DNA from: Betaproteobacteria bacterium
GTDB lineage: Bacteria; Pseudomonadota; Gammaproteobacteria; Burkholderiales; SG8-39
Length of the DNA: 52,878 nt
NCBI GenBank assembly: GCA_005881575.1
Contig: VBCA01000054.1
Location: 1 to 52,878, forward strand
Reading direction: 5' to 3'
Part shown: positions 1-52,878 of the stretch, piece after piece
How the letters are laid out: every line of letters begins with the position of its first letter
How positions within the stretch are numbered: position 1 is the first letter of the stretch
Program-made: the position numbers and the translations under genes
Notes under the pieces: model-generated
The model's input: only the letters and a program-made list of their open reading frames with translations
The model's database searches: none
What the model was told of the DNA's origin: nothing

Positions 1-935
1 GCACTCGCGTCGAGCTGGCAGGCGAAGGTGCTGCCGGCCTCGGTGGCCGTGAAGCTGAAGCTGGCGCTGCTGGAAGTGCTGCGGGCCGGCGGCGCCGCCG
101 TGATGGTCGTGTCAGGCGGCGTGGTATCCACCGTCCAGGTGTAGCTGGCCGGCGTCGGGTCGGTGTTGCCGGCCGGATCGGTGGCGCGTACCTGGAAGCT
201 GTGGCTGCCGTCGGCCAGGCCGCTATAGCTCTTGGGGCTCACGCACGGTGCGAAGGCACTCGCGTCGAGCTGGCAGGCGAAGGTGCTGCCGGCCTCGGTG
301 GCGGTGAAGCTGAAGCTCGCGCTGCTGGAATTGCTGCGGGCCGGCGGCGCTGCCGTGATGGTCGTGTCAGGCGGCGTGGTATCCGGCGGCGTGGTATCCA
401 CCGTCCAGGTGTAGCTGGCCGGCGTCGGGTCGGTGTTGCCGGTCGGATCGGTGGCGCGTACCTGGAAGCTGTGGCTGCCATCGGCCAGGCCGCTATAGCT
501 CCGCGGGCTCACGCACGGTGCGAAGGCACTCGCGTCGAGCTGGCAGGCGAAGGTGCTGCCGGCCTCGGTGGCCGTGAAGCTGAAGCTGGCGCTGCTGGAA
601 GTGCTGCGGGCCGGCGGCGCCGCCGTGATGGTCGTGTCAGGCGGCGTGGTATCCGGCGGCGTGGTATCCACCGTCCAGGTGTAGCTGGCCGGCGTCGGGT
701 CGGTGTTGCCGGCCGGATCGGTGGCGCGCACTTGGAAAGTGTGGCTGCCGTCGGCCAGGCCGCTATAGCTCCGCGGGCTCACGCAGGCTGCGAAGGCACT
801 CGCGTCGAGCTGGCAGGCGAAGCTGCTGCCCGCCTCGGTGGCGGTGAAGCTGAAGCTGGCGCTGCTGGAATTGCTGCGGGCCGGCGGCGCTGCGGTAATG
901 ATCGTATCCGGCGGAGTGGTGTCGCTGCCGGCGGT
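1..935 (-). repeat. Tandem Ig-like coding repeats of 255 or 270 bp
   Basis: The same segment recurs at 1, 256, 526 and 796, giving periods of 255, 270 and 270 bp. The 15-bp difference is one extra copy of the DTTPP codons in the linker. Copies are nearly identical at the DNA level, which suggests recent duplication or gene conversion. The array continues past the left edge. Confidence 0.9.
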
Positions 936-3410
936 CACGGTAAGGGCAACAGTGGTCGTGTTGGTCAAGGTGCCCGACGCACCCGTGATCGTCACCGTGC
1001 CCTGTCCCGTGGTCGCCGTGCTGCTTGCCGTCAGCGTCAACGTGCTCGTCGTAGTCGCGGGGTTCGGGCTGAAGGACGCGGTCACGCCGCTCGGCAGGCC
1101 GGATGCGGACAAGCTGACGCTGCCGCTGAAGCCGTTCCGTGGAGTCAGCGTGATCGTGCTCGTGCCGCTGCCTCCCTGTGTGATGGTCAAGCTGCTCGGC
1201 GATGCTGAAACGGTGTAGTTCGGCTGGGCGGTCACGGTGCCCGTGTTTATCAGCACCGAGATGGTGTTGGAATCATAGTTGGCCGCCACCAGATCCGGCT
1301 TGCCATCGCCATTGAAGTCGCCCACGGCCAGGGAGAAAGGACTAGCGCCCACAGCGAAGGCCAGCGGCGCTTGGAAGGTCCCATCGCCGTTGCCCAGCAG
1401 TACCGAGACGTTGTTGGAATTGAAGCTGGTCACCGCCAGATCCGGCTTGCCATCGCCATTGAAGTCGCCCACGGCCAGGGAGAAAGGACTAGCGCCCACA
1501 GCGAAGGCCAGCGGCGCCTGGAAGGTCCCATCGCCGTTGCCCAGCAGCACCGAGACGTTGTTGGAATTCAAGTTGACCAAGGCCAGATCCGGCTTGCCAT
1601 CGCCATTGAAGTCGCCCACGGCCACGGATGTAGGACCATTGCTCGCACCGAAGGTCAGCGGCGCCCGGAAGGTCCCATCGCCGTTGCCCAGCAGCACCGC
1701 AACGGTGTTAGAACCAAAGTTGGCCACCGCCAGATCCAGCTTGCCATCGCCGTTGAGGTCGCCCACGGCCACGGAGAAAGGATTGCTGCCCACAGCAGCG
1801 ACGGTCGGCGCCGCCCGGAAGGTCCCATCGCCGTTGCCCAGCAGCACCGAGACGTTGTTGGAATCATGGTTGGCCACTGCCAGATCCGGCCTGCCATCGC
1901 CATTGAAGTCGCCCACGGCCACGGAGAAAGGATTAGTGCCCACAGCGAAGGCCAGCGGCGCCCGCAAGGTCCCGTCGCCGTTGCCCAGGAGCACCGAGAC
2001 GTTGTTGGAATTGAAGTTGGCCACCGCCAGATCCAGCTTGCTATCGCCATTGAAGTCGCCCACGGCCACGGAGAGAGGATTAATGCCCGCAGCGAAGCTC
2101 GGCGGCGCCTGGAAGGTCCCATTGCCGTTGCCCAGCAGCACCGAGACGTTGTTGGAATTGAAGCTGGCCACCGCCAGATCCGGCTTGCCATCGCCATTGA
2201 AGTCGCCCACGGCCACGAAGCGAGGATTGATGCCCACAACGAAGGCCAGCGGCGCTTGGAAGGTCCCATCGCCTTTACCCAGCAGCACCGAACCAGTGTT
2301 GGAACCATAGTTGGCCGCGGCCAGATCCGGCTTGCCGTCGCCATTGAAGTCGCCCACGGCCACGGATGTAGGACCATTGCCCGCAGTGAAGGTCAGCGGC
2401 GCCCGGAAGGTCGCATCGCCGTTGCCCAGCAGTACCGAGAGGGTGTTAGAAGCATAGTCGCCCACCGCCAGATCCGGCCTGCCATCGCCATTGAAGTCGC
2501 CCACGGCCACGGATGCAGGACCACCGCCCGCATCGAAGGTCAGCGGCGTGCGGAAGGTCCCATCGCCGTTGCCCAGCAGCACTGAAACAGTGGTAGAACC
2601 ATAGTTCGCCGCCACCAGATCCAGCTTGCCATCGCCATTGAAGTCGCCCGCGGCCACGGCGTGAGGATTAGCGCCCACGCCGAAGGTTAGCGGTGCCTGG
2701 AAGGTCCCATCGCCGTTGCCCAGCAGCACCGAGACGTTGTTGGAATCGAAGTTGGCCACCGCCAGATCCGGCTTGCCATCGCCATTGAAGTCGCCTACGG
2801 CAATGGAGAAAGGACTTTGACCCACAACGACGGTCGGGGCCGCCCGGAAGGTCCCGTCGCCATTGCCCAGCAGCACCGAGACGTTTCTGGAGTTGAAGTT
2901 GGCCACCGCCAGATCCAGCTTGCCATCGCCATTGAGGTCGCCCACGGTCAAGAAGCGAGGATTAATGCCCACAGCGAAGGGCAGCGGTGCCCCGAAGGTC
3001 CCGTCGCCGTTGCCCAACAGCACCGAGACGGTGTTAGAGCCATCGTCGGCCACCACCAGATCCAGCTTGCCATCGCCATTGAAGTCGCCCACGGCCACGG
3101 CGAAAGGATTAGCACCCGCAGCAACGGTCGGCGCCGCCCGGAACGTCCCATCGCCGTTGCCCAGCAGCACCGAGATGGTGTTGGAATCAAAGTTGGTTAC
3201 CGCCAGATCTTGCACCCGATCGCCATTGAAGTCGCCCACGGCGACGAAAGTAGGATGAGCTTCGACGGCAAAGTCTAGTCGGGAACTGAACGGTACCGTC
3301 TGCGCGAGCGCGGGGGCTGAAACCGTCGACGAGAAGAATAAAGCCGCTGCGACAAGAAGCGATAGTTCGGCCAGCACCCGGGACTTTTCCTTGAACGCGA
3401 CGACCGACAT
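1..3410 (-). CDS. Large exported FG-GAP/Ig-like repeat protein (3' end beyond the window)
   Basis: The minus frame is open from the ATG at 3410 to the left edge (1136 complete codons, no stop seen), so the protein is truncated by the window. Residues 1-36 form a signal peptide ending ALA before Gln37. Then come 14 repeats of 49 residues (one of 50) with the core VGDFNGDGKLDL followed by SVLLGNGDGTF, the calcium-binding FG-GAP/VCBS blade of beta-propellers. Next is one beta-sandwich domain (SVSLSASGLPSGVTASFS), then near-identical Ig-like repeats (FACQLDASAFA, SYSGLADGSHTFQVRATDPA) joined by DTTPP linkers. GGAGGA sits before the ATG as ribosome site. Such proteins are exported and often adhesive; the ligand is unknown. 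Isolated, with a regulatory-looking repeat block upstream. Confidence 0.88.
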   Translation of the reverse strand, partial: MSVVAFKEKSRVLAELSLLVAAALFFSSTVSAPALAQTVPFSSRLDFAVEAHPTFVAVGDFNGDRVQDLAVTNFDSNTISVLLGNGDGTFRAAPTVAAGANPFAVAVGDFNGDGKLDLVVADDGSNTVSVLLGNGDGTFGAPLPFAVGINPRFLTVGDLNGDGKLDLAVANFNSRNVSVLLGNGDGTFRAAPTVVVGQSPFSIAVGDFNGDGKPDLAVANFDSNNVSVLLGNGDGTFQAPLTFGVGANPHAVAAGDFNGDGKLDLVAANYGSTTVSVLLGNGDGTFRTPLTFDAGGGPASVAVGDFNGDGRPDLAVGDYASNTLSVLLGNGDATFRAPLTFTAGNGPTSVAVGDFNGDGKPDLAAANYGSNTGSVLLGKGDGTFQAPLAFVVGINPRFVAVGDFNGDGKPDLAVASFNSNNVSVLLGNGNGTFQAPPSFAAGINPLSVAVGDFNGDSKLDLAVANFNSNNVSVLLGNGDGTLRAPLAFAVGTNPFSVAVGDFNGDGRPDLAVANHDSNNVSVLLGNGDGTFRAAPTVAAVGSNPFSVAVGDLNGDGKLDLAVANFGSNTVAVLLGNGDGTFRAPLTFGASNGPTSVAVGDFNGDGKPDLALVNLNSNNVSVLLGNGDGTFQAPLAFAVGASPFSLAVGDFNGDGKPDLAVTSFNSNNVSVLLGNGDGTFQAPLAFAVGASPFSLAVGDFNGDGKPDLVAANYDSNTISVLINTGTVTAQPNYTVSASPSSLTITQGGSGTSTITLTPRNGFSGSVSLSASGLPSGVTASFSPNPATTTSTLTLTASSTATTGQGTVTITGASGTLTNTTTVALTVTAGSDTTPPDTIITAAPPARSNSSSASFSFTATEAGSSFACQLDASAFAACVSPRSYSGLADGSHTFQVRATDPAGNTDPTPASYTWTVDTTPPDTTPPDTTITAAPPARSTSSSASFSFTATEAGSTFACQLDASAFAPCVSPRSYSGLADGSHSFQVRATDPTGNTDPTPASYTWTVDTTPPDTTPPDTTITAAPPARSNSSSASFSFTATEAGSTFACQLDASAFAPCVSPKSYSGLADGSHSFQVRATDPAGNTDPTPASYTWTVDTTPPDTTITAAPPARSTSSSASFSFTATEAGSTFACQLDAS
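1240..3265 (-). repeat. 14 tandem 147-bp FG-GAP coding repeats
   Basis: The marker for GDGK recurs at 1303, 1450, 1597, 1744, 1894, 2041, 2188, 2335, 2482, 2629, 2776, 2923, 3070 and 3217. The spacing is 147 bp in 12 of 13 steps and 150 bp once, so every copy keeps the frame. Copies differ by scattered substitutions, mostly in the SNNVSV and P-x-F-x-VG-x-NP segments. Confidence 0.93.
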
Positions 3411-3476
3411 GACTCCTCCGTGCGGAAACACCTCTACGGGTGCTTGCCGACATGGTCAGCTACGGGTGTTTACGGC

Positions 3477-3548
3477 CGTCGGTGTTCTGTGTAGTCCTTT
3501 CGTCGGTGTTCTGTGTAGTCCTTTCGTCGGTGTTCTGTGTAGTCCTTT
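3477..3548. repeat. Three perfect 24-bp direct repeats upstream of the FG-GAP gene
   Basis: Units at 3477-3500, 3501-3524 and 3525-3548 are identical, beginning CGTCGGTGTTC and ending TAGTCCTTT on the plus strand. They lie 67-138 bp upstream of the FG-GAP start codon, with two copies of CTACGGGTG (3434-3442, 3460-3468) between. The position fits an operator or activator-site array. No regulator can be named from the sequence. Confidence 0.85.
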
Positions 3549-3662
3549 CAGTGCACGCGCTACGCGCTTTTTCGGCTGAGCCTGGACTTCGCGCTTGCAT
3601 GTGCGAGCGGTACATGACAATTCCGGTTTGCGGGAGATAAGTCATCTTCTCCAGAGAGAGCG

Positions 3663-4092
3663 GCGCGCGCAGCACGTAATGTATTGAGCGAGCTTCTTGC
3701 GGCCCTCGGTGTCCCCGGAGGCAACGCGCACGGTGTGCACTTGGTGCAACTCGGTGGCGCAGTCGATCGTCGAATCGGCTCGTTTCGATGTCGTGATGTC
3801 GATCGAGCGGCTCGCGGAGATCGGCCGGGTACTCGCCTATCCGAAGATCCACCGCAAGCTGAAATGGGACGAGCAGCGGATCGAGCAGTTCATACGCCAG
3901 CTCTACGTCCGGGCCGAAGTCGATCTGCGCTCGACTTCGGTTGAAGTCCCGCGCGATCCCCAGGACTCGCCGATCCTCGCAGCGCTCATCGCTTCCGGCG
4001 CCGACGCGCTCGTGAGCGGTGATCGCGACCTGCTCGAGCTGCGCGGGAAATATCCGATCCAGACGCCGGCGGAATTTGTCCGCCGGTTGTAA
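3663..4092 (+). pseudogene. PIN-domain toxin remnant (COG1569-like), frameshifted and missing its first catalytic Asp
   Basis: The last 100 residues read as the C-terminal part of a PIN-domain ribonuclease of the 'putative toxin' group: FDVVMSIERLAEIGRVL, then DSPILAALIASGADALVSGD and DLLEL, ending TPAEFVRRL. This keeps the conserved SGD acidic site. The N-terminal part lies in another frame (NVLSELLAALGVPGGNAH) and joins only through a frameshift near 3770-3790. The family start V-L-D-T-N, with the first catalytic Asp, is degraded to A-A-R-N. I see no intact antitoxin partner beside it. Probably inactive. Confidence 0.7.
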
Positions 4093-4182
4093 TGATTCCT
4101 AGGCGCCGTTGCGAGCTTCAGTAACCGAGCGCGATCGCCCGAGGATAGACGCGCAGACCATCTGAAGAAGTGACGAGACGAT

Positions 4183-4263
4183 ATGGAAATCAGGCCGATC
4201 AAGACCAAAGCGGATTACCGCGCCGCGCTGAAGGAGATCGGGGCGCTGATGGCGGCGGAACGC
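4183..4263 (+). pseudogene. Truncated HigA-type antitoxin head
   Basis: The frame reads MEIRPIKTKADYRAALKEIG then ALMAAE, which matches the usual N-terminus of HigA/XRE antitoxins. The similarity stops after about 27 residues and the following codons (RHFNLVHRHQ) are unrelated. No helix-turn-helix follows. A start codon is present, but the product would be a meaningless peptide, so this is a remnant of a type II toxin-antitoxin locus. Confidence 0.6.
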
Positions 4264-4378
4264 AGACACTTCAACCTGGTTCATCGGCATCAGCCGCTCG
4301 ACCACCGTGTCAACCGACTACCGTACCGCGCGTTTGCGAATCAAGGGAGGGGGGTCGCCGGGGGGTCGCCACGTGATC

Positions 4379-6082
4379 ATGAGAAAACGGATGGTTGCGA
4401 CACGCGAGCCACGGGTTGCAAGCGTCGCCCAGGAAACAGCGGGTGCGGAGGCGGACGCCGGCGCAGCGCTCGCCAAACTGGGACTTGCGGCCACTGGCGC
4501 GCTTGCCCTTGAAGCCTGCGGTGGTGATAGCGGCTCCTCTGGCGGCGGCACACCGCCGCCCGTATTGTCCAGCACACAGGCCTCGCGGTTCCTGTCGCAG
4601 TCCGCCATCGGCTACAGCCATGCCGATATCGCGAGCGTCTCCACCTCAGGCATCGATGCCTGGCTAACCGCCCAGTTCGCGATGGCGCGACCGCAGAAGT
4701 TCTGGGACTTTCTGGTCACCAACGGCTACGCCGCCTCGACCAACGTCAACACGCTCAATGGCTTCGACCCGATGATCTGGTCGCAGCTCATGGGCGGCAG
4801 CGACATCTTGCGCCAGCGCGTGGGATTGGCGCTGCTCGACCAGTGGGTGGTGAGCATCGACGGGTTCGCCAGCAGCTGGCGGCCGTTCGTCATGGCAGCG
4901 TACCTCGACGTGCTGTGGGAGAGTGCCTTTAGCAATTATCGAGATCTCATGGAGGGCGTATCCACCAGCGTCGCCATGGGCCTGTACTTGACCTTCCTCG
5001 GCAGCGTCAAGGCCAATCCGGCGACCGGGTCGATACCGGATGAAAACTACGCGCGCGAACTTATGCAACTGTTCACCATCGGCCTGTATCAACTCAATAT
5101 GGACGGCACGCTGGTCATGTCCGGCGGCAATCCCGTGCCCACCTACACACAGACCGACGTCTCGCAGGGCGCGCGGGTGTGGACCGGCTACACCTTCGCC
5201 AATACCGACAACACGACGCCGGACCGGATGCAGCTGCCGATGGCGATCAACGCCGCGCAGCATGAAACCGGCGCGACCAGCTTCCTCGGCATCAGCATTC
5301 CTGCCGGCACGAGCGGCGCGACCGCACGCGCCACGACACTCGACGGTCTGTTCAATCATCCCAACGTGCCGCCATTCGTCAGCAAGCAGCTGATCCAGCA
5401 CCTGGTAACCAGCAATCCCTCGCCTGCCTACGTCGGCCGCGTCGCGGCGGTATTCGCCAACAACGGCAGCGGCGTGCGCGGCGATATGAAATCCGTGATC
5501 CGCGCGATCCTGACCGACAGCGAGGCCCGTGACGACACCCAGGTGACGAGCTCGAGCTTCGGCAAGCTGCGCGAACCGGTGACGCGGCTGGTCCAGTGGG
5601 CGCGGGCGTTCAACGTCACGTCGCCCACCAATTTGTGGCCGTTCGGCAATGTCTCCTCGAGCGCCAACCGAATCGGCGAGAGCCCGGGCCACGCGCCGAG
5701 CGTCTTCAACTGGTTCCGGCCCGGGTACACACCCCCGGGCACGACGATCGCGAGCGACGGCCGCGTCGCGCCCGAGTTCCAGATCACCAATGAGCCGTCG
5801 ATGATCGCCTATATCAACTACCTGCAGTCGGTGATCGTCAATGGCGCGGGTGAGGCCAAGGCAGACTACTCCTCGCTGACCGCGATCGGCTCGGACAGCC
5901 AGGCGCTGCTCAACGAGCTCAATCTGGTGCTGGCCGCCGGTCAGATCAGCGCGACGACGATCGCGCAGATGAAGACTGCACTCGACACCATTTCGGCGAC
6001 CACCAGCGCAGGCCTGAACAATCGCATCTATGCGGCGCTGGTTCTGGTCATGGCCTCCCCCGAGTACCTGGTGCTGCGATGA
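4379..6082 (+). CDS. DUF1800 family secreted protein
   Basis: The 567-residue product has the DUF1800 layout: an N-terminal exported segment, then ASRFLSQSAIGYSHADI, the block NYARELMQLFTIGLYQLN, a later KQLIQHLVTSNPSP and APSVFNWFRPGY. The start chosen is the ATG at 4379, which leaves an N-terminus leading to LALEACGGDSG. That resembles a lipobox with a Ser/Gly-rich linker, so it may be a lipoprotein; upstream in-frame codons from 4307 look non-coding. The stop overlaps an ATG of the next gene and the two are plainly co-transcribed. DUF1800 and DUF1501 genes usually occur as a pair; the role is unknown, though export and a surface function are likely. Confidence 0.9.
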   Translation: MRKRMVATREPRVASVAQETAGAEADAGAALAKLGLAATGALALEACGGDSGSSGGGTPPPVLSSTQASRFLSQSAIGYSHADIASVSTSGIDAWLTAQFAMARPQKFWDFLVTNGYAASTNVNTLNGFDPMIWSQLMGGSDILRQRVGLALLDQWVVSIDGFASSWRPFVMAAYLDVLWESAFSNYRDLMEGVSTSVAMGLYLTFLGSVKANPATGSIPDENYARELMQLFTIGLYQLNMDGTLVMSGGNPVPTYTQTDVSQGARVWTGYTFANTDNTTPDRMQLPMAINAAQHETGATSFLGISIPAGTSGATARATTLDGLFNHPNVPPFVSKQLIQHLVTSNPSPAYVGRVAAVFANNGSGVRGDMKSVIRAILTDSEARDDTQVTSSSFGKLREPVTRLVQWARAFNVTSPTNLWPFGNVSSSANRIGESPGHAPSVFNWFRPGYTPPGTTIASDGRVAPEFQITNEPSMIAYINYLQSVIVNGAGEAKADYSSLTAIGSDSQALLNELNLVLAAGQISATTIAQMKTALDTISATTSAGLNNRIYAALVLVMASPEYLVLR

Positions 6083-6093
6083 GGAGAACGCGT

Positions 6094-7485
6094 ATGCCCT
6101 CGGACCTATCCCGACGTGCGTTTCTCAAGCGCGCCTCGGCGCTCTCCCTGGCCGGCGCCGCCACGCCGTTCGTCATGAACCTCGCTGCGATGGGCGAAGC
6201 CGCCGCGGCTACGGCGACGGACTACAAGGCGCTGGTCTGCGTATTCCTCTATGGCGGCAACGACTACGCCAACACGCTCGTGCCCTATGACAACACGCAA
6301 TACGGCATCTATCAGGCCCAGCGTCCAGGGCTCGCCTATGCACAGTCGGCGCTGACCGCCACCGCGCTCACGCCCTCGATGCCGCTGCCCAATGGCGCCC
6401 AGTACGCGCTCGCGCCGGAACTCGCCAAGCTGCTGCCGCTGTTCAATGCCGGCAATCTGGCGGTGCTGCTGAACGCCGGCACGCTGGTGCAGCCGACAAC
6501 CAAGGCCCAGTATCAGGCGAAGAGCGTGAGCCTGCCCCCGAAGCTGCTGTCGCACAACGACCAACAGAGCTACTGGCAGGCCTCATCGCCCGAGGGCGCC
6601 GCCTCCGGCTGGGGCGGCCGCATCGGCGACCTGTTGCAGTCGGGCAACGGCACGGCCACACTCACCTGCATCAACGTAACCGGCAATGCGGTGTTCCTCA
6701 CCGGACAGGCGGCCGTGCAGTATTCGGTCACGCCCGCCGGACCCATCGCGCTCAATGCGCGCACCAGCCTGCAGGGATCGACAGCAGCGGCCACCCTGCT
6801 GCGGTCGCTGATCAGTGACGGCGGCACGCATGAATTCGAAGCGGCGCTTGGCGGCATCGGGTCGCGTGCACTCGACCTGTACAGCCAGGTGTCGGCTGCT
6901 CTGGGCCAGGCACCGGTGACCACGACCGCGTTCCCAACGGCCGCCGACCCGCAGAGTTCGCTGGGCGCGCAGCTGCAACTGGTGGCCAAGCTGATCTCGG
7001 TTGGCAGCGAGCTGGGTGCGAAGCGCCAAGTGTTCTTCGTTTCCACCAGCCGTTACGATACGCACGCTGGGCTGGTGACCTTGCATCCGACACTGCTCAC
7101 CAACCTCGCTGATGCGCTGCGCGCCTTCTATGACACGACGGTGGAGCTCGGTGTGGCTCCGCAGGTAACCACCTTCACCGGCTCCGACTTCGGGCGTGCA
7201 CTGACGGCCAACAACGATGGCACCGACCACGGCTGGGGCAGCATGCACTTCGCGCTCGGCGGCGCCGTCAGGGGCGGCCGGTATTACGGTATCAATCCGA
7301 CGCTGGCTAACGGCGGCCCCGATGACATCGGCCAGGGCCGGCTCATCCCGACGCTGTCGGTCGATCAGTATGCGGCGACGCTCGCCAGCTGGTTCGGCGT
7401 CTCGAATTCCGATCTGGCGACGGTTGTCCCCAACATCGGCAACTATGCCGGCAGTGCGCTGGGCACGAATGTCGGCTTTGTCTAG
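6094..7485 (+). CDS. DUF1501 family protein with twin-arginine signal
   Basis: The product is 463 residues. It opens with MPSDLSRRAFLKRASAL, a Tat signal (SRRAFLK) followed by a hydrophobic stretch ending AAMGEAAAA. The mature part starts with FLYGGNDYANTLVPYD and later has RYDTHAGLVTLHPTLLTNLA and FTGSDFGRALTANNDGTDHG, the DUF1501 hallmarks related to the alkaline phosphatase/sulfatase fold. The ATG at 6094 is preferred over the overlapping ATG at 6079 because GAGGAG sits 7 bases before it. It is coupled to the DUF1800 gene. Tat export implies folding, and perhaps metal loading, before secretion. Substrate unknown. Confidence 0.9.
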   Translation: MPSDLSRRAFLKRASALSLAGAATPFVMNLAAMGEAAAATATDYKALVCVFLYGGNDYANTLVPYDNTQYGIYQAQRPGLAYAQSALTATALTPSMPLPNGAQYALAPELAKLLPLFNAGNLAVLLNAGTLVQPTTKAQYQAKSVSLPPKLLSHNDQQSYWQASSPEGAASGWGGRIGDLLQSGNGTATLTCINVTGNAVFLTGQAAVQYSVTPAGPIALNARTSLQGSTAAATLLRSLISDGGTHEFEAALGGIGSRALDLYSQVSAALGQAPVTTTAFPTAADPQSSLGAQLQLVAKLISVGSELGAKRQVFFVSTSRYDTHAGLVTLHPTLLTNLADALRAFYDTTVELGVAPQVTTFTGSDFGRALTANNDGTDHGWGSMHFALGGAVRGGRYYGINPTLANGGPDDIGQGRLIPTLSVDQYAATLASWFGVSNSDLATVVPNIGNYAGSALGTNVGFV

Positions 7486-7488
7486 ACC

Positions 7489-7710
7489 GCGATAGCGACG
7501 GTCTGGATCAACTATCCGTACCGCGTCGTGTACATCCGGTTCATCGGCCTGACGGCGCACTGCTCGGTGGCCCAGGTCGCCGAGCTGGTCGAGGCGCTGA
7601 ACCGCATCACGGACGAGCGCCATCGCACGAACCGGAGCCTGGCGACGATTGCACGGGAAGCTTTGGAGAAAAAGTCCCCGAATCTCCCCGCGCAAATAAA
7701 AAGCGGCTAA
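7489..7710 (+). pseudogene. HigB-like toxin tail and short unassigned frame
   Basis: Directly after the DUF1501 stop and in the same frame, the codons read VWINYPYRVVYIRFIG. This resembles the C-terminal strand region of HigB-type mRNA interferases, where a THxxYD segment normally follows. Here it changes to LTAHCSVAQVAELVEALNRI and continues as a helical, charged stretch to a stop at 7710. There is no start codon with a ribosome site and no toxin N-terminus. I read it as a toxin fragment fused to other sequence; the alternative is a small unknown protein starting at the GTG at 7528. Confidence 0.4.
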
Positions 7711-7733
7711 GTGTTTTTTCCACTTAACCGCTT
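7694..7733 (-). terminator. Rho-independent terminator of tRNA-Arg
   Basis: On the minus strand a 13-bp stem (7733-7721 with 7713-7701, one G-U pair) encloses a 7-base loop and is followed by a T-rich tail at 7700-7694. It lies just past the 3' end of the tRNA gene. Confidence 0.8.
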
Positions 7734-7741
7734 GTATTGAC

Positions 7742-7818
7742 TGGCGCGCCCGGCAGGAATTGAACCCACGACCCCCTGGTTCGTAGCCAGGTACTCTATC
7801 CAACTGAGCTACGGGCGC
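7742..7818 (-). tRNA. tRNA-Arg (anticodon ACG)
   Basis: 77 nt on the minus strand. The acceptor stem GCGCCCG pairs with CGGGCGC, and CCA is encoded at 7744-7742. The D-arm has AGCTCAGTTGGATAGAGT, the anticodon loop is CTACGAA (ACG) between CCTGG and CCAGG, and the T-arm has GGTTCAATTCC. All canonical parts are present. Confidence 0.96.
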
Positions 7819-7960
7819 GAAACGAGGCGCTCATTATAGCAGGCGGAAACAGGGGTCCCCGATCCCGGGTTGCCCCGCCCCCTCCCATATCGCCCGCGAC
7901 TGAACCGCCCTACAATGCGGGTTACCAGCGAAAATCGCCCGATCGGTTGAGGATTCATTC

Positions 7961-8734
7961 ATGTCCCGTTCCCGATGCCGGTACTGCGATCAGGACAATC
8001 CGGCGGACTCGAAGTTCTGCAGCTCCTGCGGCGGAGCATTGCACCTCCCACCGCACCTTGCATCGTGCCCGCGCTGCGGGGCGGTGAACCCGGCCACAGC
8101 GACCGTCTGTTGCTGGTGCAGGAACCAGATGCCGCGGGGAAAGTCTTTGCCGCGCCCGCGCTCTCGAGTGATCGTCGGCACAGCGGCTCTCGCGGCAGTT
8201 GCCGTCGTCGGCTACTACACCTACCGCCAGCTCTCGTACGCTGACGCGCCTCAAGCGCCAGCCGCAAGCAGCGATTCGAGCGCGCGCCGCGCTCCTGCCG
8301 ACGCCGTCTTTCTCGACGGGAATGCGGCAGCCGCCGATCCCAAATCAGCCAGCGCCGACGAAGGCGCCGCGCTCACCGTCCCCGCGACCTCGCCGTTGGG
8401 GACCCCGCCTGCCGAACCAACGCGTGCCGCGGCAAGCCCGGCGCGCGCGGCCCGTCAGCCGGTAAAATCAGAGGAAGCGAAAGCTGGCGAGCCGGGGTTG
8501 TTTCGCTCGGAAGCGTGCACCGAGGCGAACGCAGCCCTTGGATTGTGTGCAATGAAATCCGCTCAGAAGAAAGACCCGGAAACGGCTGCCGCCGTCGAAG
8601 CGGCGATCAAACGTCCCCCAACGACCGGCGCCGGCAGTTCGGGCGGGCAAGAGCCGCCTCGGCCCCAGACGTGCACTGAAGCAGTCGCGGCCCTGGGGCT
8701 TTGCACGTCAAGTCCTACACAGAGGAGGGAATGA
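7961..8734 (+). CDS. Double zinc-ribbon, single-pass membrane protein with two CTEAxAALGLC motifs
   Basis: The 257-residue protein starts with two zinc ribbons: C6-x2-C9 with C20-x2-C23, and C36-x2-C39 with C50-x2-C53. One membrane helix follows at about 69-86 (VIVGTAALAAVAVVGYY), then a long Ala/Pro/Ser-rich low-complexity linker. The C-terminal part holds two copies of an 11-residue Cys-to-Cys motif: CTEANAALGLC at 186-196 and CTEAVAALGLC at 238-248. The ribbons are probably cytoplasmic and the linker periplasmic, but topology is inferred. The stop lies one base before the start of the TAXI binding-protein gene, which carries a related motif at its own C-terminus. Function not known. Confidence 0.8.
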   Translation: MSRSRCRYCDQDNPADSKFCSSCGGALHLPPHLASCPRCGAVNPATATVCCWCRNQMPRGKSLPRPRSRVIVGTAALAAVAVVGYYTYRQLSYADAPQAPAASSDSSARRAPADAVFLDGNAAAADPKSASADEGAALTVPATSPLGTPPAEPTRAAASPARAARQPVKSEEAKAGEPGLFRSEACTEANAALGLCAMKSAQKKDPETAAAVEAAIKRPPTTGAGSSGGQEPPRPQTCTEAVAALGLCTSSPTQRRE

Positions 8735-8735
8735 A

Positions 8736-9779
8736 ATGACCAGGAAACTCATCCGTACGCTCGTGGCGGCGGCCCTATGTCTTCACGGCGGGGCGGCCGT
8801 CGCAGCCGCCGACTACAAGATCGTCACCGCCAATGAAAAGGGCACTTATTTTGCGATCGGCGCCGATCTCGCCAAATTCGTGGCTCCCGATGCCACGATC
8901 AACCTGGAGGTCTTGCCGACGGCGGGTTCGGCCGCAAACATCAAGCATCTTCGCTACGACCTCGGCGTGAAATTCGCGATCGTCCAGGCCGATGTCTACC
9001 AGGCTTTCATCGATCGGGCGGCTCAAGGCAGCAAGGACGCAAGCATCATCATACGTCCGCTCCGCGTGATCCTGCCGCTTTACAACACCGAGATTCACTA
9101 CATCGTCAGGGCCGACTCTTCGATGAATTATCTGCACGATATCAAGGATGCCAAGATCAACGGCGGCGAGTTGGGCAGCGGCGCCGCGCTCATCACGCAT
9201 ACCCTGTACCGAATGATGTTCAAGGGGCCCATACCGGAGGCGCAAGATAGCTTCCTTCCCAACCAGGAGGCGCTCGTCAAGCTGATCGGCGACAAGAGCG
9301 TGGATGTCGTAGTCGTCGCCGCGGGGCAGCCGGCTCCGCTGATCGTCAACATGAAGCCCGAGGCGCAGAAGTTCATCAAGCTGCTGAAGTTCGATCCCAA
9401 CCACCCCTCGAGCAAGCTTCCGCTCACGGTCTATTCCTACTCCACGGTCCTTGCGAGCAGCTACCCAAACCTGCTGAAGGAAGACTTCACGACGGTCTCG
9501 GTGGGAGCCTTCCTGGTCACTTACGACTACAACCTCCAGTTCACCGTGGGGCACCTAATCCGGTTTGCGCGATCCTTGTGCCAGAATTTTCCCGTCCTGC
9601 AGGCGCAGGGCCATCCCAAATGGAAAGAAGTCCACTTGAGCTTGCCCGCTCTCGGTCCGGGCTGGATCTATTACCCGCCCACGACGAGAGAGATCCGCGC
9701 CTGCATCGCCGCCAAGGCGCCCGCAAAGCCCGCGAGAAAATGCTCGGCGGAGGAGCGCATACTGGGATTCTGCAGCTGA
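8736..9779 (+). CDS. TAXI family TRAP-type solute-binding protein
   Basis: A 347-residue periplasmic protein with a signal peptide (MTRKLIRTLVAAALCLHGG ... AVAA). The mature part begins YKIVTANEKGTYFAIGADLA and continues with LPTAGSAANIKHLRYDLGVK and VQADVYQAF, typical of the TAXI (TRAP-associated extracytoplasmic immunogenic) family that binds glutamate-like or other organic acids. GGAGGGA precedes the ATG. No TRAP membrane subunits are nearby, so it is an orphan here. The C-terminus is odd: after KPARK it ends CSAEERILGFCS, echoing the paired-Cys motifs of the gene before it. The two genes probably form one operon and act together. Confidence 0.88.
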   Translation: MTRKLIRTLVAAALCLHGGAAVAAADYKIVTANEKGTYFAIGADLAKFVAPDATINLEVLPTAGSAANIKHLRYDLGVKFAIVQADVYQAFIDRAAQGSKDASIIIRPLRVILPLYNTEIHYIVRADSSMNYLHDIKDAKINGGELGSGAALITHTLYRMMFKGPIPEAQDSFLPNQEALVKLIGDKSVDVVVVAAGQPAPLIVNMKPEAQKFIKLLKFDPNHPSSKLPLTVYSYSTVLASSYPNLLKEDFTTVSVGAFLVTYDYNLQFTVGHLIRFARSLCQNFPVLQAQGHPKWKEVHLSLPALGPGWIYYPPTTREIRACIAAKAPAKPARKCSAEERILGFCS

Positions 9780-9813
9780 TTTTCAGGAACTCGCAGGACC
9801 TGACGGGCTGCGC

Positions 9814-10443
9814 TTACTCCGTCCGCACGGCGTCGAACGTCACCCAGTCCGGACGATCGTCGCCCGCGAGCCGCCCCATGCCCGGCGTGATGGCCAGCTT
9901 GGCATCGATGCGCTTTGCGCGCGTTCCGGGAATGAAAGGCTGCGGAACACTGGGAGTCTGCATCTGGAGGATGGCAAAAGGATCGTGAACCACCCCGAAT
10001 ATGATGTTGAGCCGTTGATCACGCACAAAGACGCGGCCGGTCGTGACCGTTTTCGGCGAGAACTTACCCAACAGACCGTGGCTGCCCGTGAGAGCAAAAG
10101 TGACATCTTCGTTGGGTCCGACGCTCTTCAGCGCAGCCGCGAGATATGGCGCGAGCTCGTCGAGTTCCTCGCTTGTGAAGATTGGATCGCCCCTCAATTT
10201 GACGCTCGCCAGCTTTTGGCGCATCGCGTCAACGGAAATTCCATAGGGGTGAGCGTTGTCCGGGGCGCCGGACTCGATGCGTTCGATGCGCACGAACCCG
10301 AGCGGAGGCCGATATTCGTAGCGCAGGACCTCCGCTCCGTCCTCGCCGGTTTTGGAACCCAATGCGCCGCAGGAGCCCAACGCGAGCGCCAGGCTCGCCG
10401 CCAAGGCGGCCCGAAGGAAGTTGCACGGAGACACCCTGGACAT
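9814..10443 (-). CDS. Predicted lipoprotein of unknown function
   Basis: The 209-residue product starts MSRVSPCNFLRAALAASLAL and has the lipobox LGSC about 24 residues in, so it should be lipid-anchored. The mature domain includes LRYEYRPPLGFVRIERIES, ALTGSHGLLGKFSPKTVTTG, then a strand-rich stretch VFVRDQRLNIIFGVVHDPF. I do not recognise the family. The ATG at 10443 is used; a TTG two codons upstream is possible. It is convergent with the TAXI gene (34 bp between them) and divergent from the porin. Confidence 0.75.
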   Translation of the reverse strand: MSRVSPCNFLRAALAASLALALGSCGALGSKTGEDGAEVLRYEYRPPLGFVRIERIESGAPDNAHPYGISVDAMRQKLASVKLRGDPIFTSEELDELAPYLAAALKSVGPNEDVTFALTGSHGLLGKFSPKTVTTGRVFVRDQRLNIIFGVVHDPFAILQMQTPSVPQPFIPGTRAKRIDAKLAITPGMGRLAGDDRPDWVTFDAVRTE

Positions 10444-10494
10444 GGCCAACCGACATCAACCTTTTCTCAAGGCATCATACTTTACGTCGACTCG

Positions 10495-10519
10495 GTGCGC
10501 GCGCTAAAGTAGCGCGCAC
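10495..10519. promoter_or_regulatory. GC-rich inverted repeat between divergent lipoprotein and porin genes
   Basis: The sequence GTGCGCGC...GCGCGCAC forms a hairpin or operator-like palindrome in the 140-bp divergent intergenic region. There is no T-tract, so it is not a clear terminator. Its function is not known. Confidence 0.35.
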
Positions 10520-10583
10520 CGGAGGCATACGGAGTCATGCCCTCGGGATCGGGATATCGGCCCTTTCAACCAAGGAGGTAACC

Positions 10584-11756
10584 ATGCACAAGAAACGACT
10601 CATCGCGGCCGTTGTCGGAGGCATGCTCATTGCTCCGGCGGCTTTTGCCCAGATAACTATTTCCGGTACGATAAAGGACGGTCTTGAAATGTACAAACTG
10701 GGGGCAGGCAAGGCGGCTGTTCCCGCGGCTTCCTACCATTACGAGCCACGCGTTTCCGACCAGTCCTCGCGCATCATCTTTTCCGGCACTCAGGATCTGG
10801 GCGGCGGCACGAGGGCGTGGTTCCAGCTCGACAGCCGGTTCCAATCGGACGTCGGCGGCAGCACCCAGACTAATACCGCCGCAACTACGGCTATCAACCT
10901 GTGGGCGGGCGGCAATACCGGCGTGGGCCTGGCCGGCGACTGGGGGAAGCTCACGATCGGCCGGTGGGACCTGCATTATCTCGAGTTCATACCCATCGAG
11001 TTCGGCTATGCCGGTTCGCTGCAGGACCTTCTGGGCGCCGGCCCCATGGCTCAGGTGAACGGCAGCACCATTGCGAACGGAACCCGCACTCCGAACGTGA
11101 TCATGTGGGATAGCGCGAACATGGGCGGCGTCACGGCTCGCGTCGCCTACTCCACCGCGTTTGCTACGAATCTCACCGGCGTTTCCAGTGACGAAGGTTC
11201 TGGAAAAGGCGGCGCCGGCAGCAGCGGGGGCGCGCTGAACGCTGCCTTGCGTTGGTCCGGCGGCCCGCTAGCGCTCGGCGCCAGCGCTTGGAGCGCGACA
11301 CCCGAGGGCGCGAGCTCAAGTCCTGCCGGACAGCAGAAATCAGTCCGCGTCTGGGGAGGATATACCTTGCCCATGGGTCTGAAGGTCGGCTTGGGCTTCG
11401 ACAACTCGCAACGGCGCCAGGCGGCGGGCGAAGCCATGACCAAGCGCAACGCCTTCATGGTGCCGCTCGCCTACAATTTCGGGAGCCATACCGCGTACCT
11501 CACCCTTGTCAAGGTGGGCAAGCTGAGCGGTCCGAATGCCGGGGGCGCAACCGATTCCACCGATGCCACAGCGTACGCCCTGGGCTGGGAATATGCGCTG
11601 TCGAAGCTCGCCACGTTCGGGGTGTTCTACGCCAAGATCGACAACAAGGCGAACGCCGCCTACAACTTCTTCTCTCTTTCTGCCAACGGCGCAACCGCTG
11701 CCGCCGCCGGCGAAAGCGCGGCGCAGCTTTACACCGGCTTCTCGTACCGCTTCTAA
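10584..11756 (+). CDS. Gram-negative porin (Porin_4 type)
   Basis: The 390-residue outer-membrane beta-barrel has the signal MHKKRLIAAVVGGMLIAPAA ending AFAQ. It opens with ITISGTIKDGLEMYK and has SRIIFSGTQDLGGGTRAWFQ, GDWGKLTIGRWD and the closing aromatic C-terminus TGFSYRF; the last Phe is the BAM recognition signal. AAGGAGGT lies 6 bases before the ATG. These features match the trimeric general porins of Burkholderiales, which admit small polar or anionic solutes. It is monocistronic, with its own promoter region and a strong terminator behind it. The exact specificity cannot be read from sequence. Confidence 0.9.
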   Translation: MHKKRLIAAVVGGMLIAPAAFAQITISGTIKDGLEMYKLGAGKAAVPAASYHYEPRVSDQSSRIIFSGTQDLGGGTRAWFQLDSRFQSDVGGSTQTNTAATTAINLWAGGNTGVGLAGDWGKLTIGRWDLHYLEFIPIEFGYAGSLQDLLGAGPMAQVNGSTIANGTRTPNVIMWDSANMGGVTARVAYSTAFATNLTGVSSDEGSGKGGAGSSGGALNAALRWSGGPLALGASAWSATPEGASSSPAGQQKSVRVWGGYTLPMGLKVGLGFDNSQRRQAAGEAMTKRNAFMVPLAYNFGSHTAYLTLVKVGKLSGPNAGGATDSTDATAYALGWEYALSKLATFGVFYAKIDNKANAAYNFFSLSANGATAAAAGESAAQLYTGFSYRF

Positions 11757-11774
11757 AGATAAGCAGCACGGACG

Positions 11775-11800
11775 GGGGCCCGGTTGGGCCCCTTTTTTTT
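11775..11800 (+). terminator. Rho-independent terminator of the porin gene
   Basis: A perfect 7-bp GC stem (GGGGCCC / GGGCCCC) with a GGTT loop is followed by eight T residues at 11793-11800. Confidence 0.92.
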
Positions 11801-11861
11801 GCGTTGGCCTTGCTCGCCGACCGCGGAGTTACAATCCTGCGATCGCTTCGCTAGAGCCCGC

Positions 11862-13039
<1,178 letters not shown>

Positions 13040-13043
<4 letters not shown>

Positions 13044-14061
13044 ACTTCGATTACAACGAAGAACAGCAACTGCTCGCCGACTCGGTGCGGCGCTTCATCC
13101 GCGAGGACTACGACTTCGAATCGCGCAAGAAAATCGTCGCCTCGGCCGGGGGATGGAGCGAGCAGGTATGGGGCACCTTCGCCGAGATGGGGCTGCTTGG
13201 GCTGCCGTTCTCGCCGGACTACGGCGGGTTCGGCGGCGGCGCCGTCGACCTGATGAGCGTCATGGAATTGTTCGGAGAGGCGCTGGTGGTCGAGCCTTAT
13301 CTCGCTACCGTCGGCCTCGCGGCACAGTTCGTCGCCAGGACGGGCACTGCGGCGCAGAAAAAACGCATTCTGCCGCAGGTCGTGGCGGGCGAGCTGAAAA
13401 TGGCGTTTGCGCAGACCGAGAAGGATGCGCGCTACAACCTCGGGCAGGTCGCGACGACGGCGAGGAAAACGGGCGGCGGCTGGCAACTCGACGGCGGGAA
13501 ATGCGCGGTGATCGGCGGGCCGATCGCCGAGATGCTCGTAGTCTCGGCGCGTTCCGCGGACACGGGCGGCATCAGCCTGTTCCTGGTTGAGCGCGAGGCG
13601 AAAGGCGTGGCGCTCAAGCCCTACCGCACCCTGGACGAGTTGCGCGCCGCGGATATTTCGCTCGAGGGCGTGACGTTGGGCGCTGATGCGCTGCTGGGGA
13701 AGGAAGGCGGAGCGTTGGCGCTCATCGAGGAAGTCGTGGACTACGCCACCGCGCTCTTATGCGCCGAGGCGGTCGGCGCGATCAAGTACGCGAACGACGC
13801 CACGCTCGAATACCTGAAGACACGCAAGCAGTTCGGGGTACCGATCGGCATGTTCCAGGCGCTGCAGCACCGCATGTCTCGGCGGCGAAGATCAAGATCG
13901 CCGACGCCTGCCGACACGTCAGCCAGGAAGCGGTACAGCTGCATGGCGCCATGGGCATGACCGAGGAGTTGAAAGTGAGCCACAGCTTCCGGCGCCTCAC
14001 CATGATCGCGCAGCAGTTCGGCGACGCCGATCACCACCTCGAGCGCTTCGCGAAGGCCTGA
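13040..14061 (+). pseudogene. Acyl-CoA dehydrogenase, PimD-like small subunit, broken by an internal out-of-frame deletion
   Basis: The first frame (MNFDYNEEQQLLADSVRRFI ... MAFAQTEKDARYNL ... KTRKQFGVPIGMFQALQHRM) is a normal acyl-CoA dehydrogenase up to about 13875. It then turns into nonsense (SRRRRSRSPTPADTS) and stops at 13960. The family C-terminus continues in another frame: SAAKIKIADACRHVSQEAVQ, then LHGAMGMTEELKVSH, RRLTMIAQQFGDADHHL and a stop at 14061. The segment normally between QHRM and SAAKI (about 30 residues) is absent, so one deletion removed it and shifted the frame. The ATG overlaps the stop of the PimC-like gene. It is either a real inactivation or an assembly error; the remaining sequence is otherwise well conserved. 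Confidence 0.85.
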
Positions 14062-14101
14062 GATCGGTTTCTTTCCCTCGGCGCGTCGGTCGCGAAACGC
14101 G

Positions 14102-15103
14102 ATGAACGAAAAAAACGTACAGGTATTGCTGGCGCGCCGGCCGAAGGACGCAGCGCAGGAGAGCGATTTTCACATCGTCGAGACGGCGGTTCCCGGCATC
14201 CGCGACGGGCAATTCCTCGTCCACAACCGTTATCTTTCGCTCGATCCGTACATGCGCGGACGCATGAACGATGCGAAATCGTATGCCAAACCGGTCGGGA
14301 TCGGCGAGGTGATGGAAGGCGAGGCCGCGGGCGAAGTCATCGCGTCGCGGCACACCGGCTTCAAGCCCGGCGACAAAGTGGTCGCGCGTACCGGGTGGCA
14401 GGCTTACGGTGTGAGCGACGGCGCGAACGTGCGCAAGATCGAAAGCACCGACATCCCGATCTCGGCGTACCTAGGCGTCGTCGGCATGCCGGGCCGCACC
14501 GCGTACATCGGTCTCATCGACATCGGCCAGCCGAAGAGCGGCGAAACCGTGGTCGTCTCCGCCGCCTCCGGCGCGGTCGGGAGCGCGGTCGGGCAGATCG
14601 CGAAGATCAAAGGCTGCCGTGCGGTCGGCATCGCCGGCGGACCCGAAAAGTGCCGCTACGTCGTCGAAGAACTCGGCTTCGACGCGTGCGTGGACTACAA
14701 AGCGGGCCGGCTGGCGGATGATCTGGCCCAGGCGACGCCGAACGGCATCGACATCCATTTCGAGAACGTCGGGGGCGAGATCCTCGACACCGTGCTGCGG
14801 CGCTTGAACCGCTCCGCGCGCGTCCCGTTGTGCGGACTCATTTCGCAATACGACCTGACCGAGCCCTACGGCCTGAAAAACATCGGGGCCCTCTTGATAA
14901 ACCGCGTGAAGTTGCAGGGTTTCATCGTTTCGGATCATGCCGCGCGCCACCCGGCCGCGAGCAAGGATCTCGAGCAGTGGCTGCGGGAGGGGCGGCTCAA
15001 GTACCGGGAAAGCGTGGTCGAGGGATTGCGCAATGCGCCCAAGGCCTTCATCGGCCTGCTGAGCGGCAAGAATTTCGGCAAACAGCTTATCAGGCTGGTC
15101 TAG
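14102..15103 (+). CDS. NADP-dependent oxidoreductase of the MDR superfamily (CurA/prostaglandin-reductase-like)
   Basis: The 333-residue protein begins with VQVLLARRPKDAAQESDFHI and has LSLDPYMRGRMND, EGEAAGEVIAS, GMPGRTAYIGLIDIGQPKSG and the nucleotide-binding loop VVSAASGAVGSAVGQIAK. This is the zinc-free medium-chain dehydrogenase/reductase group that reduces the double bond of alpha,beta-unsaturated ketones or acyl derivatives with NADPH. Lying between acyl-CoA dehydrogenases and an acyl-CoA ligase, it may reduce an enoyl intermediate of the same pathway; that part is inference. No zinc-ligand cysteines of classical alcohol dehydrogenases are visible. Confidence 0.9.
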   Translation: MNEKNVQVLLARRPKDAAQESDFHIVETAVPGIRDGQFLVHNRYLSLDPYMRGRMNDAKSYAKPVGIGEVMEGEAAGEVIASRHTGFKPGDKVVARTGWQAYGVSDGANVRKIESTDIPISAYLGVVGMPGRTAYIGLIDIGQPKSGETVVVSAASGAVGSAVGQIAKIKGCRAVGIAGGPEKCRYVVEELGFDACVDYKAGRLADDLAQATPNGIDIHFENVGGEILDTVLRRLNRSARVPLCGLISQYDLTEPYGLKNIGALLINRVKLQGFIVSDHAARHPAASKDLEQWLREGRLKYRESVVEGLRNAPKAFIGLLSGKNFGKQLIRLV

Positions 15104-15156
15104 CGCCCCGACGGATACTGCCATCGTCTATAAAAAATGGCAAAGGAGGAGAAGCC

Positions 15157-16827
15157 ATGTCCGACCGTCATCTTGCCTACTGGCCCAAAAACGTGCCGCG
15201 ACATCTGGTCATACCGGAGACGAACGTCTTCTACAACCTCGAGGTTTCGGCGCATCGCCATCCGAAGAAACCGTATTTGATCTACTACGATACCTCGATC
15301 ACCTTCCCCGAGCTGCAAGACGAAGCCGAGCGCATGGCGGGGTTCCTCGAGCGCGAGTGCGGGGTAAAGAAGGGTGATCGCGTGCTGCTCTTCATGCAGA
15401 ACAGCCCGCAGTTCGTCATCGCGTACTACGCCATCATGCGCGCCAACGCGGTGGTGGTGCCGATCAATACGATGAACTTGACGAACGAGCTGCGCGAGTA
15501 CGTCGCCGACAGCGGCGCCGAGATGGCGCTCGTCGCCCAGGAGCTCTATCCGCAGGTGAAGCCGCTGATCGGCCGGGAGTTGAAACGCGTCATCGTCGCG
15601 GCGTACTCGGACTATTTGAAACAAGCGACCGACCTGCGCATCCCGGAGCTTATCGCGGCGCCGCGCCAGCCCATCGGCGATCCGGCGGTGACGCTATGGA
15701 ACGACGCCATGGCGCGCGACCTCCGCCCCGGCCCGATCACGGCCCGCCCCGACGATCTCTGCGTCATGCCCTACACCTCCGGCACCACCGGCAGTCCCAA
15801 GGGATGCATGCACACGCATCGCACCGTGATGTTCACGCTGGTTGCGGGAGTGCATTGGTTCGGGCCCGACCCCAGCCAGACGACACTCGCAGTGCTGCCG
15901 TTCTTCCACGTGACCGGCATGCAGGGCAGCATGAACGGGACGATTTACTCGGGCAACACCATCGTGCTGCTGCCGCGCTGGGATCGCGAGGTGGCGGCGC
16001 AACTGATCCAGCGCTACAAGATCACTGCGTGGCAATGCATCCCGACGATGGTGGTGGATTTTCTCGCCGATCCCAAAGTCTTCGACTACGACCTCAAGAG
16101 CCTGGAGCGCTTGAGCGGCGGGGGCGCGGCCATGCCCGAGGCCGTCGCCAAGCGGCTGCAAGACAAATTCAATATCGAGTTCGTCGAGGGCTACGGGCTC
16201 ACGGAAACGATGGCGCCGAGCCACATCAATCCGCCGGAGCGGGCGAAGAAGCAGTGCCTCGGGATACCGATTTTCGACGTCGACGCTCGCGTGGTCGATC
16301 TGGACAGCTTCCGCGAGCTGCCCCCCGGCGAGGTCGGCGAGATCATCGTGAACGGGCCGCAGGTGTTGCTCGGCTACTGGAACAATCCGAAAGCGACGGC
16401 GGAAGCGTTCGTCGAGATCGACGGCAAGCGTTTCTTCCGCACCGGCGATCTCGCGCGCATGGACGAGGACGGCTACTTCTTCCTGGTCGATCGGCTGAAG
16501 CGCATGATCAACGCCTCCGGCTTCAAAGTCTGGCCGGCGGAAGTGGAGAGCATGCTGTATCAGCATCCGGCCGTGCAGGAGGCGTGCATCATTGCCGCGC
16601 GCGATCCGCGCCGCGGCGAAACGGTGAAAGCGGTGGTCGTGCTGAAGCCCGATGCGCGCGGCAAAGTATCGGGACAGGACATCATCGATTGGGCGTCAAA
16701 GCAGATGGCTGCGTACAAGTATCCGCGCGTCATCGAGTTCGTCGATGCGCTGCCGAAATCGGCCACCGGCAAAGTGCAGTGGCGCCTTCTGCAAGAACAA
16801 GAGAACAGCAGGCAGGCGAGCGCGTAG
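15157..16827 (+). CDS. Long-chain-fatty-acid--CoA ligase (AMP-binding)
   Basis: The 556-residue enzyme activates a carboxylic acid to its CoA thioester via an acyl-adenylate. Visible motifs are the phosphate loop YTSGTTGSPKG, the adenine-site GYGLTET, the TGD motif with LVDRLKRMINASGFKVWPAE, and the C-terminal catalytic lysine in PKSATGKVQWRLLQE. AAAGGAGGAGA lies just ahead of the ATG at 15157; the open frame runs further upstream but only through the shadow of the preceding gene. It closes the operon begun by the acyl-CoA dehydrogenases, so it likely feeds them. Chain-length preference cannot be read directly. Confidence 0.92.
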   Translation: MSDRHLAYWPKNVPRHLVIPETNVFYNLEVSAHRHPKKPYLIYYDTSITFPELQDEAERMAGFLERECGVKKGDRVLLFMQNSPQFVIAYYAIMRANAVVVPINTMNLTNELREYVADSGAEMALVAQELYPQVKPLIGRELKRVIVAAYSDYLKQATDLRIPELIAAPRQPIGDPAVTLWNDAMARDLRPGPITARPDDLCVMPYTSGTTGSPKGCMHTHRTVMFTLVAGVHWFGPDPSQTTLAVLPFFHVTGMQGSMNGTIYSGNTIVLLPRWDREVAAQLIQRYKITAWQCIPTMVVDFLADPKVFDYDLKSLERLSGGGAAMPEAVAKRLQDKFNIEFVEGYGLTETMAPSHINPPERAKKQCLGIPIFDVDARVVDLDSFRELPPGEVGEIIVNGPQVLLGYWNNPKATAEAFVEIDGKRFFRTGDLARMDEDGYFFLVDRLKRMINASGFKVWPAEVESMLYQHPAVQEACIIAARDPRRGETVKAVVVLKPDARGKVSGQDIIDWASKQMAAYKYPRVIEFVDALPKSATGKVQWRLLQEQENSRQASA

Positions 16828-16851
16828 CGGGCGCCGGCCCGCCCGGCAGAG

Positions 16852-18057
16852 CTAGTTACCCATCACCTCGCCGAACCGCTCCCAGCGCTTGCCGTTGAAG
16901 CGCTGCATCTGCACCGACTCGATCGGAGCGTAGTCGTTGTCGCTGGTCGTGATGGTGATCCCAGGCAGCAGCGTATCGATGTACTGGCCTTTCATCGAAG
17001 CTGCCTGCTTCATCACGTTTTCGCGCGTCAGGTTGTCGCCGCACTGCTTCAGCACCTGCTCGAGGGTGCGCGCCACGGTGTAGCCGTACATATTCGAGAT
17101 GTCGTTCAGATCGCCCGCAGGGTAATACTTCTTCATGAAGCTTTCCCACCTCTTCACCGCCGGGTCGTTCGCCCACTGCGCGTCGCTGTAGTCCTTGAGA
17201 TAGGCGGTGGTGATGATGCCCACCGACTTCTCCAGTCCCGCCGGCGTGAGCACCGCTCCGATCGACGAAGAGACGTTATTGAGATACTGCACCGGCTTCC
17301 AGCCGATGTCGTAGGCCTTGCGGATCGCCTGCGCCGCGAACTTCGGAGTGCCCACATTGAAGAAAACGTTGGCACCTGAAGCCTGCAGCTGCACAATCTG
17401 CGAGTCCACGGTCGGATCGCTCACCTCGTACGAGACCTCGGCGACGATCGCCTTGGCGGCCTTGTCGCCGAGCCCGTCCTTCAGGCCCTTCAGGTAGTCC
17501 TTGCCGTAGTCGTCGTTCTGGTAGAGGACTCCGATCTTGACGTCGGGCTTGGTCTGCAGGATGTTCTTGGCGTAGATGCGCGCCTCGGTCTGGTAGTTCG
17601 GCTGCCAACCCATCGTCCAGGGGAAGTTCTTCGGGTCGTTCCACTTCGAGGCGCCCGTCGCGACGTGGAGCTGCGGCACTTTCTTCATGTTCATGTACTT
17701 GTGGATCGCCGTGTTCGACGGCGTACCCAGGGTCTGGAACACGAACAGCACGTTGTCCTGCTCTACCAACTTCCTCACCATCTCCACCGTCTTCGGCGGG
17801 CTGTAGGCGTCGTCGTACGAAATGAAGTTGATCTTGCGGCCGTTGATGCCGCCCTGGTCGTCGACCATCTTGAAGTACGCCGTGATGGTCTTGCCGATCG
17901 TGCCATAGGCCGAGGCCGGGCCGCTGTAGGGATTGGTGTTGCCGATGCGGATCTCGGTGTCGGACGCGCCCGGATCGTATTTCTTCTGCGCGGGGATCGC
18001 CGGGGACGCGAGCGCGGCGGCAAACAGTGCTGCGATCGGAACGAGCTTGCTTTTCAT
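16852..18057 (-). CDS. livK: Branched-chain amino acid-type ABC transporter substrate-binding protein
   Basis: A 401-residue periplasmic binding protein with the signal MKSKLVPIAALFAAALASPA. The mature part shows DTEIRIGNTNPYSGPASAYG, DDQGGINGRKINFISYDDAY and IGVLYQNDDYGKDYLKGLKD, the type-I periplasmic-binding fold of the Liv family (Peripla_BP_6). The ATG at 18057 is chosen because the signal peptide begins there; GGACGAAGTCACC precedes it. It is the last gene of a five-gene minus-strand operon with two permeases and two ATPases. Members bind Leu/Ile/Val but also aromatic acids, amides or urea, so the ligand is open. The next gene, a ligase on the other strand, ends 24 bp away. Confidence 0.9.
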   Translation of the reverse strand: MKSKLVPIAALFAAALASPAIPAQKKYDPGASDTEIRIGNTNPYSGPASAYGTIGKTITAYFKMVDDQGGINGRKINFISYDDAYSPPKTVEMVRKLVEQDNVLFVFQTLGTPSNTAIHKYMNMKKVPQLHVATGASKWNDPKNFPWTMGWQPNYQTEARIYAKNILQTKPDVKIGVLYQNDDYGKDYLKGLKDGLGDKAAKAIVAEVSYEVSDPTVDSQIVQLQASGANVFFNVGTPKFAAQAIRKAYDIGWKPVQYLNNVSSSIGAVLTPAGLEKSVGIITTAYLKDYSDAQWANDPAVKRWESFMKKYYPAGDLNDISNMYGYTVARTLEQVLKQCGDNLTRENVMKQAASMKGQYIDTLLPGITITTSDNDYAPIESVQMQRFNGKRWERFGEVMGN

Positions 18058-18112
18058 GGTGACTTCGTCCTTTGAATTACGCCGGCCACTTCCTCCGGCC
18101 GGGCTAGGACCG

Positions 18113-19084
18113 CTATTTTGCCCCTTTTCGCGTGAATCGCACCAGCAGCGTGCGGACGGCACCGGCGACCCCCGCCGGCATCAGGTACACGAAGCCGATC
18201 AAGAACAGGCCGAAGATCGCCCACGGGGCTGCCTTCGAGATCTCGTCAGCAACGTTCGGCACGAACTGGATGAAGAGCGCGCCGTAGAGCGCGCCCGAAA
18301 TGGACGCGAGCCCGCCGACCACGATCCCGACCAGGAAAACCAGGGAAAGGAATATGGTGAAGCTGTCGGGCGCGACGTACTGCACCGCGATCGCGCCCAG
18401 CGCCCCGGCGATGCCTGTGTACATGGCCGACACGCCGAAGGCGAGCGACTTGTAGAGCGCGCTGTTGATGCCCATCGCCTCGGCCGCGATGTGCTGGTCG
18501 CGGATCGCGATGAGCGCGCGCCCGACGCGCCCGCGCAGCAGGTTCCATCCGAGCACGAACATCAGCGCCGCCACCGCAAGGGCGAAGAAGTAGAGCCACT
18601 GGTCGGAATTCATCCGCAAACCGGCCTCGCCCAGGAACGCGGGCGGCTCGGGCTTGGCGATTACGATGCCCTGCACGCCGCCGGTCCATTTCTCGAGGTG
18701 GTGGTACTTGAGGAGCTGCGGCATGGAAACGCCGAGCGCGAAGGTGGCGAGCGCGAGGTAAAGGCCCTCCAGGCGCAGCGCCGGCAGCCCAAAGAGGAAT
18801 CCGGCCACCAGGCACACCGCGCCCGCCGCGGGAAGGGTCGCCCAGTAGGGCGCGCCGAACCGGTCCATCAGGACGGCGGCGGAATACGCGCCGATCGCGT
18901 AGAAGGCGCCGTGCCCGAGCGAGATCTGGCCGTTGTAGCCGGTGAGGATGTTGAGCCCGAGAAGCGCGATCGCGTAGACCAGCACGAGCGTGAGCTGGAA
19001 CGTGCGGTAGTTGCTGACCACGAAAGGCAGCACGCACGCGATCGCGACGAGCACCACAACGCCGATGGTCGCGCGTCGCGTCAT
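18113..19084 (-). CDS. livM: Branched-chain-type ABC transporter permease LivM
   Basis: A 323-residue integral membrane protein with about eight to ten hydrophobic helices. It has the LivM marker GYNGQISLGHGAFYAIGAYS and the permease loop RVGRALIAIRDQHIAAEAMG, the contact for the ATPases. It ends RTLLVRFTRKGAK. The start ATG overlaps the stop of livH by 4 bases (ATGA), so translation is coupled. The minus frame stays open far upstream through livH, but that part is a shadow. Confidence 0.92.
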   Translation of the reverse strand: MTRRATIGVVVLVAIACVLPFVVSNYRTFQLTLVLVYAIALLGLNILTGYNGQISLGHGAFYAIGAYSAAVLMDRFGAPYWATLPAAGAVCLVAGFLFGLPALRLEGLYLALATFALGVSMPQLLKYHHLEKWTGGVQGIVIAKPEPPAFLGEAGLRMNSDQWLYFFALAVAALMFVLGWNLLRGRVGRALIAIRDQHIAAEAMGINSALYKSLAFGVSAMYTGIAGALGAIAVQYVAPDSFTIFLSLVFLVGIVVGGLASISGALYGALFIQFVPNVADEISKAAPWAIFGLFLIGFVYLMPAGVAGAVRTLLVRFTRKGAK

Positions 19085-19953
19085 ACGCGGCTCACGTTCA
19101 CCTTGCCGAAGAGTCCCGAAGGCCTCACCAGCAGCACGCCGATGATGAGCCCCAACGCCACCGAGAGCTTGAGGTCGTTGCCGATCACGTAGGCGCCGAG
19201 CACGTTCTCGAGCACGCCGACCGCGAAACCGCCGATCACCGCGCCGCCGGGGCTGTCGATGCCGCCGAGCAGCGCCGCGGCGAACGCGTAGAGCAGGATG
19301 CCGCCCATCATGTTCGGATCGAGGTACACGATGGGCGCGATCATCATGCCGGCCACCGCGCCGACGGCGGCCGCGAGCCCCCAGCCGAGGGCCAGCATCC
19401 AGCCCACGCGAATGCCCACCAGCCGGCTCGATTCCGGGTTCTGCGCCACGGCGCGCATTGCGAGTCCCAGCGGGGTGAAGCGGAAGAAAACATAGAGAAG
19501 AACCAGTACCACCAAGGTGACGCCGATTGCGCCGAGCTCGTGCGAGGACATGTACTTGTTGCCGAACAAAGGCTCCTTGGGGAACGGGCTCGGAAAGGTC
19601 TTGATGGTGTAGCTGTAGATCCAGCCGGTCGCGCTGTTGAGGATCACAAGCAGCGCGATGAAAACGACCACGATCGCGAGTACCGGCGCGTTCTCGACCG
19701 GGCGGATCACCACCCGCTCGATCACCACGCCCACCGCGAACGCGAACAGCACGGTGAGCAGGAAGGCCGGCCAGTAGCCCATGCCGGCGTTGATGAGGCT
19801 CCAGGCGATGTAAGTCGAGAACATCGCCATCTCGCCCTGCGCGAAGTTCACCAGGCGCGTCACCTGATAGATCATCACCAGGGCGAGCGCGAGACTGGCA
19901 TAGATGCCGCCGGTGGCGAGCCCCGACAGGACCTGATGGATGAAGGCGTCCAC
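19081..19953 (-). CDS. livH: Branched-chain-type ABC transporter permease LivH
   Basis: The 290-residue membrane protein starts MDAFIHQVLSGLATGGIYAS. It carries the LivH signature VTRLVNFAQGEMAMFSTYI and the conserved loop LGLAMRAVAQNPESSRLVGI for coupling to the ATPases, followed by LLGGIDSPGGAVIGGFAVGV. About eight membrane helices are evident. It pairs with LivM to form the channel. The livF stop is 14 bp upstream and livM overlaps downstream. Confidence 0.93.
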   Translation of the reverse strand: MDAFIHQVLSGLATGGIYASLALALVMIYQVTRLVNFAQGEMAMFSTYIAWSLINAGMGYWPAFLLTVLFAFAVGVVIERVVIRPVENAPVLAIVVVFIALLVILNSATGWIYSYTIKTFPSPFPKEPLFGNKYMSSHELGAIGVTLVVLVLLYVFFRFTPLGLAMRAVAQNPESSRLVGIRVGWMLALGWGLAAAVGAVAGMMIAPIVYLDPNMMGGILLYAFAAALLGGIDSPGGAVIGGFAVGVLENVLGAYVIGNDLKLSVALGLIIGVLLVRPSGLFGKVNVSRV

Positions 19954-19967
19954 GGTCTTCCTCGTAC

Positions 19968-20678
19968 CTAGTATCCGAGATACGAACGCCGCACGGCGTC
20001 GTCGCGTCTGATCTCATCGGCGGCTCCGGAAAGCACGACGCGTCCGGTCTCGATGAGGTACGCACGGTTGGCGAGGGCTAGCGCCATTGCGGCGTTCTGC
20101 TCGACCAGCAGGATGCTCACCCGCTCGCGCTGGTTGACGGTCCGCATGATCTCGAACAGCTCGCGCACGAGGAGCGGCGCCAGCCCGAACGACGGCTCGT
20201 CGAGCAGCAGCAGCTTCGGCCTGAGCATCAGCGCGCGCGATACCGCGAGCATCTGCTGCTCGCCGCCCGAGAGCGTTCCGGCCTGCTGGCGCCGGCGCTC
20301 CTTGAGGCGCGGGAAGTACGCGAAGATGCGCGCGAGGTCCGATTCGACCGCGGCCCGGTCCTTGCGCGTGTAAGCGCCCAGCCTCAGATTCTCCTCGGTC
20401 GTCAGGTTGACGAAGGTGCCGCGGCCGTCGGGCACGTGGGCGATTCCCAGCCGCACGATGTCCTCGGTCAAGCGGCCGTCGATGCGCGCGCCGCCGAATC
20501 GCACATCCCCCTCGGTCTTCACCATGCCGCACAGCGCGCGCAGTGTGGTCGTCTTGCCGGCACCGTTCGCGCCAAGTACCGCGGTGATCGAGCCCTCGTC
20601 GATCGCGAAGTCTATGCCGTGCAGCACCCGGGTCGGGCCGTACGAGGCGCGCAGGCCCTTCGCTTCGAGCAGGGCCAT
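19968..20678 (-). CDS. livF: Branched-chain-type ABC transporter ATPase LivF
   Basis: A 236-residue ATPase with Walker A GANGAGKT, signature LSGGEQQMLAVSRAL, Walker B LLLLDEPSFGLAP and the H-loop region replaced by VEQN as usual in LivF. ATP hydrolysis here drives uptake with LivG through LivHM. The ATG overlaps the livG stop by one base (TGATG). Confidence 0.94.
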   Translation of the reverse strand: MALLEAKGLRASYGPTRVLHGIDFAIDEGSITAVLGANGAGKTTTLRALCGMVKTEGDVRFGGARIDGRLTEDIVRLGIAHVPDGRGTFVNLTTEENLRLGAYTRKDRAAVESDLARIFAYFPRLKERRRQQAGTLSGGEQQMLAVSRALMLRPKLLLLDEPSFGLAPLLVRELFEIMRTVNQRERVSILLVEQNAAMALALANRAYLIETGRVVLSGAADEIRRDDAVRRSYLGY

Positions 20679-21439
20679 CAGTGTGCGCTCCCCAGGTAGG
20701 CCTGAATCACTTCCGGGTGGGCACGCACCTCGTCGGGCGTGCCCTCCGCGATCTTGCGCCCGAAGTCGAGCGCTACCACTAGATCGGAGATGCTCATCAC
20801 CAGGTTCATGTGGTGCTCGACCAGCAGGATGGTCACTCCGAGGCGCTCGCGGATGTCGCGGATCACCGCGCCCAGAACGCCGACTTCCTCGTGGTTGAGG
20901 CCGCTCGCCGGTTCGTCGAGCAGCAGCAGGGTCGGGTCGCTCGCGAGGGCCCGCGCGAGCTCGACCCGTTTCTGCGTGCCGATGGGCAGATCCGATACCC
21001 TTGTCCCTGCAACCGCCTTGAGGCCGAGGAATTCGATGAGTGCTTGGGCTTTATCGGTCGCTGCGCTCTCGTCGCGCCCCACGCGCGGCAGCCGCAGAGC
21101 GTTGGACAGGAAGCCGCTGCGCATGCGGCTGTGGTGGCCGACCAGCACGTTGTCGAGCACCGTCATGGTGCCGAACAGCGCCAGGTTCTGGAACGTCCGG
21201 CCGATACCGAGCGCAGCGATGCGGTGGCGCGGAACGCGAAGCAGGGACCTTCCGCCGAATACGATGTCGCCGCAGTCGCATTGGTAAAGGCGCGACAGGC
21301 AGTTGAAGAGAGTGGTCTTGCCGGCGCCGTTGGGGCCGATCAATCCGACGATGCAATTGGGCGCGACGTCAAACGAAACATCGTCGAGCGCGACGATCCC
21401 CCCGAAGCGCACCCCGACCTTATGTACCTGCAACAATGC
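20678..21439 (-). CDS. livG: Branched-chain-type ABC transporter ATPase LivG, TTG start at a rearrangement joint
   Basis: The roughly 253-residue ATPase has Walker A GPNGAGKT, LFGTMTVLDNVLVGHHSRMR, the signature variant LPIGTQKRVELARAL, Walker B LLLLDEPASG and LLVEHHMNLVMSISD. It is the first gene of livGFHMK. There is no ATG or GTG at the expected N-terminus (L-L-Q-V-H-K-V-G-V-R-F-G-G). The only candidates are adjacent TTG codons at 21439 and 21436. The codons just upstream belong to a truncated DUF4124 gene, so the native livG start and promoter may have been lost. Expression could depend on the promoter of that fragment or of the tRNA-Ser gene behind it. Confidence 0.88.
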   Translation of the reverse strand, partial: ALLQVHKVGVRFGGIVALDDVSFDVAPNCIVGLIGPNGAGKTTLFNCLSRLYQCDCGDIVFGGRSLLRVPRHRIAALGIGRTFQNLALFGTMTVLDNVLVGHHSRMRSGFLSNALRLPRVGRDESAATDKAQALIEFLGLKAVAGTRVSDLPIGTQKRVELARALASDPTLLLLDEPASGLNHEEVGVLGAVIRDIRERLGVTILLVEHHMNLVMSISDLVVALDFGRKIAEGTPDEVRAHPEVIQAYLGSAH

Positions 21440-21540
21440 CTGATCTTTCCGGCTGCGTTTGTGTACTTAAAGATCTGCGCCCCAAGCTCACCGGACAGGA
21501 GCAATGAGGCCGCTAGGATCAGATTTGCGATTCCCTTCAC
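21440..21540 (-). pseudogene. Truncated DUF4124-domain protein (N-terminal fragment)
   Basis: From a GTG at 21540 the minus strand reads a signal peptide, KGIANLILAASLLLSGELGA, followed by QIFKYTNAAGKIR. This is the typical start of DUF4124 envelope proteins (AQIYKYTDAAGKV). After about 35 residues the similarity is lost and the livG coding region begins in another frame. It lies between tRNA-Ser and livG on the same strand. I infer a truncation by recombination. Confidence 0.55.
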
Positions 21541-21545
21541 AAAAC

Positions 21546-21638
21546 TGGCGGAGAGAGAGGGATTCGAACCCTCGATACGGGGTTAATCCGTATAACGCCT
21601 TAGCAGGGCGCCCCCTTCGACCGCTCGGGCATCTCTCC
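21546..21638 (-). tRNA. tRNA-Ser (anticodon GCT)
   Basis: 93 nt with the long variable arm of class II tRNAs. The acceptor GGAGAGA pairs with TCTCTCC, and CCA is encoded at 21548-21546. The anticodon loop CTGCTAA (GCT) is closed by CGCC/GGCG, and the T-loop has GGTTCGAATCC. Confidence 0.96.
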
Positions 21639-21689
21639 GTGGTTTCCCTGCGAACCAACCTTCTGGTTCGAGGCGAATATAGCATACCG

Positions 21690-21788
21690 ACTTGCCCGCC
21701 TGACGCTCGCTCGAGCGGCTTGATCCAGCCTAAGCGCCTTGTGTAGCGGTGCCGCTTTCTCGGCATCTACTTCCTTCCTACGATCCAA
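21690..21788 (-). pseudogene. Vestigial copy of the lysC 3' end
   Basis: The minus frame contains PLHKALRLDQA, matching the end of the intact lysC 0.9 kb away (ALHKAFGLDQAS). At DNA level 24 of 28 bases around the LDQ-HKA codons agree, and all four differences are transitions. The rest of lysC is absent and the frame reads on past the position of the lysC stop. It lies immediately 5' of tRNA-Ser, where an intact lysC might once have ended. Confidence 0.55.
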
Positions 21789-21819
21789 CTGGTACGGTAA
21801 TTGCGTGTTCCTCTAGTGC

Positions 21820-21842
21820 GTGACAGAGACGGATTCTGTCAC
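21820..21842. promoter_or_regulatory. Perfect inverted repeat upstream of the riboswitch
   Basis: The arms GTGACAGA (21820-21827) and TCTGTCAC (21835-21842) flank a 7-base spacer. The site is ten bases before the riboswitch, so it could be an operator near the promoter or a 5'-end hairpin of the leader. Confidence 0.4.
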
Positions 21843-21851
21843 GGGTCGCAA

Positions 21852-21948
21852 GTTCAGATAAAGGTAAACCCGGCCGAAAGGCCGGGGGCGCAAAGTCACC
21901 GGTCTACAGGGCAAGAAGCCCCACGACAGCGGGATTGCCGGAATGAAC
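21852..21948 (+). promoter_or_regulatory. Cyclic di-GMP-I (GEMM-I) riboswitch
   Basis: The stretch has the class-I aptamer layout. P1 is GTTCA (21852-21856) pairing with TGAAC (21944-21948). Then come AAGGTAAACC, a GAAA tetraloop on CGGCC/GGCCG, the conserved GGCGCAAAGTCACCGGTCTA, a second hairpin (AGGGC...GCCCC), and AGCGGGATTGCCGG closing the three-way junction. The guanine matching G20 of the Vibrio Vc2 aptamer is present (21863 by my alignment), which favours c-di-GMP over cGAMP. The first gene after it on this strand is the outer-membrane protein at 22070, so that gene is the likely target. Confidence 0.9.
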
Positions 21949-22069
21949 GACAAGCCATGGAAGTCGGCGGGATTTCGAAGCCTGCTGGAAGTCATTCCTC
22001 CCATCGCTGTCCGGTGTATCCCCAGAGTTTTTCGGTTCTGGTGCCGATGCATTTTCAAGGGACAGGCCG

Positions 22070-22627
22070 ATGAAAAACGTTACCCGAGGATTTTATGCCC
22101 CCGGGGGGATTCTGCTCGGATACGGTCGGAATTCGCAACGCGCCTTTCTGGCGCTTCTCCTCACATTCATAGCCGGCTTGACCGCCGGCGCCGCCGTGGC
22201 CGATGAGATGAGCCTGCTGGTCAACGGCAAGGCGATTCATATCAATACGCCCGCCGGCAGGAATCTGAACGAAAACAACTGGGGCCTCGGGCTTCAGTAC
22301 GACTGGGATCTCGCGGATTCAAAGTGGCGACCCTTCGCCACAGTCTCCGGATTCAACGATTCGAACCACAATCCTTCCTACTATGCCGGCGGGGGCGCGC
22401 TCCGCCGCTTTCAGTTCGACGGCATGCACGTGGATCTGGGCGCCATCGGGTTCCTGATGACGCGCAAGGACTTCAAGAATGAACGGCCCTTCCCCGGGGT
22501 GCTGCCGGTGCTTTCGGTGGGAACCAGAAACATCGCGCTGAACGTGACGTACGTCCCCAGGGTGGAGCCCAAGGGCGTGCCGCTCTTGTTCTTCCAGATC
22601 AAGATGAACCTGGGAATTTTTCAGTAG
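22070..22627 (+). CDS. Predicted outer-membrane beta-barrel protein under c-di-GMP riboswitch control
   Basis: The 185-residue protein has a long N-region, then the signal core AFLALLLTFIAGLTAGAAVA before DEMSLL. The mature part alternates polar and hydrophobic residues, as in small barrels: NWGLGLQYDWDL, ATVSGFNDSNHNPSYYAGGG, HVDLGAIGFLMTRKD, FPGVLPVLSVGTRNIALNVT, and it ends FFQIKMNLGIFQ. It looks like the small eight-stranded barrel group that includes PagP-like and phage-associated proteins, but I cannot name a family firmly. AGGGACAGG precedes the ATG. About 120 bases separate the aptamer from the start, enough for an expression platform. c-di-GMP control suggests a biofilm or surface role. 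Confidence 0.75.
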   Translation: MKNVTRGFYAPGGILLGYGRNSQRAFLALLLTFIAGLTAGAAVADEMSLLVNGKAIHINTPAGRNLNENNWGLGLQYDWDLADSKWRPFATVSGFNDSNHNPSYYAGGGALRRFQFDGMHVDLGAIGFLMTRKDFKNERPFPGVLPVLSVGTRNIALNVTYVPRVEPKGVPLLFFQIKMNLGIFQ

Positions 22628-22666
22628 CAGGCACCCGACACGGTATCAGAAGGAGTTCTCCCCTGA

Positions 22667-23896
22667 TCAGCTCGCCTGATCCAGTCCAAACGCCTTGTGC
22701 AGCGCCCGCACCGCGAGTTCCATGTATTTTTCGTCGATGACGACCGAAATCTTGATCTCGGAAGTCGAGATCATCTGGATGTTGATGCCCTCTTCGGCGA
22801 GAGTGCGGAACATCTGGCTTGCGATTCCGGCGTGGGTACGCATGCCGACGCCCACCATCGAAACCTTGCAGATCTTGTGATCGCCGCGGATGTCGGCGGC
22901 CTTGATGTGGTCCTTGACCCGCCGGTTGAGCACGTCGAGCGCCTTCTGGTACTCGTTGCGGTGCACGGTGAAAGACAAGTCGGTCAGGCCGTCGACGCCG
23001 GCGTTCTGGATGATCATGTCGACGTCGATGTTGGCGTCACCGATCGGCCCGAGGATTGCGTAGGCGATTCCGGGTCGATCGGGCACGCCCATGACGGTGA
23101 TCTTCGCTTCGTCGCGGTTGAAAGCGATTCCTGAAATGACGGCATCTTCCATCTTTGCGTCTTCCTCGAATGTGATCAGCGTGCCCTCGCCCTGTTCCTG
23201 GAAGCTGGAGAGCACGCGCAAGGGCACCTTGTACTTGCCGGCGAACTCCACCGATCGGATCTGCAGGATCTTCGAGCCGAGACTCGCCATTTCCAGCATT
23301 TCCTCGAATGTCACGGACTTGAGGCGCCGGGCTTCCGGCACGATGCGGGGATCGGTGGTGTAAACTCCGTCCACGTCCGTATAGATCTGGCACTCGTCGG
23401 CTTTCAAGGCGGCGGCGAGCGCAACCGCAGTCGTGTCCGATCCACCGCGGCCGAGCGTGGTGACATTGCCCTCGGCATCGACGCCCTGAAAACCGGCGAC
23501 GACGACAAGCGTTCCTTCGGCAAGGTCTGCGCGCATGCGCTCCTCGTCGATTTTACGAATGCGTGCCTTGGTGTGCGAGCTGTCGGTGAGAATGCTGACC
23601 TGTCCCCCGGTGTAGCTGCGCGCCTTGACGCCGCGCTCGAGCAGCGCCATGCACAACAGGCCGATCGTCACCTGCTCGCCGGTCGACACGACGACGTCAT
23701 ACTCGCGCGGATCGGGTTCGCTCTGGATTTCCTTCGCGAGAGCGATGAGCCTGTTGGTTTCTCCGCTCATTGCCGAAACCACGACAACCAGCTGGTGGCC
23801 GCCGGCTTTGAAAGCGGCAATCCTACCGGCGACTGCCTTGATCCGTTCGGGGGTGCCCACCGAAGTCCCGCCAAATTTTTGTACGATCAGCGCCAT
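22667..23896 (-). CDS. lysC: Aspartate kinase
   Basis: The 409-residue enzyme phosphorylates aspartate, the first step to Lys, Thr and Met. It begins MALIVQKFGGTSVGTPERIK and has VVVVSAMSGETNRL, LGRGGSDTTAVALAAALKAD and IYTDVDGVYTTDPR. Two ACT regulatory domains follow (around KITVMGVPDRPGIAYAILG and VSMVGVGMRTHAGIASQMF), so feedback control by lysine and/or threonine is expected. It ends ALHKAFGLDQAS. It is convergent with the riboswitch-controlled gene. In related genomes, as I recall them, lysC is followed directly by tRNA-Ser; here about 1 kb lies between. Confidence 0.97.
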   Translation of the reverse strand: MALIVQKFGGTSVGTPERIKAVAGRIAAFKAGGHQLVVVVSAMSGETNRLIALAKEIQSEPDPREYDVVVSTGEQVTIGLLCMALLERGVKARSYTGGQVSILTDSSHTKARIRKIDEERMRADLAEGTLVVVAGFQGVDAEGNVTTLGRGGSDTTAVALAAALKADECQIYTDVDGVYTTDPRIVPEARRLKSVTFEEMLEMASLGSKILQIRSVEFAGKYKVPLRVLSSFQEQGEGTLITFEEDAKMEDAVISGIAFNRDEAKITVMGVPDRPGIAYAILGPIGDANIDVDMIIQNAGVDGLTDLSFTVHRNEYQKALDVLNRRVKDHIKAADIRGDHKICKVSMVGVGMRTHAGIASQMFRTLAEEGINIQMISTSEIKISVVIDEKYMELAVRALHKAFGLDQAS

Positions 23897-24001
23897 TCCG
23901 CCTTCTTTAAAAGTCCTTGAATCTTATCGCAAATTCGCAACAACTGTGAGGATAAGTCGGTCCCACATGGAAACCCATTTCGGCCATGGCACGTTCCATG
24001 C

Positions 24002-24024
24002 TGTTGGCATGGTCAACGCCAACA
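24002..24024. promoter_or_regulatory. Inverted repeat upstream of the HTH regulator gene
   Basis: TGTTGGC (24002-24008) and GCCAACA (24018-24024) form perfect 7-bp arms, 24 bases before the start codon of the HTH protein. The position suits an autoregulatory operator. Confidence 0.45.
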
Positions 24025-24047
24025 TTTGAAGCGGTACCGGAGCGAAC

Positions 24048-24356
24048 ATGAAGCTACTCGACCTCGTCAACCCGCGGGAAATCCGCAGGCGCCTGGGCCT
24101 GAACCAAGAGGAATTCTGGACCAAGATCGGCGTAACACAAAGCGGCGGCTCGCGCTACGAAAGCGGCCGTGCCATGCCCAAGCCGGTTCGCCAGCTGCTG
24201 CGGCTGGTCCATGTCGAGCGGATCGACCTCAGCCGGATGAAAAAAGAGGACTTCGAGATCATCGACCACCTGAAATCGCAGCATCCGGATCTCTATCAGA
24301 GCTTGCGCAAGGCGGTGCGAAGCAAGCGCAGGAAAACCGAGGAATACAAGCACTAG
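24048..24356 (+). CDS. XRE-type helix-turn-helix regulator
   Basis: A 102-residue protein. Residues 9-60 (NPREIRRRLGLNQEEFWTKI, then VTQSGGSRYESGRAMPKPVR) fit an XRE DNA-binding domain. The recognition region is unusual in having GG before S-R-Y-E. The remainder is a basic, charged helical tail (KSQHPDLYQSLRKAVRSKRR). GGAGCG precedes the ATG. It is divergent from lysC, with a palindrome just upstream and a strong terminator downstream, so it is a single-gene unit. Targets unknown. Confidence 0.85.
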   Translation: MKLLDLVNPREIRRRLGLNQEEFWTKIGVTQSGGSRYESGRAMPKPVRQLLRLVHVERIDLSRMKKEDFEIIDHLKSQHPDLYQSLRKAVRSKRRKTEEYKH

Positions 24357-24437
24357 CCCGACATGTCTACCACTGGGCCGGCGGGTTGGGGCGAAGACGC
24401 GACAACAGTTGCGCGGTTGGAACGAGGGGAGGTTGAT

Positions 24438-24467
24438 GCGGCGGACTCAGGTCCGCCGCTTTTTTTT
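24438..24467 (+). terminator. Rho-independent terminator of the HTH gene
   Basis: A 9-bp perfect stem (GCGGCGGAC / GTCCGCCGC) with loop TCAG is followed by eight T residues. Confidence 0.92.
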
Positions 24468-24514
24468 CTTCTCATGACTGGTGGAAGCTTTGTCGCCCAA
24501 GGCATAATTACCTG

Positions 24515-25030
24515 ATGATTCCGTCAACAGCCTCGGCTTTCAGGTTACCCGCAAAGGGTGCGCTCCTCGCGCTCCTGCTTGTGGGCGCGCTCGGCGGGTG
24601 CGGCGGAGGGGCAGAGCAAGAGCCGCTGCCCTGCCACGGATACGGGTGCGAGTTCGATGTCCAAGGCGCGGCTGGAATGCGGCTCAGATATGCCCCCGCA
24701 GTCGAGCCCAGCGACGCGCGAGCGAACGTCGCTTTCCTCGAGCAGCTTTACCAGATGGTCGAGAGTTGTGCCGGCATACAGGCGCCGGCGCCGCTCGTGG
24801 TGATAGAAAAGGAAGGCACGCTCGTCTCGCCGCTCGACGGCTTGCAGCACCATGGTCTCTACTACTTCGATCCGGATCTGATGCTGATCGACGACGGCGC
24901 GTGGACCTTCTGGTCGCTGAAGCATGAAGCGGTGCACTACCTGCTGCAGCACGCTCTAGGCAACAGCGACCCCGACCACACTTCGTCGCTCTTTGCTACC
25001 TGCGTCGAACTCCCGTTCGCGATGCCGTAA
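24515..25030 (+). CDS. Lipoprotein with HEAVH metalloprotease-like motif
   Basis: The 171-residue product has a basic N-region, a hydrophobic core GALLALLLVGALGG and a lipobox Cys at 29, followed by GGGAEQ. The mature domain has cysteine pairs (C40/C45, C85/C163). Near the end is WSLKHEAVHYLLQHALGNSD followed by PDH: HExxH at residues 137-141 with a further His at 155. This is the zinc-binding helix of zincin peptidases with a plausible third ligand, although the whole domain is short. I infer a small outer- or inner-membrane-anchored metallopeptidase or an inactive relative. It stands alone between the HTH gene and an HNH protein. Confidence 0.72.
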   Translation: MIPSTASAFRLPAKGALLALLLVGALGGCGGGAEQEPLPCHGYGCEFDVQGAAGMRLRYAPAVEPSDARANVAFLEQLYQMVESCAGIQAPAPLVVIEKEGTLVSPLDGLQHHGLYYFDPDLMLIDDGAWTFWSLKHEAVHYLLQHALGNSDPDHTSSLFATCVELPFAMP

Positions 25031-25084
25031 CGGCGTTGGCGGAGGTGTGACTGCCACACTTCGCCCGGAGAACCGCGCCAGTGC

Positions 25085-25648
25085 TTGATGTGTGTTGTAT
25101 ATCTCTGGGAAGTTACCACATTTTTTACCACACTTTCACCTCGGCTATTCGGGCATGCGCCGCCAGTACAGGCAGGAATCGACACGTTCCGCGCCTGTGT
25201 CGCGCGGCATAGAATAATTTATGTTGAACTTGGACCGCTCCGTCACGGCGTTGTCAGAAACGCCGCGCGAGTAGCCGCGACTCAAAAGCGATGGCGGCTA
25301 CGCAATCCGGGCGTCGCACGAGCGCGGGCGAACGAAGCGCGAACCTTGCGTCTAAAGCGTCGTGTTGCTTGGGCAAACGCTGCGGCGATTGTCAGTTTTC
25401 ACCGTGAGGCGCAGTGGCTGACCGAAAGCACTGGGCGCCTTCACGTTGTGGATCACATCATCCCGCTCAAGGGCCGCACGGTATCAGGTCTTGATGTCGC
25501 GAATAACTTGCGCGTCGTTGAGGCATCCCCTAACGCACACAAGACCAACAAGTGGGAATCACTGGGATGGGAGCGGCCATGTGCCTCGTCGGGCGATGTG
25601 CCGCTCGCGTCGGGTGACGCACCGCCCTCGCAGCTTGCCCTGTTCTGA
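25085..25648 (+). CDS. HNH endonuclease-like protein, probably phage-derived, start uncertain
   Basis: The C-terminal half carries a complete HNH-type motif: HVVDHIIPLKGRTVSGLDVA, then NNLRVV and NAHKTNKW, preceded by REAQWLTESTGRL. This layout is common in small phage HNH proteins. The N-terminal 80 residues (rich in Arg and Ala) do not resemble the family. The ATG at 25085 has no convincing ribosome site, so the true start may lie nearer the motif or the 5' end may be degraded. No other phage genes adjoin it. Confidence 0.6.
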   Translation: MMCVVYLWEVTTFFTTLSPRLFGHAPPVQAGIDTFRACVARHRIIYVELGPLRHGVVRNAARVAATQKRWRLRNPGVARARANEARTLRLKRRVAWANAAAIVSFHREAQWLTESTGRLHVVDHIIPLKGRTVSGLDVANNLRVVEASPNAHKTNKWESLGWERPCASSGDVPLASGDAPPSQLALF

Positions 25649-25792
25649 GAGTTTCAGCCGAATGTCCGCTTTGGGTCAACAGCGCCGGATTGGTCCCATT
25701 TGTAACAATTCAGCTTTGACCCCGATCGCCGACATGCGAGCAAACATCGATTTGCGACGTGAAGGGCCGAAGCCGACGTAACCCCCAACCCG

Positions 25793-26374
25793 CTAGTAGG
25801 GGTAACCCTCAAGCCTTGGCGCGTTGAGCTTAAACTGATGCGGCTTGCCGTACTCATCGCCAATCGGCATCTTGACCTTCGGCAGACTCTGTTTGTCGAG
25901 TACCTGATCTTCCGGAATCACCTTGTTGATGAACAGCAGATAGGCCGTCAACGAGTACACCTCATTGGGAGTCAGAGTCCCCTCCAGCCCGAGTGGCATG
26001 CCGCGATTGATGAAATCCCACACTATCGTCGCATGCGGCGCGCGTAGCGGCAGGATGCGCTCCTTTTTCCAGACGGGAACATCGGCGCCTTGTTTCGACT
26101 GCAAAATAGGCGCCAACCCCCCTATGCCCGCTGCGCCATGGCAGCCGACGCACCCCTTCTGCGCGTAAACCTGTGCGCCCTCTTTGGCGCTGCCGCGGCC
26201 GGGCGGGAGCTCCTCTCCCGTAGGACCGATCGAAATATCCATGCGGCGGATTTCTTCTGCGGTCGGCGTGCGCCCTACGCCATAGGTGGGCGACTGCGCG
26301 AACGCGGTACTCCCCAGGAGGCTCCCCAGCAGCAGCGGAATCGTGACAACCCTGAGCAAGTTAAGCGAGCCCAT
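25793..26374 (-). CDS. Monohaem cytochrome c, partner of the SoxC-like sulfite dehydrogenase
   Basis: The 193-residue periplasmic cytochrome starts MGSLNLLRVVTIPLLLGSLL with cleavage near AFAQ. It has one haem motif, CVGCH, followed by GAAGIGG, and a likely axial Met in NRGMPLGLEG before LTPNEVYSLTAYLLFIN. Its first 14 bases overlap the end of the SoxC-like gene, so the two are co-translated. By analogy with SoxCD and SorAB it should take electrons from the molybdenum enzyme. SoxD has two haems and this has one, so it is closer to a SorB-type or single-domain partner. Confidence 0.88.
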   Translation of the reverse strand: MGSLNLLRVVTIPLLLGSLLGSTAFAQSPTYGVGRTPTAEEIRRMDISIGPTGEELPPGRGSAKEGAQVYAQKGCVGCHGAAGIGGLAPILQSKQGADVPVWKKERILPLRAPHATIVWDFINRGMPLGLEGTLTPNEVYSLTAYLLFINKVIPEDQVLDKQSLPKVKMPIGDEYGKPHQFKLNAPRLEGYPY

Positions 26375-27635
26375 TGGTCACGCTCCCGTCCCTGGCGATT
26401 TTCCAGGGCATAACGCTGTTGTCCAGCCCGGGCACCCGGTAGTCCCGCTCGAAGGGTACTTTCCACCAATTGGCGATCTCCTCTCGCATCGCCTGCCTCT
26501 GCCCGATCTCGTCGGTGCAGCGCGACAGAATCGCGGTCTCGGTTCCATCCCACTTCCATGGGTAGGCGAATCGGACGTGCGCCATGCGTTGTGGAGTGTT
26601 CTTGAACTCGGCGCGGTTCCACTTCTTTCCGCCATCGGTGGATACTTCCACGGTCTTGACGGCGCCGCCGCCGGACCAGGCGAGCCCGCTGATCTCATAG
26701 AATCCGGGGCCAGGCAGCCGCTGTGTGCCGGACGGGTACGTGATGACCGACTTGGGCCCGATCTGTTCGCCGAGCGCAAGTTCTTTGTCCTCCGGACGGA
26801 GATGCCCGAATTCGTTGTAGTTCATGTAAAACCGGTCGACGAGCTTGATGCGCCGCAGAAACTTGGTGTGGTAGATGCCCTCGAATCCGGGAACCATGAT
26901 GCGCACGGGAAACCCTTGCTGTGGCCGCAGGGGCTCGCCATTCTGGCCGTAGGCGATGATGCAGTCGTCCATCGCTTTTTCGATGGGAATGCTCGATGCG
27001 CCCTTCACTTCCTCGGCGCCTTCAGCGACGAACCATTTCGCGCTGCCTTTCAGGCCGCATTCCTTGAGCAGCGTGGACAGCAGCACTCCTGTCCATTCGG
27101 AGCAGCTGGTCATCCCGTGCGTATCCTGCACGGTCTTTTGCTTCCCATTGTGCCGGTTTCCCGCACACTCGATGAAGTGCAACCGGGTGACTGACGGGAA
27201 GCGCTTCAATTCGTCCATGGTGAGGGTCAGGGGCCGATCCACCAGTCCGTGTATCGTGAGCGTGTGCTGCTTGGGGTCGATGTCCGGCAGGAAGGAGCCG
27301 CGGGTCGTCGCGATATAGTGCAACGACGATGGCGTGATCACGCCAACAGAATCCTGCAACGGCGTGGCCACGTGGAACACTTTGCCAAACACGTCGGGTG
27401 ACGGCCTGCCGCCGATGGGGTGCTGTACGCGCACCGAGGTCACGTATTTGGAACGCTGGCCGTATTCGATCTGCTCCTTGCTGCCGTGAATCATCGGAGA
27501 GGCATTCTCGCTGCCTGGAGTCATCGGATGGTCGTGCTGCGCTTGGGCCTTACCCCCTGTGCCCAACGTGATTCCACCGGCTAACGCGGCGCCGGCCTTG
27601 AGGAGCTCCCTGCGGCTGTTTCGTTTCGAATCCAT
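26361..27635 (-). CDS. soxC: Sulfite dehydrogenase/SoxC-like molybdoenzyme
   Basis: A 424-residue periplasmic enzyme of the sulfite-oxidase family. The N-terminus MDSKRNSRRELLKAGAALAG carries a Tat signal (SRRELLK). The catalytic Cys that binds molybdenum lies in FIECAGNRHN. Other markers are HGLVDRPLTLTMDELKRFPS, GFPVRIMVPGFEGIYHTKFL and the dimerisation domain around AWSGGGAVKTVEVSTDGGKK. It would oxidise sulfite or Sox-bound sulfane sulfur and pass electrons to the overlapping cytochrome c gene. No other sox genes (XYZAB) are in this window, so a stand-alone sulfite-oxidising role is likely. Confidence 0.9.
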   Translation of the reverse strand: MDSKRNSRRELLKAGAALAGGITLGTGGKAQAQHDHPMTPGSENASPMIHGSKEQIEYGQRSKYVTSVRVQHPIGGRPSPDVFGKVFHVATPLQDSVGVITPSSLHYIATTRGSFLPDIDPKQHTLTIHGLVDRPLTLTMDELKRFPSVTRLHFIECAGNRHNGKQKTVQDTHGMTSCSEWTGVLLSTLLKECGLKGSAKWFVAEGAEEVKGASSIPIEKAMDDCIIAYGQNGEPLRPQQGFPVRIMVPGFEGIYHTKFLRRIKLVDRFYMNYNEFGHLRPEDKELALGEQIGPKSVITYPSGTQRLPGPGFYEISGLAWSGGGAVKTVEVSTDGGKKWNRAEFKNTPQRMAHVRFAYPWKWDGTETAILSRCTDEIGQRQAMREEIANWWKVPFERDYRVPGLDNSVMPWKIARDGSVTNGLA

Positions 27636-27806
27636 TGGATCCCTCCTTCGAAGGTGATCAATGACACAACGACGGAATCACGTCCCGCGGACAAAAGTAT
27701 ATGCCGGCTTGCTAAATCTGCCCAGCGCCAGCCTATTCCAATGAGATTTGAGTCTGGCGCTGATCGCGGTGGCGCACCTCTTACAAAACGGCGCGCCGAT
27801 CAACGG

Positions 27807-30017
27807 CTACGCCAGGGCCGCCTTCACCCGCTCGGGCGTCAACGGCAGCTCGCGGATGCGCCTGCCGGTCGCGGCTGCGAACGCATTGGCGATGGCGGCC
27901 GCCGTCGGCCCTGGCGCGGCCTCGCCGGCACCGAGCGCGCGTTCGTTCGGCCGGTTGATCAGCACGGTCTCGACCTTGGGCACGTCCGGCATGGTGAGGA
28001 TCGGATAGTTCATCCAGTCCTCCGACAGGATCCCGTTGCGGTCGAACCGCACGTGCTCGTGCACGGTCCAGCTCATCGACTGGATGACGCCGCCTTCGAT
28101 CTGGTTGGTCAGCCCGTCGGGATTGATGATCTGCCCGGCATCGGCCGAGGTCCAGATGCGCGGCACCTTGACGATGCCGGCTGTGCGATTCACTTCAACC
28201 TCGGCTATCACCGCAATGTAGGCGGCCACGGTCTTGTAGCGCGCATAGCCGATGCCGCGGCCGCGCCGGCCATCACCCTTCTCGCCCGGTTTCCAAGCGG
28301 CGGCCTTGGCCACGGCCTCGATCACGGCGCGCTCGCGCTCGTCCTTGATGTGCGCGAGGCGGAACGCCACCGGGTCGATGCCGGCGGCGGCCGCGAGCTC
28401 GTCCATGAAGGACTCGATCGCAAACACGTTGGCATAGGCGCCGAGCGTGCGCAGCGCCGAGGTGCGCACCGGATTTTCCATGATCAGGTGGTGCGTGGTG
28501 CGCTGGCGCGGGAAATCGTAGAGCGTGATGGCGTTGCGGTCGCCCGCACCGTTCGGCTGCGCGGCATGGCGCGCCGGGCCAGGCCGCTTCGCATCGGCGA
28601 GGTACCAGCTCCCCATCAGATTGATGCCGTCGGGATCGCCCGGCCGCATGTTATGGCTCTGGCTCCAGACGTCGAAGGTCCAGCCGACCACGCGGCCACC
28701 GGCGACGGCCCCCTTGACCTTCATGGTCATGGCGGCGCCGTAAGGCTCCCACTTGAACTCGTCGTCACGCATCCATTGCAGCCGCACCGGCCGCCCATTG
28801 ACGGCGCGCGCCAGCATGGCGGCGTCGAAGGCAGCGTCGTCGGCGCCGTTGTGACCGTAGCAGCCGGGGCCTTCGGCGTGGATGCAGCGTATGTCGCGCG
28901 GCTGCAGACCGAGCGCCCTGGCGATGGTGGCACGCAGCGGAAAGACGCCCTGGCTGTGGGTCCAGACCGTGAGCTTGCCGTCCTTGAGCTCGGCCACCGC
29001 GCAGGAGGGCGCGATCGCGGCATGCGCCTGATAGGGCCGATGGTACGTCGCCTCGAGCACCTTGGCGCCGACCGGCACGGGCGCGTCCTTCTCGCCGATC
29101 ACCCTGTCCTCGCTGCGCAGGGACATGAGCTGCTCGTACATCTTCGCCGGATCGGGCAGCTCGGAGCCGCCCGACCACTTGGCGAACTCGATCAGCACAA
29201 GCCGCGCATTGATGGCCTGCTCCTCGCGCCGCGCCACCACGCCGAGAAAGCTGCCATCACGCACTACCGCGATGACTCCCGGCATGGCCTTGACCCTGGC
29301 CTCGTCGAAGCTGTCGAGCCTGGCGCCATAGCGTGGCGGCCGCACCACGCGGCCATGCACCATGCCAGGAAGGCGCAAGTCCTGCACGAAGGCGGCGCCG
29401 CCCGTCATCTTGGCCGGGATGTCGATGCGCGGCGCGGACTTGCCGACAATCTTATGCTGCGCGGCCGGCTTCGGCGGCACCTTGGCGGTTGCCTCGCGCT
29501 TGAGGTCCGCTTCCGCGGTGAGTTCACCGTAACCGACCTTGCGGCCGTCAGGCGCATGGATGACGCCATCCGTGACCTTGAGCGTGTCAGCGGCGGCGCC
29601 GAGCTTCTTGGCGGCGAGGTCAATGAGCAGGGCGCGCACCTCGGCGCCCGCCATACGCAGCGCGGTGCCGCTCTGCTCGATCGACTGGCTACCGGCGGTC
29701 TGCCCCTCATTAGGAGTCCGGCCGGTGTCGCCCGAGATCATCGTGACGCGCCCCAGCGGCACCTCGAGCTCCTCGGCAGCGATCTGGGCGAGCGCCGTCA
29801 CGATGCCCTGCCCGAGCTCGACCTTGCCGGTGAATACGGTGACGCTGCCGTCGGCATTGATGCGCAGCCAGGCATCAAGCGTGCGGTTGGTCTGCAGGCT
29901 GCCGGGGAGCCGCGCCGGGTCCTGCCCGAACACTACTTTTGGAACGAGGCTGAATGAGAGGACGATGCCACCGAGGGCGGCGGTGAAGTCGCGGCGCGTC
30001 AGGCGGGGAACGTCCAT
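27807..30017 (-). CDS. Xanthine-dehydrogenase-family molybdopterin-binding subunit (isoquinoline 1-oxidoreductase beta-like)
   Basis: The 736-residue subunit starts MDVPRLTRRDFTAALGGIVL, a Tat signal (LTRRDFT). Markers of the Mo-binding subunit are VFTGKVELGQGIVTALAQIA, GDTGRTPNEGQTAGSQSIEQ, and near the C-terminus the catalytic Glu in LGAGEAAPGPTAAAIANAF. GGAGGATC lies before the ATG. The stop of the small [2Fe-2S] gene is 2 bases upstream, so the pair forms a two-subunit, FAD-free hydroxylase like isoquinoline 1-oxidoreductase or membrane aldehyde dehydrogenases. No cytochrome subunit or XdhC-type chaperone is next to it. Confidence 0.92.
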   Translation of the reverse strand: MDVPRLTRRDFTAALGGIVLSFSLVPKVVFGQDPARLPGSLQTNRTLDAWLRINADGSVTVFTGKVELGQGIVTALAQIAAEELEVPLGRVTMISGDTGRTPNEGQTAGSQSIEQSGTALRMAGAEVRALLIDLAAKKLGAAADTLKVTDGVIHAPDGRKVGYGELTAEADLKREATAKVPPKPAAQHKIVGKSAPRIDIPAKMTGGAAFVQDLRLPGMVHGRVVRPPRYGARLDSFDEARVKAMPGVIAVVRDGSFLGVVARREEQAINARLVLIEFAKWSGGSELPDPAKMYEQLMSLRSEDRVIGEKDAPVPVGAKVLEATYHRPYQAHAAIAPSCAVAELKDGKLTVWTHSQGVFPLRATIARALGLQPRDIRCIHAEGPGCYGHNGADDAAFDAAMLARAVNGRPVRLQWMRDDEFKWEPYGAAMTMKVKGAVAGGRVVGWTFDVWSQSHNMRPGDPDGINLMGSWYLADAKRPGPARHAAQPNGAGDRNAITLYDFPRQRTTHHLIMENPVRTSALRTLGAYANVFAIESFMDELAAAAGIDPVAFRLAHIKDERERAVIEAVAKAAAWKPGEKGDGRRGRGIGYARYKTVAAYIAVIAEVEVNRTAGIVKVPRIWTSADAGQIINPDGLTNQIEGGVIQSMSWTVHEHVRFDRNGILSEDWMNYPILTMPDVPKVETVLINRPNERALGAGEAAPGPTAAAIANAFAAATGRRIRELPLTPERVKAALA

Positions 30018-30019
30018 CG

Positions 30020-30487
30020 TCAGATCCTCCCGTTCTGTCGCGCGGCGCGCAGGACGGCGCGGATGATCCGGTTGTGGGTGCCGCAGCGGCAGAGATTGTC
30101 GGCGAGCGCTGCCCGCACGTCCGCCTCCTGGGGTTGCGGATTGCGGTTGAGCAGGTCGGCCGCCGCCATGATCATGCCGCTCGCGCAATAGCCGCACTGA
30201 GCCGCCTGCTCATCGATGAAGGCCTTCTGCAGCGGGTGCGGCTTGTCGAGCGTGCCGAGCCCTTCGAGCGTGGTCACCTCGTTTCCCTCGATCGAGCCTA
30301 CCGGCGTCACGCAGGAGCGACTAGCCGCGCCGTTGACCAGCACCGTGCAGGCGCCGCATTGCGTCAGGCCGCAGCCGTATTTGGCGCCATTGAGCTCGAG
30401 ATCGTTGCGCAGCACGTAGAGCAGCGGCGTGTCCGGCTCGGCATCGACCGAGCGCGTCGCCCCGTTGACCTTCAGGCTGATGGCCAT
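30020..30487 (-). CDS. [2Fe-2S]-binding subunit (isoquinoline 1-oxidoreductase alpha-like)
   Basis: The 155-residue protein has the two clusters of xanthine-oxidase-type small subunits. The plant-type ferredoxin site is YGCGLTQCGACTVLVNG with a later SC; the second is QCGYCASGMIM with NLCRCGTHNRII. It opens MAISLKVNGATRSVDAEPDT. It lacks a signal peptide, so it is probably carried out folded with the Tat-signalled large subunit. It hands electrons from the molybdenum site to an outside acceptor. Confidence 0.94.
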   Translation of the reverse strand: MAISLKVNGATRSVDAEPDTPLLYVLRNDLELNGAKYGCGLTQCGACTVLVNGAASRSCVTPVGSIEGNEVTTLEGLGTLDKPHPLQKAFIDEQAAQCGYCASGMIMAAADLLNRNPQPQEADVRAALADNLCRCGTHNRIIRAVLRAARQNGRI

Positions 30488-30598
30488 TGTGGGTCTCCTC
30501 GAAGATGGCAGCGCGCGCTGCGCATTTTTCCTTGAATGATTCTATTTTGCGTCGGCGGGGAGTGTCGCGTCGAGGCCCCCGGAGATCGAATTTGAGTG

Positions 30599-30688
30599 TG
30601 GCGGAAGGTGTGAGATTCGAACTCACGAGAGGCTTGCGCCTCTGCCGGTTTTCAAGACCGGTGCCTTAAACCGCTCGGCCAACCTTCC
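30599..30688 (-). tRNA. tRNA-Ser (anticodon TGA)
   Basis: 90 nt. The acceptor GGAAGGT pairs with ACCTTCC, and CCA is encoded at 30601-30599. The anticodon loop is CTTGAAA (TGA) between CCGGT and ACCGG. A long variable arm (AGAGGCGCAAGCCTCT) and T-loop GTTCGAATC are present. Confidence 0.96.
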
Positions 30689-30857
30689 GGCATGCTACGG
30701 CAAGTGCCTGTCGGCGCTTGAAATTGTATCACCCGACCCCCACATTACCTCCTGCAATGGCGCCCCGAACACCGTCTCGCTATACTGGGCTGGGTGCGAA
30801 TCGAGAAACTCGAGCAGGTCTGACCGAGTCTAAAGACGCATCGACGATTCACGGAGG

Positions 30858-31568
30858 ATGAAAATGCAACCTGAACTTCAACCGATTCGGACCGGCAATT
30901 CCTTGCCGGCGCAAGACTATGCGGTGCAGCAGCACCGCGTGCTGCGCAACACCTATTGGCTGCTCGCGCTGTCGCTCATTCCCACGGTCATCGGCGCGGC
31001 GATCGGAACGAATCTCGACCTCGGGTTCATGCGCGCGAGCCCGATGCTCTCGTTCTTCGCGGTGCTCGCGATCTTCTACGGATGGATTTTCGCGATCGAG
31101 CGCAACCGCAACAGCTCGCTCGGCGTCGGCCTGCTCCTCGGGTTCACGCTGTTCATGGGGCTGCTGCTGGGACCATTGCTCCAGTCCGTGCTTGGATTGA
31201 AGAACGGCATCCAGCTCGTCGTAATGGCCTTCGGCGGCACTGCCGCAGTCTTCGCCGTGATGGCCGGAATCGCGACGACGACCAAACGCGACTTGAGCGG
31301 CATGGCGAATTTCCTCGCGGTGGGCGCGGTCGTCATCATGCTCGCGGTAGTCGCCAACGTCTTCTTCCAGAGCGTGACGGCGTACCTCGTGATCTTGGCG
31401 GGCTTCGTGCTGCTCTCGTCGCTCCTGATGCTGTGGCAGATCAACGCGATCGTGCGCGGCGGTGAGACGAACTATGTGTCGGCGACCCTGACGCTGTACG
31501 TCTCGATCTACAACCTGTTCTCGAGCCTGCTGCAACTGCTCGGCATCTTCGGCGGCAATCGCGACTGA
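30858..31568 (+). CDS. Bax inhibitor-1/YccA family membrane protein
   Basis: The 236-residue inner-membrane protein has about seven hydrophobic helices, among them TYWLLALSLIPTVIGAAIG, MLSFFAVLAIFYGWIFAIE and LVVMAFGGTAAVFAVMAGIA. It also has family blocks TKRDLSGMANFL and LYVSIYNLFSSLLQLLGIFG. The first codons (MKMQPELQPIRTG) are cytoplasmic; GGAGG lies before the ATG. YccA-type proteins bind and modulate the FtsH protease in E. coli; that role is inferred here. It is a single-gene unit ending in a bidirectional terminator. Confidence 0.92.
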   Translation: MKMQPELQPIRTGNSLPAQDYAVQQHRVLRNTYWLLALSLIPTVIGAAIGTNLDLGFMRASPMLSFFAVLAIFYGWIFAIERNRNSSLGVGLLLGFTLFMGLLLGPLLQSVLGLKNGIQLVVMAFGGTAAVFAVMAGIATTTKRDLSGMANFLAVGAVVIMLAVVANVFFQSVTAYLVILAGFVLLSSLLMLWQINAIVRGGETNYVSATLTLYVSIYNLFSSLLQLLGIFGGNRD

Positions 31569-31584
31569 GGTCTATCCTCCCTCG

Positions 31585-31612
31585 AAAAAAGGGCGCTCTA
31601 GCGCCCTTTTTT
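31585..31612. terminator. Bidirectional rho-independent terminator
   Basis: A6-GGGCGC, loop TCTA, GCGCCC-T6 is a perfect palindrome between the convergent Bax-inhibitor and rlmD genes; it works in both directions. Confidence 0.93.
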
Positions 31613-32906
31613 ATCGATCCCGCTCGAACAGCGCGATCGACTCCACATGCGAGGTGTGCGGAAACATGTTCACCACGCCGGCTGCGGCGAGCCGGTACCC
31701 CTGCACGTGAACGAGCACGCCGCTGTCGCGGGCGAGTGTCGCCGGATCGCACGCGACGTAGACGATTCGGGACGGTGACTTCGCGGCGAACGATTTGACC
31801 AGCTCGATCGCTCCTTCCCTCGGCGGATCGAGCAGCACCTTGTCGCACGCCGGCAAGCCGGCGCATGCAGCGGCGTCGAAGAGATCCGCGATCGCGAACC
31901 GGCAGCGATCGGCGAGGCCGTTGGCTCTGGCGTTCTCTTGCGCGCGTGCGACCAGGCCTGAGCTGCCTTCCACCCCGAGCACCTCGGCGCCGCGGCCTGC
32001 GATCGGCAGCGTGAAATTGCCCAGCCCGCAGAAAAAATCGGCGATTCTCTCGCCCGGCCGCGGATCGAGGAGCGACAGCGCCCGGACCACGAGCAGCCGG
32101 TTCACCGCGTGGTTGACCTGGGTGAAATCGGTCGGGCCGAACGCGATGCGAAGCCCGTATTCGGGCAGCGCGTAATACAGTCCCGGTGTCGCTAGCGGCC
32201 AGAACGGGCGCGCCGAATCGGGCCCTTCGGGCTGCAGCCACAGGTGCACGCCGTGCCGTTCGGCGAACTGCCTGAGGCGCCCGGCGTCGGCAGCCCCGGG
32301 CGATACCAGAACCCGGAACACCAGCACGACCTGCTCCTCGCCGACTGCAATTTCGATCTGGGGCAGTCGCCCCTGCATATCGAGCGAATCGACCAGCGCG
32401 CGCAAGGGTCGCAGGAGATCCGAGATGCGAGGGGGCAGCACCTCGCAACTGGTCATGTCCGTGACGTAGCGCGATTTGCGCTCGCGAAAGCCCACCAGCG
32501 ACCCGCCTTTCTTGGGCACCCAGCGGACCGACAATCGAGCCCGATGCCGGTAACCCCAGGAAAGCCCCTGGAGCGGCCGCATCAGCGTTTCCGCGTGCAC
32601 GCGGGCGATGTGCCAGAGCGCGTCTTCGAGCACGCGCTGCTTGGCCGCCACTTGCGCCCGCTCTTCGATGTGCTGCATCGAGCATCCGCCGCAGGTCCCG
32701 AAGAAAGCGCAGCGCGGGGAGACTCGCGCCGCGCCCTCCTGCTCGATCCGCACGATCTGCGCAGCTTCCCAAGCGGGCTTCTTGCGGTAAGCGGCGTATT
32801 CGACGAGCTCGCCGGGGATGGCGTTGTCGACGAACACCGCTTTTCCCCCGACGTGGGCGACGCCGCGCGCCTCCCGGTCGAGGGACTCGATGAGGGCGGT
32901 CGGCAT
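31611..32906 (-). CDS. rlmD: 23S rRNA (uracil-1939-C5)-methyltransferase RlmD
   Basis: The 431-residue SAM-dependent enzyme methylates U1939. An N-terminal TRAM domain spans residues 1-55 (ALIESLDREARGVAHVGGKA). The iron-sulfur cysteines are in CAFFGTCGGCSMQH, the SAM motif is FFCGLGNFTLPIAG, DPPREGA follows, and the catalytic Cys lies in VYVACDPATLARD. The ATG at 32906 begins the TRAM domain; the open frame continues upstream into the shadow of the exonuclease gene. It sits 14 bp behind that gene on the same strand. Confidence 0.95.
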   Translation of the reverse strand: MPTALIESLDREARGVAHVGGKAVFVDNAIPGELVEYAAYRKKPAWEAAQIVRIEQEGAARVSPRCAFFGTCGGCSMQHIEERAQVAAKQRVLEDALWHIARVHAETLMRPLQGLSWGYRHRARLSVRWVPKKGGSLVGFRERKSRYVTDMTSCEVLPPRISDLLRPLRALVDSLDMQGRLPQIEIAVGEEQVVLVFRVLVSPGAADAGRLRQFAERHGVHLWLQPEGPDSARPFWPLATPGLYYALPEYGLRIAFGPTDFTQVNHAVNRLLVVRALSLLDPRPGERIADFFCGLGNFTLPIAGRGAEVLGVEGSSGLVARAQENARANGLADRCRFAIADLFDAAACAGLPACDKVLLDPPREGAIELVKSFAAKSPSRIVYVACDPATLARDSGVLVHVQGYRLAAAGVVNMFPHTSHVESIALFERDR

Positions 32907-32920
32907 GGAGGACTGCGCGT

Positions 32921-33694
32921 TCAGCTCCACCGGCCGACGAACTCGCGCCAGTGGGACTCTTTGGAATGGGCGAGCGTGTCCCGGACCAGCTCCAGCTCGC
33001 GCCGGTAGAGCGCCTCGTCGCAGGCGCCGCGCAAAAGCTGGAAACGCTGGAAAACGAGGTAGGTGTTGGCCACGTCGGTTTCGCAATACTTCCGGATATC
33101 GTCGATCTTTCCCGACTGATACGCTTCCCAGACCTTCGATCCGTCCATCCCCAGCTTTCCGGGAAATCCGAGCAGGCGCGCAACCTCGTCGAGCGGCGCC
33201 TGGCCGCGATTCTGGTAAAGCGAGAGGACGTCCATCAGGTCGACGTGCCTCATGTGAAAGCGGTTGAGATAATTGTTGTACCTGAAGTCCTTGTCCTCGT
33301 CACCCTGTTCCCAGTAGCGCGGCGCGCTCACGCCGTGAACGAGGCTGCGGTAGTGCAGCACCGGAAGGTCAAAGCCGCCGCCGTTCCACGATACGAGCTG
33401 CGGGGTGTACTTCTCTATGCCGTCGAAAAAGCGCCGGATGAGGACGGCCTCGCCTTCTTCGGCGCTGCCCAGGGACCAGCAGCGGAACGAATCCTCGTCG
33501 CGCAGCGCGCAGGCGATCGCCACCACCCGGTGCTGATGCAAAGGGAGGAAGTCGTGGCCCGTCCTTGCGCGCCGCTCGCGAAACGCGAATTCCGCGACGT
33601 CGTGGTCGGAGATCTGCGCCTCGATGCCGTGCAGCAGGCGCAGGCCGGCGATGTCCGGCACCGTCTCGATATCGAATGCGAGGATCGGCGTCAT
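32921..33694 (-). CDS. PolB-related 3'-5' exonuclease
   Basis: The 257-residue protein has a DEDDy-type RNase H fold. Motif I is FDIETVPD, motif II is in VSWNGGGFDLPVL, motif III is YCETDVANTYL, and DLMDVLSLY lies between. This matches the predicted 3'-5' exonuclease group related to the PolB exonuclease domain (PF10108), common in Proteobacteria beside rlmD or cysM. It is a free-standing exonuclease, since no polymerase domain follows. Substrate is not known. Confidence 0.9.
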   Translation of the reverse strand: MTPILAFDIETVPDIAGLRLLHGIEAQISDHDVAEFAFRERRARTGHDFLPLHQHRVVAIACALRDEDSFRCWSLGSAEEGEAVLIRRFFDGIEKYTPQLVSWNGGGFDLPVLHYRSLVHGVSAPRYWEQGDEDKDFRYNNYLNRFHMRHVDLMDVLSLYQNRGQAPLDEVARLLGFPGKLGMDGSKVWEAYQSGKIDDIRKYCETDVANTYLVFQRFQLLRGACDEALYRRELELVRDTLAHSKESHWREFVGRWS

Positions 33695-33715
33695 TCGCCT
33701 GCGCGGTGAACGCCG

Positions 33716-34624
33716 TCAGTCTGGAAAAACGCCTGTCGAAAGGTAGCGGTCGCCGCGGTCACAGATGATCGTCACGATGGTCGCGTTCTCGACTTCGCGC
33801 GAGATTCTCAACGCGACCGCGAGCGCGCCGCCGGATGAAATGCCCGCGAAGATGCCTTCCTCGCGCGCCATGCGGCGCGCCATCTCCTCGGCGTCGGCCT
33901 GGCCCACGTATTCCAGCCGGTCCACGCGCGCCTTGTCGTAGATCTTCGGCAGGTAGGCTTCGGGCCATTTGCGGATGCCCGGGATCTGCGAGCCCTCCTC
34001 GGGCTGGCATCCGACGATCTGGATTCTGGGGTTTTTTTCCTTGAAGAAGCGCGAGCAACCCATGATGGTCCCGGTGGTGCCCATGCTGCTGACGAAATGC
34101 GTGATCGTCCCCTTCGTGTCGCGCCAGATTTCCGGCCCCGTGCCCTCGTAGTGCGACAGCGGATTGTCGGGGTTGGCGAACTGATCGAGGATGCGCCCCC
34201 TGCCCTCGCGCTGCATCTTTTCGGCGAGGTCGCGCGCCGCCTCCATCCCGCCCGCCTTGGGCGTGAGGATGATCTCCGCGCCGAAGGCGCGCATGGTCTG
34301 GCGCCGCTCGGCGGACAGGTGCTCGGGCATGACGAGGATCATGCGGTAGCCGCGAATCGCCGCCGCCATCGCGAGCGCGATGCCGGTGTTGCCGCTCGTC
34401 GCTTCGATCAGCGCGTCGCCGGGCTTGATCGTCCCGCGCTTCTCCGCGCGCACGATCATCGACATCGCGGGCCGGTCCTTCACCGAGCCCGCGGGATTGT
34501 TGCCCTCGAGCTTGGCGAGGACGATGTTGGAGGTCTTTCCCGGCAGGCGCTTCAGGCGCACCAGCGGCGTGTCGCCGACGGTATCCTCGATCGTCTTGTA
34601 GGTGAGCTCCGGATTGCGGTCCAT
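33716..34624 (-). CDS. cysM: Cysteine synthase B
   Basis: The 302-residue PLP enzyme makes cysteine from O-acetylserine and sulfide or thiosulfate. Its PLP-lysine is in GNNPAGSVKDRPA, the phosphate loop is ATSGNTGIALA, and SSMGTTGTIMGCSRFFKE follows. The arginine- and glutamate-rich active-site segment around CQPEEGSQIPGIRKW separates CysM from CysK. The ATG at 34624 leaves a 4-base gap after hldD; an ATG at 34642 would overlap hldD instead. Confidence 0.95.
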   Translation of the reverse strand: MDRNPELTYKTIEDTVGDTPLVRLKRLPGKTSNIVLAKLEGNNPAGSVKDRPAMSMIVRAEKRGTIKPGDALIEATSGNTGIALAMAAAIRGYRMILVMPEHLSAERRQTMRAFGAEIILTPKAGGMEAARDLAEKMQREGRGRILDQFANPDNPLSHYEGTGPEIWRDTKGTITHFVSSMGTTGTIMGCSRFFKEKNPRIQIVGCQPEEGSQIPGIRKWPEAYLPKIYDKARVDRLEYVGQADAEEMARRMAREEGIFAGISSGGALAVALRISREVENATIVTIICDRGDRYLSTGVFPD

Positions 34625-34628
34625 GTTT

Positions 34629-35660
34629 CTATGATATCCCATGGCGCGGCGTATCCGCCGCCGCTTTTCGCTCGTCGAGCAGCTGGCGGCAATAGCGGCC
34701 GACGCCCTCCTCGACCGCGAGGAAAGGGGCGGAGTAGCCGGAACGGCGCAGCGCGCCGACGTCGGCTTGAGTGAAATTTTGGTACTTGCCTTTGAGCGCG
34801 TCCGGAAAAGGCGCGTACTCGATCAGACCCTGACTGCGAGCCTCCGCCAGGTCCACGGGTGGATCGCCTTTTGCATTGCGGCAGCAGTTGATCGTGGCGA
34901 GCGCCACGTCGTTGAAGCTCTGCGCCCTCCCGGTGCCGGCGTTGAAGATGCCCGACAGCTCGGGGTGGTCGAGAAAGTGCAGGTTGATCTTGACGACGTC
35001 CTCGACCGAGATGAAGTCGCGGCGCTGCTCGCCGTCCCCGTACCCCCCCGACCCGACAAAGGGACGCACGCGCCGCTCCGCCGAATACTGGTTGAAAAAA
35101 TGCCAGGCCACCGACGCCATGCGGCCCTTGTGCCATTCGTTCATGCCGTACACGTTGAAGTAGCGGAACCCGGCGATCTGCGAGCCCGCTTCGCCCAGGC
35201 GCCGCCGGACGGCCTGATCGAACAGGAATTTCGAGTAGCCGTAGATGTTGAGCGGCGCCTCGGACTTCCGTTCCTCGCGAAACTCCGTGCCCGCGCCGTA
35301 GACCGCCGCCGAAGACGCATAGAGGAGAGGGACCTGGTCCTCGATGCAGAATTCGAGCAGCGCCATCGAATAGCGGTAATTGTTCTCCATCATGAAGCGG
35401 CCGTCGGTCTCCATGGTGTCGGAACAGGCGCCCTGATGGAACACGATGTCGATCGACCCGGATAAATCGCCCGCCTCCAGACGCCTCCGGAATTCGTCCT
35501 TGTCGAGATAATCGGCGATCTCGCAGGCCGCCAGGTTGCGGAATTTGTCGCTGCCCTCCAGGTCGTCCACGGCGAGGATCTGGGTTTCTCCGCGCGCGTT
35601 GAGCGCCCGGACGAGATTCGATCCGATGAATCCCGCAGCGCCGGTGACTACGTAGTACAC
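34629..35660 (-). CDS. hldD: ADP-L-glycero-D-manno-heptose 6-epimerase
   Basis: A 343-residue short-chain dehydrogenase that epimerises ADP-heptose for the LPS inner core. The NADP site is [17 protein letters not shown], followed by [15 protein letters not shown], the catalytic Tyr/Lys motif [12 protein letters not shown] and [15 protein letters not shown]. It lies directly after the heptose-7-phosphate kinase gene on the same strand, 11 bp apart. Confidence 0.96.
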
Positions 35661-35671
35661 GTCTGCCTCGC

Positions 35672-36634
35672 CTAGCCTTGCGCGAGCGCGTCGCGCAGCT
35701 CTTTCGGCTGCACGACGGCCGTGCCGAACTTGAGGACCTTGATGCCGGCCGCGACGTTCGAGACCTTCACCGCCTCGTCGAGCGGCATCCCCGCCCCGAG
35801 CATCACCCCGAGCGTCGCGATGACCGTGTCTCCGGCGCCGCTCACGTCGATCACTTCGTGCTCCGTCGCCCTTTCGTGGCGCCGGCTGCCGGCCTCATAC
35901 AGGGTCATTCCCTCCGAGCCGCGGGTGACCAGAAGCGCGCGAAGCCCGAGCTGCTCGCGCAGCGCCTGGGCCTTCTGCGTGAGCTCGTCCTCGTTCCTCC
36001 AGCTTCCCACGACCTCGCGCAGCTCGGCCCGGTTCGGAGTCACCACGGTCGCGCCGGAGTATCGCGAATAGTCGTCTCCCTTGGGATCGACGAGGATGCT
36101 CTTCTTGCGCTCGCGCGCGACTTCGATCATCTGGGAGATATGCGTGAGCCCGCCCTTGCCGTAGTCGGACAGGATCACGACGTCGCATTCGGCGACCATT
36201 TGACGGTAGTCGTCGAGCTTGTCGCGGAGCACCTCGCGGCTGGGCAACTTCTCGAAGTCGATGCGGAGCAACTGATGCTGCCGCCCTCCGATCACGCGCA
36301 GCTTGACGGTCGTCTCGATCGACGCGTCGCGGCGAAGGCTCGTGTTGACGCGCAGCTCCTCGAGGAGCAGCTCCAGCCTGTGGCCTGGCTCGTCGTCCCC
36401 GATCACCGAGAGCAGCGTCACGCTCGCCCCGAGCGCGGCGGCGTTCACCGCGACATTGGCCGCGCCTCCGGGACTTTCCCTGGTGCGATCGGCTTCGATC
36501 TTCACGATCGGCACCGGCGCCTCGGGGGAAATCCGGCTCACCTCGCCGAACCAGTAGCGGTCGAGCATCACGTCCCCCACGACGAGGACGCGCGCCTTGT
36601 GCAGCTGCGAGAAAACCGGATTTTGCGCCTTCAC
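35672..36634 (-). CDS. rfaE1: D-glycero-beta-D-manno-heptose-7-phosphate kinase
   Basis: The 320-residue PfkB-family kinase has [20 protein letters not shown], the substrate loop [18 protein letters not shown] and the catalytic [15 protein letters not shown]. It ends after the kinase domain, so it is RfaE1 alone and lacks the adenylyltransferase half found in E. coli HldE. A separate rfaE2 must lie elsewhere. The start is a GTG that overlaps the ugd stop by 4 bases (GTGA). The minus frame is open far upstream, but that is a shadow of ugd. Confidence 0.94.
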
Positions 36635-37971
36635 GGGCCCGCCTTCACAGCCGCCCGTCCTATCGGATAGTACTCCAGGCCCAGGCGCTTCAGCTGCGCC
36701 GGATCGTAGAGATTGCGCCCGTCGAAGATCGCCGGCGTCTTCAAGCGCGCGCGGATCGCCTCGAAATCGGGACTGCGGAACTCCTGCCACTCGGTGACGA
36801 CCGCGAGCGCATCCGCGCCGTCGAGCGCCGCGAGCGGCGATTCGGCGTAGCCAATTCCCGCGAGCCCGGCCAGCGCGCGCTTCGCCGCGGGCATCGCCAC
36901 CGGGTCGTAGGCGGTCACGGTCGCGCCGTTCGCCACGAGATCTTCGATCAGAACGCGGCTCGAGGCTTCGCGCATGTCGTCGGTATTCTGCTTGAAGGCG
37001 AGGCCCCAGACGGCGATGCGCCTTCCGGAGAGCTTTCCGCCGAATCGCGCGAGTATTTTCCTCGCCAGCACCTTTTTCTGGGCCGCGTTCACCTCGTCCA
37101 CCGCCTCGAGAAGCGGGAGGACTCCGCCCGCCTCTTGCGCGGTGCGGATGAGCGCCTTCACGTCTTTCGGGAAACAGGAGCCGCCGTACCCCGCGCCGGC
37201 GTACAGGAAATGAAAGCCGATGCGCGGGTCCGATCCGATGCCCCTGCGCACGTCCTCGATGTCCGCGCCGAGGCGCTCGGCGAGGTTGGCGAGCTCGTTC
37301 ATGAACGAGATGCGCGTCGCGAGCATCGCGTTCGCCGCGTACTTGGTGAGCTCCGCCGAACGCACGTCCATCAGGAAAAAGCGGTCGCGGCTGCGCTGGA
37401 ACGGAGCGTACAGCGCCCGCATGATCTGTATCGCCCGCTCGTCGTCGGCGCCGACCACGATGCGGTCCGGACGCGTGAAGTCCTCCACCGCCGCGCCTTC
37501 CTTGAGGAACTCGGGGTTCGACACCACGGCGAAGGGCGTGTCCGCGCCGCGCTTCTTGAGCTCTTCCGCGAGCGCGCTGCGCACCTTGTCCGCGGTGCCG
37601 ACCGGCACAGTGGACTTGTCCACGATCACCCGGTACTCGGTCATGTGCCGGCCGATCGACCGTGCCGCAGCGAGGACGTGCTGGAGATCGGCCGAACCGT
37701 CCTCGCCGGGCGGCGTTCCGACCGCGATGCACTGCACCGTTCCGAAGCGCACCGCGCGCTCGACGTCGGTGGTGAAGTGCAGTCTCCCCGCGGCCCGGTT
37801 GCGCCTGACCACCTCGAGCAGTCCCGGTTCGTAGATCGGTATTTCGCCCGCCTCGAGCGTGCGGATCTTAGCCGCGTCGAGATCGAGGCACAGCACCTCG
37901 TTCCCGACCTCGGCGAAACAAGCGCCGCTGACAAGGCCGACGTAGCCCGCGCCGACGATAGTGATCTTCAA
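36631..37971 (-). CDS. ugd: UDP-glucose 6-dehydrogenase
   Basis: The 446-residue enzyme oxidises UDP-glucose to UDP-glucuronate for surface polysaccharide or lipid A modification. The N-terminal NAD site is [20 protein letters not shown]. The substrate contact [13 protein letters not shown] is present, the catalytic Cys lies in [19 protein letters not shown], and the C-terminal domain has [17 protein letters not shown]. It is translationally coupled to the heptose kinase gene. Confidence 0.96.
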
Positions 37972-37987
37972 ATTTTGTCTCCGCGCT

Positions 37988-39163
37988 TCACGGCGTCAGC
38001 TCGAACTCCTCGTTGCGCCTCGGCGGATAGGTTTCCCAGCCGCCGCAGGCGGGACAGTGCCAGTAGAACTGCCGCGCCTTGAATCCGCAGTTCTCGCAAT
38101 GGTAGCGCGCCAGGCGCTGCGTATGGCTGTGTATGAGATTGCGCACGAGCTCCAGGTCGTGGCGCCTTTCCGCGGGCGCGACCAGGAGCTGCGCCTCGAG
38201 CAGCTTGTCCAGGCCGAGCAGGGTCTGGTTGCGGCGCAGCTCGTCCTTCACGAGCTTGTGCGCCGCCTCGGGGCCCTGCGAGTCGAGCGTCGACTGGAAG
38301 ACGACGTCGAGCAGGTCGAGCGAAGGAAAGTTCGCCAGGTAGCCGCGCAGCAGCGTGAGCCCCTCCTCGGTGCGCCCGATCGCGCGATGGCTCTCGAGCA
38401 GGCGCTGCGCGACGAGCGCGAGATAACTCGGGTTCTGCTGCTCGATGCGCTTCCAGGCCTCGATGGCGCCGACGTGATCGCCCGAGGCGGCCGCGACGTC
38501 GCCCAGGATGATGTTGGCGCGGACGCACTTGCGGTGCGCGGCGAGGGCCGCCTCGAGGCGGTGCCTCGCCCCGTCCGGACGCGAATGCGTCACTTCCGAC
38601 AGCGCCAGCTCGCAGTAGTAATTCGCGATTTCTTTTTGCGAGGACTGCCCGGAGTCCTTCTCCAGCTCGAGGGCGATCCCGACCGCCTTCATCCAGTCCT
38701 TTTCCTGCTGGTAGATCTCGAGCAGGAATTTCAGCGCCTCGGCGCGATGCGGCGAGCCCTGGAGCTTGAGGAACATCTCTTCCGCGCGATCGAGAAGCCC
38801 GGCCTTGAGGTAGTCCTGACCGAGCTCGACCATCGCGTGCAGCCGCTGCTCGGCGCCCAGATCCGGGCGTTCGAGCAGGTTCCGGTGCATGCGGATCGCG
38901 CGCTCGGTCTCGCCGCGCCGGCGGAACAGGCTTCCCAGCGCGAAGTGCAGCTCGACCGTCTGCGGGTCGACCTTGACCACCTCGATGAAGGCCTCGATCG
39001 CCTTGTCGGGCTGCTCGTTGAGCAGGAAATTGAGGCCCTTGAAATACGAGCGCGGCAGCTGCCGCGATTCCGAAAGGAGCTGCTTGATGTCGATGCGCGC
39101 CGCGAGCCAGCCCAGCCCGAAGAACAGGGCGAACCCGAACAGCCACCAGAGCTCGAAGTCCAT
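37988..39163 (-). CDS. lapB: LPS assembly protein B, TPR and rubredoxin-like
   Basis: The 391-residue protein has an N-terminal membrane anchor ([20 protein letters not shown]), a run of TPR helices ([40 protein letters not shown]) and a C-terminal metal-binding knuckle, [20 protein letters not shown]. In E. coli LapB (YciM) delivers LpxC to FtsH and so limits LPS synthesis. It sits beside lapA and upstream of ugd and the heptose genes, which fits that role. Confidence 0.94.
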
Positions 39164-39175
39164 CGAGTCCTGAGC

Positions 39176-39457
39176 CTAGGCCTGCGGCGGCAGGGTGCGG
39201 TCGCCGCCTGAGCGCAGCTCGCGCTCGAGCTTCTGGATCTCGCGGCGCTGCCCGAGCAGTCGCGACACGCAGGCGAGGACCCCGATCCCGGCGCCGAAGG
39301 CGAAAGAGAGGAGCAAGGCCACGATCATCGGTGTCTCCCAGGTCTGCCCTAGGAAGAAGCGCAGTGTCACCGGACCGGTATTCATGAGCGCGAAGGCGAA
39401 CACGGCGAGGAACAGCAGCGCGCGCAGCAGCCACGACAGATGGGTGATGAGCTTCAT
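39176..39457 (-). CDS. lapA: Lipopolysaccharide assembly protein A domain protein
   Basis: The 93-residue inner-membrane protein has two helices (LLRALLFLAVFAFALMN and IVALLLSFAFGAGIGVLACV), then a charged cytoplasmic tail, QRREIQKLERELR. It matches the LapA/DUF1049 family in size and shape. It lies between ihfB and lapB, with lapB 12 bp downstream. Confidence 0.9.
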   Translation of the reverse strand: MKLITHLSWLLRALLFLAVFAFALMNTGPVTLRFFLGQTWETPMIVALLLSFAFGAGIGVLACVSRLLGQRREIQKLERELRSGGDRTLPPQA

Positions 39458-39470
39458 CTAATCACGGAAC

Positions 39471-39507
39471 TCCAAAGCAAACGGCGGCACCTCGTCGATG
39501 CCGCCGT
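39471..39507 (-). terminator. Possible terminator or attenuator between ihfB and lapA
   Basis: A perfect 9-bp stem (39507-39499 with 39489-39481) is followed on the minus strand by TTTGCTTT. The T-tract is interrupted, so termination may be partial. Confidence 0.55.
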
Positions 39508-39530
39508 CCGCACGCCTCCGGCCCAGGCTC

Positions 39531-39812
39531 CTATTTTTGATCGACCCTCTCGCGCAATTCCTTGCCGGCCTTGAAGTGCGGGACAAATTTTTCCGGCACG
39601 TGGACCCTTTCGCCCGATTTCGGATTGCGGCCGACGCGCGCCGGCCGATGATTCAGCCCGAAACTCCCGAATCCGCGGATCTCGATGCGCTGCCCCTTGA
39701 CCAGGCTCTGCGTCATGGCATCCAGGATCATCTTGACCGTGAATTCGGCGTCCTTTGCGACGAGTTGCGAATAACGCGTCGCGAGCCTCGCAATAAGTTC
39801 GGACTTGGTCAT
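39531..39812 (-). CDS. ihfB: Integration host factor subunit beta
   Basis: The 93-residue DNA-bending protein starts [20 protein letters not shown]. It has the HU/IHF arm [20 protein letters not shown] followed by NPKSGERV with the intercalating Pro, and ends [14 protein letters not shown]. It is 12 bp behind rpsA, the usual beta- and gammaproteobacterial arrangement. Confidence 0.96.
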
Positions 39813-39824
39813 CCCGGTCCTCGA

Positions 39825-41540
39825 CTACTGTTGAGCGTTCTTGTTGTCCAGTTTCGCCTTGAGGAGCGCGCCCAGGTTGGTGCTTCCCGTGCTGGCGGCG
39901 CTTTCGCTCTGGAGCTTGGCCATCGCTTCGTTCTCCTCGGCAAATTCCTTCTGCTTGACCGAAAGATTGATGGTTCGGTTCTTGCGGTCGACGTTGATGA
40001 CCATCGCCGTGACGCTGTCGCCTTCCTTGAGATGGTTGCGGGCGTCCTCGACGCGATCACGGGAGATCTCGGAGGCGCGCAGGTAGCCCTCGAGGTCGCC
40101 GCCCAGCGAGATGACCGCCCCCTTGGCGTCGACCGACTTGACGGTCCCCGAGATGAGCTTGCCCTTCTCGTGGCTCGCGACGAAGTTGTTGAAAGGATCG
40201 CCTTCGAGCTGCTTGATCCCGAGCGAGATCCGCTCGCGCTCGACGTCGATCGAGAGCACCTGGGCCTCGGTCTCCTCGCCCTTCTTGAAATTGCGCACCG
40301 CCTCCTCGCCGGGAAGCGTCCACGACAGGTCCGAGAGGTGCACTAGGCCGTCGATCCCGCCGTGCAGCCCGATGAAGATGCCGAAATCGGTGATCGACTT
40401 GATCGGGCCGCGGACCTTGTCCCCTTTCTTGAAGTTCATTCCGAACTCCTCCCAGGGATTGGGAAGGCACTGCTTCATCCCCAGGGAGATGCGGCGCCGC
40501 TCCTCGTCGATCTCGAGGATCATGACCTCGACCTCGTCGCCGAGCGCGACCACTTTCGACGGATGCACGTTCTTGTTCGTCCAGTCCATCTCGGACACGT
40601 GCACCAGGCCCTCGATGCCCTGCTCCACCTCGACGAACGCGCCGTAGTCGGTAAGATTGGTCACCTTGCCGAAGAGGCGCGTCCCGGTCGGATAGCGGCG
40701 CGACAGACCCACCCAGGGATCCTCTCCCAGCTGCTTCAAGCCGAGGGAAACGCGGTTCTTCTCGGTGTCGAATTTCAGCACCTTCGCCGTGACCTCGTCG
40801 CCGACGTTGAGCACTTCCGAAGGGTGCTTGACGCGCCGCCAGGCGAGGTCGGTGATGTGCAGCAGCCCGTCGATTCCACCCAGGTCGACGAACGCCCCGT
40901 AGTCGGTGATGTTCTTGACGATGCCCTTGACGACGGCGCCTTCCTGCAGGTTCGCGAGCAGCGCCTGGCGCTCGGCGCCTTGCGAGGCTTCCAGCACAGC
41001 GCGGCGCGAGACGACGACGTTGTTCCTCTTGCGGTCGAGCTTGATGACCTTGAACTCCATCTCCTTGCCCTCGTAGGGCAGGGTGTCCTTGACGGGGCGG
41101 ATGTCCACGAGCGACCCGGGCAGGAAGGCGCGGATGCCGTTGGTCATGACGGTGAGGCCGCCCTTCACCTTGCCGGAGATGATCCCTTTCACGAGCGTGC
41201 CGGCTTCGAGCGCCTTCTCCAGGTCGAGCCAGGCCGCGAGGCGCTTCGCCTTGTCGCGCGACAGGCGCGTCTCTCCGTAGCCGTCCTCGAGCGCTTCGAT
41301 CGCGACGCTGGTGAAATCGCCGGGCTTGACCTCGACCTCGCCCTTGTCGTTCTTGAACTCCTCGAGGGCGATGAAGGATTCGGACTTGAGGCCGGCGTTG
41401 ACGACGACGTAGTTCATATCCACGCGGACGACTTCGGCGGTGATCACTTCGCCTGTGCGCATTTCCTTGCGCGTCAGGCTTTCCTCGAAAAGTGCGGCGA
41501 AATTCTCTTGGGGAGCTACTGCGGGAGCGGCATTCGACAT
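39825..41540 (-). CDS. rpsA: 30S ribosomal protein S1
   Basis: The 571-residue protein has six S1 RNA-binding repeats, seen as recurrent blocks such as [40 protein letters not shown] and [20 protein letters not shown]. It binds mRNA on the 30S subunit. It starts [20 protein letters not shown]. No strong ribosome site precedes the ATG; instead a GC hairpin lies 16 bases upstream, as expected for autogenous control by S1. Confidence 0.97.
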
Positions 41541-41556
41541 AGACACCTGGCATCTG

Positions 41557-41575
41557 CCCGTCCTTCGAGGACGGG
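41557..41575 (-). promoter_or_regulatory. rpsA leader hairpin
   Basis: CCCGTCCT and AGGACGGG form an 8-bp perfect stem with a 3-base loop just upstream of the rpsA start codon. E. coli rpsA also starts from a structured leader without a Shine-Dalgarno sequence and is repressed by S1, so a similar role is likely here. Confidence 0.5.
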
Positions 41576-41587
41576 GTTCGTTGATCC

Positions 41588-41623
41588 ACAACAAAAAGCC
41601 AAGCCATTGCGGTGCTTGGCTTT
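41588..41623 (-). terminator. Hairpin between cmk and rpsA
   Basis: A 10-bp stem (41623-41614 with 41604-41595) with a 9-base loop lies just after the cmk stop and is followed on the minus strand by TTTGTTG. It could end cmk transcription or attenuate read-through into rpsA. Confidence 0.6.
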
Positions 41624-41626
41624 GTG

Positions 41627-42289
41627 TCACCTGTTCGCCCCGCGGTACCAGTCCACGACTAGGTTCGCCGCCTGCGCGGCGCTCATAGCCGTCGTGTCGA
41701 GCAGCCGCGCTCCCGGGCTTTGCTTGAGAGGCGCCACGCTGCGCGCCGCATCGCGTGCGTCGCGCTCGCGCAAATCCTGCAAAAGGGCGGCCAGTGTAGC
41801 AGCGATTCCTTTTTCTTTCAACTGTTTATACCGACGTTCCGCCCGGGCCTCGGGACTCGCGGTGAGGAACACCTTGAGCGCGGCGTCGGGAAACACGATC
41901 GAGGCCATGTCGCGCCCCTCGGCCACCAGCCCCGGGGGGTTGCGGAAGGACCGCTGTCGGTCCAGGAGGGCCCGGCGCACCGCGGGCAGGGCCGCCACCC
42001 GCGAGGCGGCGAAGGAGTTTTCCTCGCTGCGGATGGCGTCGGTCACGCGCTCGGCCTCGAGATAGATGTCCTCGCCTTCGAAGCGGGCCGGGAGCCGGGC
42101 CGCGATCGCGGCGAGCTTCGCTTCGTCGCCGGCGTCGATTCCCTCGCGCGCGGCGGCGAGCGCCACGAGGCGGTACAGGGCGCCGCTGTCGAGGTAATGG
42201 AATCCCAGGGTCCTAGCGACTTCCTCCGCGACGGTGCCCTTGCCCGCGGCCGAAGGGCCGTCGATGGCGATGACGGGCGCCGCGCTCAT
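41627..42289 (-). CDS. cmk: (d)CMP kinase
   Basis: The 220-residue kinase phosphorylates CMP and dCMP with ATP. The P-loop is [32 protein letters not shown] and [20 protein letters not shown] are the nucleotide-binding blocks, and [10 protein letters not shown] is in the lid. Its ATG overlaps the aroA stop by 4 bases. Confidence 0.96.
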
Positions 42290-43566
42290 GCCGGGGTTCG
42301 CCGCGAAATGCCCGCGAGCGCCTCGAAGTATTCCGGGAAGGTCTTGGCGACGCAGTCGGGATCTTCGATGCGCACCCTGATCCCTCCGAGCGCCGCGAGC
42401 GAAAAGGACATCGCCATCCGATGATCGTCGTAGGTGGCTATCGTCGCGGGCTTCAAGCTCGCCGGAGGCGTCACGCGCAGGGCGTCGGCGCCCTCCTCGA
42501 CCGCCGCGCCGAGCTTGCGCAGCTCCGTCGCCACCGCAGCGAGCCGGTCGGTTTCCTTGACCCGCCAGCTGGCGATGTTGCGCAGTATGCTCGCGCCATC
42601 GGCGAAGAGCGCCGCCACGGCGGCCGTCATCGCGGCGTCGGGGATGTGGTTCAAGTCCGCGTCGATGGCTTTCAGTTTTCCTCGATGCGGCGCGCTGGAT
42701 TCGATCCAGTCATCGCCCATCGAGATCTTCGCGCCCATCTGCTGCAGCACCTCGGTGAAGCGGATATCGCCCTGGATGCTCGAACGCCCCACGCCTTCCA
42801 CCCGTACCGGGCCCCCGCCGATCGCGCCCGCCGCGAGGAAATACGAGGCCGAGGAGGCGTCCCCTTCGACGCGGATCTTCCCGGGGCTCGAGTAGCGCTT
42901 GCCCGGAACCACGAACGACCTCCAGCCCTCGCGCAGCACCTCGACGCCGAAGCGCCGCATCAGGTTCAGGGTGATCTCGACATAGGGTTTCGAGATCAGC
43001 TCGCCTTCGACCTCGACGACCCTTTCGGAGCCCGTGAGCGGCAGCGCCATCAGCAGCGCCGAAAGGTACTGCGAGGATACGTTTCCGCGCACGCGAAGCG
43101 GCGCGCCCCGCCGGATCGCGCCGGAGTGCAAGGCCAGCGGCGGAAAGCCTTCCTTGCCGAGATAGTCGATGCGTGCGCCGAGCGCTCGCAGCGCGTCGAC
43201 CAGATCGCCGATGGGGCGCTCGTGCATCCGGGGCGTGCCCGAGAGCCGGTACTCGCCCCCGGTGAGCGCGAGGACGGCGGTCAGCGGCCGGAACGCCGTG
43301 CCGGCATTGCCGAGGTGAAGCTCGGCGGACTCGTTCGTGAACGGCCCGCCGCGCACCGTCGCCGAATCGCGCTCGATGCGCGCGCCCAGAAGTTCGAGAG
43401 CATCCAGCATCACGCGGGTGTCGTCGGAATCCAGCAGGTTCTCGACGCGCGTCTCGCCATCCGCCAGCGCGGCGAGCAGCAGCACGCGGTTGGAGATGCT
43501 CTTCGATCCGGGCATTTTCACCGTGCCCCGCACCCGCGCGATCGGACCGAGATCGAGGAATTTCAC
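42286..43566 (-). CDS. aroA: 3-phosphoshikimate 1-carboxyvinyltransferase (EPSP synthase)
   Basis: The 426-residue shikimate-pathway enzyme joins shikimate-3-phosphate and PEP. Motifs are [57 protein letters not shown] and [16 protein letters not shown]. The start is a GTG at 43566 (V-K-F-L-D-L); codons upstream of it are a shadow containing an intergenic palindrome. An Ala follows the Gly-Thr of LGNAGTA as in class I, glyphosate-sensitive enzymes. Confidence 0.95.
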
Positions 43567-43609
43567 GGTACGCGCGTCCTCAGGCAGACCGCGCCCCGGC
43601 GGTCTTTTT

Positions 43610-43687
43610 CCCCTCCTTGGACAAGGAGGGGCGGCGCGCGCAGCGCGACGGGGTGGTCGACCATCCTTCTCGCGACGACACCACCCC
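43610..43687. repeat. Intergenic double-palindrome element between tyrA and aroA
   Basis: The element holds a 10-bp perfect palindrome (CCCCTCCTTG 43610-43619, CAAGGAGGGG 43622-43631) and a second inverted pair, GGGGTGGT (43650-43657) and ACCACCCC (43680-43687). The layout resembles dispersed intergenic repeats I recall in many bacterial genomes. Only one copy is seen in the window. Confidence 0.55.
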
Positions 43688-43705
43688 AAAATCCACGCGC
43701 TGCCC

Positions 43706-44578
43706 TCATTGCGCGTCCTTCAGCCAGCGGTCGCGCGCGCCGCGCGCCCCCGAAAAAAGCGCATGGAGCGCCCTCGCGTCGCCGCGCTCGAGCATCTTGC
43801 GCACGCGCTGCAACTCGCCGCCATACCGGGCGAGCTCGGCGAGCAGCGCCCTTCTGTTGGCGAGGCAGATGTCGCGCCACATCTCCGGGTGGCTCGCGGC
43901 GATGCGGGTGAAATCGCGGAATCCCCCCGCGGCGAAGGAGAAGAGCTGTTTCGCGTTCTTCGCGCGCGCGACCTGGTCGACGAGGGCGTAGGCGAGCACG
44001 TGCGGCAGATGGCTGACGGCCGCGAGCACCCGGTCGTGTTCCCTCGCCTGGAGTTCGGAGACGCTCGCCCCGCAGCGCCTCCAAGCGGAACGCACCAGGG
44101 CGAGCGCGCGCGGCTCGGTTCCTGCGAGCGGCGTGAGCACCACCCTGCGCCCGCGATACAGGCCGGCAAAGGCGCTTTCAGCGCCGCTCTTCTCGGTGCC
44201 CGCGATCGGATGCCCGGGGACGAAACGGGCGAGCCCGCCCTTCAGCTCGCGCCGGGCGAGCGCGATCACGTCCTCCTTGGTGCTGCCCGCGTCGGTGACG
44301 ACGGTCTTTGCGCCGATGAGCGGCGCGATGGCGCGCATGACGACGCGCATCTGCCCGACCGGCACCGCGAGCAGCGCGAGATCGGCGTCCGCGAAGGTCG
44401 CGCGGTCGAATGCGCCGGCTGCGTCGATGATCTTCAGCTCGAGCGCGCGCCGGATGTTGCGGCCGCCGCGGCCGACGCCGGTCACGCGGCCGACCGCGCC
44501 CGCCTCTTTCAGCGCGAGCGCGAACGAGCCGCCGATCAGGCCGACGCCCACGACCACCAGCTTCCCGATTCGCGCCAT
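43706..44578 (-). CDS. tyrA: Prephenate dehydrogenase
   Basis: The 290-residue enzyme converts prephenate to 4-hydroxyphenylpyruvate for tyrosine. The NAD site is [40 protein letters not shown] is the prephenate-binding block, and [12 protein letters not shown] follows. It has no chorismate mutase or ACT domain. The ATG at 44578 is preferred to a TTG one codon upstream. The hisC stop is 12 bp upstream. Confidence 0.95.
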
Positions 44579-44590
44579 CAATCGTCGAAC

Positions 44591-45691
44591 CTAGTCATCA
44601 AGCGCGGTTCTCAGCGCCTTGAGAAACTTCTCGTTCTCTTTGGGCGTACCGATCGTGACTCGCAAGTGATCGGGCATATCGTAGCCCGCGAGCGGCCTGA
44701 CGATGACGCCCAGGCGCAGCAGCTTCTCGTACACCGTCTTCGCCCGCGACGTGCGGAAGGTGATGAAATTGGCGAAGGACGGGATGGTCTCCAGCCCGAG
44801 CGCCTTCAGGCCGCGCTCGAGCCGCTCCAGGCCCGAGCGGTTCATCTTCGCGCTCTTCGCTACGAATTTCCTGTCCTCGAGCGCAGCGGCCGCCGCGGCG
44901 AGCGCGAGGCTGTTCACGTTGAAGGGCTGGCGCACGCGGTTGAGGAGGTCCGCGACGCTCGGGTGCATGAGCCCGTATCCGACGCGCAGCCCAGCGAGGC
45001 CGTAGACCTTCGAGAAGGTGCGCGTGACGATGAAGTTCGGGTGTTTCCTGAGCAGGGCCACGCAGTCGTAGCGCAGGTGGGCCGGCAGGTATTCGAAGTA
45101 GGCCTCGTCCACCACCACGGCCACGTCGCGCCGCACGTTCGCGATGAAATTCTCCAGCTCCGCGCCCGTCGCGAATGTTCCCGTGGGGTTATTGGGATTG
45201 GCGATAAACACGAGGCGCGTCTCGAGCGTGATCGCGGCGAGCATCGCCTCGAGATCGTGAGCGTAGTTTTTCGCCGGCACGACGATGCCCTCCGCGCCGC
45301 GCGCCTGGGTCGCGAGCGGGTATACCGCGAAGGCGTGCTGGGAGTACACCGCCGCGCGGCCGGGGGTTAGAAAGGCGGCGGCGACAAGCTCGAGCAGGTC
45401 GTTCGAGCCGTTGCCGACGACGATGCACTCCTGCGGCACGCCATACTTGCGTGAAAGTGCCTCCTTCAGCTCAAAGGCGTTCCCATCCGGGTAGCGCGCG
45501 AGCTGCGCGAGCTCTCCCTTGATCGCGGCCTTCGCCCTGGGCGAGGCGCCGAACGGGTTCTCGTTGGAGGCGAGCTTGACGATCTTTTTCTCGGCGAGCC
45601 CCATTTCCCGGGCGAGCTCCGAGATCGGCTTGCCCGGCTGGTAGGGCGCGATGGCGCGGATGTACGACGGAGACTGCTCGCAAAGATCCAC
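44591..45691 (-). CDS. hisC: Histidinol-phosphate aminotransferase, probably also aromatic
   Basis: The 366-residue class I/II PLP aminotransferase has KLASNENPFGASPRAKAAIK, ANPNNPTGTFATGAELENFI, VVDEAYFEYLP and the PLP lysine in TRTFSKVYGLAGLRVGYGL. Lying between pheA and tyrA it probably serves aromatic as well as histidine synthesis (HisC2-type); this is inference from position. The start is a GTG at 45691, 8 bp after pheA. Confidence 0.93.
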   Translation of the reverse strand: MDLCEQSPSYIRAIAPYQPGKPISELAREMGLAEKKIVKLASNENPFGASPRAKAAIKGELAQLARYPDGNAFELKEALSRKYGVPQECIVVGNGSNDLLELVAAAFLTPGRAAVYSQHAFAVYPLATQARGAEGIVVPAKNYAHDLEAMLAAITLETRLVFIANPNNPTGTFATGAELENFIANVRRDVAVVVDEAYFEYLPAHLRYDCVALLRKHPNFIVTRTFSKVYGLAGLRVGYGLMHPSVADLLNRVRQPFNVNSLALAAAAAALEDRKFVAKSAKMNRSGLERLERGLKALGLETIPSFANFITFRTSRAKTVYEKLLRLGVIVRPLAGYDMPDHLRVTIGTPKENEKFLKALRTALDD

Positions 45692-45699
45692 CGGGCGTC

Positions 45700-46767
45700 C
45701 TACAGAACGGCGGCAGGGTAGCTGCCGAAGACCTTCACGAACGGCGCCTTGTCGCGCAGCTCGGCGACCGCCTTTGCGAGCTTTTCGTCTTGTTGGTGGC
45801 CTTCGAGGTCGATGTAGAAGTAGTACTCCCACTGCCCGGTGCGCGCGGGCCGGGATTCCAGGCGGCTCATGTTGACGCCGTGCGTCGAGAAGGACGCGAT
45901 CAGCTCGTGCAGGGAGCCGGGCCGGTTGTGCGTGGTCATGACGAGCGAGGTGCGGTCCTTGCCCGAGGGCCCGGCGTCGTGGGATCCGAGCACGAGGAAG
46001 CGCGTGCGGTTCCTGGGATCGTCCTCGATGGCGCGCGCCAAGACCTTGAGCTTGTAGCGCTCGGCGGCGATCTCGGGGCCTATCGCGGCCGCGCTCTTCT
46101 CCTTCGCCGCCATGCGCGCCGCTTCCGCGTTGCTCGCCTGCGGCACGCGCTGGGCGCCCGGAAGATGCTGCGCGAGCCAGCCGTGGCACTGCGCGAGGGA
46201 CTGCGGGTGCGAATACACCTTGCGTATCCCCTTCATCGAAGCGCCCTTCGCCAGCAGGTTCTGCTGCACGCGCAGCACCACCTCGGCGCAGATCTTCAAG
46301 GGCGTCGCGAGCAGCAGGTCTAGCGTGCGGCCGATGGCGCCGTCGGTGGAGTTCTCCACCGGCACGACCGCGTAATGCGCGGCGCCGGTTTCGGCGGCGC
46401 GGAACACTTCGTCGATCGAGCCGCAGGGCTGCGCGGCGACCGCCGCGCCGAACTGCTTGGCGAGCGCCATCTCGCTGAAGGTTCCCTGGGGCCCCAGGTA
46501 GGCGACGGAAAGCGGTTCCTCGAGTGAGCGGCACGCCGAGATGATCTCGGTGAAAAGCCGAACGAGCGCTTCGTTCGCGAGCGGCCCGCGGTTGGCTCCG
46601 GCGATGCGCCGCAGCACCTCGGCCTCGCGCTCGGGGCGGTAGGCGCCGCCGTTCGCCTTCAGCTTTCCGATGGCGGCGGCGCGCGCGGCGCGCGCGTTGA
46701 GGAGCGCGGCGATTTTCTCGTCGAGCGCGTCGATCTCGGCGCGGTGCTTGGCGATGTCGTCGGCCAT
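45700..46767 (-). CDS. pheA: Bifunctional chorismate mutase/prephenate dehydratase
   Basis: The 355-residue P-protein has an AroQ chorismate mutase helix bundle (residues 1-85: RAEIDALDEKIAALLNARAA), a prephenate dehydratase domain (VAYLGPQGTFSEMALAK, VPVENSTDGAIGRTLDLLL, and the catalytic TRF in RNRTRFLVLG) and an ACT domain with the Phe-binding motifs GSLHELIASF and LESRP. Feedback inhibition by phenylalanine is expected. It is 5 bp behind serA. Confidence 0.96.
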   Translation of the reverse strand: MADDIAKHRAEIDALDEKIAALLNARAARAAAIGKLKANGGAYRPEREAEVLRRIAGANRGPLANEALVRLFTEIISACRSLEEPLSVAYLGPQGTFSEMALAKQFGAAVAAQPCGSIDEVFRAAETGAAHYAVVPVENSTDGAIGRTLDLLLATPLKICAEVVLRVQQNLLAKGASMKGIRKVYSHPQSLAQCHGWLAQHLPGAQRVPQASNAEAARMAAKEKSAAAIGPEIAAERYKLKVLARAIEDDPRNRTRFLVLGSHDAGPSGKDRTSLVMTTHNRPGSLHELIASFSTHGVNMSRLESRPARTGQWEYYFYIDLEGHQQDEKLAKAVAELRDKAPFVKVFGSYPAAVL

Positions 46768-46772
46768 GCGCT

Positions 46773-47957
46773 TTAGGATGTAGGCAGATAGCGCACGGCG
46801 AGCACGCCCTTGATGCGCGCGACGCCTTCGACGAGCCCCTTGTTCACCGGGCTGTCGACGTCGACCAGCGTGTAGGCCATCTCGCCCTTGGAGCGGTTCA
46901 CCATGTTGTGGATGTTCAAGCCAGCTCCGGCCATGGCGCTCGAGATCTGGCCCACCATGTTGGGGACGTTGGCGTTGGCGATGGCGATGCGGTACGGCGA
47001 CTCGCGCCCCATGACGACGTCGGGGAAGTTGACTGCGTTCTGGATGTTGCCGTTCTCGAGGTAGTCGCGCACCTCGTCGACGACCATGACGGCGCTGTTG
47101 TCCTCGGCCTCGCGCGTCGAGGCGCCGAGGTGCGGCAGCGCGATCACGGCGGGATTCTCGCACAAGGGCTGCGCCGGGAAGTCGGTCACGTAGTATTTGA
47201 GCTTCTTGGAAGCGAGCGCCGCCGCGACCGCCTTGGCGTCGACGATCTCTTCGCGCGAGAAGTTGAGCAGGATGGCCCCGGAATGCATGAGCTCCAGGTT
47301 CTTGGCGCTGATCAGATGCCGCGTCACCGGAAGGAGCGGCACGTGCAGCGTGACGAACTGGCTGCCTTTCAGGATCTCCTCGATCGAATGCGCCTTCTTC
47401 ACTTGCGAGGGCAGGCTCCAAGCGGCGTCGACCGTGATCTCGGGGTCGTAGCCGAGCACGTTCATCCCGAGCTTGATCGCGGCGTCGGCGACCAGGCTCC
47501 CGATCTTGCCGAGGCCGATCACCCCCAGCGTCTGTCGCGGCAGCTCGATTCCGGCGAACTGCTTTTTCTCCGCCTCGACGCGCTTCGCGAGCGTCTCGTC
47601 GTCGCAGTTGAGCGAGTGCACGAACCGCACCGCGGGAACGAGATTGCGCGCGGCCATCAACATCCCGGCGAGCACCAGCTCCTTCACCGCGTTCGCATTC
47701 GCGCCGGGCGCGTTGAAAACGGGCACGCCCCGCCCGCTCATGTCCTTCACGGGAATGTTGTTCGTGCCGGCGCCCGCGCGGCCGATCGCGCGCACGGTGT
47801 CGGGAATCTTCATCGCGTTCATCTCGTGCGAGCGCACCAGGATCGCGTCGGGATGAGCCGCGTCCTTGACGATGCGGTAAGCCTCGGCGGGAAAGCGCTT
47901 CAGACCTACTTGCGAGATCGAGTTGAGCACCAGGATTTCGAATTTTTTTGCCGACAT
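46773..47957 (-). CDS. serA: D-3-phosphoglycerate dehydrogenase
   Basis: The 394-residue enzyme starts the serine pathway. It has GRAGAGTNNIPVKDMSGRGV, the NAD site LGVIGLGKIGSLVADAAIKL, the catalytic His in LPHLGASTREAEDNSAVMVV, and a C-terminal ACT-like tail (NMVGQISSAMAGAGLNIHNM). It is close to the short E. coli type, without the long extra domain of mycobacterial SerA. It begins the serA-pheA-hisC-tyrA run. Confidence 0.94.
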   Translation of the reverse strand: MSAKKFEILVLNSISQVGLKRFPAEAYRIVKDAAHPDAILVRSHEMNAMKIPDTVRAIGRAGAGTNNIPVKDMSGRGVPVFNAPGANANAVKELVLAGMLMAARNLVPAVRFVHSLNCDDETLAKRVEAEKKQFAGIELPRQTLGVIGLGKIGSLVADAAIKLGMNVLGYDPEITVDAAWSLPSQVKKAHSIEEILKGSQFVTLHVPLLPVTRHLISAKNLELMHSGAILLNFSREEIVDAKAVAAALASKKLKYYVTDFPAQPLCENPAVIALPHLGASTREAEDNSAVMVVDEVRDYLENGNIQNAVNFPDVVMGRESPYRIAIANANVPNMVGQISSAMAGAGLNIHNMVNRSKGEMAYTLVDVDSPVNKGLVEGVARIKGVLAVRYLPTS

Positions 47958-48083
47958 TGCGAAATCATAAACTACCGAAGCCTGTCGCGCGATTTGTGGT
48001 TGCGCTGCGCGTCCCGCTTGACCCGGTGCGCCCCGCGACCGCATGATTTGCCGTAACGCCCACTAGAGCTGCGGGAGGGAACC

Positions 48084-49040
48084 ATGCGACCGATCATGAC
48101 AGCGATGACCATCGTGATTTCACTCGGGCTGGGCGGCACGACGCTTCACGCCCAAACGTGGCAGATGCCGCCGGACAGCCAGCGTTGTCCGTCCAAATGG
48201 GGTGCGGGAGATCAGCGCGGCTCGGGCAACATGATGAAGCCCGAAACGGTCCTGCGCGCGGCAAAGCTGATCAGGACGGGCGAGGTGTTCGAGCTCGGCG
48301 CCGTGCTGTCCCCCGATCCCAGGGAGGCCTTCATCAACGCCGGCCGCGTGTTCAACATCTACACCAAGCCTTCCCCGCCGATACCGAATGCCCGCCAGGT
48401 CAACGAGGAGCTCGTCGTCACCGAGCTCGGCCAGATCGGCACGCAATTCGACGCCTTCGCGCACCAGATGTGGGGCGACAGCTTCTACAACTGCTTCAAG
48501 CTCGGCGACATCGGCACGCGCACGGGGTTCAAGAAGCTCGGCGTCGAGCATGTCGGAGGCCTGGTGACGCGCGGCGTCCTGATCGACGTTGCCGGGTCGA
48601 AGGGCGTCGACATGCTTCCGACTTCCTACAACATCACGCCGGAAGATCTTCAGCAGGCGCTGGCGAAAGCCAGGCAGAGGCTGCAACCCGGCGACGCGGT
48701 TCTCATCCGCACCGGCTGGTCGAAGCTCATGGGCAAGGAGAACGAGCGTTACGGGACGCTCAACCCCGGAATCGGCATCGCGGCCGGCCAGTGGCTGCTC
48801 GCGCAGGAGCCGATGATGATCGCGGCCGACAATTGCTGCGTCGAGGTACGGCCGTCGGAGCGGCCGCACAGCCTGCCGATCCACGCCATGATGCTGATCC
48901 AGCACGGCGTCTATCTCCTGGAGAATCTGGAGCTCGAGGCGCTCGCGGCGGCGCGTGCCTATGAATTCGCCTTCATCGTCCAGCCTCTGAAGATCAAGGG
49001 CGCCACCGGCTCCGCAATCGCGCCGATCGCCGTTCGCTGA
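48084..49040 (+). CDS. Secreted cyclase-family protein (kynurenine formamidase-like)
   Basis: The 318-residue product has a signal peptide (MTAMTIVISLGLGGTTLHAQ) and the PF04199 fold: CPSKWGAGDQRGSGNMMKPE, LGQIGTQFDAFAHQMWGDSF, GVEHVGGLVTRGVLIDVAGS and LQPGDAVLIRTGWSKLMGKE. The usual metal motif HxGTHxDxxxH reads G-Q-I-G-T-Q-F-D-x3-H here, so two histidines are replaced while the Asp and last His remain. GGGAGG precedes the ATG. Family members hydrolyse amides or lactone-like substrates; this one is periplasmic and its substrate is unknown. Confidence 0.87.
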   Translation: MRPIMTAMTIVISLGLGGTTLHAQTWQMPPDSQRCPSKWGAGDQRGSGNMMKPETVLRAAKLIRTGEVFELGAVLSPDPREAFINAGRVFNIYTKPSPPIPNARQVNEELVVTELGQIGTQFDAFAHQMWGDSFYNCFKLGDIGTRTGFKKLGVEHVGGLVTRGVLIDVAGSKGVDMLPTSYNITPEDLQQALAKARQRLQPGDAVLIRTGWSKLMGKENERYGTLNPGIGIAAGQWLLAQEPMMIAADNCCVEVRPSERPHSLPIHAMMLIQHGVYLLENLELEALAAARAYEFAFIVQPLKIKGATGSAIAPIAVR

Positions 49041-49267
49041 CCGGGGGACTCGGCGCCCCTGGAGCGGCCCTCCGTCAGGTCCGGTCAGCCTCGAAACAAG
49101 CCCCGCTCCTGGCATCGGTCTTGCTCATAGACCGGTGACCTCGCCTGATTTGCGTACCTGACGAGCAGTGGCAGTTATTCGTCGCAGCTGACGCTTCCGC
49201 AACACGGACGACGGTGAGAATCGGGTGATGGATTGAGTAACCGTGGCAATACTAGGAGGACTGAATC

Positions 49268-49489
49268 ATGCGTGCTCTGACAACTGTCTTATCCTGTGCA
49301 GCGTTCCTGACCGTTTCCGCTTTCGCGGCCGATACGCAAGTGAAGCAATCGGCGCAAACCACGGCGAAAATCGTCGTGGCGTCCGCCACCGCGCAGCGGG
49401 TGCAGAACGCGCCCGACGCCGCCAAAACAAAAACCGAGACTCCCGTGCGCGTGTGGAGCCTGGAGATGGCCTGCTGCGAGGCGCAGTAG
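49268..49489 (+). CDS. Small secreted peptide with C-terminal Cys-Cys
   Basis: The 73-residue product has a clear signal peptide (MRALTTVLSCAAFLTVSAFA) and a mature 52-residue chain rich in Ala, Thr and Lys, ending in VWSLEMACCEAQ. AGGAGGA lies just before the ATG, a strong reason to believe it is expressed. It stops 34 bp before the substrate-binding protein gene. I recognise no family. Confidence 0.7.
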   Translation: MRALTTVLSCAAFLTVSAFAADTQVKQSAQTTAKIVVASATAQRVQNAPDAAKTKTETPVRVWSLEMACCEAQ

Positions 49490-49523
49490 GAAATCTAAAG
49501 TGCCGCGGTTGCGGCATTCCGCC

Positions 49524-50657
49524 ATGAAAACCGGACTCCTGATTGCCTCCCTGCTCGCCTGCGCGGTTCCGCTGAGGACCATGGCGCAGGTCCCCGGGGT
49601 GACCGCGAAATCGATTCTGCTCGGCCAGGCGGCGGCCTTTTCCGGACCCGCGGCCCAGCTCGGCATCCAGATGAACATCGGGACCAAGGCCTATTTCGAC
49701 TACGTCAATAGCCAGGGCGGCGTACACGGCAGGAAGATCGCGCTCAAGACTCGCGACGACAAGTACGAAGCGAATCTTTGCGTCGAAGCCACCAAGAAGC
49801 TGATCGGGGAAGACAAAGTCTTCGCCCTGGTCTCGTATGTCGGCACACCGACCACTGGAGCGGCGATGCCGACCATTACCGAGGCCAAGGTGCCGCTGGT
49901 CGGGCCCTTTACCGGCGCGGAGTTGCTGCGCACGCCGGTCAATCGTTACGTCTTTAACGTGCGCGCGAGCTACTACGACGAGACCGAGAAAATCGTCGAG
50001 CAGCTCGTATCGACCGGCAACAAGAAAATCGCGGTGTTCTACCAGGACGACGCCTACGGGCAGGCGGGCCTGAAGGGTGTGGACATCGCCGTCGCCAAGC
50101 GCGATCTGAAGATTGCCGCTCTCGGCAAGGTGGAGCGCAATACGGTCAAGGTCGCAGAAGCCGTCAAAATCATTGATGCAGCCCAACCCGACGGCGTGAT
50201 AATGATCTCTGCCTACACCTCGATCGCCGAGTTCGTGCGACAAATGAAAAAAGCCGGGAGCACGACCCAGTTTCACAATGTTTCTTTTGTCGGCAGCACG
50301 GCGCTCGCCAGCGCACTGAAGGACGACGGCTACGGTGTCGCGATTTCGCAGGTCGTGCCCTTCCCCTGGAGCCCGGGCGTTCAGATCGTCAAGGAGTACG
50401 AGCAAGTACTGACCAAAGCCGGGATTACCGACTTCAATTTCTCCAGTCTGGAGGGGTTCATCGTCGCCAAGGTAATGGTCGAGGGACTGAAGCGCGCCGG
50501 CAAGGACCTGACCCGCGAGAAACTGGTCGCGGCGCTCGAAAACATGAACAACGTCGATCTCGGAGACTTTGTCGTCGGCTTTTCACCGACCAACCATAGC
50601 GGCTCCAAGTACGTTGATCTGACGATGATCGGCCGCGGAGGCAAGTTCATCAAATAG
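49524..50657 (+). CDS. Branched-chain-type ABC transporter substrate-binding protein (orphan)
   Basis: The 377-residue periplasmic protein begins MKTGLLIASLLACAVPLRTM. The mature part has KSILLGQAAAFSGPAAQLGI, YFDYVNSQGGVHGRKIALKT, SYVGTPTTGAAMPTITEAKV and AVFYQDDAYGQAGLKGVDIA, all of the Peripla_BP_6/LivK family. No permease or ATPase adjoins it, so it either uses a distant transporter or senses a ligand for signalling. Its ligand cannot be told from sequence. The ATG at 49524 starts the signal peptide. Confidence 0.88.
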   Translation: MKTGLLIASLLACAVPLRTMAQVPGVTAKSILLGQAAAFSGPAAQLGIQMNIGTKAYFDYVNSQGGVHGRKIALKTRDDKYEANLCVEATKKLIGEDKVFALVSYVGTPTTGAAMPTITEAKVPLVGPFTGAELLRTPVNRYVFNVRASYYDETEKIVEQLVSTGNKKIAVFYQDDAYGQAGLKGVDIAVAKRDLKIAALGKVERNTVKVAEAVKIIDAAQPDGVIMISAYTSIAEFVRQMKKAGSTTQFHNVSFVGSTALASALKDDGYGVAISQVVPFPWSPGVQIVKEYEQVLTKAGITDFNFSSLEGFIVAKVMVEGLKRAGKDLTREKLVAALENMNNVDLGDFVVGFSPTNHSGSKYVDLTMIGRGGKFIK

Positions 50658-50727
50658 CCGAAGCCGGCTGGAGTCACCTCGGCTGAAATCCGCGGCTGCG
50701 ACTAGCCACGCTTCGCTTCGAACTCCC

Positions 50728-51714
50728 TCATTCGGGCTGGATCTTCACGGCCTCGAGGACTTTACGCCACTTGGGTATCTCGCGCCGGATCAGGTCGGCG
50801 AATTCCTCGGGCGTGCTCGGCGTGACGTCGACGGTGTTGAAGCGCTCGCGCAGCTCCGCCTGGGCCAGCACCTTGCCGATATCGCCGGAGAGCCGGGCGA
50901 CGATCGCCGCGGGCGTCCTGGCGGGGGCGAGTATGCCGAACCAGAGGGTCGATTCGTACCCGGGGAGCCCCGCTTCCCGCACGGTGGGCAACTCGGGGGC
51001 GACCGCGGTGCGGCGCGCGCTCGTGACCGCGAGCACGCGCACCTTTCCGGCGCGCGCTTCCGAGAGCCCGGCGGATCCGAACATCAGGTCCACGTGCCCG
51101 GCCATGACGTCCATCATCGCGGGTCCGGCGCTCTTGTACGGGACATGCTGGATGTCAACGCCCGACAGCGACTTGAACAATTCGCCCGCCAGATGGGCCG
51201 TGGTGCCGTTGCCGCCCGAGGCGAAGCTGAGCTTGCCCGGGCGGGATTTCGCGAGCGCGATCAGCTCGGCGACCGAGCTCGCGGGCAGCGCAGGACGCAC
51301 GACGAGATAGAGCGGCGTGGTGAAGCACAGCGCGACCGGAGCGAAGTCCGCGACCGGGTCGTAGGGAAGGTCCTTGTACGCACTCACGCTGATAAAGCTG
51401 CTCACGCTGGTGAAGACCAGCGTGTAGCCGTCGGGCGGCGACTTCGCCACGGCCTGCATCGCGATGACCGTCGTCGCGCCCGGCCGGTTCTCGACGACCA
51501 CCGGTTGTCCGAGCAGCGGCGCGAGGCCGGCCGCGACCGCACGCGGCAGCAGGTCGCCGGGCCCGCCCGGCGCGAAGGGAGAAACGATCTTCACTACCTT
51601 CGATGGGTAGCCTTGAGCATAGGCGAGCGTCACGGCCGCGATTGCGGCGGCGATCATGACGACGGCACGCTTGACGAACACTTTTGTCCTAGTCCTAGCA
51701 GACCATCCAGTCAT
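50728..51714 (-). CDS. Tripartite tricarboxylate transporter (Bug-family) substrate-binding protein
   Basis: The 328-residue protein has a signal (VVMIAAAIAAVTLAYAQG) and the Bug markers YPSKVVKIVSPFAPGGPGDL, VVVENRPGATTVIAMQAVAK, SPPDGYTLVFTSVSSF and HVPYKSAGPAMMDVMAGHVD. Family members bind carboxylates, nicotinate-like acids or amino acids. Start choice is uncertain: ATG at 51714 or GTG at 51681, which gives a cleaner signal peptide. No TctA/TctB genes adjoin it. Bug proteins are greatly expanded in Burkholderiales. Confidence 0.9.
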   Translation of the reverse strand: MTGWSARTRTKVFVKRAVVMIAAAIAAVTLAYAQGYPSKVVKIVSPFAPGGPGDLLPRAVAAGLAPLLGQPVVVENRPGATTVIAMQAVAKSPPDGYTLVFTSVSSFISVSAYKDLPYDPVADFAPVALCFTTPLYLVVRPALPASSVAELIALAKSRPGKLSFASGGNGTTAHLAGELFKSLSGVDIQHVPYKSAGPAMMDVMAGHVDLMFGSAGLSEARAGKVRVLAVTSARRTAVAPELPTVREAGLPGYESTLWFGILAPARTPAAIVARLSGDIGKVLAQAELRERFNTVDVTPSTPEEFADLIRREIPKWRKVLEAVKIQPE

Positions 51715-51792
51715 CGACGAAACAAAACATGAACCGGTTAGAAGGACGCTAGAAGGGGAGCTAACAACGTCCTGACAAGGAGGACAAGTGTC

Positions 51793-52713
51793 ATGAAAAC
51801 CTTTCACGCTCCCTTCCGCGGAACCGGTTCACGGTGGTCGATAGCTGGAGCCGTACGCGGCGCCGCGTGTGCAATTTTCCTCGCCGTCTGTTCTCCATTC
51901 GCGGCTCAGGCGCAAGTCCCGATGCTCTTGTTCAAGTCGGGCTTTGAGCCCAATACGACCGCTCTCGGCGCCCCACGTGACTGTTGGGGACCGCAATTTG
52001 GCGGCTGCTGGCAGGACATCACAGGTACCGACGGCACCCCCACCGGTAATTGGGGGAATGTTGTGTGGGGAGCTCCAGGACACAACGGAACCCCGACCAA
52101 GGTCCTCTACAGCCAGGTCACCCAAAGCGGGTGCTGCGGAATGGATCCCCAAAGCGGGGCGACGCAAAACGCGTTCCAAATCGACCCCTCTGCTGAAGGG
52201 GGCGATCTTTACATCAGGTACTGGCTCAAGTACCAGCCGGATCTGGACAGACAACTTGCCTCCCCGAGCTGGCGCTATCTATTCTCGTGGAAAACCGGGA
52301 CTCCTGGAAACGACGATGGGGACTATCGTACCGTCGTCCAGGTGGTGAGCTGGTGCGTCGGCGCCAACCCTTGTTGGGAGATCATTGGGGATAATGCGGC
52401 GAGGAACGATCCATGTTTTCCAGGCTGCCGTGTGGTGTACTGGGACGAATACAACACGACTGTTCCAGTGCCAGTGGGCCAGTGGTTTAAGTTCGAAGTT
52501 TTCTGGCATCGCAGCACCGGGTCCGACGGACGCGTTTGGATGGCCGTCAACGGCCAACAGATCGTCAATCACCTGGGGCCGAACAGGATCGCCAAGGATA
52601 TCAATCGAATTTTCCTATCCGATGTCTACAGCGGAACCGCCTATCCCTTGTACCAGTGGATGGATGATCTGGAAATCTGGAACGGCTTCCCGTCTGACGC
52701 ATCCCCGCACTAG
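51793..52713 (+). CDS. Secreted protein, probable jelly-roll (polysaccharide-lyase-like) fold
   Basis: The 306-residue product has a signal peptide (RGAACAIFLAVCSPFAAQAQ). The mature chain begins VPMLLFKSGFEPNT and has DLYIRYWLKYQPDL, RYLFSWKTGTPGNDDGDYR, VGQWFKFEVFWHRSTGSDGR, VWMAVNGQQIVNH and YQWMDDLEIW. This pattern of strands with a final D-D-L/V-E-I/V-W is seen in concanavalin-like glucanase and heparin-lyase-I-like families; I infer the fold, not an activity. AAGGAGGA is near the ATG. Cysteines are unusually many (about eight), consistent with disulfides in an exported protein. No partner genes nearby. Confidence 0.65.
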   Translation: MKTFHAPFRGTGSRWSIAGAVRGAACAIFLAVCSPFAAQAQVPMLLFKSGFEPNTTALGAPRDCWGPQFGGCWQDITGTDGTPTGNWGNVVWGAPGHNGTPTKVLYSQVTQSGCCGMDPQSGATQNAFQIDPSAEGGDLYIRYWLKYQPDLDRQLASPSWRYLFSWKTGTPGNDDGDYRTVVQVVSWCVGANPCWEIIGDNAARNDPCFPGCRVVYWDEYNTTVPVPVGQWFKFEVFWHRSTGSDGRVWMAVNGQQIVNHLGPNRIAKDINRIFLSDVYSGTAYPLYQWMDDLEIWNGFPSDASPH

Positions 52714-52745
52714 CCCCCTTGAGTGTGGAAGCTTCTTGAGCGCAT

Positions 52746-52768
52746 GCCTGCCGCGCGGCGCGGCAGGC
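52746..52768 (+). terminator. GC-rich hairpin after the secreted protein gene
   Basis: GCCTGCCGC and GCGGCAGGC form a 9-bp stem 33 bp past the stop at 52713. There is no T-tract, so it may be a weak or rho-dependent terminator. Beyond it to the right edge I see no gene. Confidence 0.4.
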
Positions 52769-52878
52769 TCTTGCGCTGACGCCGCTGCGACTAACATTTT
52801 GCGCGCCGGGTTCGAGACTAGGTCCACCAGTATCTCGTCAACGAAATAATGACCGCCACGGTGGCGCAGAGCGCGGCG

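What the first reader, a model, noticed from the sequence alone, without database searches (positions are those of the whole stretch)
7961..9779. Shared C-(x9)-C 'CTEAxAALGLC' motif in a zinc-ribbon membrane protein and the adjacent TAXI binding protein
The zinc-ribbon protein has CTEANAALGLC and CTEAVAALGLC; the binding protein ends with CSAEERILGFC. All three are 11 residues from Cys to Cys with Leu-Gly-(Leu/Phe)-Cys at the end. Finding the same odd motif at the C-terminal side of two unrelated, adjacent proteins points to a shared function: a disulfide-closed tag, a docking peptide or a recognition site for a common partner. I know of no description of this pair.
Basis: partly seen in the sequence, partly recalled or inferred. 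Interest (0 to 1): 0.72.

Follow-up and report, generated by a model that had tools for sequence, protein, structure and literature searches.

The report
Matching cysteine clasps on paired proteins
Two neighbouring bacterial genes, one for a predicted membrane protein with a zinc-binding head and one for a predicted exported small-molecule-binding protein, end in the same short cysteine-to-cysteine motif in dozens of species, and the motif likely works as a clasp that would hold the binding protein to its membrane partner.

Summary
The zinc-ribbon protein (7961-8734) carries C-x9-C at 8516-8548 and 8672-8704; the TAXI binding protein (8736-9779) at 9741-9773. A model built from such motifs finds only these three places in the 3.8 Mb genome (E about 1e-3; next 2.5). 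In 80 related loci, 78 of 78 TAXI proteins with an intact end carry the tail, and 72 of 75 with enough upstream sequence have a same-strand neighbour ending in the same kind of motif. The neighbour is otherwise poorly conserved (27% identity against 63% in the motif) and its head is swappable: zinc ribbons in 62 of 72, an AAA ATPase once. Natural single-chain versions (mostly STAND NTPase, membrane helix, TAXI domain) show no tail: 0 of 22; nor do 19 generic TAXI proteins. I infer a docking clasp between an exported binding protein and a single-pass membrane partner, probably for signalling. Disulfides and contact are untested; a tandem AlphaFold2 run gave no evidence of docking; the fusions are one clade; a few genomes keep one motif without the other. 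Eight paper searches found no description.

The parts
7961..8734 (+). Partner gene: 257-aa zinc-ribbon protein with one predicted membrane helix and two C-x9-C motifs
   Evidence: ORF; Pfam DZR/Zn_Ribbon_1; homologues
7976..8119 (+). Double zinc ribbon (residues 6-53), predicted cytoplasmic
   Evidence: Pfam DZR residues 6-53; the ribbons of a relative (L063) modelled with block pLDDT 87-89
8168..8224 (+). Predicted membrane helix (about residues 70-88), Arg-rich before it (N-in)
   Evidence: sequence; hydropathy and charge bias over 72 partners; helix in the model of a relative
8225..8515 (+). Ala/Pro-rich linker, predicted periplasmic and disordered
   Evidence: linker 48-267 aa, median 114.5, over 72 partners; pLDDT 32-40 in most of the relative's linker
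8516..8548 (+). C-x9-C motif 1, CTEANAALGLC (residues 186-196)
8672..8704 (+). C-x9-C motif 2, CTEAVAALGLC (residues 238-248)
8723..8728 (+). AGGAGG, likely ribosome-binding site of the TAXI gene inside the partner's last codons; would explain the conserved TQRRE end
   Evidence: sequence; TQRRE end conserved
8736..9779 (+). TAXI-type solute-binding protein gene, 347 aa, starts 1 nt after the partner's stop codon
8736..8807 (+). Predicted Sec signal peptide (about residues 1-24)
   Evidence: sequence read by eye; low-confidence helix 3-16 in the model; no signal-peptide program was run
9741..9773 (+). C-x9-C tail CSAEERILGFC (residues 336-346), predicted mini-helix 338-342 beyond the TAXI fold
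   Evidence: helix in the model; alignments to solved TAXI chains end at model residue 328 or before

Best explanation
The partner protein and the TAXI binding protein end in matching C-x9-C motifs that likely fold into small disulfide-closed helices and would dock on each other in the periplasm, clasping a predicted exported ligand-binding protein to a predicted single-pass membrane protein. In the 80 loci the TAXI version is mostly C[ST]xxE[RK][IV]LG[LF]C and the partner version mostly C[TP]xA[VM]AALGLC (shown); a helix-start residue after the first Cys and L-G before the end suggest a capped helix (inferred). The linker of about 50-270 residues would let the clasp reach the binding protein from the membrane (inferred). 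Because the part on the other side of the membrane helix is swappable (zinc ribbons, an AAA ATPase, others) and natural one-piece versions mostly put a STAND NTPase there, the assembly most likely works as a split transmembrane receptor: ligand capture by TAXI outside would change the state of the cytoplasmic module (inferred). In the window family the partner has two clasps and could hold two TAXI molecules (inferred).
For: Motif confined to the pair in its own genome, and in 16 of 17 genomes reached through loci the two best motif hits are these two neighbouring genes, with no convincing third protein. 78 of 78 intact TAXI tails and 72 of 75 upstream partners have it; 9 of 9 further TAXI proteins and 8 of 8 assessable partners too, the ninth being masked upstream. 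A distant subfamily (G240, 37% identity; grouped with G534 and G476) keeps the TAXI tail, and G534 and G476 have a motif-bearing partner. The motif is a conserved island: 63% identity in nine inner positions against 27% for ribbon-to-motif sequence in 62 zinc-ribbon partners. No other neighbour gene or transporter is conserved. Compartments agree: Sec-like start on TAXI; net charge higher before than after the helix in 51 of 72 partners, equal in 9. Natural fusions of membrane module and TAXI show no tail: 0 of 16 listed proteins and 0 of 6 locus copies, while split copies in four of the same genomes keep it (G512, G461, G508, G362). Both tails are modelled as short helices. Weak co-variation beyond TAXI core distance: partial r 0.153, p 0.008, n 70.
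Against: No contact or disulfide is shown. The tandem AlphaFold2 run gave low tail confidence (61-68) and no sign of docking. The two motifs can part: G010 keeps a partner motif but its TAXI lost the tail; G119 keeps the TAXI tail but its partner has none; TAXI tails without an intact motif on a neighbour occur in L119, G489, G240 and L085. All 22 fusions form one clade, so tail absence there is one event, perhaps never gained; two of them (P0243, P0250) end early. The permutation test does not fully remove shared ancestry. 12 of 72 partners have the opposite charge bias. Signalling is inferred from domain swaps only.
Confidence: 0.55

Rival explanations
1. Both tails are recognition tags for the same third component (a periplasmic oxidoreductase, an envelope protein, peptidoglycan or a distant transporter), so the two proteins are brought together without touching each other.
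For: The two motifs look alike rather than complementary, and each can survive without the other (G010, G119, L119, G489, G240).
Against: No third gene is conserved next to the pair, and no convincing third motif-bearing protein was found in the genomes searched, although a receptor need not carry the motif and the model misses diverged tails. Fusions of the two partners do without the tail.
Confidence: 0.2
2. The pair is a membrane-tethered uptake aid: the partner anchors TAXI near the inner membrane to feed an unlinked permease, with no signal passed inside.
For: TAXI proteins are described mainly as transporter subunits (PMC5812351, passages); a TAXI proposed to work with a non-TRAP carrier, with natural fusions, is published (PMC12344293, passages).
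Against: No permease is conserved beside the pair (the rest of the genomes was not searched for one). The other end of the partner carries zinc ribbons or an ATPase domain, and most fusions a STAND NTPase, which a plain anchor would not need.
Confidence: 0.2
3. The C-x9-C tails are independent stabilising caps on exported proteins and their likeness is convergence.
For: A helix start, a Gly helix stop and two Cys are simple features; the tails are predicted as isolated mini-helices.
Against: In the genomes searched, convincing hits lie in two adjacent genes and not in other exported proteins; 0 of 19 generic TAXI proteins have it.
Confidence: 0.1

Closest known systems
TAXI-type TRAP solute-binding proteins (8s4j/9ibo, 9ibp, 1us4, 8u79, 4ddd)
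   Different: The C-terminal linker and C-x9-C tail (model residues 329-347) lie beyond the alignments to those chains; no TRAP membrane gene conserved beside it; under the NCBIfam TAXI cut-off (77.6 against 84.35 bits).
TAXI-GltS system of Bordetella pertussis (PMC12344293, passages read)
   Same: A TAXI protein without a TRAP permease gene, translationally coupled to another membrane protein, with natural fusions elsewhere.
   Different: There the partner is a glutamate symporter and the TAXI a three-domain predicted lipoprotein; the words zinc and disulfide occur 0 times in its main text. Here the partner is predicted single-pass, with a zinc ribbon or other head and a matching Cys tail.
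Binding-protein-triggered transmembrane receptors (general class described in PMC9602780, passages read; LuxP-LuxQ from memory)
   Same: A periplasmic binding protein would pass ligand status to a membrane protein with a cytoplasmic output module.
   Different: No kinase, cyclase or chemoreceptor domain was found in the proteins scanned; coupling would be by matched C-terminal mini-motifs rather than a folded sensor domain.
Twin CX9C (CHCH) proteins of mitochondria (from memory; search listing only)
   Same: C-x9-C repeats predicted helical, in an oxidising compartment; the window's partner has two copies.
   Different: In most of the 80 loci each of two chains has one motif; in the 106 twin relatives 14 to 41 residues lie between the copies, median 40; L-G-L before the last Cys would end the helix.

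Membership tests
TAXI solute-binding protein | NMT1_3/TAXI sequence profile | tested here: met
   PF16868 E 4.2e-24, 86.1 bits against a cut-off of 27; NCBIfam TIGR02122 77.6 bits, just under its cut-off of 84.35
TAXI solute-binding protein | Two-lobed TAXI fold | tested here: met
TAXI-TRAP transporter system | Fused DctQM membrane component encoded beside the SBP | tested here: not met
   No conserved neighbour other than the partner in 80 loci with flanks up to 6 kb, many of them shorter; a permease elsewhere in the genome was not searched
Twin CX9C / CHCH | Two C-x9-C helices in one chain cross-linked as a hairpin | tested here: inconclusive
   Two copies in 106 of 120 close relatives, but the partners of most other loci show one; helices predicted, no hairpin tested
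Binding-protein-coupled transmembrane receptor | Exported SBP physically coupled to a membrane protein with a cytoplasmic output domain | tested here: inconclusive
   Gene pairing and natural fusions support coupling; contact and output untested
Double zinc ribbon (DZR) protein | Two CxxC-CxxC ribbons | tested here: met
   DZR 29.6 bits against 27.3, residues 6-53

The most novel reading that the evidence does not exclude
A bacterial split CX9C clasp: one helix from each of two different proteins forms a two-helix hairpin sealed by disulfides, a plug-in connector by which one type of binding protein is wired through the membrane to interchangeable cytoplasmic heads (zinc ribbon, AAA ATPase, or STAND NTPase when fused).
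Probability: 0.22. Interest if true: 0.86.

Novelty: new variant of a known kind. Interest (0 to 1): 0.73.

Why it matters
Binding proteins with no transporter gene beside them are known as orphans and are numerous in some betaproteobacteria (PMC5812351, passages on the related TctC/Bug proteins). This pair gives one set of orphan TAXI proteins a concrete candidate partner and an 11-residue handle that can be tested with peptides. If the tails dock, it is a short, heterotypic, disulfide-closed connector in bacteria and suggests a modular receptor in which outside sensing is wired to zinc-ribbon or ATPase modules inside. It also offers a simple signature (C-x6-LG[LF]C at the end) for finding further split receptors.

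Tried and rejected
Chance: rejected. Widespread C-terminal tag of many exported proteins: rejected for the genomes searched, with a limit: the motif model misses diverged tails (no hit at E 1 in G489, G534 or G476, whose TAXI tails are plain by eye, nor for the partner of G010). Weak single hits that were looked at: G251 contig 7, G263 contig 17, and three in genomes (G461 contig 2, G366 contigs 69 and 214), all in frames that are not C-terminal motifs of a recognisable partner (one further entry printed the wrong place, and the remaining hits near E 1 were not read); G160 lies in a frame overlapping a 901-aa ORF. Operon with a TRAP or other permease: none conserved (that script favours the longest frame and can mistake antisense frames for genes). 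The conserved TQRRE end of the partner as a functional peptide: better explained as the ribosome-binding site of the next gene. Defence-system link: only weak hits to short ATPase stretches. Structure of a complex: no multimer tool, so I used a natural in-frame gene pair read through its stop codon; it gave no docking signal, and a first alignment for it was dropped because partner tails were pulled onto TAXI tails. A first control on generic TAXI loci used the wrong strand for 10 of 19 and was redone. A test of co-variation gave only a weak signal; its figure for whole-partner identity (26%) used open frames that run past the true gene starts, so I recomputed it on trimmed zinc-ribbon partners (27%).

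Full report
What is there. The window is the whole of contig C4 of a 3.81 Mb draft genome in 86 contigs, 96.6% complete. Two genes follow each other on the + strand: 7961-8734 (257 aa) and 8736-9779 (347 aa), the second starting one base after the first one's stop. The first has a double zinc ribbon at residues 6-53, a hydrophobic stretch at about 70-88 after an Arg-rich run, an Ala/Pro-rich linker, and C-x9-C motifs at residues 186-196 and 238-248. The second has a signal-peptide-like start, a TAXI/NMT1_3 domain and C-x9-C at residues 336-346. The end of the first protein, TQRRE, is conserved, probably because its codons hold an AGGAGG ribosome-binding site for the second gene (8723-8728; read; inference).

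More than chance. An 11-position model of the motif, built from 13 family peptides with the window's own among them, finds these three places in the whole genome with E about 1e-3; the next is E 2.5. A plain codon pattern for A-[LF]-G-[LF]-C has 13 hits (24 for the reversed control); only the two in the zinc-ribbon gene have the first Cys in place. In 250 genomes of the order the model matches at E 0.05 in three: this genome (3 hits), G113 (2 hits, the same gene pair) and G160 (1 hit in a frame overlapping a 901-aa ORF).

Conservation. Of the 120 best TAXI homologues listed (of 3074) 119 have the tail at the end; the exception stops short of it. Of 120 zinc-ribbon homologues listed (of 199) 106 have two C-x6-LG-x-C copies, 11 one, 3 none; those 3 are short (182-191 aa) and stop before the motif region. 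The best 80 of 390 loci from species genomes were fetched with a TAXI alignment: 78 have an intact TAXI end and all 78 carry the tail; 75 have at least 700 bases upstream and 72 of these have an upstream ORF on the same strand ending in the motif (looked for within 400 bases); 71 of the 72 have a hydrophobic stretch of mean hydropathy 1.2 or more. The three misses are L085 (a zinc-ribbon partner whose last Cys is Ser, in a genome with a second, intact pair, L082), L099 (partner with motif 1.6 kb upstream) and L119 (none found).

What is constant and what is not. Ten of the 72 partners show no zinc ribbon by pattern. L092 begins with an AAA ATPase (Pfam AAA_22 E 2.6e-21) that matches the PEP-CTERM-associated ATPase model TIGR03015 over its whole length at 274 bits, under its cut-off of 324.5; its likeness to ExeA is from memory. 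L093, L101 and L129 share a stretch after the membrane helix; L093 and L129 were scanned and have no Pfam match. Kept are the hydrophobic helix, the linker (48-267 residues, median 114.5; no other Cys in 68 of 72) and the motif. In the 62 zinc-ribbon partners mean pairwise identity from ribbon to motif is 27%, of the nine inner motif positions 63% (one search gave 26% and 61% on 70 untrimmed partners). No other neighbour gene is conserved. The gap is 5 bases or less in 28 of 72.

Genome-wide. With a broader motif model (39 peptides), 20 genomes were searched: 17 through loci, plus G119, G010 and G240. In 16 of the 17 the two best hits are the two genes of the pair, 1.1-2.6 kb apart; L119's genome has the TAXI tail as its best hit and no partner. 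One genome (G253) has two pairs, one of them the degraded L085. Apart from these and the TAXI tails of G119 and G240, the only hit at E 0.15 or better is in G251 (E 0.114), in a frame without recognisable features. The model misses diverged tails, so a third protein with a diverged motif is not excluded.

Distant relatives. G240's TAXI (37% identity) and those of G476 and G534, which group with it, end in C-x9-C too; G534 and G476 have an upstream partner with C-x9-C, zinc-ribbon-like by eye. G444 has a second, diverged pair without a zinc ribbon but with both motifs. Exceptions: G010's TAXI lacks the tail while its zinc-ribbon partner ends in a C-x9-C; G119's TAXI keeps it while its zinc-ribbon partner has none in the three frames read; G489 and G240 have the TAXI tail but no motif-bearing neighbour seen. 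Nineteen generic TAXI proteins from the order have none.

Natural fusions. Six locus proteins (L195-L200; L197 is cut at the front) and sixteen database proteins (P0241-P0256) carry the TAXI domain at the end of a longer chain; 15 of the sixteen have a hydrophobic stretch of 1.3 or more before it, P0255 does not, and twelve of the sixteen have a STAND NTPase domain (PF20703) (also L195 and L196; rescanned for P0242 and P0245). None of the sixteen has C-x9-C in the last 80 residues, although P0243 is cut before the end and P0250 may be, and none of the six locus copies has it. Four genomes carry both a fusion and a split pair with tails (G512, G461, G508, G362). On a quick tree of 131 TAXI domains the 22 fusions are one clade (local support 100), the generic ones another; the state of the tail, with four cut rows left out, needs two changes, and the base is unresolved. 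The contrast is thus one evolutionary event, not many.

Interpretation. Shown: matched motifs, adjacency, confinement to the pair within the model's sensitivity, swappable heads, tail-free fusions. Inferred: disulfide closure, docking of tail on tail, periplasmic location of the partner tail (charge bias for it in 51 of 72, equal in 9, against in 12), signalling. I put the docking clasp at 0.55 because either motif can survive alone in a few genomes and because no contact has been seen; a functional link of the two genes in some form I hold to be much likelier (about 0.85).

Literature. Eight searches turned up no paper on a zinc-ribbon/TAXI pair or on a STAND-TAXI fusion; searches returned none, and the rest were judged by titles and abstract starts. 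Passages of PMC5812351, PMC12344293 and PMC9602780 were read. They describe TAXI proteins as TRAP subunits, orphan binding proteins, a TAXI-GltS system with fusions, and binding proteins that stimulate transmembrane receptors. Most subscription papers and preprints are not in that library.

Noticed in passing
L195-L200; P0241-P0256: Single-chain proteins, mostly with a STAND NTPase front, a membrane helix and a TAXI domain at the end: a one-piece receptor-like architecture that turned up in no paper searched.
   Followed up: partly
L092:4319-5977: A PEP-CTERM-type AAA ATPase with a membrane helix and the C-x9-C tail takes the place of the zinc-ribbon partner.
   Followed up: partly
L093:4656-5972, L101:329-1468, L129:4758-5951: Polaromonas partners share a conserved stretch after the membrane helix with two further Cys (L093 and L129 were scanned: no Pfam match).
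   Followed up: no
L085 and L082 (Pseudorhodoferax aquiterrae): Two pairs in one genome; in one the partner has lost a ribbon cysteine and the last motif Cys, as if decaying, while its TAXI tail is intact.
   Followed up: partly
L124: A contig labelled Acidobacteria carries a TAXI gene that groups with L052 at zero branch length; binning error or transfer.
   Followed up: no
window 4307-7485: DUF1800 and DUF1501 gene pair directly upstream.
   Followed up: no
window 7742-7818 (-): tRNA-Arg(acg) between the DUF1501 gene and the pair.
   Followed up: no
window 8723-8734: A likely ribosome-binding site of the TAXI gene lies in the partner's last codons, which would fix its TQRRE end across homologues.
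   Followed up: yes
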